Source of the DNA: Kamptonema formosum PCC 6407
GTDB lineage: Bacteria; Cyanobacteriota; Cyanobacteriia; Cyanobacteriales; Microcoleaceae
Direction: 5' to 3'
DNA length: 64,000 nt
Assembly (NCBI RefSeq): GCF_000332155.1
Contig: NZ_KB235903.1
Location: forward strand, 1,698,100 to 1,762,099
Notes under the pieces: model-generated
What the model was told of the DNA's origin: nothing
The model's database searches: none
The model's input: the letters and a program-made list of their open reading frames with translations, nothing else
In this document: piece after piece, positions 1 to 64,000 of the stretch
Layout: each line of letters starts with the position of its first letter
How positions within the stretch are numbered: position 1 is the first letter of the stretch
Position numbers and translations under genes: made by a program

Positions 1-4
1 TAAC

Positions 5-111
5 AAGACTTACGCACCCAACCAAAGAAACCGGGTTTTTGACGAAAATACTTCGTTTTACCCACAGATTCTCTCAAAAACCCGGTTTCTGGAGCCCTGA
101 GCGTAAGTCCT
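5..111. repeat. MITE-like palindromic element, copy A
   Basis: An approximately 105-bp imperfect palindrome ending in GACTTACGC on the left and GCGTAAGTC on the right. Inside lies a second inverted pair, AGAAACCGGGTTTTTGA and TCAAAAACCCGGTTTCT. Related copies lie at 8161-8260, 25951-26094 and, as a half copy, 58996-59044. It has no coding capacity, so it would need a transposase supplied in trans; that mobility is inference. Confidence 0.75.
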
Positions 112-112
112 A

Positions 113-170
113 AATTAGCAATTAGCAATTAGCAATTAGCCAATTACCAATTACCAATTACCAATTACCA
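113..170. repeat. STRR heptamer array (TTAGCAA/TTACCAA)
   Basis: Tandem heptamers of the form TTAGCAA, shifting to TTACCAA, fill the gap between the palindromic element and the 3' end of the SLH lipoprotein gene. Short tandemly repeated repetitive sequences of this kind are typical of filamentous cyanobacterial genomes. Confidence 0.85.
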
Positions 171-176
171 AAACTA

Positions 177-1553
177 CTAATTAGACTTCTCTTGTAGCGC
201 ATCCTTCGCTGATACTCCATCCCCCTCAACTCCAAAATACCAAAGACTTGCCGCCGCCTCTGCACGGCTAACAGATTTATTAGGCTGAAACAGGGTTGTA
301 AAACCAAAAACTCGGCGAATATTAGCTAAATCTCCATTATTGAAATCAGCTAAAACTGCTCGTGCAGCACCCGAATCAATCTTCGAGGTATCTTGAAAAC
401 CCCACCTTTCTTTCACCGCATCAATATTAGCTGAAGGCAAAGCTTGACGAGTATCCAGAGGCACTTTCCAGAGCATCATCGCTGCACGAGTTAAAGGCTC
501 GTTTGGTCGAAACTTGACATTTTTAGTATCCCCAGAAAGGGAACTAGGAATTAAACCTGCTTCTGCTAAACCTTGAATTGCTGGAAAATCAGGATCGGTT
601 TTTGGGACATCAGTAAAAGCCGCCGTAGTTGATGTTATCGCTAACCGAATTTGTTTCGCTGGACGATTAGCATAAATCTTATTATTAGCCGCTACCAGCC
701 AGCGTGCATACTCGCGGCGAGTAATAGTTTTGTTAGGTTCCGGTAAGGTATTAGTAATATCTGAACTCTGATTTTGCGATCGCAATTTCAACACGCCTAA
801 CTCGACTACCTCAGCTACATACTGACGCAATTCTTGAGGTACTTCGCTTTGCTCCTGTGCCTTTGGTGTTGATATAACTTTATTGTCTAAATTAGGAGAA
901 GCAGAGGCACTTGGCGAAGGCGAAGAATTGGTAATGGCGGGAGAATTACTCGGTTCTGGTGTAGCAGCAATTTCCTGAGAATCTTTGCCGTACTCAATCG
1001 TAAATTCTGTAGCCGCACCCGATTTCTGATTAGGTACAAACGATACAGCGACACGCAAATTATTCTTAGTTGCCGTCAATGTTCCTTGTTCATCTTCCGT
1101 AGGTGGTAATTTAATTTCCCATTTTTGACGTTGAAATTCTGTCTGATAATAATTCTGAATGTAGTTGCTGGGATCGGTGCTTTTCCAACGAAGTTGTACC
1201 TTGTCTTCAGTGGGATTATTTAGCTTAGTAACTTCGAGCAACTCAGCATTAGTATAAAGTGGAATTTCATTGGGAAAATCAGGGGGCAACTTAGCAGTTG
1301 AGGTATTAGATTGGTTAGTAGCAAGAGGTGGCGGCGTGGGTACTCTCAAGCTAGCGGGACTTTCCTGAAGTCGGGGATCGGCGGCCAAAGACTCCTCAAG
1401 TGCTTTACTATTAGGACTATTGGCACAAGCCGTCAACGAGGCTAGCAAAAATATGGTTAAGCTGGCATTGGCAGCGTGACTTTGAATCCTGACCAAATAT
1501 TTCGAGGATCTAAGCCATCGAGTAAATATAGTATCCACAATAAGTCTCCTCAT
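177..1553 (-). CDS. SLH-domain lipoprotein
   Basis: A 458-residue envelope protein. Near the N-terminus a hydrophobic stretch ends in LTAC (Cys about residue 43), which looks like a lipobox, so the protein is probably lipid-anchored and exported. A Pro/Ser/Thr-rich linker (about 195-225) separates an N-terminal domain from C-terminal S-layer-homology-like repeats (about 240-450), with phrases such as ITRREYARWLV, FRPNEPLTRAAM and VSRAEAAASLWYFG. SLH repeats normally bind pyruvylated cell-wall polymer or, in cyanobacteria, tether outer membrane to peptidoglycan. The 40-residue pre-lipobox segment is long; an internal TTG at about codon 20 would give a more usual signal peptide. No partner gene is adjacent. 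The family call is firm; the specific function is unknown. Confidence 0.85.
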   Translation of the reverse strand: MRRLIVDTIFTRWLRSSKYLVRIQSHAANASLTIFLLASLTACANSPNSKALEESLAADPRLQESPASLRVPTPPPLATNQSNTSTAKLPPDFPNEIPLYTNAELLEVTKLNNPTEDKVQLRWKSTDPSNYIQNYYQTEFQRQKWEIKLPPTEDEQGTLTATKNNLRVAVSFVPNQKSGAATEFTIEYGKDSQEIAATPEPSNSPAITNSSPSPSASASPNLDNKVISTPKAQEQSEVPQELRQYVAEVVELGVLKLRSQNQSSDITNTLPEPNKTITRREYARWLVAANNKIYANRPAKQIRLAITSTTAAFTDVPKTDPDFPAIQGLAEAGLIPSSLSGDTKNVKFRPNEPLTRAAMMLWKVPLDTRQALPSANIDAVKERWGFQDTSKIDSGAARAVLADFNNGDLANIRRVFGFTTLFQPNKSVSRAEAAASLWYFGVEGDGVSAKDALQEKSN

Positions 1554-1677
1554 TACCTATCTCTTTAAGGCTAGCGTAAATATTCACCCTGGATGCGATC
1601 GCCAGATTTCGAGGTCTGTCCCCCTATGGTCGATCTCGCTTGCGATTCATTTTTATTTGTTGAGTTTTATGAAAAAA

Positions 1678-1707
1678 TTCACAACTAGGTACAGAACGTG
1701 CTAAAAT
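1678..1707 (+). promoter_or_regulatory. Possible sbtAB promoter
   Basis: TTCACA (1678-1683) and TAAAAT (1702-1707), separated by 18 bp, with a TG one base before the -10 (extended -10 form). It lies about 80 bp before the sbtA start and is the best sigma-70-like match in the gap. This is pattern matching only. An AAGG ribosome-binding site is visible at 1779-1782. Confidence 0.3.
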
Positions 1708-1787
1708 CAGCCACACTTCATGGAGGTGCTTAAATCTCTGGAAAAGATTGTCAGAACCATCGGATTTAATTTTTTAATAAGGCATCT

Positions 1788-2774
1788 ATGGAATTTAGCC
1801 TGATTCTTTCCAATATTCTCAACCCTCCAGTGTTGTTCTTTTTTGTCGGATTGGCAGCAGTTTGGCTCAAGTCAGATTTAGAAATTCCCCAGCCATTGCC
1901 AAAACTATTTTCTCTCTATCTCCTGTTTGCAATTGGCTTCAAAGGTGGTCACGAAATTATTGAGAGTGGCGTAAGTGTGGAAATTGGATTTACTCTTTTA
2001 GCCGCAATGTTAATGGCTTGCATAGTACCAATTTACTCATTTTTTATCTTAAGAATCAAGCTAGATGTTTATAATGCAGCAGCGATTGCTGCCACCTACG
2101 GCTCTATCAGTGCTGTCACTTTTATTACTGCCAGCGCATTACTAACCAAATTAAATCTGAGTTTTGGCGGGCACATGGTTGCAGCTCTTGCTCTGATGGA
2201 ATCTCCAGCTATTGTCATCGGCATCTTTTTAGTGCGTTTGTTTATCGATAAGCAAGAGAGCGAAGCTGAAAACGTTGAGCAAATATCTTGGATTGAGGTA
2301 TTGCGAGAAGCCTGTCTGAATGGCTCGGTATTTTTGTTAGTAAGTAGTCTAATTATCGGATTGCTGACTGGCGACAGTGGTTGGCTAAAAATTAAGCTTT
2401 TTGCTGACGACTTGTTTTACGGGATATTGTGTTTTTTCCTTTTAGATATGGGATTGATTGCAGCCCGCCGGATTAATGACTTAAAGCAAGCTGGATCGTT
2501 TGTAATTGGCTTTTCTGTGGTAATGCCTTTGTTAAATGCTCTGATTGGGATCGGAATAGCAAAGCTTTTAGGTCTGTCTGTAGGCAACGCTCTACTTTTT
2601 GCGGTATTATGTGCAAGTGCATCCTATATAGCGGTTCCTGCTGCAATGCGGATGAGCGTGCCTGAAGCAAATCCCAGTTTATATATATCAATGGCACTAG
2701 CATTGACATTTCCATTTAACATTATCATTGGTATTCCGGTGTATTTACAGATTATTAACCGATTTTGGAATTGA
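1788..2774 (+). CDS. Sodium-dependent bicarbonate transporter, SbtA family
   Basis: A 328-residue integral membrane protein with about ten hydrophobic segments. The SbtA (DUF897) signature is visible in PPVLFFFVGLAAVWLKSDL, LFAIGFKGG and, near the C-terminus, SASYIAVPAAMRMSVPEANPS. SbtA takes up bicarbonate with sodium across the plasma membrane as part of the CO2-concentrating mechanism. It is shorter than the roughly 370-residue Synechocystis protein because the central cytoplasmic loop (about residues 155-175 here) is reduced, so it may belong to a second, divergent SbtA subgroup. The next gene encodes the PII-like partner SbtB, which supports the assignment. Transport affinity cannot be read from the sequence. 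Confidence 0.9.
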   Translation: MEFSLILSNILNPPVLFFFVGLAAVWLKSDLEIPQPLPKLFSLYLLFAIGFKGGHEIIESGVSVEIGFTLLAAMLMACIVPIYSFFILRIKLDVYNAAAIAATYGSISAVTFITASALLTKLNLSFGGHMVAALALMESPAIVIGIFLVRLFIDKQESEAENVEQISWIEVLREACLNGSVFLLVSSLIIGLLTGDSGWLKIKLFADDLFYGILCFFLLDMGLIAARRINDLKQAGSFVIGFSVVMPLLNALIGIGIAKLLGLSVGNALLFAVLCASASYIAVPAAMRMSVPEANPSLYISMALALTFPFNIIIGIPVYLQIINRFWN

Positions 2775-2779
2775 ATTTA

Positions 2780-3070
2780 ATGGATACGATTAAGCGCATC
2801 GAAATAATTGTTCCCGCAATCGAACTCAAACCTGTGGTGAAACGGCTCGAAAAACTTGGGATTATTAAGTATAATATCATTCGCCAAGTGATAGGTAGGG
2901 GGGAGTTTGGGGAATCCAGCGACGATCTTGATGCTCAATTAAGTAGCGTGTATATCTTAACAACTTGTTTAGCTGGACAGGAAGATGCGGTGTTTTTAGA
3001 ATTGCAGTCGATCCTACAAAAGTTTGGTGGTGTATTTTTGGTATCAGATGCGGTGTGCTATCGGTGTTAA
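2780..3070 (+). CDS. SbtB, PII-like regulator of SbtA
   Basis: A 96-residue PII-superfamily protein starting at the ATG at 2780, six bases after the sbtA stop; a TTG further upstream would overlap sbtA and is less likely. SbtB is a trimeric cytosolic protein that binds adenine nucleotides, including cAMP in studied cases, and docks on SbtA. The ferredoxin-like fold can be followed from RIEIIVPAIELKPVVKRLEK to GGVFLVSDAV. The T-loop region (residues 40-52, GRGEFGESSDDLD) is short. The protein ends in Cys93-Tyr-Arg-Cys96, whereas studied SbtB proteins carry a longer CGPxGC redox loop. The tight spacing implies co-transcription with sbtA. Confidence 0.85.
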   Translation: MDTIKRIEIIVPAIELKPVVKRLEKLGIIKYNIIRQVIGRGEFGESSDDLDAQLSSVYILTTCLAGQEDAVFLELQSILQKFGGVFLVSDAVCYRC

Positions 3071-3078
3071 GAAGAAAA

Positions 3079-3233
3079 TGGAAGATGGGGAAGATGGGGA
3101 AGATGGGGGAGATGGGGAAGATGGGGAAGATGGGGAGAAAATTTCCCCAATTAGCAATTAGCAATTAGCAATTAGCAATTAGCAATTACAAATTAGCAAT
3201 TACAAATTACCAATTACAAATTACCAATTACCA
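3079..3233. repeat. STRR: GGGGAAGAT nonamers then TTAGCAA heptamers
   Basis: Positions 3079-3137 are tandem copies of GGGGAAGAT and close variants. Positions 3149-3233 are tandem TTAGCAA, TTACAAA and TTACCAA heptamers. They separate sbtB from ribD. Open frames across the array on both strands are by-products of the repeat and are not genes. Confidence 0.9.
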
Positions 3234-3276
3234 AATTTCTTAGTACACTCAGGGTTAGACTCCACAGCACAAATCA

Positions 3277-4443
3277 ATGGAAACTTTCCCCGCGCACGCT
3301 CAACCGGAAATTCGCTCAGCTAACGGGCAACAGGAAGGCAAAACCCAACAGCCTAGACAAGATTTTGATGCCGCAATGATGCGGCGGTGTATCGAACTTG
3401 CCCGCTGTGCTTTAGGTAAAACGGCTCCTAATCCTTTAGTTGGTTCTGCGATCGTTCGAGATGGTCTAGTTGTCGGGGAAGGTTTTCATCCAGGTGCAGG
3501 AATGCCCCACGCAGAAGTTTTTGCGCTGAGGGAAGCAGGAGAAAAAGCTCTAGGAGCGACTGTTTACGTTAACCTGGAGCCTTGCAACCACTATGGCCGT
3601 ACTCCTCCGTGTTCGGAAGCTTTAATTGCGGCTGGTGTGGCAAAAGTAGTGGTGGGAATGGTCGATCCAAATCCTTTGGTATCTGGGGGTGGGATTGCTA
3701 GATTGCGGGAAGCTGGGATTGAGGTTGTGGTAGGCGTGGAAGAGGAAGCTTGTCGCAAGCTGAATGAGGCTTTTATCCATCGGATTTTATACCGCCGACC
3801 TTTTGGAATTTTGAAATATGCGATGACTCTGGACGGTAAAATTGCGACCAGTTCGGGTCATAGCGCTTGGGTGACGGGGGAGGAGGCGCGATCGCAGGTA
3901 CATGGTTTACGGATAGCTTGCGATGCTGTGATTGTTGGGGGTAATACGGTGCGGCTAGATAATCCTCAATTGACGAGTCACCAAGAAGGTAGACACAATC
4001 CTCTGCGGGTGGTGATGAGCCGTACTCTGGATTTGCCGAAGTCGTCTCGCCTCTGGGAAACGGGGGATGCTTCTACTTTGGTGCTGACTCAGGAGGGGAC
4101 TAATCCTGAGTTTCGGGAGTTTTTAGGGTCAAGGGGGGTGGAAGTGGTGGATTTGTCGCCGTTAACGCCCGCTAGCGCGATGGCTTATCTGTACGATCGC
4201 TCTTTTCTGTCGGTACTTTGGGAATGTGGCGGGATTTTGGCCGCAAGTGCGATCGCAGACGGTTCTGTGCAGAAAATTTTAGCTTTTATTGCCCCTAAAA
4301 TTGTCGGTGGTCAAGGTTCTCCCTCCCCCGTTGGCGATTTAGGTTTTGCTAGGATGACAGAGGCGATCGCTTTAGAGCGAGTTAGTTGGCACTCTGTCGG
4401 TGCAGACTGCTTGGTTGAAGGCTATTTGAAAATCAAAGATTAA
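3277..4443 (+). CDS. Bifunctional riboflavin biosynthesis protein RibD
   Basis: A 388-residue two-domain enzyme of riboflavin synthesis. The N-terminal zinc deaminase domain (about 33-180) shows HAEVFALREAGEKA and PCNHYGRTPPCSEA, the zinc-binding His/Cys residues and catalytic Glu of the family. The C-terminal reductase domain (about 180-385) includes LKYAMTLDGKIATSSGHS and LWECGGILAASAIADG. It deaminates 2,5-diamino-6-ribosylamino-4-pyrimidinone 5'-phosphate and then reduces the ribosyl chain. The first ~30 residues are polar and not part of the fold; a start near the ATG pair at codons 34-35 is possible but would cut very close to the domain. A separate RibD-type reductase lies at 19327-20022. 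Confidence 0.93.
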   Translation: METFPAHAQPEIRSANGQQEGKTQQPRQDFDAAMMRRCIELARCALGKTAPNPLVGSAIVRDGLVVGEGFHPGAGMPHAEVFALREAGEKALGATVYVNLEPCNHYGRTPPCSEALIAAGVAKVVVGMVDPNPLVSGGGIARLREAGIEVVVGVEEEACRKLNEAFIHRILYRRPFGILKYAMTLDGKIATSSGHSAWVTGEEARSQVHGLRIACDAVIVGGNTVRLDNPQLTSHQEGRHNPLRVVMSRTLDLPKSSRLWETGDASTLVLTQEGTNPEFREFLGSRGVEVVDLSPLTPASAMAYLYDRSFLSVLWECGGILAASAIADGSVQKILAFIAPKIVGGQGSPSPVGDLGFARMTEAIALERVSWHSVGADCLVEGYLKIKD

Positions 4444-4684
4444 ATTGGTAATTGCTAATGGCTAATTGCTAATGGCTAATTGCTAATGGCTAATTGCTAA
4501 TTGCTAATTGGTAATTGCTAATGGCTAATGGCTAATTGCTAATTGCTAATAGCTAATTGCTAATTACCCATCTTCCCCATCTTCCCTATCTTCCCCATCT
4601 TCCCCATCTTCCTCATCTTCCCCATCCTCCCCATCTCCCCCTCTCTTCCCCTAGCCCCTAGCCCCTAGCCCCTAGCCCCTAGCT
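4444..4684. repeat. Compound STRR array
   Basis: Three tandem families abut here: TAATTGC/TAATGGC heptamers (4446-4566), CATCTTCCC-type nonamers (4567-4645) and CCCCTAG heptamers (4650-4684). The array runs right up to the start codon at 4687, leaving no recognisable Shine-Dalgarno for the next gene. Confidence 0.88.
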
Positions 4685-4686
4685 AT

Positions 4687-5304
4687 ATGTTTGCAATTGT
4701 GATTTGGAGTCTAATGGTTGGTAGTCTCGGCATTGAGGCTGTAATCGTTGGCGGTTGGCTGCACCGCTATCAGTTTGTTGAAGCTCAACAAAGTGAGGAG
4801 GAAGAAATTTTGACGCACTACGAATCTAAGGATGATAATATTCCGGTGACAGATCGGATACAATCAAATAGCAATCCCAACTCCGGTTTTAAGGATTCTC
4901 AATTAATTGGCTGGGAGTTTAAGATTGTGCGGGCATCGAGCGATTTATTCCGTAATCCGGCTATTTTCCATCGGCTGTGTGAAGAAGAGGCGCAAGTAGG
5001 CTGGATTTTATTAGAAAAGCTGGACGATCGCCGAGTGCGGTTTAAGCGCCCGATCGCGATGCGTGACATGGAAAGGTCGGATTTACCACGTTTTGACCCC
5101 TATCGATCGCACTATGGCTCAGGCTCAAATTGGCTGGCGATGCTAGGGGCGATCGTATTACTTGGAGCTATGGTTTTACCCGCTGTTTTAGGTTATGCTT
5201 TAGTGTCCAGCACTTCGATCAAATCTCGTTCTAATTGGCCAGATTTACCGATTCAATCTCTCCCTGCTTCTCCTACACCAGAAGATCCTCAATTAGTTCC
5301 CTAA
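4687..5304 (+). CDS. Hypothetical two-TM protein
   Basis: A 205-residue protein of unknown function. One hydrophobic segment lies at residues 2-24 (VIWSLMVGSLGIEAVIVGGW) and another at about 153-178 (LAMLGAIVLLGAMVLPAVLG). Between them is a charged region of about 125 residues containing a compact-looking stretch, GWEFKIVRASSDLFRNPAIF followed by a segment ending RRVRFKRPIA, which resembles a small conserved cyanobacterial domain. The tail is Pro/Ser-rich. The STRR array immediately upstream leaves no visible ribosome-binding site. Its stop overlaps the stop of the convergent gene by three bases. No function is assigned. Confidence 0.65.
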   Translation: MFAIVIWSLMVGSLGIEAVIVGGWLHRYQFVEAQQSEEEEILTHYESKDDNIPVTDRIQSNSNPNSGFKDSQLIGWEFKIVRASSDLFRNPAIFHRLCEEEAQVGWILLEKLDDRRVRFKRPIAMRDMERSDLPRFDPYRSHYGSGSNWLAMLGAIVLLGAMVLPAVLGYALVSSTSIKSRSNWPDLPIQSLPASPTPEDPQLVP

Positions 5305-6197
5305 CTTGATGAGGATGCTACTGTTAGGTTATAATTAGTATTACCTTGAAATTGAGAAACGCGGACAAAATAAAGACCCGCAGGTAAAGGTTTTGAAGTA
5401 ATAATTTGTTCAGAAGCCGTCCCGAAATTCGTCGAGGAATCCACTAAACCATTGAGGCTAACTATCCCATCACGGTTGATATCTTGAAGTAATTCTACAT
5501 CTGCATCTGCACTCAAACCGTCTAGAGTCAAACTGAAATTACTAGGAGAATTGAGGAGAAAACTGTAAATATCCACAGGTTCAGTATCACCTACAAAGTC
5601 GCTCACACCTTGAATTCCATCCAGTACGCCCAGACTACGAGCCGAGGTTAAATCTTCGCTTTGAGTGGGGGGGACGCTAACGAGAGTTTCTTCTAAGCCA
5701 AAGCGGAGATAATGCTCAAAGGCACTTTTGACTACACCGTTATTTACGGCTGTTGCTACAAGCGGGTATTTTTGCAGATAATAATCAGGGTCAAAAAGAA
5801 GACTCGGCTGGCGGTTTTCAAATTGACCTAACTTGAGGTAATGTTCTGCGAGAGTGAGTTGATTTCGTTGTACCGCTGCGGTAACATCTGGATTATTCGA
5901 CCCATAAAAAGCCGTATCGAATAAAGGGTTAGGGTTGCGGCGTTCAAATTGACCAAATCTGATAAAATGATCGGCGGCGGTAATTTTTCCTTCCTCGACT
6001 GCGGCTGCTACATCAGTGTTTGTTTCTAGATAATAGCTAGTATCGAATAGAATATTGGGATCTCGATCTTCAAATTTGCCAAATCTGTTAAAGTGGTCAA
6101 ACCCACTAGAAACTTTGCCGTTGGCGATCGCCAAACCGACATCAGGGTTGTTTTCCAGATAAAAGGCGTTGTCGAATAAGCTTCTAAGGTCTAACAT
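5301..6197 (-). CDS. Repeat protein with C-terminal PPC domain
   Basis: A 298-residue protein. Residues 1-170 contain four repeats of about 43 residues with the pattern LFDxxxY, then NPDV, an acidic/alanine stretch, and HxxxFGxFExRxPN; repeats of this type occur in large secreted cyanobacterial proteins. Residues about 185-295 resemble a pre-peptidase C-terminal (PPC) domain: DFVGDTEPVDIYSFLL, LTLDGLSADADVELLQDINR and GLYFVRVSQFQGNTNYNLTV. PPC domains usually belong to exported proteins, yet no signal peptide is visible at MLDLRSLF, so export may use a non-classical or type I route. The sequence upstream to 6339 offers no obvious N-terminal extension. It may be a surface or adhesion protein; this is inference. 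Confidence 0.75.
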   Translation of the reverse strand: MLDLRSLFDNAFYLENNPDVGLAIANGKVSSGFDHFNRFGKFEDRDPNILFDTSYYLETNTDVAAAVEEGKITAADHFIRFGQFERRNPNPLFDTAFYGSNNPDVTAAVQRNQLTLAEHYLKLGQFENRQPSLLFDPDYYLQKYPLVATAVNNGVVKSAFEHYLRFGLEETLVSVPPTQSEDLTSARSLGVLDGIQGVSDFVGDTEPVDIYSFLLNSPSNFSLTLDGLSADADVELLQDINRDGIVSLNGLVDSSTNFGTASEQIITSKPLPAGLYFVRVSQFQGNTNYNLTVASSSS

Positions 6198-6339
6198 TCC
6201 TAAAAAATTCTCTCACTGACTTAGGGTGCAAACCGTTCCATAGTATTGTACTATTCACTCTTGTAAATTGTACTTGGATTTACGAAATTAAATCTATCAT
6301 CATAATTCTGTAAAAAATACTTGTGAGTGTCCCTGGAGT

Positions 6340-8043
6340 ATGGCTAAATCTGACTTGATGGCAACGCTGCGCCGTGCCTACAGCATTGCCCAGACCTCAA
6401 TTAAAACAGGAATTCCGGCGGATGAGCTCTTAGATAAAGTGAGCGATCGCGCGTTGGAAAATCGCGTCTCTCGCCGTCGTCTGCTACACGGTGGCTTAGC
6501 CGCAGCCGGGGCGATCGCCGCTACCACCTTCACGCGAGACGGACACCGCGCCGTTGCCCAAGACACAGGAAGATCCCCCATTTTAATCGTCGGCGGCGGA
6601 ATTGCAGGGTTAACAGCCGCCTACCGCCTCCGCCAAGCAGGAATTCGCACCGACATTGTAGAGGCTACAAACCGCCCAGGCGGTCGCATTCGCACCTTGC
6701 CCAAAGTAGGAAGTACAATCATCTCAGCCGAACTAGGTGGAGAATTCATCAGCACCAGCCATACCAGTTTAATATCTTTGGCAACAGAACTCGGTTTAAT
6801 GGCGATCGACCTTAAACAAGTTCAAGAAAGGTTCGTTGATAATACTTTCTACTTCCAAGGTCGCAGAGTCACCCTCGCACAATTAACCACGGATTTTGCT
6901 CCCTTAGCCCAGAAAATTGAAGCAGATTTAGCCGCAATTGGAGACACTCTTAGCTACAAATCAGCGAATGAAACAGCAGAAAGCTTAGACAATACTTCCC
7001 TTGCCGAATATTTAGACAATGCCGAAACTAGCACCATCATTAGGCAATTACTTCGGATTGCTTACATAGGTGAATATGGCCGCGATCCTGAAGAACAATC
7101 TTGTCTCAATATGCTATTTTTAATTGGCACTGAAACCAACAACTTTAGTGTCACTGGAAACAACGACGAGCGGTATCAAATCGAAGGTGGCAACGAAAAA
7201 ATTATCCAAGGGCTAACAAGTTTAGTAGCCGATTCGATTGAAACTGCCACAATTTTAGAAGCTGTAAATACCCTCTCCGATGGTCGTTACCGAGTCAGTT
7301 TACGCTCAGGACAAAGTGCTTTTGACCGCACCTACGAGCGGATTATATTCGCCTTGCCTTTCACCACACTGCGGCAAGTTCAGCTTAATGTCAATTTGCC
7401 GCGCGAAAAACGGTTTGCCATTAATAATTTGGGCTATGGTACTAATGCTAAATTAATTACAGCTTACAAAAGCCGAGTGTGGCGTGAATTTTATCGTTCA
7501 ACTGCCGCTGTTTACTCAGATTTAGGATTTCAAACTACTTGGGAACCAACACCTTTTGCTCCCACTGGCAACGGTTTAGTAACTGAATTACTCGGTGGTA
7601 GACAAGGTTTAGCCCTTGGTAGCGGAACGCCAGAAGACCAAGCGCAAAGATTTGTGTCACAATTTGACAAAGTTTTTCCCGGAGTTAAAGACGCTCGTAT
7701 TGGTAATGCTGTCAGAGCTTTCTGGCCAGGAGAACGTTTTTTCCAAGGTTCTTATGCCTGCTATTTAGTCGGGCAATGGACTCGAATGTATGGCGTAGAA
7801 GGAGAGCGTGCAGGCAATCTATATTTTGCGGGAGAACACACTTCTTTAGAAAATCAGGGTTATATGGAAGGAGGTTGTGAAACAGGAGAAAGAGCTGCTG
7901 TAGAAATCTTAGAAGATTTGGGTTTAAGCTCTTCTGCTCAAAGCTTATCGCAGCGTAGAGCCACTAATCTAAGTTCTCCTCGTCCTAGTCGCAGAGTACC
8001 CAGAAATCGCAATTCTAGTAAGTCTCAACAAAACATAAGATAG
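6340..8043 (+). CDS. Tat-exported FAD amine oxidase
   Basis: A 567-residue flavoprotein of the monoamine/L-amino-acid oxidase family. A twin-arginine signal is visible (SRRRLLHGGLAAAGAIAA, about residues 43-62), implying export of the folded, FAD-loaded protein. The dinucleotide-binding motif GGGIAGLTAAYRLRQAG follows (about 84-100), then the Glu-ending strand IVEATNRPGGRIRTL. The family's C-terminal FAD motif is present as GNLYFAGEHTSLENQGYMEGG. Members oxidatively deaminate amines or amino acids, releasing ammonia and hydrogen peroxide. The last ~35 residues are Ser/Arg-rich and look disordered. The substrate cannot be told from sequence. Confidence 0.88.
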   Translation: MAKSDLMATLRRAYSIAQTSIKTGIPADELLDKVSDRALENRVSRRRLLHGGLAAAGAIAATTFTRDGHRAVAQDTGRSPILIVGGGIAGLTAAYRLRQAGIRTDIVEATNRPGGRIRTLPKVGSTIISAELGGEFISTSHTSLISLATELGLMAIDLKQVQERFVDNTFYFQGRRVTLAQLTTDFAPLAQKIEADLAAIGDTLSYKSANETAESLDNTSLAEYLDNAETSTIIRQLLRIAYIGEYGRDPEEQSCLNMLFLIGTETNNFSVTGNNDERYQIEGGNEKIIQGLTSLVADSIETATILEAVNTLSDGRYRVSLRSGQSAFDRTYERIIFALPFTTLRQVQLNVNLPREKRFAINNLGYGTNAKLITAYKSRVWREFYRSTAAVYSDLGFQTTWEPTPFAPTGNGLVTELLGGRQGLALGSGTPEDQAQRFVSQFDKVFPGVKDARIGNAVRAFWPGERFFQGSYACYLVGQWTRMYGVEGERAGNLYFAGEHTSLENQGYMEGGCETGERAAVEILEDLGLSSSAQSLSQRRATNLSSPRPSRRVPRNRNSSKSQQNIR

Positions 8044-8357
8044 TGGTAATGGCTAATTGGTAATGGCTAATTGCTAATTTAGAACTTACGCAGTCTTAAA
8101 TGTATTTCTGTCATTGCGAGCAAAGCGAAGCAAACCCAAAATTTTTGTTTTAACCTTGACAGAACTTACGCACGGGAGGTCAAGAACCAGGTTTCTGCGT
8201 CAATATTTCTCGAAAAAAGCGACGATTTGGGGAAGAAACCTGGTTTTTTGCGTAAGTCCTACTTGATTTAAAGCGGAAACTGTGTAATTCCTCTAACAAT
8301 TACCAATTCCCAATTACCCATTACCAATTACCCATTACCAATTACCCATTCAGACCC
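8044..8357. repeat. Repeat-filled gap: heptamers, half REP and MITE-like copy B
   Basis: This 314-bp gap carries TAATGGC/TAATTGC heptamers (8046-8080) and a half copy of the TGTCATTGCGAGC REP (about 8108-8132). MITE-like copy B follows at 8161-8260, running from GAACTTACGC to GCGTAAGTCC with internal CCAGGTTTCT and AGAAACCTGG arms. ATTACC heptamers occupy 8298-8349, directly before the next start codon. No gene is seen. Confidence 0.8.
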
Positions 8358-8843
8358 ATGAAACTTTTGCACTTTACTAAACTTTTAACCAGTTTATTGA
8401 TATCTCTTGCCTCTAGTATTGCCTTCACTAATCCTCTACTTGCAGATACTCCTACTGTAGAAAATTCAGATATAGATGTACCACTTTGCTATATGCAAAC
8501 CGCTGATGGCAGGAGGCTAAACTTGGTGAATATGTGTGGTCAAGAAACTGAGCCTAGCACTTCTCAAGCTTGTAATGCTAACTCTGACAATGCTAAAGTT
8601 TCAATCGCTAATTCCACTTATGACGGGAATTTTTTAATCGGGCAAATTATCAATCAGACCTGTAAAACAGTGAAATATGTCAAAGTAAATTATGAAGTTT
8701 TGGATGAATTAGGCAACATAATTGACAATGGATTTATCTACGCCCAACCAGTGAATGTTGAGCCAGGAAAATTAGCTTCATTTCGAGGAGCAGTTGTGTC
8801 GGGAGCTAAAGTAAATGCAACCCATTTAGACTGGACTGAATAA
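8358..8843 (+). CDS. Small exported protein with paired-Cys motif and FxLYD-like domain
   Basis: A 161-residue protein with a clear signal peptide (hydrophobic core about 8-25, likely cleaved after ALLAD-like residues near 30). After it comes the motif PLCYMQTADGRRLNLVNMCG, also seen in the small exported protein at 17585-17932. The rest (about 80-155) reads as a beta-sandwich of the FxLYD type: FLIGQIINQTCKTVKYVKVN, then YEVLDELGNIIDNG and VEPGKLASFRGAV. FxLYD-like domains occur in many bacterial envelope proteins without a defined enzymatic role. The four cysteines could form disulfides outside the cytoplasm. Function unknown. Confidence 0.75.
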   Translation: MKLLHFTKLLTSLLISLASSIAFTNPLLADTPTVENSDIDVPLCYMQTADGRRLNLVNMCGQETEPSTSQACNANSDNAKVSIANSTYDGNFLIGQIINQTCKTVKYVKVNYEVLDELGNIIDNGFIYAQPVNVEPGKLASFRGAVVSGAKVNATHLDWTE

Positions 8844-8870
8844 TTTTTATTTCATTTTAACTACCTAATT

Positions 8871-8904
8871 ATTGGTAACGCCGCCAGAGGGCAGCGTTAC
8901 CAAT
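8871..8904. terminator. Bidirectional hairpin between convergent genes
   Basis: Perfect 11-bp inverted repeat ATTGGTAACGC / GCGTTACCAAT around a 12-nt loop, sitting between two convergent genes. The plus-strand side has no strong T-run, so a termination role is inferred from position and symmetry. Confidence 0.5.
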
Positions 8905-8927
8905 AGAATTGATTAGGTTTCTAACAG

Positions 8928-9221
8928 TTACAAACTGCCTTTTTCCACCATTTTACTTACCTGAGTGCGGCATCCTGCACAATCACAACCCAACTTGAGA
9001 ATAGAAAGGTCTCCGATGCGGTCAGAAGCGAGGTCTAGGGATGGGGACTCAGCAACCCATTGACCGAGGGTGATGCCAACTGTTTCAATGGCAATTGTAG
9101 AAGACGCTTCGGCACTTCCATCTTGGGGTGCGATCGTGCTAGCATGAGCGGGGTTGACAGTTAGCAGCATCAATGCGATTGAGCTAGAACAGCCAAGTAC
9201 AGTCAGTACATCTCGATTCAT
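8928..9221 (-). CDS. Small exported hypothetical protein
   Basis: A 97-residue protein with an N-terminal signal-like segment (VLTVLGCSSSIALMLLTV, likely cleaved near NPAHA-S at about 28). The mature part is acidic and ends with a short Cys cluster, LGCDCAGCRTQVSKMVEKGS. The three closely spaced cysteines could bind a metal or form disulfides. I recognise no family. It is convergent with the gene at 8358-8843 and divergent from the gene at 9364. A plausible signal peptide and a lone clean frame support it as real. Confidence 0.55.
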   Translation of the reverse strand: MNRDVLTVLGCSSSIALMLLTVNPAHASTIAPQDGSAEASSTIAIETVGITLGQWVAESPSLDLASDRIGDLSILKLGCDCAGCRTQVSKMVEKGSL

Positions 9222-9363
9222 AATTCACCAGAAAATATAGAGTTAATAGCTCAGTCTAACCGATCGAGTATTGGCTGTCACTACTACTATTTTAAATCAG
9301 ATTTAAATATAAATAAATCTATAAAACTATTAAGTATATCTCGCCCTTAGTTTTTGCAATAAT

Positions 9364-10505
9364 ATGATATCAAAACTAAAACAATTGCAGCCAATTGACC
9401 GTCTTGCTATTTCTCTTATACTATTGCTAAATGTATTGATTGGATTATTGATGCTTACTGGCGATCGCACTCGCCCAAGAGTCCGAGATTTTAGTTGGCA
9501 AAACAAAGTTGTAGGATCTGTAGATACCGCTTTTATTCTCACTTTTAGCCGACCAATGGATCGGGATAGTGTAGAAGCAAATTTGCAAATTGAGCCGCCA
9601 TTACCAGGAAAAATTAGCTGGGTTGGCAAGCGATTAGTTTATACCTTAACAACTCCTGTTCGCTATGAAACAACTTATCAAATAAAATTAGATCGAGCTA
9701 TATCTAGTATAGGCAATGAGAAATTTGGCAATTCTATTCAGGCTTTTACAGGTAACTTTCGCACTCCAGATAGAGCTTTTGTTTATATAGGTGTAGAGGG
9801 AGAAGAGAAAGGAAGATTAATTTTATACAATCTTACTCTTAAACAAAAAATAATCTTGACTCCTAAAAATTTAGTAGTTAAAAATTTTAAACCTTATCCT
9901 AGAGGCGAACGGGTCTTATTTTCTGCTGCCCAATGGTCAAACGATCGGCCTGGTTTGTTTAAACAAAGCTTGTATACTGTTCATTTAGGAGAGTGCTTGA
10001 TATCACTGTTAATGGTAGAGAATCGGCAATGATCCGACTTAATCGTGATGCCACCCCCTCACTGTTTTTAGTAACAAATCAAGGGGCTAAGAAAGAATTA
10101 ACAAGCACTCCCGGTCAAATTTTAAACTGCAAGTTTAATCCCGCTTTACCGTTCCTTTACTGCTTGGTAACTCGGCCTAAAGCAGGGAAGAAAGAATACT
10201 CAGAACAGCTAAATCTTGAGGCTTTTGACTTAACAACATTTAAAGTAAAAGTTCTCTCAATTATACCCGATCTGTGGGAGACAGTAATGAGCGTATCACC
10301 AGATGGGACTGCTTTACTGTTCGATCGCGTGGTTGAGAAGAATGAAGAACCGAAAATAGGAGATTTAAGGACAAATTTAGGAACAGCGATCGCAACTTCT
10401 AGTATAATGCTGCTGGGTCTGAATCAAAACCAGCCTTCTACTGTTGGCAAATTACAGCCTCAAGAATTACCTTTGCGGGGATTTCACCCTTGCTGGTTGC
10501 CATGA
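9364..10505 (+). pseudogene. Frameshifted Ig-like (Big_5) membrane-anchored protein
   Basis: Two overlapping frames appear to be halves of one gene. The first (9364-10032) encodes a 222-residue protein with one N-terminal membrane segment (LAISLILLLNVLIGLLML) and a Big_5-like domain, seen in FILTFSRPMDRDSVEANL and KISWVGKRLVYTLTTPVRYE. It ends soon after a propeller-like stretch. The second (9993-10505, 170 residues) continues in another frame with DITVNGRESAMIRLNRD and WD40/TolB-like repeats. The natural junction is near 9990, where SLYTVHLGE could pass into LDITVNG with a single-base indel. The intact product would be about 380 residues, with unknown periplasmic function. A sequencing error is the main alternative to true decay. 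Confidence 0.65.
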
Positions 10506-10583
10506 TCGGGTAGCTATTAAGCAGGCTTTACTAATGAAACCCCCATTGATAATCTAGTTGAGTAGAGATATTTTTTAAAGAAA

Positions 10584-12347
10584 TTGCAGGCACAAAACAT
10601 CTTGAAAACTCGGTCTAATTACTGGCAAATACTCCCTTACCTCCGCCCACAACAGCAAACTATTGCTAAGGCATTAGCTTGTACTTTAGCCTTTACCGTA
10701 TTCTGGCCGATTATCGCGTGGTTAATTGGCGAAACAGCCAAATTTATTGGCACAGGAGATTTAAAGGGATTCGCTCAAATTGCTGGACTTAGTGCCGTTA
10801 TCTTCTTAATTCGCGGTACTGTGCAATACGGGCAAGATACGCTGATGGCAAAAGCTGCATTGACTATTGCTTTAAATATCCGCAAGCAAGTTTATACACA
10901 TTTGCAGCAACTTAATCTCGGCTACTTTGAAACGTCCAAAACTGGAGATTTATCATATCGCCTCACTGAAGATATTGACCGGATTGGCGAAGTAGTTAAT
11001 AAGTTTTTCCACCAATTCGTCCCTTGCATTTTGCAGCTAATTGTTGTCTTGGGATACATGATTTATCTCAATTGGCAATTAACTTTAGCTACATTAATAA
11101 TTGCCCCGATAATGGCGATATTAATAGGCTGGTTTGGCGAAAAATTACTTACTTACTCTCGTCGCAGTCAAGATCGAATCTCTGATTTATCCGCAATGTT
11201 AACGGAAGTATTCAGCGGTATTCGCCTGGTGAAAGCCTTCGCTGCTGAGGAATATGAGATTGCTAGATTTGTACAGGAAGCTGAACAAAACCGCCGTGCT
11301 AAATATTTAGCAGAACGGGTAAAAGCGCTCCAGTTTGTGATAGTGGGATTTTTAGAAGCCATGAGTATACTGCTGCTATTTTTCTTAGGCGGCTGGCAAA
11401 TTTCTCAAGGCAATTTGACGGCTACAGCCTTTATTAGTTATGTAGCAGGGGTGGCGTTGTTAATTGACCCGATTGCAATCACAACTAGCAATTATAGTGA
11501 GTTTAAACAAGGGGAAGCGTCTTGCGACCGCATTTTTGAATTATTAGCAATTCAGCCAAGTGTCGTGGAAAAACCGGGCGCGATCGCGCTTCCTCCAGTT
11601 AGCGGTAAAGTTGTATATCGAAATGTCACCTTTTCCTACCAGCCGGAAAAACCCGTACTACAAAACTTAGATTTGCTGGTACATCCAGGGGAAATGATTG
11701 CGCTTGTTGGCCCTTCGGGTGCGGGGAAAACGACCTTAGTTAATCTTTTACCGAGATTCTATGAGCTCCAGGCTGGACAGATTTTAATTGACGATATTGA
11801 TATTCAGGATGTGACATTAGGAAGTTTGCGCCGACAAATTGGGATTGTACCCCAAGAAACTATCTTATTTTCTGGTAGTATTGCCCAAAATATTGCCTTT
11901 GGTCAAGCTTATTATGAAATGAAAGATGTGGAAGCAGCGGCAAAAATTGCGAATGCTCACCAGTTTATCACTCAATTTCCTGATGGGTATCAAACTTGGG
12001 TAGGGGAAAGGGGGGTGAATTTATCAGGGGGACAGCGACAAAGAATTGCGATCGCACGCGCAGTATTGTTAAATCCTAGAATCTTAATTCTCGATGAAGC
12101 TACCTCCGCCTTGGATTCAGAATCAGAAGCTTTAGTACAGGAAGCCTTGGAAAGATTGATGCGCGATACCTACGGCGGGCTTCGCCAACGCACTGTTTTT
12201 ATTATCGCTCATCGTTTGGCAACCGTGCGACGGGCCGAAAGAATTTTAGTAGTAGAAGATGGCAAAATAGTAGAATCAGGAACTCACGAAGAACTGTTGG
12301 AAAAAGGCGATAGATATGCTCGTTTTTACGCTCAACAGTTTAGTTAG
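10584..12347 (+). CDS. ABC exporter, fused permease and ATPase
   Basis: A 587-residue half-transporter of the ABCB/MsbA architecture. Six transmembrane segments span about residues 30-310, followed by a nucleotide-binding domain (about 340-585). The latter has Walker A GPSGAGKTTLV, Q-loop IVPQETILF, signature LSGGQRQRIAIARA, Walker B ILILDEATSALD and the H-loop IAHRLATV. It works as a homodimer or heterodimer exporting lipids, peptides or drugs from the cytoplasmic membrane. The start is taken as TTG at 10584: an in-frame stop lies just upstream at 10563, and the first ATG (about codon 88) would delete the first two membrane spans. Substrate unknown; no neighbour suggests one. Confidence 0.9.
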   Translation: MQAQNILKTRSNYWQILPYLRPQQQTIAKALACTLAFTVFWPIIAWLIGETAKFIGTGDLKGFAQIAGLSAVIFLIRGTVQYGQDTLMAKAALTIALNIRKQVYTHLQQLNLGYFETSKTGDLSYRLTEDIDRIGEVVNKFFHQFVPCILQLIVVLGYMIYLNWQLTLATLIIAPIMAILIGWFGEKLLTYSRRSQDRISDLSAMLTEVFSGIRLVKAFAAEEYEIARFVQEAEQNRRAKYLAERVKALQFVIVGFLEAMSILLLFFLGGWQISQGNLTATAFISYVAGVALLIDPIAITTSNYSEFKQGEASCDRIFELLAIQPSVVEKPGAIALPPVSGKVVYRNVTFSYQPEKPVLQNLDLLVHPGEMIALVGPSGAGKTTLVNLLPRFYELQAGQILIDDIDIQDVTLGSLRRQIGIVPQETILFSGSIAQNIAFGQAYYEMKDVEAAAKIANAHQFITQFPDGYQTWVGERGVNLSGGQRQRIAIARAVLLNPRILILDEATSALDSESEALVQEALERLMRDTYGGLRQRTVFIIAHRLATVRRAERILVVEDGKIVESGTHEELLEKGDRYARFYAQQFS

Positions 12348-12578
12348 GGCTTGCTGAATCAGTGCCCGGAGGTGATGCAGTCTGGGTTATGCGATCGCGT
12401 TCGCGAGAGTCGAGTGCAAGAAAAACAGTATAATCAGTCAAAACCCGTGCATCACCCTTTGCGATCGTGTACAGAAAAAGCGAGATTTTCAGTATTCTGC
12501 TTAGAGTGCGATCGCTTTCATATACTCATCGACCCAACTCAATGATGAACATCAACAATAAACTCAAGACAATATCGC

Positions 12579-12872
12579 TCATTTATCTCCTTGACTTTCT
12601 TCCCTTTTTATAGATAACTCGTCCACCAATTCCCAAAAATCATCATAATCCATACCCCCATTTTCCTTAATACTTTGCTGAGATTTCTCTACCAATTTAT
12701 TGAACTTAACACTATTAGCTAACATTAAACGTTCCAGTTCATCTGGATCTACAACTAAAGTAATTGCTGCTACAGGCTGGCCATTATCCGTAATTAAAAT
12801 TGATTCTCCTTGAGTAGCTTTCAAGTAGTTGTTAAAATTTGCATTGATTTCATCTAAACTTACAGTTTTCAT
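12579..12872 (-). CDS. Antitoxin of the Phd/YefM type
   Basis: A 97-residue protein whose N-terminal half has the Phd/YefM fold pattern: TVSLDEINANFNNYLKA, ESILITDNGQPVAAITLV. Such proteins bind operator DNA through the N-terminal domain and neutralise a toxin through the C-terminal tail, here acidic and rich in Asp/Glu/Trp (DYDDFWELVDELS). Its start overlaps the stop of the upstream toxin gene by 4 bp, so the two are translationally coupled. The antitoxin is encoded second, the reverse of the usual phd-doc or yefM-yoeB order. Cognate autoregulation is expected but not tested here. Confidence 0.85.
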   Translation of the reverse strand: MKTVSLDEINANFNNYLKATQGESILITDNGQPVAAITLVVDPDELERLMLANSVKFNKLVEKSQQSIKENGGMDYDDFWELVDELSIKREESQGDK

Positions 12873-13189
12873 AGTTCAAACTCCTTACCATTTACAAATA
12901 ACTGATTGCCAATTTTTACCGCAACTACTAAAATATGGACTTCGTAAATATCAGAAAGAGTTTGGTAAAATACCCGAAACTCATTATCCGCACCAAGCCT
13001 TAACTCCCAAGTTGCGCCAGTTGAAGGTTCTCGTAAAGGTTTGCGGTTGCGGGTTTCTACTTCAGGCTCATAGCTCAACTGCTCTTTAATGGTACTACGA
13101 AGTAGCGAATGATACTTGCGGTCAATAGCTGCAAGATGTTCGGCAACTTCACGAGCAAGGATAATGCTAAATTTTTGCTCAGAAGTCAT
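12869..13189 (-). CDS. RelE/ParE-superfamily toxin
   Basis: A 106-residue protein with the small RelE/ParE fold: FSIILAREVAEHLAAIDRKY, an Arg-rich strand pair (TRNRKPLREP), TWELRLGADNEFRVFYQ and IYEVHILVVAVK. Members either cleave mRNA on the ribosome or poison gyrase; which applies here is unclear. It is transcribed first in a two-gene operon, overlapping the Phd-like antitoxin by 4 bp. A good ribosome-binding site (GGATGAGA) precedes the ATG at 13189. The pair sits between the ABC exporter and lpdA. Confidence 0.85.
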   Translation of the reverse strand: MTSEQKFSIILAREVAEHLAAIDRKYHSLLRSTIKEQLSYEPEVETRNRKPLREPSTGATWELRLGADNEFRVFYQTLSDIYEVHILVVAVKIGNQLFVNGKEFEL

Positions 13190-13229
13190 GTTTTCTCATC
13201 CTCACATTCATCATAACTCAGCGTTTCCA

Positions 13230-13259
13230 GACGGTAGGGGGAATGCCCCTATTACCGCC
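13230..13259. repeat. Short palindrome downstream of lpdA
   Basis: GACGGTAGGGGG and CCCCTATTACCGCC form an imperfect hairpin of about 12 bp between the lpdA 3' end (lpdA lies at higher coordinates on the minus strand) and the toxin gene. It resembles the GGCGGT/ACCGCC hairpins at 24163-24212 and 63335-63384. It could terminate lpdA transcription. Confidence 0.45.
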
Positions 13260-13272
13260 CAGAAAAGCTAGA

Positions 13273-14703
13273 TTAATGACTACCAACAGCCCGCTTATAG
13301 GCCTCATCCAAAACCTCAGAAAGAGTCGGATGAGTGTGTACGGCAAAAGCTAAATTGCGAACAGAATCCCGCTGCGCGATCGCATTCGCCGCCTCTTGAA
13401 TTAAATCCGCCGCGTGGAGTCCAAAAATGTGAACCCCCAACAATTCCCCCGTATCCTTACGGAAAATTACCTTAGCTACCCCATCAGTTTCACCCTCAGC
13501 GATCGCCTTAGAATTTCCCTTAAAATAACTCTTGACAGTAGCTACCTCAAACCCTTCAGCCTTTCCTAACTCCTTAGCCGCTGGTTCTGTCATCCCCACA
13601 TAGCTAATTTCTGGGTGAGTAAAAGCCGCCGCTGGTATACTGCGGTAATCCACCTCGCGATCGCGCCCGCAAATATTCTCCACCGCCGCAATCCCCATCG
13701 CCGACGCAGCATGAGCTAACATCATCTTGCCATTCACATCCCCGATCGCCCACAAATTCGGCACGGGTTCCCCACCCGCCAACACCGCCATCTTGTCATT
13801 TACAGGGATAAAACCGCGCACAGTTTCCACCCCTACCGACTCCAACCCTAAATTACTACTAACAGGAACTCTCCCCGTAGCCACCAAACAAGCATCCACC
13901 TCCAAAACTTCCACAATTTCCTTAGTTTTGGCATCAGCAAGTTCCACCACCACAGGCGAACCAGGAGTCACCTTCATCGCCAAAAGTCCCACCTTAGTCT
14001 CAATATCTCGCGGTGTAATCAACACCCGTTCAGCTAACTTAGCAATATCTGGGTCAAAAGTCGGCATCAACTGATCTAATGCCTCAATCATCGTCACTTC
14101 ACAACCCAAAGCAGTGTAAATATCCGAAAACTCCAAACCGATATAACCACTACCAATAATTGCCACCCACTGAGGTAAAGATTCCAGTCTCACCGCATCA
14201 TCGCTAGTAAAAACCGTCTTCCCATCAAGTTCAATTCCACGAGGGACAAAAGGAATCGAACCTGGCGCGAGAATTATATCCTTAGCAGTAATTACCTTCT
14301 CACCGCCGCTAGTTTCCACAGTCACTTTTTGCGGCCCCGTAACCTTACCCCAACCTTGGATCGTATCCACACCCAAGCGTTTGAGGCTATTCGTCAAATC
14401 ACCGCGCAGTTTATTGACAATATTGCCAGCATGACTGGCGATCGCACCGCGATCGAAATCCACACTTCCCAATTGAATCCCTAAAGTCTTCAAATGGTGA
14501 GCATTTCGCAAATCCCGCACCCTTCCCGCCGCCGCCAGCAACGCCTTAGAGGGAATACAACCCCTGTTAACGCAAGTACCGCCCATCTCCGCCGCTTCGA
14601 TAATTGCAGTCTTCAAACCGCAGTTAACAGCGTGTATGGCAGCCCCGTGTCCTCCCACGCCAGCACCAATTATCACTAAATCGTAATCAAATCCCTGACT
14701 CAC
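13273..14703 (-). CDS. Dihydrolipoyl dehydrogenase (E3)
   Basis: A 476-residue pyridine-nucleotide-disulfide oxidoreductase. FAD-binding motif [16 protein letters not shown] (about 10-25); redox disulfide [15 protein letters not shown] (Cys44 and Cys49); NAD-binding [19 protein letters not shown] (about 182-200); second FAD motif [15 protein letters not shown]; and the C-terminal dimer active-site His-Glu in [16 protein letters not shown]. It reoxidises dihydrolipoamide in pyruvate dehydrogenase and/or the glycine cleavage system, reducing NAD. Its length is that of the family. It stands alone without E1/E2 genes, as is usual in cyanobacteria. Confidence 0.96.
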
Positions 14704-14926
14704 CTTACTCTCCTAGTGCCATTTCTTAACCCTCATTCTCGACTAGACTAGGTTAATTAGACAACCTTGACAAGTAAGCTGTGATGATTAAATCCCAATG
14801 ATTGTGGCCCACGCCTTATAAGTCTTGAGTTGCAAGTCCAGTTGGAGTTTAAAGTTTTAAAGTCTACTATCGGCAAGGGTGCATATAGTTTGAGTACAAT
14901 GTCAAAAGTCTAAGGAGCCACTCCTC

Positions 14927-15226
14927 ATGGAACCAGATCGGCAAGATTTACGCCGGGCCTCAGCCAGAGCCTTTTTTGAGTCTCTTGACCAAATGAACGA
15001 ATTGGCGCGGGCCCAGGAGGCCAGTCAAGCTGCTAAATCGAATTCGACCTCTGCAAACAGTCCCGCAGCTAAACGGAAAAAACCTAAAGCTCAGTTTAGT
15101 TTTGCTGAGCTTGAAGAAGCGATCGCCGATATTGAGCAATTTATGCAGAGTCGAGAGGAGAAGGGGGGAGATAGGGAGGATGGGGGAGATGGGGAGGATG
15201 GGGAGATGGGGAAGATGAGGAAATGA
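14927..15226 (+). CDS. Small hypothetical protein with a repeat-encoded tail
   Basis: A 99-residue protein with a good ribosome-binding site (AGGAG, 14912-14916). Residues 1-30 are charged and helical (RRASARAFFESLDQMNELAR), residues 30-55 low-complexity, and residues 56-75 an amphipathic helix (FSFAELEEAIADIEQFMQS). From about residue 76 the frame enters a GGGGAGATGGGGAGGAT array, so the Gly/Asp/Glu/Lys-rich tail is encoded by repeat DNA. This tail probably replaced the original stop. The N-terminal part looks like a conserved cyanobacterial protein of unknown function. Confidence 0.65.
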   Translation: MEPDRQDLRRASARAFFESLDQMNELARAQEASQAAKSNSTSANSPAAKRKKPKAQFSFAELEEAIADIEQFMQSREEKGGDREDGGDGEDGEMGKMRK

Positions 15227-15228
15227 TG
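15160..15228. repeat. STRR nonamer array inside a coding region
   Basis: Tandem GGGGAGGAT/GGGGGAGAT units overlap the 3' end of the 14927-15226 gene and supply its last ~24 codons and stop. The opposite-strand version of the same unit recurs at 15633-15757. Confidence 0.8.
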
Positions 15229-15238
15229 GGGATCGAAA

Positions 15239-15622
15239 GTGAACAAAGAATTAATTAAAAGCCATGAAGATTTAGCTGTTTATCAAATGGCCTTTGATGC
15301 TGCTATGAAAATCTTTGATTTATCGAAAAAGTTTCCAGTAGAAGAACGATATTCTCTAACTGACCAAATTCGGAGATCGTCTCGTTCTATTTGTGCTAAT
15401 TTAGCTGAAGCTTGGCGCAAGCGTCGCTATAAAGCAGCTTTTATATCTAAATTAAATGATTGTGAAGCTGAAGCGGCTGAAACCCAAACCTGGATCAAAT
15501 TTGCTGTCAAATGTCAATATTTAGAATTAGAATCAGCCAGAGAACTTTACGCTACTTACAATCAAGTTCTCAGTGGTTTGGTCAATATGATTAATAACTC
15601 AAATAATTGGATTATTAAATAA
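15239..15622 (+). CDS. Four-helix-bundle protein (S23/IVS family)
   Basis: A 127-residue all-helical protein of the '23S rRNA intervening sequence' family: LAVYQMAFDAAMKIFDLSKK, YSLTDQIRRSSRSICANLAE, KAAFISKLNDCEAEAAETQT. The GTG start at 15239 is the first in frame after the array. Homologues form pentameric helical bundles and are found within rRNA intervening sequences or free in genomes; their biochemical role is not established. It sits between two STRR arrays, suggesting recombination-prone surroundings. Confidence 0.88.
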   Translation: MNKELIKSHEDLAVYQMAFDAAMKIFDLSKKFPVEERYSLTDQIRRSSRSICANLAEAWRKRRYKAAFISKLNDCEAEAAETQTWIKFAVKCQYLELESARELYATYNQVLSGLVNMINNSNNWIIK

Positions 15623-15632
15623 TTTTTCTTAC

Positions 15633-15757
15633 CTCCCATCTCCCCATCCTCCCATCCTCCCATCTCCCCATCTCCCCCATCTCCCCATCCTCCTCATCTC
15701 CCCCATCTCCCCCATCCTCCCCATCCTCCCCATCTCCCCCATCCTCCCCATCTCATC
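15633..15757. repeat. STRR nonamer array (CCCATCTCC/CCCATCCTC)
   Basis: About 120 bp of CCCATCTCCC and CCCATCCTCC units fill the gap between the four-helix-bundle gene and the convergent methyltransferase gene and touch the stop of the latter. Confidence 0.9.
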
Positions 15758-16526
15758 TTCTCTGGCGTTGCGCTTCATATAATATTAAAGCAGCCGCGAT
15801 CGCAACATTTAGAGATTCCACACCCTGACTCAGAGGTATTCTGACTTGCAGACTGGCTAAATTTGTCAAATCTTCCGATAAACCCGCGCCTTCATTTCCC
15901 AATACAATCAAAGTTGGTACTCGCAAATCTACTTCCCAATAAGTCAAACTTGCATCGGGTAAAGTTCCTAAAATCTGCATACCCTGATGTTGACAGCGCG
16001 AGATTTCTGCTTTTAAATCATAAGTAACTGCCATTGGTAGTCGAAACCACGCCCCCGCTGACGATCGCAACACCTTCGGATGGTCTAAATCTACACTATC
16101 TCCACTCAACCACAAACCATCAGCCCCAGCCGCAGCAGCAGTGCGAATAATTGTCCCCAAATTACCGGGATCTTGTACTGTCTCTAAAGCTAACCCCAAG
16201 CTGGCTGTCGCTACTGACTGCATTTCACTCCGAGGCGCTGTAGCGATCGCACCATCTGGTTGTACTGTAGTTGCTATTGCTTCCAAAACGCGATCGCTCA
16301 CCAACTCTACTCGCCGCGCTTGCAAACAAACTTTTTTCCAAAGTTGGGGATGCCTTTCCTGCCATTCTGAAGTATAGCAAACCGTTGCCAGAGGGTGCTT
16401 CTGAGCGCAAGCTTCCTCTAGCAAATGCGTCCCTTCCAACAGAAAAAAACCCTGTTCCCGCCGCCCTTTCGAGGCGTGAAGCTTGCGTATTTCCTTTACT
16501 AAAGGATTTTGAACGCTGGTAATCAT
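15753..16526 (-). CDS. TrmH/SpoU-family RNA 2'-O-methyltransferase
   Basis: About 257 residues from the ATG at 16526, preferred because MITSVQNPLVKEIRKL is the usual family N-terminus; an upstream GTG/ATG-type start at 16562 would add 12 unrelated residues. An N-terminal substrate-binding domain (about 1-95; GFFLLEGTHLLEEA) precedes the SPOUT knot domain (about 105-255). The three family motifs are visible: TVQDPGNLGTIIRTAAAAGA, LIVLGNEGAGLSEDL and RIPLSQGVESLNVAIAAALI. It methylates ribose in rRNA or tRNA with S-adenosylmethionine; the target nucleotide is unknown. Its stop lies against a repeat array, and tRNA-Leu lies just upstream on the same strand. Confidence 0.9.
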   Translation of the reverse strand: MITSVQNPLVKEIRKLHASKGRREQGFFLLEGTHLLEEACAQKHPLATVCYTSEWQERHPQLWKKVCLQARRVELVSDRVLEAIATTVQPDGAIATAPRSEMQSVATASLGLALETVQDPGNLGTIIRTAAAAGADGLWLSGDSVDLDHPKVLRSSAGAWFRLPMAVTYDLKAEISRCQHQGMQILGTLPDASLTYWEVDLRVPTLIVLGNEGAGLSEDLTNLASLQVRIPLSQGVESLNVAIAAALILYEAQRQRR

Positions 16527-16585
16527 AAAAAAAATTGATTTTGGATTGAATTGACAACCCAAAATCTCAAGTAAAATTTGTCAAA

Positions 16586-16667
16586 TGCGGAACCCGGGAC
16601 TTGAACCCGGAAGGCTTGCACCACATGAACCTGAATCATGCGCGTCTACCAATTCCGCCAGTTCCGC
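16586..16667 (-). tRNA. tRNA-Leu (CAG anticodon)
   Basis: On the minus strand an 82-nt class II tRNA starts GCGGAACTGGCGGAATTGG and ends GGGTTCCGCA. The acceptor stem is GCGGAAC/GTTCCGC. The anticodon stem CATGA/TCATG encloses loop TTCAGGT with anticodon CAG. A long variable arm and a standard T-arm (GGGTTCAAGTCCC) are present. CCA is not encoded. Confidence 0.95.
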
Positions 16668-17046
16668 ATCACTGACAATTTTTAATCTTGGCACAAGTTT
16701 AGTGCTTTGTCAACTAATTTATCAAAATTTAGGCGATCGGTGCAATTTTCTATCATTGCAAGCAAGGCGAAGCGATCGCCAGGCCTTGAGCAGAAATATT
16801 AAGTGTCTAGGGCCAATCAATAAGCATCTCCTGATTTATTTAAGAGATATTAAGATATCTACCCTAAGATAATTTGATGGTAAAGTTACTCAATGATGTA
16901 GCAAATGCTCTCTCTCCATCATCGCACGTAGTCAAAGACTAAGTTTAGTTTAGCTTAAACCTCGTGTTCCGGCTTCTTAAGCCTATGTATCAGTAAATGA
17001 CCGAGTGCTGACGATTCAACTTCCAATCACAATTAGGGGATATCTA
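16668..17046. other. Gap upstream of the globin gene
   Basis: A 379-bp stretch with no supported gene. It holds a degenerate half REP (about 16754-16785, ATTGCAAGCAAGGCGAAGCGA) merging into an HIP1 site, and a small hairpin around AGATATTAAGATATCT. AGGGGAT lies at 17035-17041, before the globin start. Promoter elements are not obvious. Confidence 0.5.
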
Positions 17047-17583
17047 ATGAAACTCCGTAAATCTTTGGCAGTGTTATTGACGTTAGTCTGTATCACAGTC
17101 ATAACTGTAAATACTTTCAAACTCAGCCCTAGTTTCGCTCGTTCTACGCCAGTGATGTCACTACAACAATCGGCAGAGAAAGTAAATACAGATGAGCGCA
17201 TTGCACAAGTTCCTGGAGGCATTTCTCTCTACAATAGGCTAGGAGGCTACAACGCGATCGCCAGCGTTATCGATCGTGCAGCAAATTACATATTCAACGA
17301 TCCGCTAATTGGTAAATATTTTATTGGTTTGAGCACAAACTCAAAACTGAGGCTCCGTCAGTTGTTAGTCGATCAATTCTGCCAAGCAGCAGGCGGGCCT
17401 TGTGTTTATACAGGACGGACTATGAACCTTTCCCATAGTGGCATAGGTCTCACGAACGATGAATTTAATGCCTTTGCTAATGGTATATCCCAATCTCTTG
17501 ATGATAACAGGGTTAATCAAACAGAGAAACTCGAAGTGTTGACATTTGTCAATAGTCTGAGAAGCAAGATAGTTGAAGGATAA
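17047..17583 (+). CDS. Exported truncated haemoglobin (group I-like)
   Basis: A 178-residue protein from the ATG at 17047, chosen because AGGGGA (17035-17040) is a good ribosome-binding site and the product begins with a clear signal sequence (KLRKSLAVLLTLVCITVIT). After a ~55-residue leader and linker comes a 2/2 globin domain: SLYNRLGGYNAIASVIDRAA, IFNDPLIGKYF, LRQLLVDQFCQAAGGPCVYTG and LSHSGIGLTNDEF. The His of LSHSGIG is placed as the proximal haem ligand. Glu/Gln-type distal residues are partly kept, but the B10 Tyr appears shifted or lost. Cytosolic cyanobacterial GlbN handles O2 and NO; an exported or membrane-anchored version would act in the thylakoid lumen or periplasm. It is followed one base later by a second exported protein gene. 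Confidence 0.85.
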   Translation: MKLRKSLAVLLTLVCITVITVNTFKLSPSFARSTPVMSLQQSAEKVNTDERIAQVPGGISLYNRLGGYNAIASVIDRAANYIFNDPLIGKYFIGLSTNSKLRLRQLLVDQFCQAAGGPCVYTGRTMNLSHSGIGLTNDEFNAFANGISQSLDDNRVNQTEKLEVLTFVNSLRSKIVEG

Positions 17584-17584
17584 G

Positions 17585-17932
17585 ATGAAAGACTCCAATC
17601 TCCTCCTCTTAGTTGCATTTCTGCTGGTATCAGGAATGGTAATGACTGAGGTAGCTCATGCAAAACCGTCAGAACAAAACACCGAGACAAAAGTTCCAGT
17701 ATCCCCAATACTAAGACAGTCTTCTGACCAGTTTTCCACCCCCGCTACAGATACTTCACCCAATACTCAATCTAACGAGCAACCGTTGTGTTTTTATCAG
17801 AATTCGGATGGTAAGATAGTTGATTTGAGCAATCTGTGTGGGGCTAAGAGCAGCGAAACGGTTTCAAGTCCTCAATTGCGGAACTCTCCTATTTCTCCTA
17901 TTAATGATGGGAAAACCCCGCCTTACTGGTAG
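17585..17932 (+). CDS. Small exported protein with paired-Cys motif
   Basis: A 115-residue protein from the ATG at 17585, one base after the globin stop and with GAAGGA at 17575-17580 as ribosome-binding site; the TTG further upstream is not needed. A signal peptide (LLLLVAFLLVSGMVMTEVAH-A) precedes a Ser/Thr/Pro-rich linker and the motif PLCFYQNSDGKIVDLSNLCG. This matches the motif in the exported protein at 8358-8843 in spacing and most key residues. The two cysteines, 17 residues apart, may pair. The one-base spacing implies co-transcription with the globin and a possible shared job in the same compartment. Function unknown. Confidence 0.72.
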   Translation: MKDSNLLLLVAFLLVSGMVMTEVAHAKPSEQNTETKVPVSPILRQSSDQFSTPATDTSPNTQSNEQPLCFYQNSDGKIVDLSNLCGAKSSETVSSPQLRNSPISPINDGKTPPYW

Positions 17933-17939
17933 AAAAAAG

Positions 17940-19145
17940 TTAGTCATTGCCTTTACTAAAAGGCAAATCTTCATTTACCAGTTCAATTTCCTCCTGTTCC
18001 CTTTCATTAATTTGACAAATGTAAGACTGGAGAATTTGGGAGAGGCGAGGGTTATAAAACCGATGCAAACTATAATTAGGTGTAGCTGGAAAGCCACGCC
18101 GTTTTTTGTGGCGGCCACCGGCACCAGGGTCAAAAATTTGAATATCATGAGCGATCGCCCACTCAATCGGCGTATAATAGCAAGCATCAAAGTGCAAACA
18201 TTCTATATCCTGCACGCTTCCCCAATAACGCCCGTAAAGCCGATCGCCTTTAAAAATGCAAAAAGACATTCCCGCTGGTAAGCGATCGTCCTGTTCGTCA
18301 TAGGCGGCCACAAATAACACGCGATCGCGATAGTTATGGTGCAATTGCTCAAAAAATCGCTTAGTTAAATACTTACTTCCCCACCAGCCAAACTTATCAC
18401 AAGTATTCTCGTAAAAAGAGTACATTCGCGCAAACAAAGCTTGAGGAATTTCATCCCCTGTCAGACTTTGGATTCGCAAACCCGCCTTTTCTACAGCCTT
18501 GCGTTCCCGCTTAATATTACGGCGTTGGTTAGCATTGAAAGCGCCTAAATAATCATCAAAAGTTTGATATCCTTGGTTTTGCCAGATGTAGCTATGATGC
18601 AGCCAACTGCTAAAACCGTTCCTTTCCATAACTTGTCGCCATTCCGGGTCAACATAAAGAAAATTGCAGCCTGAAATGCCGTTGCGATCGCAAAAATGGT
18701 CGATCGTATCGATCATCAACCGCGTCAATAGATCCTCATCTTCCCCAGGAGCAATCAAAAACCGATAACCCTCAGCAGGCGTAAACGGTGTCATTCCCAT
18801 CAACTTCGGATAATATTCTACACCGATACGGGCAGCTAACTCGGCCCACTGATGATCGAAAACAAATTCCCCATAACTATGACTTTTGACATAAAGGGGT
18901 GCAGCGGCGATTAATTGGCGTTGGCGAGGCCTGTCTTTAGGGCTTTCACGCCACACTGTTAAATGATAGGGCAACCAACCCGTTTTCGCTGTCACACTGC
19001 CAGAAGTTTCTAAATTATTCAGCCACTCCCATTCTAGAAATGGCGTTTTTAGTGGCATTGCTAAGGCATCCCATTCTGATTGAGGTACATCAGAAATTTT
19101 ACCGATCCAGGTAACAGAATATTGAGGTTTAAGCTGTTCTACCAT
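17940..19145 (-). CDS. GNAT-fold protein of the DUF482/FemAB-like family
   Basis: A 401-residue protein. The N-terminal half contains FLEWEWLNNLETSGSVTAKT and LIAAAPLYVKSHSYGEFVFD; the C-terminal half has NANQRRNIKRERKAVEKAGL, MYSFYENTCDKFGWWGSKYL and FDPGAGGRHKKRRGF. This pattern belongs to the GNAT superfamily group annotated as 'peptidoglycan biosynthesis/recognition' (DUF482), with two tandem GNAT-like halves as in FemABX. Relatives transfer aminoacyl or acyl groups, but for this group the substrate is not established. It starts next to a long STRR array and is convergent with the globin pair. Confidence 0.82.
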   Translation of the reverse strand: MVEQLKPQYSVTWIGKISDVPQSEWDALAMPLKTPFLEWEWLNNLETSGSVTAKTGWLPYHLTVWRESPKDRPRQRQLIAAAPLYVKSHSYGEFVFDHQWAELAARIGVEYYPKLMGMTPFTPAEGYRFLIAPGEDEDLLTRLMIDTIDHFCDRNGISGCNFLYVDPEWRQVMERNGFSSWLHHSYIWQNQGYQTFDDYLGAFNANQRRNIKRERKAVEKAGLRIQSLTGDEIPQALFARMYSFYENTCDKFGWWGSKYLTKRFFEQLHHNYRDRVLFVAAYDEQDDRLPAGMSFCIFKGDRLYGRYWGSVQDIECLHFDACYYTPIEWAIAHDIQIFDPGAGGRHKKRRGFPATPNYSLHRFYNPRLSQILQSYICQINEREQEEIELVNEDLPFSKGND

Positions 19146-19155
19146 ATCTTTAATA

Positions 19156-19345
19156 AGGGGCTAGGGGCTAGGGGCTAGGGGAAGAGGGGGAAGAGGGGGA
19201 GATGGGGAGGATGGGGGAGATGGGGAGGATGGGGAGGATGGGGGAGATGGGGAGGATGGATAATTAGCAATTAGCAATTAGCAATTAGCAATTAGCAATT
19301 AGCAATTAGCAATTAGCAATTAGCAATTAGCCATTAGCCATTAGC
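19156..19345. repeat. Compound STRR array
   Basis: GGGGCTA heptamers (19156-19182), GGGGAGGAT/GGGGGAGAT nonamers (19183-19258) and about ten TTAGCAA heptamers (19261-19345). The last units run into the 3' end of the RibD-like reductase gene and encode its final residues. Confidence 0.9.
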
Positions 19346-20022
19346 CGATAATGTAGAAATACTTCTTGGTCAACCTGCTGAACTTCTAAAAGTTGCAGTT
19401 TTGGTGCTAAATTTGCTAAAAACCCCTCTCCTTCAACTGGTGTCGGCGCATCCGCACCACCTAAAATTAGCGGGCAAATCGTCAACCAAAATTCATCAAT
19501 TAAATTATCAGTAAGTAAAGAAGCTACTAAGTTCCCACCTCCCAAGATTGCCAAACGCTGCAAACCGAGATTAGCTAACTGTTGAAAAGCTGCAACCCAG
19601 TCAATATTTCCATTAGGCATTGATGCAACTAAAATTCGATCGAAGTTGGGCATTAATTCTTGATTCTCATCATTTATTGCCGCTGTTAATAGCCAGCGGG
19701 GTACGGGTTGCTGAAAAAATTGCAAATTAGGGTCAAAATGGCGCGATCGCGAACAAACTATCTGTATCGGTTGTAACTCTTTTCCTTGTTCTGCCCTCAT
19801 TTTCAACAACTCTGGCACAGATACTCTCATGGTTGTCCCGTAGGCGCGGAGAGTGTTGCTGCCAAATAATACCCCATCTGCGATCGCGATTTGTTTTTCT
19901 AAATGAGCTTTGTCTTGGGGGGAACCGAACCTTGCAGGCGATCGCATCTTATCGGCAATTTTACCATCAGCACTCATTGCCAGAATCACTGTTGTCTGCG
20001 GCCTACCAATCTTATTTCCCAT
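19327..20022 (-). CDS. RibD C-terminal-domain reductase
   Basis: A 231-residue single-domain protein of the RibD-C/dihydrofolate-reductase-like family: TTVILAMSADGKIADKMRSP, GVLFGSNTLRAYGTTMRV, LAILGGGNLVASLLTDNLID and ICPLILGGADAPTPVEG. It probably binds NADPH and reduces a ribosylamino-pyrimidine or a related pteridine/nucleoside substrate. The genome already has a full bifunctional RibD (3277-4443), so this copy is either a dedicated reductase for the same step or serves another pathway. Its last four codons (MANG) and stop come from the adjoining TTAGCCA repeat, indicating that the array has altered the C-terminus. Confidence 0.85.
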   Translation of the reverse strand: MGNKIGRPQTTVILAMSADGKIADKMRSPARFGSPQDKAHLEKQIAIADGVLFGSNTLRAYGTTMRVSVPELLKMRAEQGKELQPIQIVCSRSRHFDPNLQFFQQPVPRWLLTAAINDENQELMPNFDRILVASMPNGNIDWVAAFQQLANLGLQRLAILGGGNLVASLLTDNLIDEFWLTICPLILGGADAPTPVEGEGFLANLAPKLQLLEVQQVDQEVFLHYRLMANG

Positions 20023-20355
20023 TATCAGCTCTACTGAAATTTGTCAAGTGCAATATTGAGTATTTATTTAATTTCTGAGAGTAGAGATTTTAATTAAGGT
20101 ACAAATTATTTTTCCTCTGTTAACAAAAGGTCAATCTTTGGGTAATCTGTAGTACAGAAAAGTCTACAAACTTTGTATTTACTTGACAAATTGAGACTTT
20201 TCTTATTCTTTAGAACCATAACCTAAAGTTTTACATCTTCTTACTTAATCAGGGCGGCTTTACCAATTCATCAATTGGAGATCGAGATTCCAAACAGGAA
20301 TCAGCCCTTTTCCCATCTCAATAAACACAAATACAAAGATACTAAAGGGGCATCA
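20023..20355. other. Divergent promoter region of the RTX gene
   Basis: A 333-bp AT-rich stretch between divergent genes. A TTGACA at 20183-20188 is followed 15 bp later by TATTCT, a weak promoter match for the rightward gene. No gene or repeat is recognised. AAAGGGG at 20344-20350 is the ribosome-binding site for the start at 20356. Confidence 0.4.
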
Positions 20356-23300
20356 ATGGCAGATTTATTTTTTTCAGAGTATATCGAAGGTAGCAACAGC
20401 AACCAAGCGCTAGAAATATACAACAGCACTGAGTCTACAGTTGACCTATCATCGGCTGGCTACGCTATAGAAATCTATGCAGATGGTAGCACTTCTCCTA
20501 CAACAACAATCAACCTCAGTGGCACGATCGCAGCAGGTAAAACCTTTGTTGTGACAGACTTGGGTGCTGATACCATCATTTTAGACAAAGGCAATCAAAC
20601 CAATACTCAACTATCCTTTAATGGCAACGACGCGATCGTACTGCGAAAAGCTAGTAATGTAATTGATGCGATCGGTCAAGTCGGTTTCGATCCCGGTACA
20701 GCTTGGACTAGCGGGAACATTAGCACTCAGGATAGCAATTTGCGGCGTAAAGCCAGCGTTATCGCAGGTTCTACCAACCCCCAACAAACCTTTGACCCTA
20801 GCCTGCAATGGGACGCATACTCGGCCACCAACGTCAGTAACCTGGGAACCCACACCACGTTAGCACGGGAACCCCAACGGATTTACGACATTCAAGGGAA
20901 AGCCCATCGTTCCCCCTTGGAAAACCAGCTTTTATCAACAGTTCCGGGGATTGTTACGGCTGTAGCGCCAAATACAGCTACAGTAACGGGTGAGGAAAAT
21001 GGCGGATTTTATCTGCAAGATGCCTCTGGGGACGGAGACACCGCCACATCCGACGGTATTTTTATCTTCACGGGTTCCACTCCTAGCCTAAAACCAGGCG
21101 ATTCAGCGATCGTTACGGGTACTGTCAAGGAAATCCGACCCAATAACGACCCCCAAAATCTCACTGTCACCCAGATTGTCAGTCCGTCTTATACCACAGT
21201 ATCAACAGGCAACCCCTTACCTGCCCCTACAATCATCGGCAATGGCGGCCGGATTCCGCCAACGACAACCATTAAAAGCGCTGTTGGTAACATCGAAACC
21301 AGTACCGAATTGTTCAACCCTAACAGCGAAGGGATGGACTTCTACGAAAGCCTGGAAGGGATGCTGGTACAGGTCAATAATGCCGTAGCAGTTAGTCCCA
21401 GCAACAGCGAGGGCGAAATTTGGATATTGGGGGATAACGGGGCCAACGCTACTGGCCGTAGTCCGCGCGGGGGTATTTCTATTGTTAGTTCTGGCACTAA
21501 TGTTGACTATAATCCAGAACGGATTGAGGTAGACAATACGCTATTTAAGGGTACTAATACCTCTTTAAGCAATCCTGATGTTAATGTAGCGGCGCAATTG
21601 GGAAGTATAACAGGGATAATCGACTATCGCGATCGCAACTACGAACTGCTAAATACTTCCGACTTAAATCCTCCAGAAAAACCCCTACAACCCAGTCCCA
21701 TTACACGCGAAACAACGGCCCTCAAAGGCAGCGATAGCCAGTTAACGGTAGCTACATTCAACGCCAGCAATCTTGACCCCAGTTCCGAGAAGCTAGTTAG
21801 CCGCCTCGCCACTATCATCGCTAATAACCTCCAAGCACCTGATATTATTGCCCTTCAGGATGTATCCGACAATAGCGGCCAACAAGATGATGGCATAGTA
21901 GATGCTAAAGAGACTTATCAGGCTTTGATTGATGCGATCGCAGCAGCAGGAGGTGGTACTTACGAATATCAGCAAATTAACCCCAATAACAACCAAGACG
22001 GCGGCCCTCTCAACAACCGTTCCGCTTTCCTCTTCAATCCCAACCGCGTTACCTTTGTCGCAGGTACCGCAGGCAGTGCCGACAATGCTATTGAAGTTAA
22101 TAGCGGCACCACTGTTTCCCTCAATCCCGGCCGCATTGACCCCACAAACAGCGCTTTTAACAATCAGTCTAAATCTCTTGCCGGACTATTTGAGTTCAAC
22201 AGCCAGAAAATTTTCTTAGTTAATAATGATTTTATTTCCCAAGCAGAAGACGAGCCATTATTTAGCCCTAATCAGCCACCAGCAAGGCTTTCAGGAGCCA
22301 AACGAATTGAGCAAGCCGCAACTGTCAATAATTTTGTAGATAGCATCCTTGCCAAAGATGCCAATGCTAATATCATTGTTTTAGGCAGTTTTAACGACTT
22401 CCCAACCTCCGAAGCTTTAAATGTTTTAAAAGGTCAACCAGAAGGAGAAGGAACTGCGGTTCTTACCAATTTAGTTCAAAATATCAACTTGCCTGCCGCT
22501 CGTTACACCGCAATTATTGATGGCAACTCTCAACCTCTCGACCAAATTTTAATCAGCCAAAATCTGCGGGATAAAACTGCTCCAGAAATCGATATCGTTC
22601 ACGCTAACGCCGAGTTTACCGAGCCAGAAATTGATAATTTCCTATTAAGAGAACCCGTTTTAAGTCGCTTCAGTTTTGGTACTAACATCACTTTAACTAT
22701 TTCTCCCTCGGCCTTTCCAGATATCGTACCCCCAGGTACATTGAGGGGAAGAGTTACTCGAACAGGAGAAACAGACAATTCCGTTAATGTAACTCTTACT
22801 GTCAGCGACCCCTTAGAAGCTAATTTTAACGGATTGGGTACAACACAATTGACTATCGGTACTGGTCAATCTGCCGTAGATTTTAACCTTAATGCTGTCA
22901 ACGATCAGATTACTGATACTACTTGGAAAACAGTAGATTTAACCGCTGCGGCAACAGGTTACACGGATGGCAGAACTAAGGTGACGGTAATTGACGATAT
23001 TACAGCAGCAATTCCAGTTTTACCCTCTGAAAGTCCAGCACCAATTCCTAGTGCCTCACCTACACCTATACCTATAAATAACACTCCCAATGTTAGTAAT
23101 AACACCCGCCCAGACAATCCGATCCTCACACCTCTCACCTTTGACGGCGGTTCCAGTTTCATTTTTAACTACCCGACAGATAATGCTACCTTTGGCACGA
23201 GCATTGGCGATACTCTAGCTGGAAATGACGGAAATGACATTTTGATCGGTGCAGGCGGTGACGATTCGCTATTAGGCTATCAAGGCGATGATATTTTGGA

Positions 23301-24114
23301 TGCCACCAGTGGCAATGATAGTCTGTTTGGTGGTAAAGACAGAGATACTCTGCTTGCGGGTGGCGACAGGGATTTAGTTTGGGGCGGGGAAGGCGCTGAT
23401 ATTCTGGATGGCGGAGTAGACGGCGATACTCTGTTTGGAGGGACGGAGAATGATACCCTTTACGGCAACAGTGGTAATGACAGTGTTTATGGTAATGAAG
23501 GGGATGACTTGATTTACGGCAACGATGGTAATGATAGTTTGTACGGTAATCAAGGAGGTGATACGATTTCTGGCTGGGAAGGTGAGGATAGCGTGTTCGC
23601 AGGGAAGGATAATGATTTTGTTTTTGCCGGGGAGGGTAACGATTTTGTCTGCGGTGATTTGGGGGATGATTACCTCAGTGGTGAGGCCGGCGATGATGAA
23701 CTCTGCGGCCGTGAAGGTGATGATACGATTTATGGGGGGCTTGGAGCGGATACGCTTAATGGGGATTCTGGTAATGATACTTTGATTGGGGGTGCTGGTA
23801 ACGATCAGTTGCAGGGCGGAGAAGGCAGGGATGTTTTTATTTTCTCCGATTTAAGTGATAATGGCGATACAATCCTCGATTTTGCGGCTGGCGATGGTGG
23901 GGATGTGTTGAATTTACAGTCGGTATTTAATAAACTCAGCTATACGGGTTCTAATCCTATTGATGATAAGTTTCTGCGGTTGGTTCAAGTTGGTTCTGAT
24001 GCAGAATTGCAAATTGACTCGGATGGTGCTAATACTGCGAATGATTTTACGGTACTGGTGAAGTTGAAAAATATCACTGCTAGTAATTTTAATTCCAGTA
24101 ATTACACTTTTTAG
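20356..24114 (+). CDS. RTX protein with lamin-tail and degenerate ExeM/NucH-type nuclease domains
   Basis: About 1252 residues from the ATG at 20356 (strong ribosome-binding site at 20344-20350; an upstream TTG adds only unrelated residues). Order: lamin-tail-like domain (about 3-130; LFFSEYIEGSNSNQALEIYN), an OB-like segment of extracellular nucleases (about 180-280; GGFYLQDASGDGDTATSDG) and an endonuclease/exonuclease/phosphatase (EEP) domain (about 455-775). Then come a Calx-beta-like region (780-890), a Pro-rich linker, RTX calcium repeats of GGxGxDxLxG type (about 945-1165) and a type I secretion C-terminal region. Several EEP catalytic motifs are altered: GSFND for GDFND, LQDV for LQEV, LDQ for LDH, and no SDHDP near the end. 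It is probably secreted by a type I system and calcium-folded, possibly without nuclease activity. Confidence 0.85.
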   Translation: MADLFFSEYIEGSNSNQALEIYNSTESTVDLSSAGYAIEIYADGSTSPTTTINLSGTIAAGKTFVVTDLGADTIILDKGNQTNTQLSFNGNDAIVLRKASNVIDAIGQVGFDPGTAWTSGNISTQDSNLRRKASVIAGSTNPQQTFDPSLQWDAYSATNVSNLGTHTTLAREPQRIYDIQGKAHRSPLENQLLSTVPGIVTAVAPNTATVTGEENGGFYLQDASGDGDTATSDGIFIFTGSTPSLKPGDSAIVTGTVKEIRPNNDPQNLTVTQIVSPSYTTVSTGNPLPAPTIIGNGGRIPPTTTIKSAVGNIETSTELFNPNSEGMDFYESLEGMLVQVNNAVAVSPSNSEGEIWILGDNGANATGRSPRGGISIVSSGTNVDYNPERIEVDNTLFKGTNTSLSNPDVNVAAQLGSITGIIDYRDRNYELLNTSDLNPPEKPLQPSPITRETTALKGSDSQLTVATFNASNLDPSSEKLVSRLATIIANNLQAPDIIALQDVSDNSGQQDDGIVDAKETYQALIDAIAAAGGGTYEYQQINPNNNQDGGPLNNRSAFLFNPNRVTFVAGTAGSADNAIEVNSGTTVSLNPGRIDPTNSAFNNQSKSLAGLFEFNSQKIFLVNNDFISQAEDEPLFSPNQPPARLSGAKRIEQAATVNNFVDSILAKDANANIIVLGSFNDFPTSEALNVLKGQPEGEGTAVLTNLVQNINLPAARYTAIIDGNSQPLDQILISQNLRDKTAPEIDIVHANAEFTEPEIDNFLLREPVLSRFSFGTNITLTISPSAFPDIVPPGTLRGRVTRTGETDNSVNVTLTVSDPLEANFNGLGTTQLTIGTGQSAVDFNLNAVNDQITDTTWKTVDLTAAATGYTDGRTKVTVIDDITAAIPVLPSESPAPIPSASPTPIPINNTPNVSNNTRPDNPILTPLTFDGGSSFIFNYPTDNATFGTSIGDTLAGNDGNDILIGAGGDDSLLGYQGDDILDATSGNDSLFGGKDRDTLLAGGDRDLVWGGEGADILDGGVDGDTLFGGTENDTLYGNSGNDSVYGNEGDDLIYGNDGNDSLYGNQGGDTISGWEGEDSVFAGKDNDFVFAGEGNDFVCGDLGDDYLSGEAGDDELCGREGDDTIYGGLGADTLNGDSGNDTLIGGAGNDQLQGGEGRDVFIFSDLSDNGDTILDFAAGDGGDVLNLQSVFNKLSYTGSNPIDDKFLRLVQVGSDAELQIDSDGANTANDFTVLVKLKNITASNFNSSNYTF

Positions 24115-24283
24115 TTAACTGTTAACTGTTAACTGTTAATTCAGGACTTAGGTAAAACTATCGTAACGCCCCTATCTTGGCGGTTTATTTACCGTCAAGA
24201 TGGCGGCGTTACATAAAGCATTTGTAAGTCCTACTAAATATCAATGCCTTCTTCCTTCTTCCTTCTTCCTTCTTCCTTCTTAG
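24115..24283. repeat. Heptamers, nested palindrome and TTCCTTC array
   Basis: TTAACTG heptamers (24115-24139) precede a nested inverted repeat (24141-24233) and TTCCTTC heptamers (24246-24283). The nested repeat has outer arms TCAGGACTTA / TAAGTCCT, like the ends of the MITE-like family, and inner arms GTAACGCC...ATCTTGGCGGT / ACCGTCAAGAT...GGCGTTAC. The inner hairpin may end transcription of the RTX gene. Confidence 0.75.
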
Positions 24284-24293
24284 GTAATCTTGA

Positions 24294-25874
24294 ATGAATG
24301 TTTTACTTCTGTATCCCCTCTTCCCTAAAAGTTTCTGGTCATTTGAGAAAACCCTAGCTTTGCTAAATCGAAAGGCAATGTTACCACCCCTCGGTTTAGT
24401 AACAGTGGCGGCAATTTTACCACAGGAATGGCAATTTAAGTTAGTCGATCGTAACGTGCGCGAGGTGACAGAGGCAGAATGGGAGTGGACTGATTTGGTA
24501 ATTCTCTCGGCGATGATTGTCCAAAAAGAGGATTTACTCAATCAGATTCAGGAAGCAAAACGCAGGAATAAGCGGGTTGCTGTGGGTGGCCCTTATCCGA
24601 CAGCTTTACCTGATGAAGCCACAGGCGCGGGTGCAGATTATTTAATTTTAGATGAAGGCGAAATCACTTTACCATTATTTGTGAATGCGATCGCTCAGGG
24701 AGTTACTTCTGGTATTTTCCGTGCTGGTGGTGAAAGACCAGATGTTACTACTACTCCTATTCCCCGGTTCGAGTTACTAGAATTTGATGCCTACGCGGAG
24801 ATGTCGGTTCAATTCTCACGGGGTTGTCCTTTCCAGTGCGAGTTTTGTGACATTATTGTACTCTATGGTCGTAAACCTCGGACTAAAACGCCTGAGCAAA
24901 TTTTAGCAGAATTGAATCGCCTTTATGAGTTAGGTTGGCGGCGTAGTATTTTCATGGTGGATGACAATTTCATCGGCAATAAACGCAATGTTAAGTTATT
25001 TCTGAAAGAGCTGCAACCTTGGATGGTAGCACATCAATATCCATTTTCCTTTGCGACGGAAGCTTCGGTGGATTTGGCTAACGATCAAGAACTGATGGAT
25101 GCGATGGTAGCCTGTAATTTTGGGGCAGTATTTTTAGGAATTGAAACTCCCGATGAAGAGAGTTTGACTCTGACTCAGAAGTACCAAAATACACGAGATT
25201 CCCTGAGTGAAGCGGTGAATAAAATTACTCGGACAGGGTTGAGAGTAATGGCAGGATTTATCATCGGATTTGATGGTGAAAAGGCGGGTGCAGGTGCGCG
25301 AATTGTCAAGTTTGTGGAGCAAACATCAATTCCAACGGCGTTGTTTAGTATGCTGCAAGCCTTGCCTGATACAGCACTCTGGCATCGGTTAGTGAAGGAA
25401 GGACGGCTACGGAAGGAAGGGGCTAATATTAATCAGACTACTTTAATGAATTTTGTGCCGACGCGACCCCTTGAAGATATTGCCCATGAGTATATTGAGG
25501 CTTTTTGGGAATTGTATGAACCATCTAGATTTTTAGATCGGACTTATCGTCATTATCGCATTTTGGGGGAGGCAACTTATCCTAAAAAAGGTAAAGGTGC
25601 GGGTAAGAAAGTTAATTGGGTGACTATTCGAGCTTTACTAACAATTTGCTGGCGACAGGGTGTTGTACGCAGCACTCGCTGGCAATTTTGGCGCAATTTG
25701 TTGAGTATGTTTTATCATAATCCTGGTGGTGTAAGTAGCTATTTAGCGGTATGCGCTCAGATTGAGCATTTCTTGGAGTATCGTCAGATTGTGCGCGATC
25801 AAATTGAGGCGCAGGTGGCTGAGTTTTTAGCTTCTGTTCCTTCAGTAAAGGTTCCTGAAATAGCGATTAAATAA
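24294..25874 (+). CDS. B12-binding radical SAM protein (DUF4070 type)
   Basis: A 526-residue enzyme. The N-terminal cobalamin-binding domain spans about 1-150 (PLFPKSFWSFEKTLALLNR, MLPPLGLVTVAAILP). A radical SAM core follows with the CxxxCxxC cluster motif in FSRGCPFQCEFCDIIVLYG, then MVDDNFIGNKRNVKLFLKEL. A helical C-terminal DUF4070 region completes it (about 370-520; RFLDRTYRHYRILGEATYPK). The architecture matches cobalamin-dependent radical SAM methylases, including hopanoid C-2 methylase HpnP and its relatives. No hopanoid gene is nearby, so the substrate stays open. The iron-sulfur cluster would cleave S-adenosylmethionine, and methyl-cobalamin would deliver the methyl group. Confidence 0.88.
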   Translation: MNVLLLYPLFPKSFWSFEKTLALLNRKAMLPPLGLVTVAAILPQEWQFKLVDRNVREVTEAEWEWTDLVILSAMIVQKEDLLNQIQEAKRRNKRVAVGGPYPTALPDEATGAGADYLILDEGEITLPLFVNAIAQGVTSGIFRAGGERPDVTTTPIPRFELLEFDAYAEMSVQFSRGCPFQCEFCDIIVLYGRKPRTKTPEQILAELNRLYELGWRRSIFMVDDNFIGNKRNVKLFLKELQPWMVAHQYPFSFATEASVDLANDQELMDAMVACNFGAVFLGIETPDEESLTLTQKYQNTRDSLSEAVNKITRTGLRVMAGFIIGFDGEKAGAGARIVKFVEQTSIPTALFSMLQALPDTALWHRLVKEGRLRKEGANINQTTLMNFVPTRPLEDIAHEYIEAFWELYEPSRFLDRTYRHYRILGEATYPKKGKGAGKKVNWVTIRALLTICWRQGVVRSTRWQFWRNLLSMFYHNPGGVSSYLAVCAQIEHFLEYRQIVRDQIEAQVAEFLASVPSVKVPEIAIK

Positions 25875-25880
25875 TTTTGT

Positions 25881-25912
25881 TAATGGTTAACGGTTAACTG
25901 TTAACTGTTAAC
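25881..25912. repeat. TTAACTG/TTAACGG heptamer array
   Basis: About four tandem TTAACTG units downstream of the radical SAM gene; the same unit lies upstream of that gene at 24115-24139 and downstream of eno at 60670-60706. Confidence 0.75.
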
Positions 25913-25950
25913 AAAATTTATGGTACAATCTCCATCGGGTAATGCTAATA

Positions 25951-26094
25951 TGACTTACGCAGGGAGTCCCAGAAACCGGGTTTTTGAGAGAATCTGTGGG
26001 TAAGAACGAAGTATTTTCGTAAAAAAACTGCTGGTTGAGCGAAAGTCGAAACCCGGTTTCTTTGGTTTGGTGCAACTGCTTCGTTCAAGTCCTG
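25951..26094. repeat. MITE-like palindromic element, copy C
   Basis: Begins GACTTACGC and ends with a diverged CAAGTCCTG. The internal arms AGAAACCGGGTTTTTGAG and CGAAACCCGGTTTCTTTGG match copy A. It is inserted in, and replaces, the 3' end of a sensor-like coding fragment. Confidence 0.7.
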
Positions 26095-26517
26095 TAATGG
26101 TTGCAATACATTCTTCTGAAGAAGTAGCGCGATCGCTACTCCCCGTCGCTGGGATGCGCCAAACAAGGTACTGCTAAAAGGTAGAATTTGCGCGATCGCA
26201 GGCTTGTTGTCCACAATGATATCCTGGCTGACTTCAACGCCTGTAGTTGCTGCCCGATCGATCGCTTGGGCAAGTTGTGGGTAGATAAAAGTATATGGCT
26301 GATTAGTCCCATTCTGAGGACTGCGAGCGATCCCTATTCCAGATGGATCGACAATCGCAATTTCCACCACACCAGGCATCGTGGCAAAATTTTGCACAAC
26401 TCGTTGCAAAATACTTTTATGCTCCAACTCTAGTAAGCCTTCTGTGGAAAACTCTAGGGATTGGGTAATAGATTGAGCCCGGTTTTGAGGGGAATAGCGA
26501 TAAGTGTGGTTTGCTCC
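26095..26517 (-). pseudogene. Sensor-domain gene fragment, broken at both ends
   Basis: The minus strand reads a continuous piece of an extracellular sensor domain, from SPQNRAQSITQSLEFSTEG through LQRVVQNFATMPGVVEIAIV and DNKPAIAQILPFSSTLFG. This type normally lies between two membrane helices of a histidine kinase or cyclase. The frame is closed by a TGA at 26518-26520 with no start codon or signal segment before it; the only in-frame start is an internal TTG at 26427. The 3' side runs into MITE-like element C, which prolongs the frame by about 50 foreign residues to 25945. The membrane helices and catalytic part are missing. I read it as a relic, not a functional gene. Confidence 0.7.
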
Positions 26518-26654
26518 TCAAGAGTGCGATCGCTTACCCTATGTTTCGATATAGTCTAGGCAGATTAAGCATTTTACTGTTTTAGATCCGCCCCAGAATT
26601 TCCAAAACTGTATCAGTCCCCAAGCGATCGCGCCTTGATGACACTCATTAAGCG

Positions 26655-28067
26655 TTAGGATTTGGATGAGAGAAAATCTGCTAGCTCTGGAATTTCGCCG
26701 GCTCTTGTCCAATCATTTTCTCCGACTCGGCGCACGTTGGTTTTAGCCGTGATTTTCTGTTGCGATCGCAACTGCTCTTTAGTATAAGGGCCAACGGGGC
26801 CACTGCGAAAAACTTCCCATAAAACTTGCTGGGAGGTTGCGGTTTTTCTGACTGGTCGCATTACAGTCGCGCCCAGTTCTCCCTTTATTTGGTTAAGTTC
26901 AACTTCGATCGGGTCAGCGGGTGTTTGAGCTTTGGTTTTTTTAGCTTTTTTAGTAGTTTTAGCTTTGCCTTTTGTAGCCTTAGCTTTGGTTGCCGCCATA
27001 ATTTTAGCTGCCTGTTTGCGCCCCCAAAAATGCCACAAAATCATGGCGATTGTTGTCCAAACCAAGTACAAAGTTCCACTTAAAGCTTCTGAGGTTTCAG
27101 TCGGTTTTCCCTGCGATGCTTCACTCGACAGCTCGTTAAGGATCGCGATGTAAATTGGTATGCTGGCAATGCCTGATAGCACATTGGTATAAATTATTAC
27201 AGTAAAATCGTGGGCTGCTAATTTCCAACTGGTTTCGTGATGAATAAAACTTTTGCTAACTGAGGCATTGTGTTTTTGGGTTTTCTTTTGCTGAAGGTTG
27301 TTGTATCCTGGAAAGCTTTCAGGCCACCAGCTTGCTATCCAGTTTGCCCAGTGTGCTCCGTAGTAGTGGATGGCAGCAAAAGCTGTGACTGTAGCAAAAA
27401 ACCACATAATTACTACTAGGAAAACTCCTAAACCTAAGAATACCTCTGATAAATTTAATTTGCTAGCTAATACTGCGACTACTATGCTGATTGCTGCAAC
27501 AGGAAAGCAGCTAATTAGGGGGATGTAAAGAAGCTGTTGCGTTTTGAGGTAGGTATTAATTAATGGCCAGCAGAATACTATAAGAGAGTTGAATCGGCTG
27601 GGTATTTTCCAGTAGTAGAGATAGGCAGAAGCGATCGTGCTTAAGATGCCATAGATGAGGAGTGCTTTGTCTTCTATATATACAGAGTAGCGGTAGTAAC
27701 TTCTTGAATAGTAAATTGGTGCGATCGCATCTGCAACGGGGCTAGTCACTATTACCGCTAGGAATAGCACCAAAAATCCGGCTAGCCCTTCTTTCCAGTG
27801 TTGCCAAGATCCAGTAGGGGAGGTATTTGGGGAATCAGCGCGCGATCGCTCTAATTGTTCGGCTAGTCGCACCGCTACATAGTGATAGCCAGCCATGAGC
27901 GGAATTTGACAAAACCAGGCAACTGTAGCTAATTTTTCTATGTCGCTTGCGGTTCCGATGTTTCGCCAAAACAGGTGGATAATGCCGAAGAAGGTGACGT
28001 TTAATGCGACCCCACGCAACCATGAGGTAGGATATGGTAAGCCTTTTGGCCAGTTGGAAGTATCCAT
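26655..28067 (-). CDS. Multi-pass membrane protein with Lys-rich linker and GYF-like domain
   Basis: A 470-residue protein. About eight hydrophobic segments lie in residues 15-340 (for example VALNVTFFGIIHLFW and GFLVLFLAVIVTSPV). They are followed by a Lys/Ala/Thr-rich linker (about 350-385), then a C-terminal domain (about 410-468) reading WEVFRSGPVGPYTKEQLRSQ and GENDWTRAGEIPELADFL. The last part resembles the GYF_2 domain, which binds proline-rich peptides or mediates protein contacts at bacterial membranes. The linker would let it reach cytoplasmic partners. I recognise no characterised family for the membrane part. Confidence 0.7.
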   Translation of the reverse strand: MDTSNWPKGLPYPTSWLRGVALNVTFFGIIHLFWRNIGTASDIEKLATVAWFCQIPLMAGYHYVAVRLAEQLERSRADSPNTSPTGSWQHWKEGLAGFLVLFLAVIVTSPVADAIAPIYYSRSYYRYSVYIEDKALLIYGILSTIASAYLYYWKIPSRFNSLIVFCWPLINTYLKTQQLLYIPLISCFPVAAISIVVAVLASKLNLSEVFLGLGVFLVVIMWFFATVTAFAAIHYYGAHWANWIASWWPESFPGYNNLQQKKTQKHNASVSKSFIHHETSWKLAAHDFTVIIYTNVLSGIASIPIYIAILNELSSEASQGKPTETSEALSGTLYLVWTTIAMILWHFWGRKQAAKIMAATKAKATKGKAKTTKKAKKTKAQTPADPIEVELNQIKGELGATVMRPVRKTATSQQVLWEVFRSGPVGPYTKEQLRSQQKITAKTNVRRVGENDWTRAGEIPELADFLSSKS

Positions 28068-28333
28068 AAACCTGAGATGTTTGGTAGGGGTATCAAGATT
28101 GTCTCAGGTTTTGAGTTGTCCAATCAGTGTTTAGTGTCACATTAAAATTCAGCCTCCCAGACATAAGAGCCTCAGAGGGCTGAAAACTATTTGGACTCGC
28201 TCAAAACTTGGAATAGTAACACTCTGGATCTTCGTCGTAGTCGGAGTAGCCACCCCCGCTGAGGCTCAGAAAAGCTGTCCTTCTACTCTTCTCCGGCTTA
28301 ACTTGCTAGAATTGTCGAAATCTAATAAAAATT

Positions 28334-28648
28334 ATGAATTCTATGGCTTTTCTTCAAGGAATAAACACCGCCAATATCGTCAGCTTCCTGAATTTTGTGT
28401 TGCTAATGGAACTGGTGTACTTCTTCATGAAAGGAATGAAAGAGGGGGTGCTGGCAGGAAAAATAACTACCAGACAAATCATCTGGGTAACTATATTCAC
28501 AGCAATTTCTTTCTGTCTGTGGCAAATGTGGCCCTCTAATCTTGCTTTGTTAGCCGTACTGCCGCAGACAGGGTTTTGGGTATTTGCTGGGGGGCTGACC
28601 GGCTGCATTCTCAATAGGGGTTGCTCAAATTTGATGCGATCGCTTTAA
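28334..28648 (+). CDS. Small membrane protein, hypothetical
   Basis: A 104-residue protein from the ATG at 28334. Three hydrophobic segments are visible: ANIVSFLNFVLLMELVYFFM, IIWVTIFTAISFCLWQMW and LALLAVLPQTGFWVFAGG. Lys-containing loops (MKGMKEGVLAGKITTR) lie between. Other frames of similar length overlap it on both strands; this one is preferred because its hydrophobicity pattern is regular and its loops are charged. No family is recognised and there is no adjacent partner. Confidence 0.45.
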   Translation: MNSMAFLQGINTANIVSFLNFVLLMELVYFFMKGMKEGVLAGKITTRQIIWVTIFTAISFCLWQMWPSNLALLAVLPQTGFWVFAGGLTGCILNRGCSNLMRSL

Positions 28649-28850
28649 TTTGTTACCGCTAAACTGTCTTACCAATAAAAACAGCCCGTAGGTATTGACT
28701 TCCTAACGGTGGTTTTGAGGATGAGTGCGCGATCGCAACCTTTATCTTTTCAAGGTGAAATATTACGCATTGGGAGACTAATGGGAGAATTCTACAAATT
28801 TTGTAGATTCTCCCTTAATTGAGGGGTGGTATACTCTCTGCTGGTTTGAA

Positions 28851-28924
28851 CGGGACAGACGGGGCTCGAACCCGCAACTTCCGCCGTGACAGGGCGGTGC
28901 TCTAACCAATTGAACTACTGTCCC
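28851..28924 (-). tRNA. tRNA-Asp (GTC anticodon)
   Basis: A 74-nt cloverleaf on the minus strand. The acceptor stem is GGGACAG/CTGTCCC with discriminator G. The D-arm contains AGTTCAATTGGTTAGAGC, the anticodon stem CCGCC/GGCGG encloses loop CTGTCAC (anticodon GTC), and the T-arm reads CGGGTTCGAGCCCCG. CCA is not encoded. Confidence 0.96.
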
Positions 28925-28978
28925 AAGTTTTAAAGTTTTAAGGCACAATTTCTATTATGCCTATCTAGCCACAACTTG

Positions 28979-30106
28979 TCAAGGGGTTTGCTGAAAATTT
29001 ATTCCGAACCCCAAAATCTGGGTAAATTGCAGGGGGTTGAAGTTATTGTCGCTCACCAAGAGGAGCGATCGCCTCCCATCCGCCAGCAAGGGCCCCAAGG
29101 TCAAACCCTCCAGATTATCCAGCCTCAGATTGAGTTCTTTTAAGTCCAGCAGCAGCCTCTTCTGAGCAGGGGAGACTTGGGAGAGGCGATTTTTGAGGCT
29201 GTCGATCGCCTGAATATTGTCCGCTTTTTCCAAAGAAACGTCAAATATCCTAATTGTAACGCCGTTTGCTTGGGAAAAGGCTCGCTCTAAACTCAGCAGG
29301 CGATCGTCTGCGATCGCGACTAAATCCACTAAACCATTAGTAATAAAACTTCCCGGCGGATTAGGCTCACCAACCAAGGGTTCTGTAATATATACAAACT
29401 CTTTTTCTGGCTGATTACTAACCAAATTATAGCGCAAAATCCGGCAAGGCGTACCTGTTTGACTCGTAGGGACATCGCCATCTTGAACCAAAGCATTTTC
29501 TGTAGCTGTAAACAGATATTTTCGATCGGGAGTTACCGCCAAACTTTCCAAAGCCAAGTTATTACGGACACCGACATCGCCCTTAGCATTGGGCAAAAAT
29601 TTATCAGGGATTGGTAGCGTTTTTAATAGCTTACCTGTCAGTGAAAAGGCCTTAATAAAAGGAGAAATTTTGCGCTCAGTATCTCCCTCGGAAGAGACAA
29701 AGACACTATCTCTACTAAAAGCAATTCCCTCGGAATCAAGACTCAAAGGAGCAAAAGGTTTGCCATTTTCATCTAACAGTGTAGTCACGCCTACAAATTT
29801 CACTCTCTCCGGTTTCAGCTTACCAGAACTCAAATCAATTTTCAGAGTGTAAAATCGAGCAGCAGCCTTTTGACTGCGGTCATCAGAAATAGCATAATAA
29901 ACTTGTTTACTAGCATCATAAGTAATGCCTGAAAGTCCCCCTAATTCCGTGTTCTGAAACTTTAAGCCAGTCGAAAATGTTGCTTCTCCGATAGAATCGA
30001 CTCCTGCGATCGTCAAAGGTAGGGCGGGCAAACCCATAACAATAGTTAAACTCAATCCTATTAACAAACAATAGAGCCAAGGCAGAAACTTGAGGGTTTT
30101 GATCAT
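28979..30106 (-). CDS. Esterase-like phytase-family protein
   Basis: A 375-residue exported protein. It has a signal peptide or N-terminal anchor (FLPWLYCLLIGLSLTIVMGL) followed by a propeller-like domain of the 'esterase-like activity of phytase' family: LGGLSGITYDASKQVYYAIS, FAPLSLDSEGIAFSRDSVFV, NLALESLAVTPDRKYLF and LDNLEGLTLGPLLADGRRSL. Members are secreted or periplasmic and are thought to act on phosphoesters; activity is poorly documented. It starts six bases after the stop of the upstream GGDEF protein gene on the same strand, so the two are likely co-transcribed. Confidence 0.85.
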   Translation of the reverse strand: MIKTLKFLPWLYCLLIGLSLTIVMGLPALPLTIAGVDSIGEATFSTGLKFQNTELGGLSGITYDASKQVYYAISDDRSQKAAARFYTLKIDLSSGKLKPERVKFVGVTTLLDENGKPFAPLSLDSEGIAFSRDSVFVSSEGDTERKISPFIKAFSLTGKLLKTLPIPDKFLPNAKGDVGVRNNLALESLAVTPDRKYLFTATENALVQDGDVPTSQTGTPCRILRYNLVSNQPEKEFVYITEPLVGEPNPPGSFITNGLVDLVAIADDRLLSLERAFSQANGVTIRIFDVSLEKADNIQAIDSLKNRLSQVSPAQKRLLLDLKELNLRLDNLEGLTLGPLLADGRRSLLLVSDNNFNPLQFTQILGFGINFQQTP

Positions 30107-30112
30107 GTCAAA

Positions 30113-32578
30113 TTAGCACGGAAACCAGTATAACTCACTTCCAGAAATGGGCGACTGAGACTCACAAACTCGCCGCAAATGATTAGCTAAGCGCTCCCCC
30201 CCTAAAGGAGCTAAAATATAATCTTCCACTCCTAAAGTCCGGTCTACCCAAGGTAGGCTAAACTTAACTTTTGGACTAAGGGCAACAATTGGAACTTCCT
30301 GAAGTTGCGGGTAATGGCGAAGTTCTTCAGCCCAGGCTTTACCCTGTGTTTCTGAAACTTCTGCATAAATCAGTACCATGTCTACGAAACTGGGCAAAAA
30401 TTGAGAGTGAACTGCTTCTATATTAGATAAAAATGTGACTTCAAATCCATTAACGGAAAACAATCTTTTCAGATTTCTAGAGTTGTTCGGCGGTGTACCA
30501 ATGGCAACTACGCGGGTTTTTTCTAATTTATTTTCCCAGTTGTACTGCCTTGTATCTGCCCCTATTTGCCCTGAATTTAAGGGGTTATTACAGAGAGTAC
30601 AATTGGGAATATTGTAGGCACTTCCTTCCGATACTGGAATAGGCAAATTGCAGCGGGCGCACTGGATAACTGTACAGTTTCCTCCTAGAAAATTGCCAAA
30701 GCAATCAATATCTCCTTCCACATAAAGCTCTCGAAAGTCCCGTCGCTGTTGTAGCTGTTTCCACAGATCCTTAAAGTCACTATGATAGCCCCAATATTCA
30801 TAAACTAATCCTCGAAAAAATAGCGGGCCGCTCATGGGACTCAGAACACTTTTGCCACGACTGACATAGTAAGCAACATAGCTCATTAATAACTCTATGT
30901 TTGTATTTTTCCCCCTAGTTTTTTGATGGCTTGGTATAGGATTACTAACTGGATTTGGGGAAGGGAGAGGGATCTGGGGAATCAAAGCATGGTTATGATT
31001 TCTGGTCGAGCTCAATATCCTTGCTGTTTTCGCCTGAGAAAGGGCTAGTTCTGCATCCGCAATCAATTGATTAGCAGAGGATTTAGCGTCAGGAATAGTG
31101 CTAGCAACTCCGTAACTGAGAGTGACGTATTTACCGATCTGAGAATTGGTATGCGGGATTTCTAATGCTTTTACCCGAAAGCGGATTTCTTCTACAATTA
31201 GTACAGCATTTTCCGCCTCTGCATTTGGTAAAATCGCTGCAAATTCTGTGTCGCTGTAACGAGCTACTAAAGCACCTAAACGGTTCACATTAGAACGAAT
31301 TGTAGTGGCGATTTGTTTCAGAGTGCGATTGCCTGCTTGATAACCGTAGGTGTCATTATATTTTTTGAAAAAGTCTATCTCCCAAATAATCAGAGACAAA
31401 GGTATTTTTTCCTGTATTGCTCGCTGCCACTCTGATAGAAAATATTCGTCGAAGCGGGAACGGTTAGGAACCAAGGTAACGGGATCTAATAAAGTTAGTT
31501 GCTGCAATTTTTCCTGCGCTACTTGCAACTGCTGATTTAGATCTGATTGCTGAATCGCGATCGCGATTTGAGTTGCCATTCCTTTGAGCAAGTCTATCTC
31601 TGATTGTTGCCACTGTCGGGGTGTCGAACATTGATGCACAATTAACAATCCCCAGAGTTGATTGGAGATGGGAAATTCTGACTCTGGACTGTTTTGCAAA
31701 ATTGGTACTGCCAGCCTTGCTTTGATATTAAAAAATGTTAGTAATTGCAGCAGCCGCAGATCTAGTCCGGCATGGCGGATATCGGTAATGGCCAAAGATT
31801 CTCCTTGCTGATACTTTTGAAGGTATTTTTTTTCTAAAATAGAGGGATAGTGAATAATAAATTCCAGCATGGAAGGGAAACCCAAACCTACTGCCTCTGC
31901 AACGGCTGAACCGTTCCCGTCTTTAAAAAAACGGTGGATAATTACTCTATCGGCTTGCAGAAATTCCCGCAATTCTGTAACTGTGCTATTAAAATTTTCC
32001 TTCAGGTTTAATGACTGGCGAATTCGATCTTGCATCGCTCCAATTAGCCGATCTCGATCGCACTGTTGCTCTCGCAATTTTTCTACTTGTTTGCTCTCAG
32101 TAAGGTCGCGGATAATATTTAATATGATTTTTTCTTCGCCGAGTTCTATGCTTTGGGCGGTGATTTCGATGGGAAATACGCTCCCGTCTTTGCGGATGTG
32201 AACCGTTTCAAAAGTAATGGCTTCCTTGTCTACTTTTGCCATTTGCTCAGCAAAGCTATCCAAGTTATCAGAAACTTGTAAATGCTGAATATTTAAAGAA
32301 AGCAATTCTTCAGGCTCATAACCGTAAGCCTTGAAAGCGGCATTATTCGCTTCAGTAATTCTCCCATCAAGCTGAGTAAATAAAATTAGATCGCGAGTAT
32401 TTTCCGAAAGCAGTTTATAGCGTTTTAATGTCTCTTCTACATAACTATGTTTGCTGAGAGTGTTGCTAAAACCGTAGGGCATTTCCTGATTGCAGTGTCT
32501 GCACAACCAGTAAAGTTTTCCGAGGCGGACATGGGACAGCAAAGGGTAGGAACATAAGGGGCAAACATATTCACTCAT
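30113..32578 (-). CDS. PAS-GAF-GGDEF-like signalling protein with zinc ribbons and receiver-like tail
   Basis: An 821-residue cytoplasmic protein. Order: N-terminal zinc ribbon (CPLCSYPLLSHVRLGKLYWL then CRHC), PAS (about 45-165), GAF (about 185-345) and a GGDEF-fold domain (about 360-520). Next comes a segment with a second zinc ribbon, CARCNLPIP...CTLCNN (about 640-670), and a receiver-like domain lacking a clear phospho-acceptor context (about 690-815). The GGDEF signature is replaced by YSDTEF in VARYSDTEFAAILPNA (about 435-441) and the I-site is absent, so diguanylate cyclase activity is doubtful. It may instead bind GTP or c-di-GMP as a sensor. The downstream phytase-like gene is six bases away. 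Confidence 0.82.
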   Translation of the reverse strand: MSEYVCPLCSYPLLSHVRLGKLYWLCRHCNQEMPYGFSNTLSKHSYVEETLKRYKLLSENTRDLILFTQLDGRITEANNAAFKAYGYEPEELLSLNIQHLQVSDNLDSFAEQMAKVDKEAITFETVHIRKDGSVFPIEITAQSIELGEEKIILNIIRDLTESKQVEKLREQQCDRDRLIGAMQDRIRQSLNLKENFNSTVTELREFLQADRVIIHRFFKDGNGSAVAEAVGLGFPSMLEFIIHYPSILEKKYLQKYQQGESLAITDIRHAGLDLRLLQLLTFFNIKARLAVPILQNSPESEFPISNQLWGLLIVHQCSTPRQWQQSEIDLLKGMATQIAIAIQQSDLNQQLQVAQEKLQQLTLLDPVTLVPNRSRFDEYFLSEWQRAIQEKIPLSLIIWEIDFFKKYNDTYGYQAGNRTLKQIATTIRSNVNRLGALVARYSDTEFAAILPNAEAENAVLIVEEIRFRVKALEIPHTNSQIGKYVTLSYGVASTIPDAKSSANQLIADAELALSQAKTARILSSTRNHNHALIPQIPLPSPNPVSNPIPSHQKTRGKNTNIELLMSYVAYYVSRGKSVLSPMSGPLFFRGLVYEYWGYHSDFKDLWKQLQQRRDFRELYVEGDIDCFGNFLGGNCTVIQCARCNLPIPVSEGSAYNIPNCTLCNNPLNSGQIGADTRQYNWENKLEKTRVVAIGTPPNNSRNLKRLFSVNGFEVTFLSNIEAVHSQFLPSFVDMVLIYAEVSETQGKAWAEELRHYPQLQEVPIVALSPKVKFSLPWVDRTLGVEDYILAPLGGERLANHLRRVCESQSPISGSELYWFPC

Positions 32579-32794
32579 AATATATAATTGTGATTGTGAA
32601 TTGATTGTGAATCTAAAGGTGTTTTTTTAATCCGCAGCTAAGCGGCTGCTCCTGCAATTATTATCACTTGAAACTCATAAAAAATTACTATAAGTTTACA
32701 AACTTTTAATAAACTCAAAGAAACTTTGTGTATAAAAACTTTTTTAAAGATTTTATGAAGGCAAAAAAGCTAATTCTCGATCGCTAACAAATAA

Positions 32795-34378
32795 TTAAAT
32801 ATTCTGTAAAAAGCTTGCTAACCAATCCTTAACATGGTAGGTGGCGCGGCAGTCATCCTCATTATAACGGACGATCGCATCGAGAAATGCGCGATCGCCC
32901 GTTTTTAACCACTCATCATACCAGCAGACGCACTGAGCTCCATTCGCTTTAGCGTCGCGCCACTCAAAACCCATCCAACGGGCAATGGGTTTGAGAGCAT
33001 AACTATCTACTGGCAAGGTGACAGTTTGCGTCACCTGTTTGTGAATATCGACAAAACGTTTGAGCACTGGTTGCCACTGGTAAGCTGGAGTTTTGTAGCA
33101 TCGCGCTAACCGCTTGACAGTTTGAATTTCGTAGTCGCAAAAATGAAAAATGGGAGCGATGGGATAACTCCAAACTAAGTCTAAAAATTGCTGCCAGATT
33201 AAACCTTCATCAGCGGGTGTTTCTGCTAGAAAAGCATGATAAGTCTCTGTGTTTTTAGACCGATCTACTACTAATACACCTTGCAGATAATCTAAATTTA
33301 GCTCTGGTTCTGCTTCGAGATCGAAGTATATTTCTACTGGGGTGGTAGTTAAAAAATTAGATGGGTAATTTGGTCTTGATAATGGGGAAGTAGGAGTTGG
33401 AAAGAGGGAATTAGGAATTAGGTTTTCTGAACTTCCATTTTCGGCGATCGAATTTCTGATCGTTGCTTGATTTTGCAGTTTTGATTGAGCTTGCTGCACC
33501 AACTGCGCTGCTATTGGGCCCTCAAATTCCCGGTAAGTAATTAACAATTCAGGATTTGCTAAAGCCAGAGATTCGACTGTAGTTAAATTAAGATTTTGCA
33601 GTTGAGCATAACGTGCAGGTGTGACTCCCGGCAAGAGAGAAAGGTGTTTTTTTGATTCGGCAATCCCATAACAACTGGTATACCAGCGGCAAAGATTGCA
33701 TTTCTGACGAGAAATAAACATCTCTGGGTCGTTTTTTTCTTCAAACATCTGAATGCAATGTTTTAAGATTTCCTGCATTTGAGGCAACCGCTGCCACAAA
33801 TTCACCGCATAAGGCCCTTTTTCTCGCAGAATTAACCATGCAGTATCGGGCATTACCCCCTGTGCCGACGCTAGCACCTGAGCATGAAAAGCACTAACAA
33901 TTTGATAGTCAAGTTTGGGTCGCTTGGCGATCCAAATGTCAGCAGGAGCATACATCCAATCGCCAAGATCCGAATCCCCCGGCTGTTTTACTAGCAAGTG
34001 GGGACGGCTGAGTAAGGCAATATTTGAAGGAAGAAATGAGGGATTTACTATATTGGAAAATTCCGAATTTTCGATCGATTCTGATAAATTTTCCGATTTC
34101 TCATGCTGCAAAAGCACTCCTCGATAAATGCGATCAACGCCTTGGCGCATTAAACTTAAAGTAGCTTCTGTACCTGCTACCCAATCTCCATGAGGATAGT
34201 ATGGTTGATGATATGCTTGCTGTTCTACAATTGTTTGGCGATAAGTTAAGCTATCGCGGATCAGTTTCAGCAGAAAATCGCTGGCTGGGTCTAATTGGTT
34301 GATATCTCCGTAAGCATCTAAAAATGCTCGGCGATTGCAGCGTTGGTAGTTAAGAAGTTGTTTATCTGTTATCAACAT
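32795..34378 (-). CDS. TM0106-family RecB-like putative nuclease
   Basis: A 527-residue protein. The N-terminal RecB/Cas4-like nuclease part (about 1-235) starts ITDKQLLNYQRCNRRAFLD and carries a Cys group, CNLCRWYTSC. With Cys15 this makes the one-plus-three cysteine pattern of 4Fe-4S RecB nucleases. A helix-hairpin-helix-like stretch follows (about 240-300; LLPGVTPARYAQLQNLNLT). The C-terminal part has an RNase H-like exonuclease domain (about 345-525) with YFDLEAEPELNLDYLQG, HFCDYEIQTVKRLARCY and YNEDDCRATYHVKDWLAS. The architecture suggests DNA processing or repair. It is divergent from the aminotransferase gene at 34480. Confidence 0.82.
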   Translation of the reverse strand: MLITDKQLLNYQRCNRRAFLDAYGDINQLDPASDFLLKLIRDSLTYRQTIVEQQAYHQPYYPHGDWVAGTEATLSLMRQGVDRIYRGVLLQHEKSENLSESIENSEFSNIVNPSFLPSNIALLSRPHLLVKQPGDSDLGDWMYAPADIWIAKRPKLDYQIVSAFHAQVLASAQGVMPDTAWLILREKGPYAVNLWQRLPQMQEILKHCIQMFEEKNDPEMFISRQKCNLCRWYTSCYGIAESKKHLSLLPGVTPARYAQLQNLNLTTVESLALANPELLITYREFEGPIAAQLVQQAQSKLQNQATIRNSIAENGSSENLIPNSLFPTPTSPLSRPNYPSNFLTTTPVEIYFDLEAEPELNLDYLQGVLVVDRSKNTETYHAFLAETPADEGLIWQQFLDLVWSYPIAPIFHFCDYEIQTVKRLARCYKTPAYQWQPVLKRFVDIHKQVTQTVTLPVDSYALKPIARWMGFEWRDAKANGAQCVCWYDEWLKTGDRAFLDAIVRYNEDDCRATYHVKDWLASFLQNI

Positions 34379-34479
34379 TTAGGGGATAATATGGATGTTA
34401 GCTTTTAATTTTAGATTGGGTGGATAGCTTATTCTTAAGGTTAACTGACTGCTGGACAAAAATATCAGGGATAACACCA

Positions 34480-35679
34480 ATGACAAATTCAAAATTAGCA
34501 GCTCATCGGCAGCATTTTCCAGCTTTAGCTAATAAAGCTTATTTTAACTATGGGGGACAGGGCCCGCTGCCCCAGATGTCTTTAGAGGCTATCAAGCGAT
34601 CGTATGAATGCGTGCAGCAAATGGGGCCTTTTTCTAGGGAGGTCAATGCTTGGGTGACAGGGGAGGCGATCGCAACACGATCGGCGATCGCATCTGAGTT
34701 AAATGTCCCAGCGGAGGCGATCGCACTAACGGAGGATGTCACCGTCGGCTGCAATATTGCTTTTTGGGGCATTGACTGGAAGCCTGGAGATCACCTGTTG
34801 CTGTCGGATTGCGAGCACCCTGGTATTGTAGCAACTGCGATGGAACTTCAGCGCAGATTTAATATTGAAATCTCTACTTGTCCGCTAATGGCAACTTTGA
34901 ATCAGGGAGATCCGGCGGCGGTTATTGCTCAACATTTGCGACCAAATACTCGCCTATTAGCAATCAGTCATATTTTGTGGAATACGGGTCAAGTTTTACC
35001 TCTAGATGAGATCGTTAAAGTTTGCCATGATTCTCCTGTTTCTACTCTTAAAAATGGGATGGTCAGAGTGTTAGTAGATGCAGCTCAATCAGTGGGAGTA
35101 TTGCCTTTGAATTTGATTAATTCTGGCGTAGATTTCTATGCTTTCACGGGTCATAAATGGTGGTGCGGGCCAGAAGGTTTGGGGGGACTGTATGTAAGTG
35201 CTGAGGCTTTGCCAGATTTGTATCCAAGTTTTATTGGTTGGCGTTCAATTGTTATGGATAAAACTGGTAATCCTACTGGTTGGAAAGGGGGAGCGCAGCG
35301 TTATGAAGTGGCAACTTCTGCCTATCCTTTATATGCAGGTTTGCGGGAAGCGATCGCACTTCATCACCAGTGGGGAACTATTGAGGAACGCTATCAAGAA
35401 ATCTGCCGTTTGAGTGGGTATCTTTGGGAGCGCTTATCTGAGATCGATGGCGTTAATTGTCTGCGGAAGTCACCGCCAGCAGCGGGTTTAGTTGCTTTTG
35501 AATTGACTAATGGAAAACCCCACGATCGGCTAGTAGATTTTTTGTATCAACAGAATTGTATGGTGCGGACAATTCTCTCGCCTGACTGCGTGCGGGCTTG
35601 CGTTCATTATTTTACTACGGAGTCAGAAATTGATAAATTAGTTGACGCGATCGCTAGTCAAATAGTATATTTTATATGA
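34480..35679 (+). CDS. Class V aminotransferase (cysteine desulfurase-like)
   Basis: A 399-residue PLP enzyme from the ATG at 34480 (AGGG about 10 bases before it; an earlier GTG at 34420 adds 20 unrelated residues). The fold-type I markers are visible: NYGGQGPLPQMSLEAI, the cofactor-binding ALTEDVTVGCNIAFWGI, VLVDAAQSVGVLPLNL with the pyridine-binding Asp, and the Schiff-base Lys in FYAFTGHKWWCGPEG. The family spans NifS/SufS-like desulfurases, kynureninase-like enzymes and isopenicillin epimerase-like proteins. No conserved desulfurase Cys loop is obvious, so it is called only to family level. Confidence 0.88.
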   Translation: MTNSKLAAHRQHFPALANKAYFNYGGQGPLPQMSLEAIKRSYECVQQMGPFSREVNAWVTGEAIATRSAIASELNVPAEAIALTEDVTVGCNIAFWGIDWKPGDHLLLSDCEHPGIVATAMELQRRFNIEISTCPLMATLNQGDPAAVIAQHLRPNTRLLAISHILWNTGQVLPLDEIVKVCHDSPVSTLKNGMVRVLVDAAQSVGVLPLNLINSGVDFYAFTGHKWWCGPEGLGGLYVSAEALPDLYPSFIGWRSIVMDKTGNPTGWKGGAQRYEVATSAYPLYAGLREAIALHHQWGTIEERYQEICRLSGYLWERLSEIDGVNCLRKSPPAAGLVAFELTNGKPHDRLVDFLYQQNCMVRTILSPDCVRACVHYFTTESEIDKLVDAIASQIVYFI

Positions 35680-35723
35680 GATAATCGCTTTTTTACTCAG
35701 TCTAAAGAAGGATTGCCTCATTA

Positions 35724-36098
35724 TCAAAGGTTTTGTAAATTGGAGATAACTTTCGCTGCCAATTTTAAAGACCTCCTAGTAATAACTGGTAAGTTAGCAA
35801 CCGTATCGTCATAATCTGCCAGGTTGCGATTATATCGGATACGATCCAGAGCTTCACCTATCTGTTGGCGAATAGGGTCAGAACTATTCTGAAATTGCTT
35901 AATCACGTACTCATGAGTATTTTTGCGCGGAATCGAAAGACCCATTGTATCGCGCAAGTGATTTCGTGCTTGAATGAAAGCACTGTAGTATGCTCTACTA
36001 ATAGCTGAACGTAACCGCGATTCCTGAGTAGCAGAAATCTGAGCTTTTCCAGCCAATTGTTGAGCTAAAGCGAGATATTCCGACCAATTAAAACTCAT
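35724..36098 (-). CDS. HEPN-domain protein (UPF0332-like)
   Basis: A 124-residue helical protein: LRSAISRAYYSAFIQARNHL in the middle and DRIRYNRNLADYDD near the end. The second stretch is the signature of UPF0332-like HEPN proteins; R91-N92-x3-Y96 stands where many HEPN RNases have Rx4-6H. HEPN proteins are frequently RNA-cleaving toxins or partners of antitoxins. Its start codon shares a base with the stop of the upstream gene (TAATG), so the two are translationally coupled. The tyrosine in place of histidine may mean reduced or absent nuclease activity. Confidence 0.75.
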   Translation of the reverse strand: MSFNWSEYLALAQQLAGKAQISATQESRLRSAISRAYYSAFIQARNHLRDTMGLSIPRKNTHEYVIKQFQNSSDPIRQQIGEALDRIRYNRNLADYDDTVANLPVITRRSLKLAAKVISNLQNL

Positions 36099-36466
36099 TA
36101 CTCCAGATTGGTAAACATTTTATGTTGCGAACGCCGCGAAGCATTAAGCCACCAAGCATTATCTAATTCCCAAAGCCTGTCAACTGACTCATCAGCATCA
36201 ATGTCTGTAGCAATCAAGAGTACCAGTTTATCATCATCGGTCGATGAGCTTTCTGGATCTATCGCCATATCTAAAATTAGTGCATCGCTGGGAAAATAAT
36301 AGCGAATCTCGTCGGGCGCTTCCAATAAAACTGGAATCAAAAAAGGATATTCCTCAATAAACTTCAACACCTCCGATCGATTTCTGAGAGTATAAAGTTT
36401 TTCAATCTGCTCTATTTCACCTGGATCAATATTAACTGTGGACGTTGTACTGATTTGTACTGTCAT
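36098..36466 (-). CDS. Hypothetical partner of the HEPN protein
   Basis: A 122-residue acidic protein of unknown family. It starts with a short Thr/Ser stretch, then IEQIEKLYTLRNRSEVLKFI, LIPVLLEAPDEIRYYFPSDA, KLVLLIATDIDADESVDRL and WELDNAWWLNASRRS. The middle reads like an alpha/beta domain with strands LVLLIATDID and ALILDMAIDP, reminiscent of proteins annotated near HEPN genes in cyanobacteria. It does not show the GSxxxG/DxD motif of MNT-type nucleotidyltransferase antitoxins. Coupling with the HEPN gene through TAATG suggests a functional pair, possibly toxin-antitoxin; this is inference. Confidence 0.6.
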   Translation of the reverse strand: MTVQISTTSTVNIDPGEIEQIEKLYTLRNRSEVLKFIEEYPFLIPVLLEAPDEIRYYFPSDALILDMAIDPESSSTDDDKLVLLIATDIDADESVDRLWELDNAWWLNASRRSQHKMFTNLE

Positions 36467-36549
36467 CTTACATCTCCCCCAATATATTTATTTACACAAA
36501 TACCATTCTATTATATCATAGTATATAAACATAAAGCTTGATTAATCTT

Positions 36550-37653
36550 ATGCCTAGACCAGCGTTATATATAGCCATCACCAATCACGGATTCGGCCAT
36601 GCTGTCCGCGCCTCATCCATTGCCGGAACAATTCAGAAATTATATCCAGATATTTTATTAATTATGGTGACAACTGCACCGAGATGGTTGTTAGAATCTT
36701 ACATCACAGGCGATTTTATTCACCGCCCCCGTGCCTTTGATGTTGGAGTTGTGCAATCTGATAGCTTGAATATGGATCGAGGTCTTACGCTGGAAAAATT
36801 ACAAGAACTTCGCACCCAACAGCGGTCAATTATAGCTAGTGAAGTTGATTTTATTAAGCAAAATCGCGTGGGATTAGTGCTTGCTGATATCCCCCCTTTA
36901 GCTGCTCCCATTGCTAAAGCGGCGGGCATTCCTTGCTGGATGCTGAGTAACTTTGGCTGGGACTTTATCTATCGCGATTGGGGCGGTGAATTTATAGAAA
37001 TAGCAGATTGGATTAGCGAATGTTTTAGCAAGTGCGATCGCCTATTTCGTCTGCCTTTACATGAACCAATGAGCACTTTTCCTCACATTGAGGATGTCGG
37101 GTTAACTGGCGGCGATCCTCGCTATAATCTAGATGAACTTAAGGAGAAATTTGGCATCAAAGCACCTATTGAAAAAACAGTATTGCTTACCTTCGGCGGC
37201 TTGGGTTTAGAACAAATACCCTACCACAATTTACAACAATTTCCCGATTGGCAATTCATCAGTTTTGACCCTCAAGCACCCGCTTTACCAAACTTGATAA
37301 ATATTAATAACAGGGATTCCCAAAAATCTACTTTAATCCCCTTTCGCCCCATTGATTTTATGCCGCTATGTGGGCGGTTAATTTCTAAACCAGGATACAG
37401 CACTTTTTCAGAAGCTTTGCGCGTGGAAATACCGATAGTTTCTCTCACGCGGGAAGGGTTTGCAGAATCTCCAGTGTTATTAGAAGGCATTCAGAATTAT
37501 GCTCACCATCAAATTATATCAAATTCTGATTTTTTTGAGAGTAACTGGGAATTTCTGCGACAATCTTTGCAACCGCCACGCTTATCGGATAAATTAGATA
37601 AATACGGGACTGAAACAATTGCACAATCTGTAGTTAATTATTTTCAACACTAA
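36550..37653 (+). CDS. GT-B-type glycosyltransferase-like protein
   Basis: A 367-residue protein from the ATG at 36550. Its N-terminus, ALYIAITNHGFGHAVRASSI, is the glycan-transferase loop of GT-B enzymes of the MGT/UDP-GlcNAc type. The C-terminal half has TVLLTFGGLGLEQIPYHN and GRLISKPGYSTFSEALRVEI, matching the sugar-nucleotide-binding region (KPG-S/T-E pattern) in that class. Similar proteins are fused to or neighbour sugar kinases in other organisms. Three bases separate it from the next gene, so a two-gene operon is likely. The acceptor is unknown. Confidence 0.8.
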   Translation: MPRPALYIAITNHGFGHAVRASSIAGTIQKLYPDILLIMVTTAPRWLLESYITGDFIHRPRAFDVGVVQSDSLNMDRGLTLEKLQELRTQQRSIIASEVDFIKQNRVGLVLADIPPLAAPIAKAAGIPCWMLSNFGWDFIYRDWGGEFIEIADWISECFSKCDRLFRLPLHEPMSTFPHIEDVGLTGGDPRYNLDELKEKFGIKAPIEKTVLLTFGGLGLEQIPYHNLQQFPDWQFISFDPQAPALPNLININNRDSQKSTLIPFRPIDFMPLCGRLISKPGYSTFSEALRVEIPIVSLTREGFAESPVLLEGIQNYAHHQIISNSDFFESNWEFLRQSLQPPRLSDKLDKYGTETIAQSVVNYFQH

Positions 37654-37656
37654 ACC

Positions 37657-38073
37657 ATGACTCACTATCAACAGTTAATCAGAATTCAAACCGCTGGTAA
37701 ATCTCTATGTAACATCACTTCCAAGGTAGAAGATGCAGTAGTTAAATCAGGTGTTAAAATAGGACTTTGTACTCTATTTTTGCGTCACACTTCTGCTAGC
37801 TTGGTAATCCAAGAAAATGCCGATCCTGATGTGTTGCGAGATTTAGCTAACTTTTTAGCTAAGATTGTGCCAGAAGGGCCTTATTACATTCACGATGCCG
37901 AAGGGCCAGACGATATGCCGGCACATATTCGTACTACTTTAACTCATACTTCGGAACAAATTCCGATTTCACAAGGGAGATTGGTATTAGGAACTTGGCA
38001 AGGTATTTATTTATGGGAACATCGACAGCGAGGAAATATGCGGGAAGTTGTTGTTCACATTAGCGGTGATTGA
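37657..38073 (+). CDS. YjbQ/UPF0047 family protein
   Basis: A 138-residue protein of the YjbQ family (annotated as secondary thiamine-phosphate synthase): GLCTLFLRHTSASLVIQENA, DPDVLRDLANFLAKIVPEGP, DDMPAHIRTTLTHTSEQIPI and GTWQGIYLWEHRQRG. The conserved His and Asp residues likely bind a metal. The biochemical role beyond weak thiamine-phosphate synthase complementation is unclear. Translationally close (3 bp) to the glycosyltransferase gene. Confidence 0.92.
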   Translation: MTHYQQLIRIQTAGKSLCNITSKVEDAVVKSGVKIGLCTLFLRHTSASLVIQENADPDVLRDLANFLAKIVPEGPYYIHDAEGPDDMPAHIRTTLTHTSEQIPISQGRLVLGTWQGIYLWEHRQRGNMREVVVHISGD

Positions 38074-38276
38074 GGAAAATTGAGCGCGATCGCAATCTGT
38101 ACTTCACTCATTTTAATAGATTCTGGAGTCATGGGCGAATTATAAAATAATCGGCGCGGTGGCCCCACAACTTCATATTCAGGATGTTGTTCTAACCAAT
38201 CTTTTAACTTTTGCAAATTAGTTTCGTAGCTTTCCCAAGTATAAGCACCTTGCACGCCGATACTGACAACAGTCAT
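38055..38276 (-). pseudogene. C-terminal half of a SOUL/haem-binding-like protein
   Basis: A 73-residue frame, TVVSIGVQGAYTWESYETNL...WLEQHPEYEVVGPPRRLFYN and PESIKMSEVQIAIAL. It lines up with the second half of SOUL-type haem-binding proteins (strand, helix of the Lys/Trp-rich type, PxxxxYN motif and the RxxEVxI-like end). The first half, including the second copy of the fold, is absent, and only 62 bp separate it from the next remnant. It is either a truncated gene or a small stand-alone relative. Its 3' end overlaps yjbQ by 19 bp in convergent orientation. Confidence 0.5.
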
Positions 38277-38338
38277 CTGCTGATTATCTATTACCTTTCA
38301 TATTTCTTTCGATATCAAGGTTGACATTGACTATTATA

Positions 38339-38567
38339 TTACCAAGGGCGATCGCGTTGATTTAGCTTTGCGATCGCATCATTAACCTTACCTCGAAAGA
38401 CGTTTCCCGATTGATAATCTTGTTTTCCTTGTGCAATATTAGCAGCAATTTCAGTAAGACGGCGATCGCTAAGTCTCCGGTACATGATGACAAGTAGAGT
38501 GGTTTGTTCATCAGTAGACAAGGTTTAGATCGCGTCTAAAATACTGTCAAATGTTAAAGTTTGCATG
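38339..38567 (-). pseudogene. Small antitoxin-like gene with a frameshift
   Basis: The minus strand has an ATG at 38567 giving MQTLTFDSILDAI followed by TAA (38526-38528). One base out of frame the sequence continues as LSTDEQTTLLVIMYRRLSDR and RLTEIAANIAQGKQDYQSG. Removing the T of that TAA would join them as DAIKPLSTDEQ, giving one protein of about 75 residues. Products of this shape are the small helical antitoxin-like proteins common in cyanobacteria, often next to a RelE-type gene; none is present here. The reading suggests a single-base insertion. Translation from the TTG at 38521 would still be possible. Confidence 0.6.
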
Positions 38568-38644
38568 GTGAATTAGTTTTGACCGTGATGATGGCTATGT
38601 CTTATCTCACTCGATCCTACTTTTAAGGATTCTCACTGAAGCTA

Positions 38645-38682
38645 TTTAGAAGGCACTCTATAGGGAGTATAATATTTATAAT
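38645..38682 (+). promoter_or_regulatory. Probable asnS promoter
   Basis: TTTAGA (38645-38650), 17-bp spacing and TATAAT (38668-38673); a second TATAAT lies at 38677-38682. It is 46-83 bp before the asnS start and is the strongest sigma-70-like match in the gap. If the downstream Kai-type genes have no promoter of their own, this one could serve them too. Confidence 0.45.
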
Positions 38683-38727
38683 CGAATAAAACAGATACAA
38701 CCTCAATCGATCCCACTCTTAAAAAAT

Positions 38728-40119
38728 ATGACAACACAACGGATTGCAGTCCTTCTGCGAAATGGTCAACCTGACGAAAATGTAACAGTTCAAGGTTGGG
38801 TTCGCACCAAGCGGGAATTGAAAGAATTTACCTTTGTCGAAGTTAACGACGGCTCAGCAATGGCTAATTTACAAGTAGTAATCAATCTAAATTTACCAAA
38901 CTATGAGCACATTGTCAAGCAATTAAATACAGGTGCATCCGTCGAAGTCACGGGAGTATTAGTTGCGTCCCCAGCCAAGGGACAAAGAATAGAATTGAAA
39001 GCCTCGGCGGTGACAGTTTACGGCGATGCAGATCCGCAAACTTATCCATTGCAGAAAAAACGTCATTCCTTTGAATTTTTGCGGACGATCGCGCACTTGC
39101 GATCGCGCACAAATACCTACAGTGCTGTATTTCGCGTCCGTAACGCCTGCGCTCATGCCGTCCACCAATTTTTTCAAGAACGCGGTTTTCTCTGGGTTCA
39201 CACTCCAATTATCACCGCTAGCGACTGCGAAGGCGCAGGGGAAATGTTCAGCGTTACTAACTTTGATTTGAAAAATATTCCCCGCAACGATCGAGAACAA
39301 ATTGATTTTACCAAAGACTTTTTTGGCAAACCAGCTTATCTCACAGTTAGCGGCCAATTAGAAGCCGAAGTTATGGCGATGGCCTTCGGGAATGTCTACA
39401 CCTTTGGCCCGACTTTCCGAGCCGAAAATTCCAATACTTCCCGCCATTTAGCCGAGTTTTGGATGATAGAGCCAGAAATGGCATTCTGCGACTTAGAAGG
39501 CGATATGGATTTAGCCGAAGCCTTCCTAAAACACATTTTTAAATATGTGTTGGAAACTTGCCAGGAAGATATCGAATTTTTCAACGAGAGGATTGACAAG
39601 ACAGTTTTGGCAACGGCTGAAAACATTATTAACAATCAGTTTGAGCGGATTACTTATACCGAAGCAGTCAGGCTTTTGGAACAAGCAGATAAGCAATTTG
39701 AATTTCCCGTAAAATGGGGTTTGGATTTGCAATCAGAACACGAGCGCTATTTAGCAGAAGAACTGTTTAAAAAGCCCACAATCGTCACCGACTATCCAGT
39801 AGAAATTAAAGCATTTTATATGCGCTTGAGCGACGATGAAAAAACAGTGCGGGCAATGGATGTTTTAGCGCCAAAAATTGGAGAAATCATCGGCGGTTCC
39901 CAGCGGGAAGAAAGATTAGATGTACTCGAACGACGCATCGAAGCGCAGGGAATGAATAAAGAGGATTTGTGGTGGTACTTAGATTTACGGCGCTATGGTA
40001 CAGTGCCTCATGCAGGGTTTGGTTTAGGATTTGAAAGGGTAGTGCAGTTTATGACAGGAATGGGGAATATTAGAGATGTAATTCCTTTTCCCAGAGCACC
40101 TTTGACGATCGATTTTTAG
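38728..40119 (+). CDS. Asparaginyl-tRNA synthetase
   Basis: A 463-residue class IIb synthetase. The N-terminal OB-fold anticodon-binding domain (about 15-105; [20 protein letters not shown]) is followed by the catalytic domain. Motif 2 is [20 protein letters not shown] (about 228-247). Motif 3 is [20 protein letters not shown] near the C-terminus, followed by the expected IPFPRAP ending. It charges tRNA-Asn with asparagine in the cytoplasm. Length and motifs are those of AsnS, not AspS. It is followed at 44 bp by the KaiC-like gene on the same strand. Confidence 0.97.
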
Positions 40120-40163
40120 ATTTGAGATTTAGAATACTTGATGACTTAATTCAATCAGCCAAA

Positions 40164-41876
40164 ATGACTCAACTCAATCAGAAAAAAACAAGCAAGTCCA
40201 CCAATATCCAATTACCCAAATGTCCCACTGGAATTCAGGGACTAGACGAAATTACTGGAGGCGGACTACCCAAAGGACGACCGACGTTGGTTTGTGGTTC
40301 TGCTGGCTGCGGTAAAACTCTGCTAGGAATGGAATTTCTAGTTCGTGGCGCGACAGAATACGGCGAACCAGGGGTATTTATATCCTTTGAAGAAACCGTA
40401 GAAGAGCTCACTCAAAATGTCACTTCTTTGGGGTGGGATTTAGATCGATTGGTAGCCGAAAAAAAGCTCAGCATTGACTGTTTGTATATCGATCCTTCCG
40501 AAATTCAAGAAACTGGTGAATACGATTTAGAAGGGATCTTCATTCGCTTGGGCTATGCGATCGATAGCATTGGTGCCAAACGGATAGTTCTAGACACGAT
40601 TGAAGTTTTGTTTTCCGGTTTATCCAATACTGGCATTGTCCGAGCAGAACTCCGCCGTTTGTTTCGTTGGCTCAAAACCAAAGGTGTTACTGCTATTATC
40701 ACAGGTGAACGAGGTGATAATAGCCTAACTCGTCAAGGCATAGAAGAATACGTCTCTGATTGCGTTATTCGTTTGGATCAGCGAGTTTATGAAGAACTCT
40801 CTACCAGGCGGCTGCAAATTTTTAAATATCGAGGTTCTCAACATGGTAGTAACGAATATCCTTTCTTAATAGAAGAAAATGGTATTTCTGTCTTACCAAT
40901 TACCTCCATTGGACTAAATCATAACGTTTCTAGCGATCGCATCTCCAGTGGCATCCCCCGCCTAGATGCCATGCTGGGAGGAGAGGGTTACTTTCGCGGT
41001 AGTAGCATTTTGATCACGGGGATGGCTGGGACAGGCAAAAGTACGATCGCTGCTGCTTTTGCCGCCGCCACCTGTCAGCGCGGAGAAAAGTGCCTGTATC
41101 TCGCCTTTGAGGAAGCCCCCCAACAAATTCTCCGTAACATGAGATCGATCGGTATGGATTTAGAGCGTTATATTCAACAGGAATTGCTACAGATTCAAGC
41201 ATTACGTCCTACCGCTCATGGTTTAGAAGTACATTTAGTACAAATTCATCGATGGATCAACTATTTTCAGCCTACTACCGTCATCATCGATCCGATCAGC
41301 AACCTAACTTTAACTGGCAGTCTTCTGCAAGTTAAAGCCTTCTTTATGCGCGTAATTGACTACTTAAAATCGCAACAAATCACAGTGTTGATGAACAACC
41401 TAATTAGTGGCGGAACTCCCCTGGAAAATACAGAGATCGGGATTTCTTCGCTGATGGATACCTGGCTAGAAGTGCGGGTAATTGAAAGCAACGGCGAGCG
41501 CAATCGCATCCTGCAAGTCATCAAGTCTCGCGGGATGGAACACTCAAACCAGGTGCGAGAATTCCGATTAACAAGTCAAGGCGTGGAATTGGTAGATGTT
41601 TACTTAGGACAGGACAAGGTACTAACTGGAACCGCCAGGGCAATTCAGGAGTTAGCGGATAAACAAGCAACTATACGACGACAGCAAGAAATTGCTAACC
41701 GACGGCGAGATTTAGAACAGCAACGACAATTAATTCAGACTCAAATTACTACATTACAGATGCAGATGGAGGCAGAAAAAGCAGAAGTCGATCGCCTAAA
41801 TCAAGAGGAGAATATGAATAAAGTCGGGTTTCTTCAGGATCAAAGGATCATCGCGCAACTTCGTCGGGCTGATTAA
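40164..41876 (+). CDS. KaiC-like double-domain ATPase
   Basis: 570 residues from the ATG at 40164. Two RecA-fold domains: CI with Walker A GSAGCGKT (45-52) and catalytic FEE (in [11 protein letters not shown]), and CII with GMAGTGKS (286-293) and FEE in [11 protein letters not shown]. The CII phosphosite region is GISSLMDT: Ser428-Ser429 occupy the positions of Ser431-Thr432 in Synechococcus KaiC. After CII the usual A-loop tail is not evident; instead a coiled-coil segment of about 60 residues ([20 protein letters not shown] onward) follows. It belongs to the KaiC family but is not the standard clock protein (519 residues). The next two genes encode KaiB homologues, so KaiB-KaiC binding is likely. 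The catalytic residues suggest ATPase activity. Confidence 0.9.
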
Positions 41877-41913
41877 CCAGTTACCACATTTAGAAAACAG
41901 GGAAATAGCCATT

Positions 41914-42228
41914 ATGAATCAACATAGCGAACTGAATTCACCTAAATTAGAGAGATGGGAACTGCGACTGTACATTGCCGGCCAGACTCCCAAATCAGTG
42001 AGAGCCTTTGCTAACCTGAAAAAGCTCTGTGAAGAATACCTCCACGCTCAATATCGAATTGAAGTTATTGATTTATTACAGAACCCGGAGTTAGCGAAGC
42101 AAGATCAAATTCTGGCAATTCCAACCCTAGTGCGAAAACTGCCGCAACCGATTCGGCAAATCATTGGGGATTTATCTAATCAGGAAAAAGTTTTAGTAGG
42201 ACTTGATATCGCAAAGGTTGAAGAATGA
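41914..42228 (+). CDS. KaiB homologue 1
   Basis: A 104-residue protein with the full KaiB pattern: [60 protein letters not shown] and [14 protein letters not shown]. KaiB switches between a tetrameric ground fold and a thioredoxin-like fold that binds the CI ring of KaiC. The length is close to that of clock KaiB (about 102 residues). It follows the KaiC-like gene by 37 bp and precedes a second kaiB gene, all on the same strand. Confidence 0.93.
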
Positions 42229-42267
42229 AAAAACACTCTGAACACAGACAGTTGAGAGGAAATAGTA

Positions 42268-42639
42268 ATGGTAAATGAAGTACCGCCGGAAGACAATCAG
42301 CTACTGCAAGAAGACAACAATAATTTGATGGCAAATTTTGAACAAGCAATCGCGGAACTGGAACAGCAACATTACTGTCTCCGCTTATATATTGCCGGCA
42401 CAACTCCCCGTTCGACGAGGGCGCTACAACGGATCAAATCTATCTGTGAAACCTATTTACAAGGACGATATGACTTAGAAGTGATTGATGTTTATCAGTC
42501 TTCAGAACAAATGCACCTAGATAACATCGTTGCCATCCCCACCTTAATCAAGCAACTGCCTCTCCCCCTGCAACGTATGATTGGGGATCTGTCCGATACC
42601 GAAAAAGTGTTGTTTGGGTTAGATATTGTACCTAAATAA
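42268..42639 (+). CDS. KaiB homologue 2, N-terminally extended
   Basis: A 123-residue KaiB relative: YCLRLYIAGTTPRSTRALQR, YDLEVIDVYQSSEQMHLDNI, VAIPTLIKQLPLPLQRMIGD and TEKVLFGLDIVPK. About 30 residues rich in Glu/Gln/Asn precede the fold (ENNLM-type stretch EDNQLLQEDNNNLMANFEQA). The conserved DQIxAIPTL becomes DNIVAIPTL and key charged residues differ from copy 1, so the two KaiB proteins may bind KaiC at different stages or affinities. It lies 39 bp after copy 1 and 27 bp before the histidine kinase gene. Confidence 0.9.
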   Translation: MVNEVPPEDNQLLQEDNNNLMANFEQAIAELEQQHYCLRLYIAGTTPRSTRALQRIKSICETYLQGRYDLEVIDVYQSSEQMHLDNIVAIPTLIKQLPLPLQRMIGDLSDTEKVLFGLDIVPK

Positions 42640-42666
42640 AATACTCTCTTAACCCTGGTACTTACA

Positions 42667-45600
42667 ATGGAAGATACTAATAAATCAAAAACAGAACTGT
42701 TAGCTGAAATTCAATCTTTGCGCGAACGGCTGACCGCAAGCGAGGATATCGTGCGAGCGATTCAGCAAGGGGAAGTAGATGCGTTAGTTATTTCTACCGC
42801 CCAGGGTCGAAAAGTTTTTACCCTCCAGAGTGCTGACCTATCCTACCGACTGTTAGTTGAGGAGATGCAACAAGGGGCTGTAGTCCTTTCGACCGATGGG
42901 CTAATTTTGTACTGCAATAAAAGTTTTTCCAATTTATTGAAACAACCGTTAGAGAAGCTGATTGGTTCATATTTTCAATTCTTAATTTCCCCCCATGACA
43001 CCCCTCTATTTCAGGCACGAGTTCAACAAGCAGAAATGGGCGATCGGCATCCTGTAGAAATGTTTCTGCTCGCCCGCGATGGCGTTGAAATTCCTGTCTA
43101 CCTATCCATCAATCCTCTGATCCTTGATGACTCCCCGATCAACTGTCTTGTAATTACTGATTTAACTGAACAAAAGCGCCATGAAAAGACTATTGCCTCG
43201 GAAAAACTGGCGCGTTTAATTCTAGAGCAGGCGGGAGAAGCAATTCTCGTCTGTGACCATACCGGACAAATTATTCGTGCTAGTGCAATTGCCCAACAAC
43301 TCTGGGGAGAAAATCTACTATTTCAACCCTTTGATAGACTGGGAATTTTCAGTTTTTTTCAATCCAATTTTTCCTTAGTTATAAGCCAGGAAAAAATCTT
43401 ATCAGCGGCAGATATTGCCCGTAATTCCCCGGTTAAAGTTCCCTTTTCAATTACACCCGTGCTGCATGGAGAAACCTATAAGGGGCTTGAGGTTGAATTT
43501 GAACGCCGGGATGGACAAGTTTTAAATCTGGTCTTAAATGCTCGCCCTCTAGCTGACCAGGACAATAACTTTAGAGGAGCAGTTGTAATTCTTACTAATA
43601 TTACTCAACGCAAACAGGCTGAGAATGCCTTGCAAGCAGCCAAGAAAGATCTAGAAATAAAAGTTGTAGAGCGTACCCAGGAATTGCAGGTAGCAAACTA
43701 TCGCTTACAACTAGAACTCTTGGAACGGGAAAGACGAGAGAAAATCCTTCAAGACCAAGCACAATTAATCGATTTAGCTCACGATGCCATTCTGACTGTC
43801 GATTTGAACGATGCCATTACTTTTTGGAATCACGGTGCGGCCGTATTGTATGGCTTTTCTCAAACCGAAGCTTTGGGAAAAACTCTAGCACAATTGCTGT
43901 CAACCAACTTTCCTAAGCCCTTAACAGAAATCAAGAAAGAACTATTTGAATATGGGCGTTGGGAAGGCGAACTTATCCAACAGAGAGGAGATGGTACATT
44001 AATATTTGTCGCTAGCCGTTGGACAGTGCAACGGGATTTAGCAGGTAAACCGAAAGGAATCATGAAAATTAACGCAGATATTACTAAAAGTAAGCAAGCA
44101 GAAAAAGCGTTAATTTATTCTAGTTTACGGCTATCTAAAATTTTAGATATTGCTAAAGATGCGATTATTTCAGTTGACGATCTTCAAACAATTACTCTAT
44201 TTAATAAAGGAGCAGAAAAGATTTTTGGCTATACGGCTGCTGAGGTATTGGGAAAATCGTTGACTTTGTTATTACCTTCTCGGTTTGACTCTGTTTATAG
44301 CGAGAAATTTACTAATGTTCCTCAGTCTGATGAGAAAACCCGCAGGATGGAAGAGCGGAATGAAGTTTTTGGTCGCCGCAAAGATGGTACTGTATTCCCG
44401 GCTGAAGCTTCTATTTCTAAGCTGGAATTGAATGGAGAAAAAATATACACTGCCATTCTGCGCGATATTTCAGAACGCAAGATTGCTGAAACATCACTGA
44501 GAGAGCGAGAAGAACGCTTTCGCAAAGTTTTTGAAGAAGGGCCAATTGGCATGGCAATTGTTGGTTTGGATTATCGGTTTATTAAAGTTAATCCAATGCT
44601 GTGCCAGATGATCGGGTATACAGAATCCGAACTCCTTGCACTGACATTCTCCAATATTACCCATCCCGATGATTTAGAAATAGATGTACAATTAGCACAG
44701 CGATTGTTTAAAGGAGAGGTACCGTTTTACAAAATTGAAAAACGTTATTTAAAAAAGAACCAAGAAACTATTTGGGTTTCGCTAACAGGTTCTATCGTTC
44801 GCGATCGAGATGGCCAGCCTATTTACTATATAGCGATGATTGAGGACATCACCAATCGCAAACGGGCAGAAAAATCTCTGCAACAATATGAGCGAATCGT
44901 ATCTACCACCCTCGATGGCATTGTACTTCTTAACCGCGATTATATTTATCAAATTGCTAATCCAGCTTACCTGTCTTGGTACAACAAATCTTCTCACGAA
45001 ATTATCGGACATTCAGTGAAGGATATTGTGGGTCAAGAGGTGTTTGAAAATTTGAGTCCTGCGCTAGAGCAAGCTTTAGCGGGAGAAACTATTCAGTTTG
45101 AAAAATTGTTTGAGCATTTGCCAGGGGGAAAAAAATTTCTGAGCGTTACTTTTACACCTTATTTTGCAGTAGAACAAGAGATCTCAGGAGTCCTGATTAG
45201 CCTGCGCGATCTTACTAAACTTAAAGAAGCAGAGAATTCTTTACAGCAGAGCGAATCAACGCTGCGGAGTTTCTTCAACAGTGGTGCAATGCCGATGGGT
45301 ATTGTTGAACTCCATAACGGAGATATCTTGCACATTTCCGATAATTGGGCGGCGGCTCAGTTTTTTGAGAGTACCCCAGAAGCTATGCAAAATCAGTTTG
45401 CTAGTGCGCTGGGATCGCCACCAACCACTATAGAGCAATGGACTACCTATTACCAACAATCTCAACAAATTCAAGCTCCCGTTCGATTTGAACATTTCTA
45501 TGAGACTTCGACAAAGCAAGGATGGCTTTCTGTGAGTGTTTGCCCGATCGAACTTAGTCCCAGTGGATATCCCCGATTTTGCTATGTGGCTAAAGATATT

Positions 45601-48264
45601 ACCGATCGCAAACGCGCCGAAGCTGCTTTAGCCAAAAGTGAGGAACAACTGCGATTGACGTTGGATTTTACTCATATCGGCACTTGGGACTGGAACGTGC
45701 ATACCAATGAAGTGAACTGGAATGACAACCATTTTCGTTTGCTAGGAGTAGAACCACAACAAGCAAGCGATCCTTATCAGCTATGGCGCAAAGCAATTCA
45801 TCCAGAGGATCTGGACAGAATCGAACAGGCGTTATCAAATGCGCTATTCCAGCATACTGACTATGAAGCTGAATACCGGGTTGTCTATCCCGATGGTACA
45901 GTTCGCTGGCTGGTGGGGAAAGGACGCGGGATCTATAACGAAGCGGGTGAACCGCTGAAAATGCTGGGGGTAATTTTCGATGTCAGCGATCGCAAACTTG
46001 CAGAACAAACGTTAGAACTTCAGGCTGTGATTACCCGCAGCATGGCGGAAGGCATTTGTCTAGTAAGAGCCGATAATGGATTAATTATCTATGCAAATCC
46101 TAAATTTGAGCAGATGTTTGGTTATGATGCTGGGGAAATGAACGGTCAGCACGTTGCGATCGTGAACTATGGCAATGAACAGATAGAGCCCGAAGAGGTA
46201 AATCAAGCCATTCGCACTGCTGTTTTACAAAATGGGGAATTTGCATATCAAGTTCATAATGTCAAGAAAGATGGTACTCCATTTTGGTGTAGTGCAACTT
46301 GTTCTGTATTTAAGCATCCTGAATATGGCGATGTTATGGTCGCAGTCCATCAAGATATCACCGATCGCACACAAGCAGAAGCAGCTTTGCGCGAGAGTGA
46401 AGAAAAGTTTCGTCAGTTTGCAGAGAATATTCAGGATGTGTTCTGGATGACAGACAACCAAACGCAACAACTTCTTTATGTGAGCCCTGCTTATGAAATT
46501 ATTTGGCAACGTAGTTGTGAAACCCTCTATTCAAACCCATTAAATTGGTTAGCGACTATTCACCCAGACGATCGCCCACAAGTCGAAGCTGCGTATATTG
46601 AACAGCAAAAAACAGGAATTTACGATCGAGAATATCGGATTGTGCGACCCGACAATTCCATCCGCTGGATTCGCGATCGCGGATTTCCGATTAGAGACGA
46701 AGCCGGCAACATCATACGGATGACTGGCATTGCCGAAGACATTAGCGATCGCAAGCAAACTGAAGTAGAACTCGCTGCTGCTAAAGAAGCGGCCGTTGCG
46801 GCCAACCGTGCTAAAAGTGAATTTCTTGCCAATATGAGCCACGAAATTCGCACCCCCATGAATGCTATTCTAGGTTTTAGTGACTTGTTACAAGGATCGA
46901 TCTCTGACCCCCAACCTCGTGCCTATCTTAACTCAATTGCTGCCAGTGGCAGAACGTTACTTGCCCTGATTAATGATATACTCGATCTTTCCAAAATCGA
47001 AGCAGGTAAGCTACAACTCCAATACGAACCAGTTGATGTGCGATCGCTAGTTCGGGAAATTCAAGAAATTTTAGACCCGAAAGCCCTTAAAAAAAGTTTG
47101 TCTCTCCTAGTAGAAATCGATGAAAACGTACCCACAGCCATTCTATTTGACCCCATACGCCTGCGCCAAATTCTGTTCAACACAGTTGGTAACGCCCTGA
47201 AGTTTACAGAGGCAGGATTTGTCAAAATATCTGTACGCGCACAATTAGATCTATCCCCTAGCTCGAATCGAGTACAGATAGAAATTACCATCGCAGATAC
47301 CGGGATTGGCATTTGCTTAGAGCAACAACACAGTATTTTTGAAGCCTTTAAACAAAGTGAAGGACAAAGCACTCGTAAATATGGGGGTACAGGTTTAGGT
47401 TTAGCGATTACTAAACGTCTTACAGAAATGCTCGGTGGTACAGTCAGGCTCGAAAGCGAATTGGGCAAAGGGAGTGCCTTTACTTTTATCTTCCCCAATC
47501 TGACGATTACAGCAATAGAAACGCGATCGGTTGTGCCTTCAAAATTAGATGAAGATTTGAATCAATTGGGAACTGCAACTGTGCTAGTGGTGGATGATGT
47601 TCAATATAACCTCGATTTGATTGCGGGATATTTTGCAGGTAGCAAACACCGCCTGTTGTTTGCACAAGATGGACAAGAAGCGATCGAAATCGCGCAAAGA
47701 AATTGCCCCGATGCGATTCTAATGGACTTGTGGATGCCGAACATGGACGGACTACAAGCGATACAATTGCTGAAACAAAACAAAAGAACTCAAAATATTC
47801 CCATTTTGATCGTAACTGCCGTTTTGCGACTAGAGGACGAAATTACTGTGCGTCCTCTCTCCCAAGGATTCTTACGCAAACCCGTTAGCCGTTCCCAACT
47901 TGTCTCAGCGTTAAAGCAAATTTTACCCCAGGAAACTAATTATTTTACCATTGATGAAGCGCCCATAAATCCTACCCAAAACGAGCGAATTCAAGCAAAT
48001 TCCAAAGCCTTGGCAAAGCTTCCAGAATTAGTTGAAAAACTCCGCCAAGAAGAAGAAAGCACTTGGTTAGAATTGTGTAAAACAATGAAACGGCGAGATA
48101 TCCAAATCTTTAGGGAACGTTTGAGAGAGTGGGCGCACGAATACCAATGTCAAGCACTCCTCGACTATACGACGACCTTAGAAAGTCAGCTAGAAACCTT
48201 TAACTGGGAGCTATTGCCTAAGACCATAGAAAAATTCCCCGAAGTGAGACTTCAATTATTATGA
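42667..48264 (+). CDS. Multi-PAS hybrid histidine kinase
   Basis: A 1865-residue cytoplasmic protein without membrane spans. About ten PAS (some PAS-PAC) domains fill residues 60-1370. A HisKA domain carries His1392 (FLANMSHEIRTPMNAILGFS), followed by a HATPase domain with DTGIGI and GGTGLGLAITKRL boxes. A receiver domain has Asp1687 in AILMDLWMPNMDG and the conserved Lys in LRKPVSR. A helical C-terminal stretch of about 90 residues shows no clear phosphotransfer His. It would autophosphorylate on His and pass phosphate to its own receiver and perhaps to the next gene's product, whose ORF overlaps by 4 bp. The PAS array could hold ligands or mediate contact with the Kai-type proteins; this is inference from gene order. 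Confidence 0.92.
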   Translation: MEDTNKSKTELLAEIQSLRERLTASEDIVRAIQQGEVDALVISTAQGRKVFTLQSADLSYRLLVEEMQQGAVVLSTDGLILYCNKSFSNLLKQPLEKLIGSYFQFLISPHDTPLFQARVQQAEMGDRHPVEMFLLARDGVEIPVYLSINPLILDDSPINCLVITDLTEQKRHEKTIASEKLARLILEQAGEAILVCDHTGQIIRASAIAQQLWGENLLFQPFDRLGIFSFFQSNFSLVISQEKILSAADIARNSPVKVPFSITPVLHGETYKGLEVEFERRDGQVLNLVLNARPLADQDNNFRGAVVILTNITQRKQAENALQAAKKDLEIKVVERTQELQVANYRLQLELLERERREKILQDQAQLIDLAHDAILTVDLNDAITFWNHGAAVLYGFSQTEALGKTLAQLLSTNFPKPLTEIKKELFEYGRWEGELIQQRGDGTLIFVASRWTVQRDLAGKPKGIMKINADITKSKQAEKALIYSSLRLSKILDIAKDAIISVDDLQTITLFNKGAEKIFGYTAAEVLGKSLTLLLPSRFDSVYSEKFTNVPQSDEKTRRMEERNEVFGRRKDGTVFPAEASISKLELNGEKIYTAILRDISERKIAETSLREREERFRKVFEEGPIGMAIVGLDYRFIKVNPMLCQMIGYTESELLALTFSNITHPDDLEIDVQLAQRLFKGEVPFYKIEKRYLKKNQETIWVSLTGSIVRDRDGQPIYYIAMIEDITNRKRAEKSLQQYERIVSTTLDGIVLLNRDYIYQIANPAYLSWYNKSSHEIIGHSVKDIVGQEVFENLSPALEQALAGETIQFEKLFEHLPGGKKFLSVTFTPYFAVEQEISGVLISLRDLTKLKEAENSLQQSESTLRSFFNSGAMPMGIVELHNGDILHISDNWAAAQFFESTPEAMQNQFASALGSPPTTIEQWTTYYQQSQQIQAPVRFEHFYETSTKQGWLSVSVCPIELSPSGYPRFCYVAKDITDRKRAEAALAKSEEQLRLTLDFTHIGTWDWNVHTNEVNWNDNHFRLLGVEPQQASDPYQLWRKAIHPEDLDRIEQALSNALFQHTDYEAEYRVVYPDGTVRWLVGKGRGIYNEAGEPLKMLGVIFDVSDRKLAEQTLELQAVITRSMAEGICLVRADNGLIIYANPKFEQMFGYDAGEMNGQHVAIVNYGNEQIEPEEVNQAIRTAVLQNGEFAYQVHNVKKDGTPFWCSATCSVFKHPEYGDVMVAVHQDITDRTQAEAALRESEEKFRQFAENIQDVFWMTDNQTQQLLYVSPAYEIIWQRSCETLYSNPLNWLATIHPDDRPQVEAAYIEQQKTGIYDREYRIVRPDNSIRWIRDRGFPIRDEAGNIIRMTGIAEDISDRKQTEVELAAAKEAAVAANRAKSEFLANMSHEIRTPMNAILGFSDLLQGSISDPQPRAYLNSIAASGRTLLALINDILDLSKIEAGKLQLQYEPVDVRSLVREIQEILDPKALKKSLSLLVEIDENVPTAILFDPIRLRQILFNTVGNALKFTEAGFVKISVRAQLDLSPSSNRVQIEITIADTGIGICLEQQHSIFEAFKQSEGQSTRKYGGTGLGLAITKRLTEMLGGTVRLESELGKGSAFTFIFPNLTITAIETRSVVPSKLDEDLNQLGTATVLVVDDVQYNLDLIAGYFAGSKHRLLFAQDGQEAIEIAQRNCPDAILMDLWMPNMDGLQAIQLLKQNKRTQNIPILIVTAVLRLEDEITVRPLSQGFLRKPVSRSQLVSALKQILPQETNYFTIDEAPINPTQNERIQANSKALAKLPELVEKLRQEEESTWLELCKTMKRRDIQIFRERLREWAHEYQCQALLDYTTTLESQLETFNWELLPKTIEKFPEVRLQLL

Positions 48265-49208
48265 CATCATTCAAACCAGAAAACTGCTTGATTTTAGTCG
48301 TCGATGATGTTACTGAGAATCTGCAATTAATTGCTTTAATTCTAGAAAAAAGAGGTTATGAAACCACTTTTGCTACTAGCGGAAAGCAAGCTTTAGAGCG
48401 CGTTCAAACTGCCAATCCCGACCTAATATTATTAGATTTTATGATGCCACACATGAATGGCTTGGAAGTTTGCGAACAACTGAAAGCTAATCCTGATGTA
48501 GCAGAAATACCGATCATTTTTCTCACTGCTAGCCACGAGCAAGAGCATTTAATCCAAGCCTTTGAAAAAGGAGCAGTTGATTACATTACCAAACCCTTTA
48601 GTACAGCAGAGCTACTCGTCCGGGTGCGAACGCACTTAGAGTTAAAATATATGCGAGAGCAATTGAAAAAGTCGTTACAGGAGCAAGCACAATTAACTAA
48701 AGAGTTACAAAATTTAGCTAATACAGATCCATTAACTGGAGTGTGGAACCGTCGTTATTTGTTAACTTTATGTGAGGCAGAGATCGAGCGAGCTTGCCGA
48801 TACAATCATTTGTTTTCTGTATTAATGCTGGATCTAGATCGCTTCAAACAAATTAACGATATTTACGGGCACTCTGTAGGAGATGAAGTGCTGATTGGGA
48901 TGACAAAGATTGTCAAAAATTCTTTAAGAAAAGTAGATTTTTGGGGACGGTTTGGGGGAGAAGAATTTGTAGTAATTCTACCAGAAACTAATCTGGATTC
49001 TGCCGTAGACGTGGCTGAACGTATCCGCGCTACCCTGGAAAAGACAGAGTTTCCGATTCAAGAAAAACAGGTGAAAATTACAGTTAGTATTGGAGTCTCT
49101 ACCTATCAATTGGAGGATCAAAAGATCGATCTGGTACTTCAACGAGCTGACAAGGCGCTTTATCAAGCCAAAAATCAAGGGCGCAACCGAGTTGTTGGCG
49201 ATCGATAA
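48261..49208 (+). CDS. Response regulator with diguanylate cyclase domain
   Basis: A 315-residue PleD-like protein. Receiver (about 10-125): acidic pair in LVVDDV, phospho-acceptor Asp59 in ILLDFMMPHMNG, and Lys in ITKPFSTAELL. A coiled-coil linker (about 125-155) leads to a GGDEF domain (about 155-313) with GGEEF at 232-236 and an inhibitory-site RKVD at 223-226, five residues upstream as required. The enzyme should make cyclic di-GMP from two GTP and be product-inhibited. It overlaps the kinase gene by 4 bp (ATGA), implying coupled translation and a cognate pair. Confidence 0.94.
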   Translation: MTSFKPENCLILVVDDVTENLQLIALILEKRGYETTFATSGKQALERVQTANPDLILLDFMMPHMNGLEVCEQLKANPDVAEIPIIFLTASHEQEHLIQAFEKGAVDYITKPFSTAELLVRVRTHLELKYMREQLKKSLQEQAQLTKELQNLANTDPLTGVWNRRYLLTLCEAEIERACRYNHLFSVLMLDLDRFKQINDIYGHSVGDEVLIGMTKIVKNSLRKVDFWGRFGGEEFVVILPETNLDSAVDVAERIRATLEKTEFPIQEKQVKITVSIGVSTYQLEDQKIDLVLQRADKALYQAKNQGRNRVVGDR

Positions 49209-49323
49209 AGCAACCGCTTTCGGCGGTTAGGGGCTAGGGCGTGTTTTCTTGCCTCGTTGTATCCTAGAAAATAGGTAAAAAATAGGCGATCGCGAATCTA
49301 AATCCTGAGTAATCAACCACATC

Positions 49324-50358
49324 TTACGGAGACTTCCGATCCGACCAAATTGGTAATTTGTTAACTTTTTTCAGGATTAAATCTACATAAGTCAAACCAT
49401 TTTCTGCCCGATCTTCCCCAAAATATCCTTGGTTGCCATCGTGCTTATGAGGCCCACTAATTATTTCTGCATAACGCCCTTGTTGCCGAGCTTGATTGAA
49501 TCCAGAGTTAACTAGCCATTGCCATCGCGACGGGAAAACAACCCCGCCAATATCATCAATTATATCTCTATTCCCGTGTAAATGATAGACGCGATTGACA
49601 GCATTAAAACCTACCTTCCCGGAAAAAACCCCACCCACAGAAACAACACTAATCTTAGCATTAAGCCATTCCTTAAGATAAGGAGTTGCACCTAACGCCA
49701 CTTGTGCTCCACCGCTAGTACCAATTAGAATAATTTTAATAGGTTGATTTGGGGAAATTAAGATCGGGTGTTTAGCCTCCATCCGCTCGATAATTGCTGT
49801 GGCAATGCCCTGATTATAAACCTGTCCGTAGCGATAATCTAGAGAAATTGCAAATCTCCAAAGATTGCGAATTTTAATTAGTAAATCTCCACTAATAATC
49901 TTTCCCTTTGCCCGCTCAACAAACCGCCAAACAGGAGCGAACAAACGCTGCCCTCCTAAACTTTTATTGGCTGCTGAGTAAGGGAAAATATCGCCAACAG
50001 CAACGCATTCTGGATGCACGTCAACTAAAGTTTTAAGAAAGAACTCTTCTCCCGGAGTTAATTCGTCTGCCGAAAAATCGCCTACTCCGGGCAGAAAGAT
50101 AATATAACAATTTAATACCCCAGAGTTAGGAATACGCTTGTTGGCAGGTGTTTCTATATTACCAGAGTTAGATCGCCCACTTTCCAGTCGATTTTTCTGT
50201 TTAAGACCTAGAGTTTCAGCACTTTGACCCAGCCACCAGACTAGAGTTCCCACTGGAGCAGTAATGCCCCATACTATCAGGATTGTAGTTGCTATGACTA
50301 AGAGCTTCAAACTGCCTCCGCGCAGCCAAATTAGTATCCACCCAGTTAACTTCAGCAT
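49324..50358 (-). CDS. Membrane-anchored alpha/beta-hydrolase-like protein
   Basis: A 344-residue protein with one N-terminal membrane segment (SLKLLVIATTILIVWGITAP). Its main domain reads as an alpha/beta-hydrolase core: NCYIIFLPGVGDFSADEL, the nucleophile-elbow-like ILIGTSGGAQVALGATPYL with a Ser in GTSGG, a possible acid after HGNRDIID, and a His in ISGPHKHDGNQGYFG. A catalytic Ser-Asp-His set is therefore plausible. The N-terminal spacer is low in complexity. Substrate unknown; neighbours do not help. Confidence 0.7.
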   Translation of the reverse strand: MLKLTGWILIWLRGGSLKLLVIATTILIVWGITAPVGTLVWWLGQSAETLGLKQKNRLESGRSNSGNIETPANKRIPNSGVLNCYIIFLPGVGDFSADELTPGEEFFLKTLVDVHPECVAVGDIFPYSAANKSLGGQRLFAPVWRFVERAKGKIISGDLLIKIRNLWRFAISLDYRYGQVYNQGIATAIIERMEAKHPILISPNQPIKIILIGTSGGAQVALGATPYLKEWLNAKISVVSVGGVFSGKVGFNAVNRVYHLHGNRDIIDDIGGVVFPSRWQWLVNSGFNQARQQGRYAEIISGPHKHDGNQGYFGEDRAENGLTYVDLILKKVNKLPIWSDRKSP

Positions 50359-50440
50359 TTAATCAAATCTGCTTGTAATTTGCTGTCTTAAGGCGTATTG
50401 TATCAAAGTTGTCAACTACTTCGATCATTAAGAATTTAAC

Positions 50441-51007
50441 GTGAAAGGCAAAGATTCAACACAAGGTTTAGGCACAACTCTTAGGAATGCCTTATGTTTA
50501 AATGTCAATTTTTACGAAGATGCTGCCGATACTCCTAGAACTAAGCGGATCGCTTTAACGATTGTAATTTTAGCAGCCCTGTCTCACGTTTTAGGCAGCG
50601 CTGCGATCTTATTAATTAATCGGGCAACTCTGCCAATACTGGCGATCTCACTTTTAATTGATGGCTTCGCTGTTGTCGCTGGTTACTACTTTTGGACTTT
50701 CACGATCTCAAAAATAGCTCAGTGGCTAAAACCGAATCACGTTAGCTATAGGGAATTGCTGATTCCGATTGGATTTGCCTATGCGCCGCAAGTGCTGAAT
50801 TTTTTGACGCTGATTCCGCTATTAGGACGAGCAATTGAGTTAGTATTATCTGTATGGAGTTTGCTAACTGTAATTGTGGCAGTCCGCCAAGGTTTAGATA
50901 TTAGAACTCGCTGGGCAGCGTTGATTTGTTTAGTAGGTTGGCCTGTAATTCAAGTAGCGATTGGATTTGTACAGGTATTTGGACAGTTCCTTGCAAGGCA
51001 GTTTTAA
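50441..51007 (+). CDS. Yip1-family membrane protein
   Basis: A 188-residue protein starting at GTG (50441), with a ~30-residue cytoplasmic N-terminus then five hydrophobic segments: IALTIVILAALSHVLGSAAI, LAISLLIDGFAVVAGYYFW, the segment around SYRELLIPIGFAYAPQVLNF, and two more to the C-terminus. The pattern fits bacterial Yip1-domain proteins, whose role is not established. It is divergent from the hydrolase-like gene, with 82 bp between. Confidence 0.8.
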   Translation: MKGKDSTQGLGTTLRNALCLNVNFYEDAADTPRTKRIALTIVILAALSHVLGSAAILLINRATLPILAISLLIDGFAVVAGYYFWTFTISKIAQWLKPNHVSYRELLIPIGFAYAPQVLNFLTLIPLLGRAIELVLSVWSLLTVIVAVRQGLDIRTRWAALICLVGWPVIQVAIGFVQVFGQFLARQF

Positions 51008-51302
51008 CAGGAGGATTTCAATATTTTTGTTGAATAGTTAGATTTTATGATATAATGCAATTCCATCTTCAACTGAGAGGGATGATGCTACTACTTATTT
51101 TAAGTAGTTGACCTCAACCAAAAGAGGGCGATCGCTACGTCAACTATTCGGCTATCCTCACTGGCTTTACCATTTAACAGCGATACATTAAAATAAAAGC
51201 AAGTACACAAAAATTAATATTATTTATTTTTTGTGGCACTCGCCCCGGCCAACCGTGAGGGGCAAATCAGCCCTAACTAAAACAGTAGGATAGGAAACAT
51301 CT
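51008..51302. promoter_or_regulatory. Long leader region of clpC with a hairpin
   Basis: A 295-bp gap before clpC. A 7-bp perfect hairpin ACTACTT/AAGTAGT (51090-51108) sits 194 bp before the start codon, followed by an HIP1 site. No T-run follows, so it is not a standard terminator. The region may hold the promoter and a structured 5' untranslated leader; nothing specific can be proved. Confidence 0.4.
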
Positions 51303-53762
51303 ATGTTTGAAAGCTTTACAGAACAAGCCGTTAAGGTGATCATGCTCGCTCAGGAAGAAGCTCGCCGCCTCGGTCATAACTTCGTAGGTACTGAGCAAAT
51401 CCTCCTGGGACTAATCGGCGAAGGTACTGGTATCGCCGCCAAAGTCCTCACGGAAATGGGCCTCAACATTAAAGACGTGCGGATAGAAATTCAAAAAATC
51501 ATTGGCAGAGGTTCCGGCTTTGTCCCATCGGAAATTCCGTTTACACCTCGCGTCAAGCGCATTTTCGAGTCATCCCTGAACGAAGCTCGTAAACTGGGAC
51601 ACAACTATATCGGCACCGAGCACATCTTGCTGGGACTGATCGCAGACGATGAAGGCGTGGCGGCGAAAGTTCTAGAACAACTGGGTATCGAACGCGCTCA
51701 AGTCCGCACCCAAGTAATTCGGGCAGCAGGAGAAACTGTAGCGGTGGGTGGTGGTCGCGATCGCAATACCAAAACCCCAACCTTAGAAGAGTTCGGCACT
51801 AACCTGACCAAACTAGCAACCGAAGGCAAACTCGACCCCGTAGTGGGACGGGAGAAAGAAATCGAACGAGTGATCCAAATTCTGGGTCGCCGCACGAAAA
51901 ACAATCCCGTATTAGTAGGCGAACCCGGAGTCGGCAAAACTGCGATCGCTGAAGGTATCGCCCAACGCATCGCCAACAACAGCGTTCACGAAATCCTAGA
52001 AGGCAAACAAGTCATCAGCCTAGACATGGGAGCCATGATTGCAGGTACCAAGTTTCGGGGCGAATTTGAAGAACGCCTCAAAACCATCATGCAAGAAATC
52101 TTCAACGCTGGTAACATCATCCTGTTTATCGACGAGATCCACACCTTAATCGGAGCCGGAGCCGTACAGGGGAGCATGGATGCCGCCAACATCCTCAAAC
52201 CAGCCCTCGCTAGAGGTCAATTGCAGTGCGTCGGCGCAACCACCCTCGATGAATATCGCAAACACATCGAACGGGACGCAGCCTTAGAACGCCGCTTCCA
52301 GCCTGTGAAAATAGGGGAACCCAGCGTTGAAGAAACCCTAGAAATTCTGCACGGCTTGCGGTCAGCCTACGAGAAACACCACAAACTGACAATTTCCGAC
52401 GCAGCTTTGGAAGCAGCGGCTACCCTGAGCGATCGCTACATCAACGATCGCTTCCTACCAGACAAAGCCATTGACCTCATCGACGAAGCAGGTTCCCGCG
52501 TTCGCGTCATGAACTCACAGCAATCGCCAGAAGTCAAAGAACTCAAGCGACAACTGCCACAAGTGACCAAAGACAAAGAAACCGCCGTCCGCGATCAAGA
52601 CTTTGAACTAGCTGGAAAATTGCGCGATCGCGAACTCGAACTCCAAGGCCAAATCAAAGCCGCCTCCAGCATAAAACCAGAAGTCACAACTCTGCCGATC
52701 GTCACCGAAGAAGATATCGCCCACATCGTCGCATCTTGGACAGGCGTACCCGTCAGCAAACTCACAGAATCCGAATCTGAATTGCTGATGCACATGGAAG
52801 ACACCCTCCATCAGCGCCTCATCGGTCAAGAAGAAGCCGTTAGCGCCGTTTCTCGCGCCATTCGTCGCGCCCGCGTCGGCTTGAAAAACCCCAATCGACC
52901 GATCGCCAGCTTCATCTTCTCCGGCCCCACTGGTGTTGGCAAAACCGAACTTACTAAAGCCTTAGCCGCCTACTTCTTCGGTTCCGAAGAAGCCATGATT
53001 CGACTCGATATGTCTGAATTTATGGAACGGCACACTGTTTCTAAACTGATCGGTTCTCCTCCCGGTTTTGTGGGCTACGACGAAGGCGGTCAACTAACAG
53101 AAGCAGTTCGCCGCAAACCTTACACAGTAGTCTTATTCGACGAAATCGAAAAAGCTCACCCCGATGTCTTCAATATCCTCTTACAAATATTAGAAGATGG
53201 GCGCTTAACGGATGCCAAAGGTCGCACCGTAGACTTCAAGAATACCCTGCTGATTATGACCTCAAACATCGGTTCTAAAGTCATAGAAAAAGGCGGCGGC
53301 GGTATCGGTTTCGAGTTCGCAGAAAACCAAGCAGATGCTCAATACACCCGCATTCGCTCCCTAGTAAATGAAGAACTCAAGCAACACTTCCGCCCCGAAT
53401 TTCTCAACCGGCTCGATGAAATTATCGTCTTCCGTCAGTTGAATAAGGAAGAAGTCAAGCAAATTGCAGACATCATGCTGCGCCAACTTTTCAGCCGCTT
53501 AACCGAACAAGGTATGACCTTGCAAGTGACAGAAAGGTTCAAGGATCATCTAGTAAAAGAAGGCTACAATCCCAGTTACGGTGCAAGGCCTCTCCGTCGC
53601 GCCATCATGCGATTGTTGGAAGACGTACTTGCTGAGGAAATGCTTTCCGGCCGACTCAAAGAAGGAGACAGCGCGATCGTAGATGTAGATGATAATGGGG
53701 AGGTTAAGGTATTACCCACCGATCCATCACCACCTAAATTAGAATTAGCGCTCTCTCACTAA
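51303..53762 (+). CDS. ClpC-type AAA+ chaperone of the Clp protease
   Basis: An 819-residue HSP100 protein. Two N-terminal Clp_N repeats (about 1-150; [40 protein letters not shown]) precede AAA domain 1 with Walker [14 protein letters not shown] and Walker [20 protein letters not shown]-like middle segment ([20 protein letters not shown]) is followed by AAA domain 2 with [13 protein letters not shown] and a Walker B in [12 protein letters not shown]. ClpC unfolds proteins for the ClpP/ClpR chamber in the cytoplasm and is essential in studied cyanobacteria. Its size and domain set match the cyanobacterial and chloroplast ClpC group. Confidence 0.96.
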
Positions 53763-53767
53763 AATTA

Positions 53768-53881
53768 AGGGGCTAGGGGCTAGGGGCTAGGGGCTAGGGG
53801 AAGAAGGGGATAGTTTACTGCATTTTCCTTCTTCCTTCTTCCTTCTTCCTTCTTCCTTCTTCCTTCTTCCTTCTTCCTTCT
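53768..53881. repeat. STRR array downstream of clpC
   Basis: GGGGCTA heptamers (53768-53800) followed by about eight CTTCCTT heptamers (53823-53881), separating clpC from the convergent urease accessory genes. No gene is seen. Confidence 0.85.
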
Positions 53882-53894
53882 ACTTACTAATGTT

Positions 53895-54491
53895 CTAGGT
53901 AACATTCAACTGGATAAATTTTTCTACCGCCTCTAACCCTTCTTTCGTCTTTAAATTAGTAAACACAAAAGGTTTATCCCCTCGCATTTTTTTAGTATCC
54001 CTTTCCATCACTCCCAAATCTGCGCCTACATAGGGAGCTAAATCCGTTTTATTAATCACCAATAAATCAGACTTAGTAATTCCCGGGCCACCCTTGCGCG
54101 GAATCTTATCCCCAGCAGCAACATCGATTACATAAATCGTTAAATCCACTAATTCAGGGCTAAAAGTTGCAGCTAAATTATCGCCGCCACTTTCTACAAA
54201 TACCAAATTTAAGTCATTAAACTTAAGTTCTAATTGTTCAATCGCAACTAAGTTAATCGAGGCATCTTCTCGAATAGCTGTATGAGGACAACCGCCAGTT
54301 TCTACGCCTAAAATGCGATCGCTTTCTAATGCCTGACTTCGCACTAAAAATTGTGCATCTTCCTGGGTATAAATATCATTAGTAACAACGGCAATTTTAT
54401 AATGTTGGCGCATAGCTTTACATAAAGCGTCTACTAAAGCAGTTTTTCCAGAGCCAACTGGGCCAGCAATTCCTACACGAAAAGCATTCAT
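53895..54491 (-). CDS. Urease accessory GTPase UreG
   Basis: A 198-residue SIMIBI-class GTPase: P-loop [20 protein letters not shown] (residues 7-26), the nickel-binding [15 protein letters not shown] (CPH motif) and guanine-specific [15 protein letters not shown]. It delivers nickel, using GTP, to apo-urease together with UreE, UreF and UreH/UreD. It is the third gene of a reverse-strand ureE-ureF-ureG run. It ends next to the STRR array behind clpC. Structural urease genes are not in the window. Confidence 0.96.
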
Positions 54492-54498
54492 TTTTTTA

Positions 54499-54545
54499 GT
54501 TGTTAGTTGTTAGTTGTTGGTTGTTGGTTGTTGGTTTTTGGTTGT
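54499..54545. repeat. TTAGTTG/TTGGTTG heptamer array
   Basis: Short tandem TTAGTTG and TTGGTTG units between ureG and ureF. They sit between co-directional genes, so they do not obviously prevent co-transcription. Confidence 0.75.
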
Positions 54546-54605
54546 AGTTATTAGTTAGTTTGCTTACTCTCCTCATGCCTTCTTCCCTTTTCCGTCATTG
54601 CTAAT

Positions 54606-55301
54606 TTAACTACGAAACAAACGAGTGTACTGATTTTCGTGAGCCATACTTGCCAATGCCAATCCCCAACTACAGCTATTAAGGTTATCATCTTCTAATT
54701 TTAAAACTTCTTGGGCGACAAAATTAATCTGGGAATCCAAGTTTAATAGCAATTGTTGACCAACAGTTTGACCAAGGGGAATGAGTTTTACTCCTGCATT
54801 TACTAAATTTGCCGCCCAACTGTACAAATACCCAAGTACAGCCGCTCCTTCTTCTATTTCCAATTTTACTGCTGCAATACCAAATGCGATCGCAAAATTG
54901 CAATTATTTCCACAAACCTCAGTTAATTCTTGCACAGATGGGAGTACCTTTGCCTGTAAAGGTAAATGGATATCCTGTAATAAACGTACCAGAGATCGCC
55001 CCATTTGCCAACTTTGTAAGCGCAATTCTTCTGTTTCCTTAGCCGCAGTTGCCCAAGCATTCCAATAGCTCAATGCTTCTAAATCCCCTACAATAGTTGC
55101 TCTGTAAGCGCGTACCATCACTGCTGCTTCTAAACGTATCGCTCCGTATTGCAACGAATGTTCTAACCATTTTTGTAAGCTGTTCTCATGATTAATTTTA
55201 CCAAAATCAACCAGAGTTTCAATTCCCTCTGAATAACTATAAGCCCCGACGGGAACAGTAGCTAATTGTAACAATCTAAGAATAGAAAATTGATAATTCA
55301 A
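54606..55301 (-). CDS. Urease accessory protein UreF
   Basis: A 231-residue helical protein: [60 protein letters not shown] and [20 protein letters not shown]. UreF works with UreH/UreD and UreG in the nickel-insertion complex and is thought to act as a fidelity factor for UreG GTPase. It sits between ureE and ureG on the same strand. Length and motifs are normal. Confidence 0.95.
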
Positions 55302-55316
55302 GCACCACCTCTTTTT

Positions 55317-55366
55317 GATTTTTCCTTCTTATTCTTCCTTCTTCCTTCTTCCTTCTTCCTTCTCTT
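55317..55366. repeat. TTCCTTC heptamer array
   Basis: About five tandem CTTCCTT units between ureF and ureE, the same family as at 24246-24283 and 53823-53881. Confidence 0.8.
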
Positions 55367-55377
55367 ACCAAACTGAT

Positions 55378-55815
55378 TTAATGGCTATGGCCATAAGCTC
55401 CCATTTCTGGTTGAAATGGTGCAATTTCTGCTTTTACTTCCAAACCCATTTTTTCTAGCATTCCCTGCAAAACTGAATCGGGAGATAGCCGTAAATAATG
55501 AGGATCAATTTCTACAGGGATGTGACGATTACCTAAATGATAAGCCGCTCGCATTAATAATAGCCGATCCGATGCGATCGCAGTCATCACAGGTTCCGGT
55601 TTCGCGCTGACCCTAACTAAACAGCTATCATCTTCAGATTGTAGGAGATCGCGATCGCGCAGCACAGTCCCTCTAGGCAAACGCAGGTGCAACTCTTCCC
55701 CGGAATCAATTTCAAACCGATGGCGCGATCGCGTGCGCTCAATAGCTGTCAGAGGTAAAGTAAAACTAACAGCCGCATCAGGATTTGCAGGTAATTTTTC
55801 TGTCAAAATTAACAT
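55378..55815 (-). CDS. Urease accessory nickel-binding protein UreE
   Basis: A 145-residue dimeric nickel metallochaperone: [60 protein letters not shown] with the conserved metal-binding GNRH, and [20 protein letters not shown]. The C-terminus ends in GAYGHSH, a short His tail, much shorter than the His-rich tails of some bacterial UreE proteins. It supplies nickel to UreG. It is the first of the three urease accessory genes. Confidence 0.95.
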
Positions 55816-55887
55816 TTCGCTATTCCTATTAAGAATTCACACCCAGCCTATTTTTAACACCTAACCCAGATTAAGAGTTGGCGATCG

Positions 55888-56271
55888 CTAGTTCTCTGAG
55901 ATTTCCTCGTTGATGGCGTGTTTTTCCAAATCCTTGAGAGCAACACTCTCCAAAGCTCTAGCATGAGTCGCAGAGAGGATAACCGGGGGAGCAACACCAG
56001 CTTCCATTGCTTCTCTCCAACGGGAAACACACAAACACCAGCGATCGCCTGGTTTAAGACCCGGAAATTGAAAGGCCGGCACGGGAGTGCTCAGATTATT
56101 GCCCCGCGATTTGGTAAACTCCAGAAATTCTACTGTTACTTGAGCACAGACAACGTGCGACCCAAAATCCTGACCCCCCGTGCGACAAAGCCCATCGCGG
56201 TAAAAACCCGTCAGCGGAGAAGTGCAGCAAATCTCTAGTTGGGAACCGAGAACATTTTTAGCATCTATCAT
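55888..56271 (-). CDS. DUF2237 family protein
   Basis: A 127-residue protein with the family pattern: NVLGSQLEICCTSPLTGFYR, DGLCRTGGQDFGSHVVCAQV, TVEFLEFTKSRGNNLSTPVP, and GLKPGDRWCLCVSRWREAME. Several conserved Cys and His residues suggest a metal or redox site, but function is not established. It is co-directional with ureE, 72 bp upstream of it, so it may be part of the same transcript; no functional link to urease is known. Confidence 0.9.
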   Translation of the reverse strand: MIDAKNVLGSQLEICCTSPLTGFYRDGLCRTGGQDFGSHVVCAQVTVEFLEFTKSRGNNLSTPVPAFQFPGLKPGDRWCLCVSRWREAMEAGVAPPVILSATHARALESVALKDLEKHAINEEISEN

Positions 56272-56516
56272 TGCTAATTTCTTTGATTTCCTTTTGGTTT
56301 GCCTATGAAAAGGTGCGATCGCGCTTAATTAACTCCCAATACTAACATTCAAGCCATTGAGCTTGATGGCTTAAACGATCGCCGGATTAAAGGTCATAAA
56401 TATAGAGTCTGGTCATGAACCGAGAGCGATCGCCTAGCAGGAAAAATAACTCTTCTAGTTTATGTCATCACCCGAGCGGATTTACTCCCTTCAATTCAGA
56501 TATCAGTCCCACATCA

Positions 56517-58556
56517 TTATGGAGGCGTAGCGATTGAGAATTTTTCTTTCTCAAACCTTTCCTGAATCATTGAAAATAGCTCAGATTTAGTTTTCCAGAA
56601 TTCAGCGGTTTTCGTCCACACCCATAAATTGATTTGAACATAGTATTCTTCAAATTCAATTTCCCCAGTTACAGGAGGCTCTGGATTTTCTAGTACCGAG
56701 GGATGAGATTTCGCAACTTCTACCAGAGTCTTCCGTACTTCAGAAATGTTGTTGTTGTAGTCGCTGCGGATTGTGATTTGAATCCTGCGATATCGATCGT
56801 GGCTGTAATTGATAATCTTATCTTCCCAAACTGTATTGTTAGGGATAGTCACCAGATCGGCAGTTAGAGTTTTTAGCCTTGTACTCGCTAGACTGATGGA
56901 GTCAACAGTACCAAACACCCCAGCTAATTCAACTTCATCACCGACATCAAAGGGTTTGTAAACCATTAGCATTAACCCACTGGCAAAGTTACCGAGGTTG
57001 CTTTGCAAGGCGAAGGCAAAGATAAAACTTGCGCCCCCAAGTACAGCCAAAACAGGCGCAAGACTAACCTCTAGTGCTGTCAAAGCTAGAAGCACGCCAA
57101 CAAAAATTCCTCCTCGCTTGATGATAATGACGATAAATTGGCGCATCAATTTGGAGGTATTGGACAATTTAAGCAGCTTGCTAACTATCACGCCTAGTAT
57201 TTGAAACACGATTGCAGAAGCCAGGACGATACCAACAAATTTACCTAAATTACCTGCCCAGCGCAAACCACCTTCATCTGATTTGAGCCAACTGATAAGC
57301 CGCACTCCTAAACCTTGAGTATCACTGACATCAATTTCAGCTTTAGCGATCGCGTCAATGTATTTGCGGTAATACTTGCTGTCACCACCTTTGCGATCCA
57401 ATTCTTCTAAAATCACGTTGAATCGGTCTACAATTGCAGTTCGTGCTGATTGAAGATTAGTAGCGTTTACAACCAGTTTGTTCTTCAATTCTGCTTCATT
57501 TTTAGCATTTTCTTCCAAGTTGTCTGCCGTTTTTTCAAGCTGCTGCCCTTTTTTCTCAACGTTTCCTTGACCGTTACCAGGCCCAGGGGAACTGGCCGTT
57601 AGTGTTTCACCGTTCGCCTTGATATTAGTATTTTCAATGGTTGCTGCGGCTTCATCGAGTTTCTCCGCAGATTTCTCGGCTGCGCCTGTGCTACCACTAC
57701 TACTGCTAGTATTTCCAGTAATCGCTTCCCGCGCTTTTTTGAGTTGTGTGTTAGCCTCTTCTATTTTTTGCGTGCCTTGCTTGTATTCTGGCGAGTCAGG
57801 AGCAAAACCTTTTTGGTTTTTTTCTGCCTCTTCCACAGCTTTGATCGCCTTGTCTAGAGCGTCAATTTTTTGAGTGAGAGCGTTGTATGCAGGCGAGCTA
57901 GCATCTATCTTCTCTCGCTCTTTATTCGCTTCTTCGAGAGTTTTTTGTGCCTGCTCCTGTTCACCTGTTTTCTCAGCTTTTTTCAAAGCTTCGTTCAGGG
58001 TATCATCCTGCTTGAGTTCTTTTTTAGCATCAGTTGCTTCTTTAAGACCTTCCTGGGCTTTTTTGAGTTTTTCTTTAGCTTCTTCTGCCTTTTTCGCGGC
58101 TTCTTGGTATTGTGGCGATCCGGGGACAGCGCTCTTTAGGGCTTTGTCGCTTTCTTCTAGTGCTTTCTTCGCCTCGTCTAGGGAACCTGCGACTTCTTGC
58201 TGTTTATTGATGGATCGATTCTGACGTTTGACGGCAACTTCAGCATTGCTAATTTCTTCAACTTTGCCTTTGAGCAACAGTTGCCAAGCTGCGGCTTCGT
58301 TTAGGAGTTCTTCCAGGGAAAGCGGTTTGACTAGCAATTGTAATTCATCAACCGGAACATCTGGCTCTTTAGCCGTAACTGCTGCTTTGGGATCTCCTTC
58401 TGGTGCAAGCTCAACCTTCTCAGTCTGCACCTCAGTTTCAGCCATGGGGTTAACTTCAGGTTCTTCAAACTGCGATCGCGCTGGTATCCCCCAGATTACC
58501 AAGACACCAATTACTCCAGTGAGTAAAAAAATAGCATGGACTCGACTGCGAAACAT
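56517..58556 (-). CDS. MscS-type mechanosensitive channel with long coiled-coil domain
   Basis: A 679-residue protein. A signal-like N-terminus (AIFLLTGVIGVLVIWGIP) is followed by a long charged, heptad-rich region (about 90-420; alternating Lys/Glu/Ala such as KALEESDKALKSAV), likely periplasmic and coiled. Three hydrophobic segments come next (about 445-540; GKFVGIVLASAIVFQILGVI). The MscS pore helix and beta domain follow: FAFALQSNLGNFASGLMLMV, then PFDVGDEVELAGVFGTVDSI and LVTIPNNTVWEDKIINYSHD. MscS channels release solutes at osmotic downshift; the extra coiled coil could contact peptidoglycan or a partner protein. The mapping of the coiled coil is approximate. Confidence 0.85.
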   Translation of the reverse strand: MFRSRVHAIFLLTGVIGVLVIWGIPARSQFEEPEVNPMAETEVQTEKVELAPEGDPKAAVTAKEPDVPVDELQLLVKPLSLEELLNEAAAWQLLLKGKVEEISNAEVAVKRQNRSINKQQEVAGSLDEAKKALEESDKALKSAVPGSPQYQEAAKKAEEAKEKLKKAQEGLKEATDAKKELKQDDTLNEALKKAEKTGEQEQAQKTLEEANKEREKIDASSPAYNALTQKIDALDKAIKAVEEAEKNQKGFAPDSPEYKQGTQKIEEANTQLKKAREAITGNTSSSSGSTGAAEKSAEKLDEAAATIENTNIKANGETLTASSPGPGNGQGNVEKKGQQLEKTADNLEENAKNEAELKNKLVVNATNLQSARTAIVDRFNVILEELDRKGGDSKYYRKYIDAIAKAEIDVSDTQGLGVRLISWLKSDEGGLRWAGNLGKFVGIVLASAIVFQILGVIVSKLLKLSNTSKLMRQFIVIIIKRGGIFVGVLLALTALEVSLAPVLAVLGGASFIFAFALQSNLGNFASGLMLMVYKPFDVGDEVELAGVFGTVDSISLASTRLKTLTADLVTIPNNTVWEDKIINYSHDRYRRIQITIRSDYNNNISEVRKTLVEVAKSHPSVLENPEPPVTGEIEFEEYYVQINLWVWTKTAEFWKTKSELFSMIQERFEKEKFSIATPP

Positions 58557-58667
58557 TATAAATATTCCTCATTAAGTATTTTTACTGATTTGAGTTTACG
58601 TCATTTAGTTGTCTTTAGGCTAAATTATAACCGCAATTTTTCCCTTGTCAATACTAACAAAAAATCA

Positions 58668-58765
58668 ATACAGCACTGTGCTTGACGATTAGGTACAATA
58701 GTAGAGTAAAAAGTTACTTTGCTCATTGCTGTTAGTGTACCTCTTGGTCACGCAAAGTGCTGTAT
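58668..58765. repeat. 98-bp inverted-repeat element
   Basis: Outer arms ATACAGCACT (58668-58677) and AGTGCTGTAT (58756-58765) pair perfectly. Beyond small mismatches, GTGC/GCA and AGGTACA/TGTACCT pair too, enclosing about 40 bp. It looks like a small non-autonomous element; no transposase of matching ends is in the window. Confidence 0.6.
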
Positions 58766-58887
58766 ATTTCTTCTCTTAAGACTTTAAGGATTTTAGAAAA
58801 ATTCAAGGCTTCTAATTTTGAAAAATAGGGGTCTTCCGTACTTAGTATGCTAAAACATTAGAAATGCACGAGTATTTAAGTAAAGTA

Positions 58888-59025
58888 ATGAAAAGATTAA
58901 TGACACAATTACTGAATTTGCCTGGTGTGATAGTAGAGGATAGCTTGGAGACAGAATCGACGATTATTTTATTGGTTAGAGTAACACGGAAGAACCGTAT
59001 TTTCGTAAAAAAACCCAGTTTATGA
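58888..59025 (+). pseudogene. ISL3-type transposase N-terminal remnant
   Basis: An ATG at 58888 opens a 45-codon frame beginning MKRLMTQLLNLPGVIVEDSL and continuing ETESTIILLVRVTRKNR before the stop at 59023-59025. The LLNLPGV phrase and the following strand pattern are the usual N-terminus of ISL3-family transposases. The zinc finger and catalytic part are missing. The tail (FVKKPSL) and the stop come from a half copy of the MITE-like repeat. It is a decayed insertion sequence. Confidence 0.65.
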
Positions 59026-59044
59026 GGTTGGGTGCGGAACTCCT
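58996..59044. repeat. MITE-like element, half copy D
   Basis: GTATTTTCGTAAAAAAACCC and the following GGTTGGGTGCGGAACTCCT match one half of copies A (inverted) and C. The other half is absent. It marks the break point of the transposase remnant. Confidence 0.6.
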
Positions 59045-59131
59045 ATCCTAAACAGCATAGAATTGCAGCAATCTTGTACAATGCAGCCAAAGTACAAACA
59101 TTTTTGACTCAAACAGCCTGGGGGTAAGACA

Positions 59132-60190
59132 ATGGGAGATTTAGAGCGAGTACCAGTAGGAATAGTTGGGGCATCAGGCTACGGCGGTGTGCAACTTGTA
59201 CGCCTTCTAGCAGATCACCCACAAGCCGAAGTAGTTTATCTAGGCGGCGAAAGTAGTGCAGGTAAACCTTTTTCTAGTTTATATCCGCACTTGAGCAACT
59301 GGATTGACTTGACAGTAGAAGGAATAGACTTGGACAAAATAGCATCCAAATGTCAAGTAGTATTTCTCTCACTCCCTAACGGTTTAGCGTACCAGATGGC
59401 ACCCAAATTGCTAGAAAAGGGGTGCAAAGTTTTGGATCTGTCAGCAGATTATCGGTTTACCAACTTAGAAACATATAAAGCTTGGTACGGAGGCGATCGC
59501 CAAGACGCAGCGATCGCCTCAACCGCTGTCTACGGTTTACCCGAACTTTATCGCGATCGCATCAAAACCGCCCAACTCGTAGGCTGCGCCGGCTGCTACG
59601 TCACCGCCAGCCTTTTAGCCCTCGCACCCCTACTCAAACAAGGCATCATCATCCCCGAAACCGCGATCGTCGATGCCAAATCAGGCACATCCGGTGGCGG
59701 TCGCAAAGCCGAAATCAACCTTCTGCTAGCCGAAGCAGACAACTCCCTAGCCGCCTACGCCGTTGGTCGTCACCGCCACACCCCAGAAATCGAACAAATT
59801 TGCAGCGATTTAGCCGGACACGACATTAAAGTGCAATTCACTCCGCACCTGATACCAATGGTGCGAGGAATTCTCACTACCGTCTATGCCACCCTCCGCG
59901 ATCCTGGATTAGTACGAGAAGACTTACTCACAATTTTTAACGCCTTCTATCGTAATTCTCCTTGGGTAAAAATCCTACCCAGCGGCGTTTATCCTCAAAC
60001 AAAATGGGCCTGCGGAACCAATCTCTGCTACATCGGCGTAGAAGTAGATACCCGCACCGACAGAGTAATCGTTATGTCAGCAATTGATAACTTAATCAAA
60101 GGTCAAGCAGGCCAAGGCGTACAGTGCATGAACTTAATGATGGGATGGGAAGAAACTTTAGGACTGCCGCAGTTAGGTTTTTATCCATAG
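59132..60190 (+). CDS. N-acetyl-gamma-glutamyl-phosphate reductase
   Basis: A 352-residue enzyme of arginine synthesis: NADP-binding [20 protein letters not shown] (residues 8-27), [20 protein letters not shown], the catalytic Cys in [40 protein letters not shown] and the C-terminal [20 protein letters not shown]. It reduces N-acetylglutamyl phosphate to the semialdehyde in the cytoplasm. Length and all motifs are canonical. Strong HIP1 content lies in the middle of the gene. Confidence 0.96.
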
Positions 60191-60706
60191 TAGTTGTTAG
60201 TTGTTAGTTATTAGTTGTTAGTTGTTAGTTGTTAGTTGTTAGGTCAATCCACTGTTTTTAAAGAAACAGTTTTTTGCTTATTCCTATTGATATTAAGTCC
60301 AGTAACTAGGTGACATAAATAAATGTAAGGTGGGCGCTCGCCGCCTCAATCTTGTAACTGATAGCTAATATGGTTTCGGCGAGCGCCCACCCTACAAGCT
60401 ACAAGCTATCAACATTTATTTATGTCCACCTACTTAGCATCGCTTTTAATATGATGTCATTGCGAGCAACGCGAAGCAATCTCAATGCCTAGCGATTGCT
60501 TCGCGTTGCTCGCAATGACAGAAAATTGTTATAGCTAGGAAAGAGGGAAAAACTTACTACCTAATGGATTATGAACCAGAGGTAAGAGTTCGAGTTGCCC
60601 TAAGCGACGAAAGCGGTTGCTGTATAAGATGGGTGAAGCGAAATGCTCCACCCATCCTACAAATACAGGACTTAACAGTTAACAGTTAACAGTTAACAGT
60701 TAACAA
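60191..60706. repeat. Cluster of intergenic repeats between argC and eno
   Basis: TTAGTTG heptamers (60191-60241) start the cluster. A long imperfect inverted repeat follows (60301-60435), with arms GTGACATAAATAAATGT / AACATTTATTTATGTCCAC and core GGTGGGCGCTCGCCG / CGGCGAGCGCCCACC. A perfect REP palindrome lies at 60455-60520 and a dispersed repeat at 60536-60605. The latter has an inverted copy beyond eno at 62305-62377. TTAACAG heptamers (60670-60706) touch the eno stop. No gene is seen. Confidence 0.85.
60455..60520. repeat. REP palindrome TGTCATTGCGAGC
   Basis: TGTCATTGCGAGCAACGCGA AGCAAT pairs perfectly over 26 bases with ATTGCTTCGCGTTGCTCGCA ATGACA around a 14-nt loop. GTCATTGCGAGC-type REPs are widespread in bacteria. 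Half copies lie at about 8108 and 16754. Confidence 0.85.
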
Positions 60707-62513
<1,807 letters not shown>

Positions 62514-63338
62514 ATGAAACACCTAAAATCGAGTTCTGCGGATCTGCGGGAACTTTTCAAGGACAGCATTACTGTTAAATATCTTGCCGAAACCCTTAAA
62601 TCTGTTCCCGCCGATGCAGATGCAGCGATTTTACTACCTTGGATGGAAGCTCACGATTATGATGTCCTTGGTATTGAAGATGGAGGCGTGGTTTCTGGCT
62701 ATATTATGCGATCGCTTCTTGGCCAAGGTAAGTGCGGCGACTTCCAGCAAATTTTTCACCCATCAGAATTAATCGCCGCTTCTACTCCACTGATGGAACT
62801 GTTGCCTCTATTGCGGGATAAACCCAGGTTATTTGTCTTGGAAAGTAACAGAATTAGTGGCATTGTCACTTGCGGTGATTTGCAGAAAGCCCCTGTGCGA
62901 ATGCTACTGTTTGGATTAGTGACACTTTTGGAAATGAATCTGCTACGGCTAATCCGCATTTATTATCCCGATGATTCCTGGCAGCAATTCCTCAAAAGAG
63001 AACGGGTAATAGCTGCAAAGAATCTCTGGGAACAAGGACGAGCTAGAAATGAAGCTATTGATTTACTTGATTATCTCCAGTTTTGTGACAAGCGAGATTT
63101 AATTCTTACATCGACACAGGTTATTGAGCGTTTGGGGCTGAAATCTAAACGCTACGGAGAACGTTTTTTGAAAGCAGCGGAAACTTTGAGAAATAAGTTA
63201 GCTCACGCTCAAGATTTGGTCGGTGGTTCCTCTTGGCCGGAAGTGATTTTTTTAGCCCAGGAAATCGAAACCCTATTGCAGCGCTGCGAGGAAATGGAAT
63301 TAGCAGTTCCCCTACAATCAGATAACTTTTCTTTGTAA
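62514..63338 (+). CDS. CBS-pair protein with HEPN-like C-terminal domain
   Basis: A 274-residue protein. Residues 20-135 read as a CBS pair: VKYLAETLKSVPADADAAIL, YDVLGIEDGGVVSGYIMRSL, LIAASTPLMELLPLLRDKPR and VLESNRISGIVTCGDLQKAP. CBS pairs bind adenine nucleotides and act as energy sensors. The C-terminal part (about 150-262) is helical and ends in FLKAAETLRNKLAHAQDL: Arg226-Asn-Lys-Leu-Ala-His231 is the Rx4-6H signature of HEPN ribonucleases. A nucleotide-gated RNase or RNA-binding protein is therefore possible. The start touches an STRR array and has no clear ribosome-binding site. Function unproven. Confidence 0.7.
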   Translation: MKHLKSSSADLRELFKDSITVKYLAETLKSVPADADAAILLPWMEAHDYDVLGIEDGGVVSGYIMRSLLGQGKCGDFQQIFHPSELIAASTPLMELLPLLRDKPRLFVLESNRISGIVTCGDLQKAPVRMLLFGLVTLLEMNLLRLIRIYYPDDSWQQFLKRERVIAAKNLWEQGRARNEAIDLLDYLQFCDKRDLILTSTQVIERLGLKSKRYGERFLKAAETLRNKLAHAQDLVGGSSWPEVIFLAQEIETLLQRCEEMELAVPLQSDNFSL

Positions 63339-63384
63339 CGCTGCTCTCTGGGCGGTTATTTTACTGCCCAGAGAGCGGCATTAC
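63335..63384. terminator. Bidirectional terminator-like palindrome
   Basis: GTAACGCTGCTCTCTGGGC pairs with GCCCAGAGAGCGGCATTAC around GGTTATTTTACT, with two mismatches. It spans the stop of the CBS-HEPN gene and sits before the convergent gene's stop, ending both transcripts. It belongs to the same family as the hairpins at 24163-24212 and 13230-13259. Confidence 0.55.
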
Positions 63385-63393
63385 GACTACTAA

Positions 63394-64000
63394 TTAGACT
63401 TGAGAAATAGCGATCGCACTCGTTTCCCTATTTCGATCGAACACAGCTCGCGGCCTCAGTAAAATCTTAAACAACAGCAAAAGTGAGTGTAATTCTCCGG
63501 GCGTTTGATGGCATTTCCACTGACCAGGACGGCAAAATAGCATTTCTACCAGACGGCGGTGTTGAGGTACGCTAACCTGCTCAAAAGCTACCCGTAAAGT
63601 AGGAAAATCGCCACTCATACCACTGCGAATAATCTGTCCTTGTAACTCTAACTTGTTCTCGACAAATTCTAACTCTACTGAAGAAGAATCTGTGAGATAT
63701 TGAGCAACTTTTCCACCTTTGATGTTAACAGCTTCCTCTAACTGCTGCGTCAAAGCTACTTCAGCACCGACTTCAGAAATCAAGGTAGTTATACCCCAAA
63801 AACTCTGGTTGCCAATCTTTAGCCGCACCACTCGCTGCAATTTGAACCAATCATAAATATCTGGCTTAGGAACATCGACTAAGATTAACAACGCCACGCT
63901 AATCATGATTAAATTGTAAACGCTCCAAATCCAGCCCAAACTGATACCTTTTAAAAGAGCATCGCCTTGGCTGCTATTCAAACAAATGTTTAAATTCCGC
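63394..64000 (-). CDS. C-terminal part of a probable cellulose-synthase-like protein with PilZ domain (partial)
   Basis: At least 202 residues, open to the window edge at 64000; the 5' part lies outside. The TTG at 63981 is not a likely start because the frame continues beyond it. Two hydrophobic segments (ISLGWIWSVYNLIMISVALL) precede FKLQRVVRLKIGNQSFWGIT, a PilZ-like strand pattern, VALTQQLEEA and LRVAFEQVSVPQHRRLVEML. The last phrase and the final Cys/Trp stretch resemble the ends of BcsA-type family 2 glycosyltransferases that have a PilZ c-di-GMP sensor. The RxxxR motif is not clearly kept (QRVVRLK is a candidate). The assignment is tentative without the catalytic half. Confidence 0.6.
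   Translation of the reverse strand, partial: RNLNICLNSSQGDALLKGISLGWIWSVYNLIMISVALLILVDVPKPDIYDWFKLQRVVRLKIGNQSFWGITTLISEVGAEVALTQQLEEAVNIKGGKVAQYLTDSSSVELEFVENKLELQGQIIRSGMSGDFPTLRVAFEQVSVPQHRRLVEMLFCRPGQWKCHQTPGELHSLLLLFKILLRPRAVFDRNRETSAIAISQV

Follow-up and report, generated by a model that had tools for sequence, protein, structure and literature searches.

A Kai-linked N-terminal module of output proteins in a KaiC2-type gene run of Kamptonema formosum points to a probable Kai switch acting on cyclic di-GMP

Analysis of a stretch of 64,000 nucleotides of the filamentous cyanobacterium Kamptonema formosum PCC 6407 (the window) supports the view that five adjacent genes, encoding a KaiC2-type protein, two KaiB proteins of different kinds, a hybrid histidine kinase and a predicted diguanylate cyclase, constitute one conserved signalling unit. 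The kinase begins with a helix-hairpin module of about 54 residues, apparently undescribed, a type of module that fronts the protein encoded after kaiB. All inspected matches suggest that the module occurs only next to kai genes, whatever its output, and that the output enzyme behind it has been swapped repeatedly, both of which are new here. The linkage of the module, the exchange of outputs and the split between the two KaiB kinds make a Kai switch acting on cyclic di-GMP (c-di-GMP) well supported by gene context.

The KaiC2-type gene (40164..41876), whose ORF call gives 570 aa from ATG and whose frame is also open from TTG at 40122, is followed by kaiB-a (41914..42228; 104 aa), kaiB-b (42268..42639; 123 aa, with an N-terminal extension), the gene for the 1865-aa kinase (42667..48264) and that for a 315-aa receiver–GGDEF protein with an intact I-site (48261..49208). 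All lie on the forward strand, with intergenic gaps of 37, 39 and 27 bp and then a 4-bp overlap of the kinase stop and the cyclase start. The ORF coordinates agree with the initial annotation on this layout, and Pfam, NCBIfam and a motif check confirm the domains and motifs that it had assigned to KaiC, the two KaiBs, a kinase with about ten PAS domains and a receiver–GGEEF protein. The N-terminal module, the distinction between two KaiB kinds and the exchange of outputs go beyond that annotation. Site numbers in a promoter and terminator scan of the run were no higher than in shuffles. The gene run is more than chance because the same five genes are found in the same order in two further genomes, Kamptonema UHCC 0994 and Argonema antarcticum, where the four non-kinase proteins have 83–92% identity. 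In Argonema, the block is intact and no flank gene within its 21.7-kb stretch matches those of the window. Scattering of the genes in relatives, which would have told against the proposed unit, is limited to one split case (G467).

The KaiC2-type protein, a predicted double P-loop ATPase and autokinase, gives a Pfam KaiC match of 378 bits and has Walker A motifs at 45 and 286 and FEE at 75 and 315. Its best PDB match is the Rhodobacter KaiC 8dba (640 bits over residues 17–566, C-terminal extension included), followed by 8zn5, of the next kind (371 bits), and 1u9i (340 bits), presumably S. elongatus KaiC. The ISS within ISSLMDT at 427 aligns to the SS of 8dba, and a Thr lies five residues earlier in both; we take these to be Ser-431/432 and Thr-426 in S. 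elongatus numbering. The two serines at 431/432, the Thr at 426 and a C-terminal extension of about 50 residues in the 570-aa chain indicate that the window KaiC is KaiC2-type. Passages of PMC10076222 give such an extension as a trait of the KaiC2 subgroup, which passages of PMC5520375 define by a CI domain without an R-linker.

The reading of the run as a Kai timer of the KaiABC–SasA–RpaA clock was not borne out. The canonical KaiABC–SasA/CikA–RpaA clock has homologous KaiB and KaiC and a kinase as output, but the genome holds a further full KaiC, accompanied by a kaiB of its own (C6:1655206-1657116), and encodes a SasA-like protein (KaiB–HisKA–HATPase) elsewhere, whereas the window kinase is without a KaiB-like N-terminal domain; membership in the canonical clock is thus ruled out. 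According to passages of PMC11372060, Synechocystis kaiC2 and kaiB2 mutants remain rhythmic and their system is thought to be clock-independent; both points argue against a clock role. The Rhodobacter sphaeroides KaiBC hourglass resembles the window system in being KaiA-free (in Rhodobacter) and in its coiled-coil extension and two serines (in passages of PMC10076222 and PMC11372060), and its kaiC-B-PAS/HK operon includes a PAS kinase (in a passage of PMC4794148). In contrast, the gene run in the window also encodes a second KaiB, and its kinase is a hybrid with 10 PAS domains, joined by a receiver–GGDEF protein.

Both KaiB proteins match Pfam PF07689 above its cut-off (103 and 84 bits) over 82 of 82 domain positions and fall under the NCBIfam KaiB equivalog cut-offs. 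The PDB chain closest to KaiB-a is 8fwj_M (5e-31), the KaiB of an entry that also holds the Rhodobacter KaiC. A single tree branch separates first from second KaiBs (194/194), a new observation indicating that kaiB-a and kaiB-b are old paralogues. The tree was used for sorting, since HMMs built from non-cyanobacterial KaiBs, when applied to cyanobacteria, sorted all first KaiBs correctly (34 of 34) but missed some of the second (26 of 34 placed).

The kinase consists of the N-terminal module, a PAS array (sensory_box, 10 stretches), HisKA and HATPase_c (46810..47496), with the phospho-acceptor His1392 in SHEIRTP and with N and G boxes, and a C-terminal receiver (47581..47913) with Asp1687, as assigned by Pfam, NCBIfam and motifs. 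The module, delimited by module searches and an AF2 model, covers residues 13–66 (42703..42864), and the model places a long helix and a beta hairpin ahead of PAS 1 with uneven confidence (block means 65–96). A31 and D38 do not vary in the alignment of module sequences. A SasA-like KaiB domain at this position is ruled out by the model and by Pfam, which gives no KaiB match anywhere in the 1865 residues. The module itself is without a Pfam or NCBIfam match, and a PDB profile search with it gave nothing below E 0.3. In a Foldseek search with the module plus PAS, the best 50 rows are all PAS-type proteins.

Searches were run with the module by itself. In the window's own genome, this kinase is the single module match. 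In Cyanobacteriales, the module occurs at 28 places in 27 of 291 genomes, each time preceded by a kaiB in the same orientation (28/28), at a distance of at most 0.5 kb at 27 places and 1.05 kb at one (L199). In Pseudomonadota, all ten matches among 398 genomes, one of which is the centre genome chosen for its KaiC2, adjoin kaiC and kaiB and lie downstream of a kaiB, as does the one match of a plasmid search (1/1). Among 26 named genomes selected for KaiC2, 26 of the 27 matches lie by coordinates at the known KaiC2 locus and the 27th at a second kaiC–kaiB–kaiB locus. The genome scans scored just the best candidates from a loose first pass (up to 16–23 per genome), so module copies elsewhere may be missed. 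The window kinase belongs to the module family as defined here, having the N-terminal module and being encoded on the same strand downstream of kaiB. In genus g3, kaiB is kept with a module–PAS–GGDEF protein at loci without KaiC2, and no KaiC2 was found at all in 7 of the 8 g3 genomes with such loci.

A strict rule that the module requires KaiB-b does not hold: the module is present at 3 of 26 KaiC2 loci with a single kaiB (L067, L116, L121), and in Pseudomonadota 5 of the 10 loci with the module (L235, L237–L240) have one KaiB only, of the first kind by 11–18 bits. KaiB-b is therefore not strictly needed. Four loci with two kaiB genes are without the module.

The proteins behind the module at 98 loci comprise 70 histidine kinases, 14 GGDEF–EAL and 6 GGDEF proteins (20 c-di-GMP enzymes) and 8 with no output assigned. 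The KaiC2 tree requires at least 7 exchanges between kinase and c-di-GMP outputs, and the module–PAS1 tree at least 8, counts that leave out the 8 unassigned proteins and, on the KaiC tree, one short KaiC. Five duplicate loci, six loci truncated at contig ends and one without kaiB (L044) were dropped. Locus counts were taken from a six-frame map, since a greedy gene map divided some kaiB wrongly and missed kaiC at 4 of 126 loci.

These observations bear on whether the module is a mere linker or dimerisation helix of a PAS-protein family, its Kai linkage coming from shared operon descent and not from binding. The persistence of the module through several C-terminal output swaps, its absence from other PAS proteins of the scanned genomes (best candidates scored) and its place beside kaiB where KaiC2 is gone from the locus argue against a linker, which we consider unlikely but with a sizeable chance of being right: a long helix and hairpin before PAS resembles signalling helices, every module copy was seen within one operon family, and no Kai-binding fold is among the best 50 Foldseek rows. 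The exchange also bears on the direction of regulation. The ten PAS domains form a large sensor, altered c-di-GMP shifts the S. elongatus rhythm (in part of PMC13001216) and the kinase of the Rhodobacter kaiBC operon has been proposed as an input (in part of PMC5520375), so that the kinase and cyclase might regulate the Kai proteins, PAS input setting the KaiB/KaiC2 state with c-di-GMP as a parallel output. However, the swapped part is an output enzyme, either a kinase or a c-di-GMP enzyme, and so an effector role fits better than that of a Kai regulator; g3, with its KaiB beside an output enzyme at loci without KaiC2, also argues against the reversed direction, which is improbable.

The fifth protein has a receiver with VVDD, LLDFMMP and TKP, providing the receiver Asp and Lys, and RKVD at 223, an RxxD site five residues before GGEEF at 232, which is of the form GG[DE]EF. 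It shares the receiver, GGDEF domain and I-site with PleD/DgcR-like cyclases, whose NCBIfam names it receives under their cut-offs, but differs in lying in a Kai operon, where a Kai-linked kinase may activate it. Since the genome has 39 GGDEF matches, a lone GGDEF neighbour would be weak evidence. Among 53 cyanobacterial KaiC2 loci, 16 have a c-di-GMP gene inside or adjoining the unit, and 11 have a module kinase and an adjacent c-di-GMP gene, one on the opposite strand. Separate c-di-GMP genes, counted in rough zones, are modestly denser near the unit in cyanobacteria (13 in 416 kb near vs 2 in 246 kb far) but not in other phyla (1 in 528 kb vs 5 in 398 kb). The idea that c-di-GMP genes are enriched around KaiC2 in every phylum is accordingly rejected, since outside cyanobacteria no such enrichment is seen except for the module proteins themselves. 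The link between Kai proteins and c-di-GMP that was first suggested thus stands in so far as KaiC2 and KaiB are tied to c-di-GMP enzymes in many lineages, but most relatives have a kinase only, and the exact five-gene form, with receiver–GGDEF fifth, is confined to 3 of 53 loci, those of the window, Kamptonema UHCC 0994 and Argonema antarcticum, which are close relatives.

Unlike that rare form, the four-gene core is widespread and partly published. Passages of PMC3164672, a Ramlibacter genome paper, describe for non-cyanobacteria a first context group in which a histidine kinase or GGDEF/EAL protein is encoded after kaiC and kaiB, but except cyanobacteria and name no shared N-terminal module in that kaiB-containing group; two KaiB kinds and a kinase-plus-cyclase form are absent from that section. 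The conserved Nt domain described there is a feature of kinases from the group without kaiB, is likened to KaiB, SasA and a receiver, and is set apart from the present module by description only. In Methylorubrum extorquens AM1, kaiC1-kaiB2-kaiB1-kaiR1 has the same kaiC–kaiB–kaiB–signalling gene order, compared here by description, and no cyclase is named with it; phosphorylation at conserved serines and a role in UV resistance are reported (in passages of PMC8069551).

We lean slightly towards a KaiA-free Kai switch that is read by the module and gates the kinase and c-di-GMP synthesis. KaiC2 and KaiB-a would form a Rhodobacter-type KaiA-free switch, its phosphorylation perhaps tracking the cellular ATP/ADP balance. 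The module, as a candidate Kai docking site, may read the switch state via KaiB-b or a KaiC2–KaiB assembly, and this reading and the PAS signals may jointly gate the kinase. His1392 would donate phosphoryl groups to Asp1687, and in this lineage the relay would continue to the receiver of the fifth protein; that protein would then dimerise and make c-di-GMP. The kinase could hand phosphate elsewhere. A Kai-gated stress kinase unit with a transcriptional or stress output, to which the receiver–GGDEF gene was added later, its product being phosphorylated incidentally or by other kinases, would fit the common occurrence of the core without a cyclase (kinases are 70 of 98 outputs and receiver–GGDEF is fifth in 3 of 53 loci) and the link of KaiC2-type systems to stress in other bacteria (in parts of PMC5520375 and PMC8069551). 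However, both relatives (L062, L063) keep the 4-bp overlap and a cyclase of 83–84% identity, in one case amid entirely different flanking genes, and other cyanobacteria put different c-di-GMP genes at the module-kinase unit (11/53 loci), making a late capture rather unlikely.

The literature searched holds no molecular account of how KaiC2–KaiB2 systems outside the circadian clock act on the cell. A short module marking output proteins across phyla is a concrete candidate binding site, allows functions to be predicted for many kinases and c-di-GMP enzymes that lack annotation, and opens a division of labour between the two KaiBs to testing. There is a little less than an even chance that the module is a dedicated Kai-docking domain defining a cross-phylum family of Kai-controlled effectors, in which KaiB-b would be the usual adaptor of the KaiC2–KaiB-a state, the effector would have been repeatedly swapped between kinase and c-di-GMP enzyme, and g3 would have a KaiB-driven c-di-GMP switch. 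Since c-di-GMP controls motility and biofilms, it would, if this is true, be a direct Kai output, chosen repeatedly.

The gene run at 40164–49208 (+ strand) comprises five genes, kaiC, kaiB, kaiB, a 10-PAS hybrid kinase gene and the gene for a receiver-GGEEF protein. The gene spacing given in the initial annotation was borne out by ORF reading, and the motifs that it named for the five proteins are present by Pfam, NCBIfam and motif checks. The genome of PCC 6407 consists of 6.9 Mb in 12 contigs, and its closest named relatives by the window KaiC are Kamptonema sp. UHCC 0994 (92%; locus L062) and Argonema antarcticum (91%; locus L063). The five-gene order, in which the initial annotation saw a possible Kai-type switch controlling cyclic di-GMP, recurs in both, and in all three the receiver-GGDEF gene overlaps the kinase gene by 4 bp. 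The Argonema locus is 91% identical to the window in KaiC, 85 and 89% in the KaiBs, 75% over 1151 aa in the kinase and 83% in the cyclase; beyond the five genes, it has no match to other genes of the window stretch at E 1e-20. The UHCC 0994 locus additionally keeps a 463-aa gene upstream of the unit, which we take to encode asparagine-tRNA ligase. One HMM counts 10 PAS domains in the window kinase and 7 and 6 in those of L062 and L063, respectively. The PAS array of the kinase (42667–48264) is fast-changing relative to these two loci, the other four proteins being 83–92% identical. A PAS-GAF-GGDEF protein is encoded outside the unit, 7.6 kb upstream (30113–32578, − strand).

The top PDB match of the window KaiC is Rhodobacter sphaeroides KaiC (8dba; 640 bits, residues 17–566); the next kind of KaiC reaches 371 bits (8zn5) and 1u9i, presumably KaiC of S. 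elongatus, 340 bits. The first KaiB is nearest to the KaiB 8fwj_M, whose PDB entry also contains the 8dba-type Rhodobacter KaiC, and the second to 4kso. Judged from its residues, the window KaiC is of the KaiC2 type, with the Ser-Ser phosphosites and C-terminal extension given as KaiC2 group features in the accessible text of PMC5520375 and PMC10076222. The genome encodes another full KaiC with its own kaiB (contig C6, 1655206–1657116) and a KaiB-HisKA-HATPase (SasA-like) protein elsewhere. A 267-aa protein (L060:7840–8643, at C6:1948385) carries a C-terminal KaiB domain at residues 183–262, with no Pfam domain ahead of it.

In the phylum sample, KaiC2 is set apart from other KaiCs by identity (at least about 60% versus at most 39%) and occurs in 15 of 386 genomes; at E 1e-140, it was found in 7 of 61 genomes of the family and 44 of 388 of the order. 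After removal of five duplicates, the locus set holds 126 distinct KaiC2 loci, of which 53 are cyanobacterial and 73 are not. The kaiC-kaiB-kaiB-PAS output order is seen in loci titled with genera that we assign to Pseudomonadota, Bacteroidota, Planctomycetes, Firmicutes, Actinobacteria, Nitrospira and others. L044 (genome G027) has a KaiC2 78% identical to that of the window and no kaiB within its 19.5-kb stretch. L058 (G344) has its kaiC2 frame in pieces, followed downstream by a module kinase and two separate frames, one REC-PAS-GGDEF and the other EAL. In G467 the unit is split between L170 (kaiC2 and a first-kind kaiB) and L212 (another kaiB and a module kinase), more than 1 Mb apart on the same contig.

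The protein that follows the kaiB genes has a conserved start, xxxxxLxxRLxEAEETLxAIRxGEVDALVVxxxxGxQVFTLxGADxxYRxLVEx. An HMM grown from the window copy of this module gave 93 matches among 10,459 ORFs, in 92 of the 126 loci, one protein per locus except for L140, which has two neighbouring ones. A six-frame rerun also covered six loci seeded by the module and three further PCC 6407 loci; in it, all 100 module matches have a same-strand kaiB upstream, with a median of 86 nt (maximum 1371 nt) from the end of the KaiB domain to the module start. The module matches no Pfam or NCBIfam family (best E 0.07 and 0.08), and a literature text search for GEVDALVV returned no paper. An AF2 model built from the window copy and 76 relatives (mean pLDDT 89.8, pTM 0.67, module block means 65–96) predicts a helix at residues 8–33 and a beta hairpin (39–44 and 47–52) followed by PAS 1.

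Since most loci had been collected via KaiC2, genomes were also searched by the module alone; matches were taken under E 1e-5 or 1e-6 and only the best first-look candidates were scored, so that the following counts may miss copies that are remote or rank low. The PCC 6407 genome has one match, the window kinase. In Cyanobacteriales, 27 of 291 genomes carry the module, at 28 sites in total. Inspection of all 28 sites shows each module gene downstream of a same-strand kaiB, at a distance of at most 0.5 kb in 27 cases and of 1.05 kb at L199. KaiC2 is missing from nine of these loci, namely those of eight module-PAS-GGDEF proteins of the genus g3, from the family of the window, and that of the G467 kinase. 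At the eight g3 loci (L211, L213–L216, L242–L244), the module gene is preceded by two kaiB genes or by a single one of the second side; KaiC2 was not found anywhere in seven of these genomes, and G261 has it at another place. The module occurs in 10 of 398 Pseudomonadota genomes, one being the centre genome chosen for its KaiC2, and adjoins kaiC and kaiB in all of them. Among 72,556 plasmid records (E 1e-3, single consensus query), the one match lies in a Pararhizobium kaiC-kaiB-kaiB-response regulator/kinase cluster. In 26 named genomes picked for having KaiC2, 26 of the 27 matches fall on the known KaiC2 locus by coordinates, and the 27th on a second Nitrospira locus, kaiC-kaiB-kaiB-module-GGDEF-EAL.

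In the KaiB tree, built from 229 domains, all 97 first copies are parted from all 97 second copies by a single branch (SH-aLRT 95), and seven columns are diagnostic; the second side also includes the canonical KaiB of the genome. Among the 119 uncut KaiC2 loci having a kaiB, 93 have at least two kaiB genes, and 89 of these encode a module protein; of the 26 with a single kaiB, 3 do. Of 11 independent pairs on the KaiC tree, about 7 agree with this link, 0.1 are opposed and 3.9 show no difference (median p 0.016). Of the ten Pseudomonadota module loci, four have two KaiBs, one a single second-kind KaiB and five a single KaiB that HMM scores assign to the first kind (by 11–18 bits), which argues against a strict rule. 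At L212, L213 and L216, which lack KaiC2, the sole kaiB beside the module protein groups with the second copies. A further KaiB kind also falls on that side of the tree and scores within 15 bits of both kaiB profiles; it is seen at single-kaiB cyanobacterial loci among L169–L197 (such as L179, L189–L190 and L192–L197), and no module protein was found at KaiC2 loci with this kind.

The outputs of 98 module loci are 70 kinases, 14 GGDEF-EAL and 6 GGDEF proteins, with 8 left unassigned by the profiles used. On quick trees, whose change counts give no direction, kinase and c-di-GMP outputs require at least seven changes over 83 loci on the KaiC2 tree (shuffles 12–15) and eight over 91 proteins on the module-PAS1 tree (shuffles 14–20). 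The output kind is inherited, yet has been repeatedly exchanged while the front end stays. A c-di-GMP gene is in or beside the unit in 16 of the 53 cyanobacterial loci, encoding the module protein itself in 3 and lying within 1.5 kb in 13; two lie farther out (zones of roughly 416 kb near and 246 kb far). Eleven of the 53 loci combine a module kinase with a separate c-di-GMP gene next to it, on the opposite strand in L055. The 73 other loci have 12 module c-di-GMP proteins versus one adjacent c-di-GMP gene, with five far, and so outside cyanobacteria the Kai–c-di-GMP link is made solely via the module protein.

The kaiC-kaiB-kaiB-output core is already known in part. In the available portions of these papers, almost all non-cyanobacteria of the first group of the Ramlibacter paper (PMC3164672) are reported to have kaiC or kaiB followed by a gene for a kinase or a GGDEF/EAL protein, and the order kaiC1-kaiB2-kaiB1-kaiR1 (PMC8069551) and the operons kaiC-B-PAS/HK (PMC4794148) and, in a photosynthetic Bradyrhizobium, kaiC-kaiB-PAS kinase-receiver (PMC3899966) are on record. 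In the literature linking kai genes with c-di-GMP or GGDEF, the five-gene form and the module are undescribed in the accessible text of PMC13001216, PMC3164672, PMC3899966 and PMC10581220; their novelty is unproven, since the literature covered lacks most subscription papers. Altered c-di-GMP shifts the S. elongatus rhythm (PMC13001216), the accessible text of which does not mention a Kai-encoded cyclase. Synechocystis kaiC2 and kaiB2 mutants remain rhythmic according to the available part of PMC11372060, which argues against a clock role. The preferred hypothesis is that a KaiA-free Kai switch is the upstream element of the unit, its energy-sensing step being taken over by analogy from Rhodobacter as described in parts of PMC10076222 and PMC11372060. 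The state of this switch would reach, probably via KaiB, the module that heads the PAS effector, and in the window this effector would be the hybrid kinase, which may in turn drive the receiver-GGDEF cyclase.
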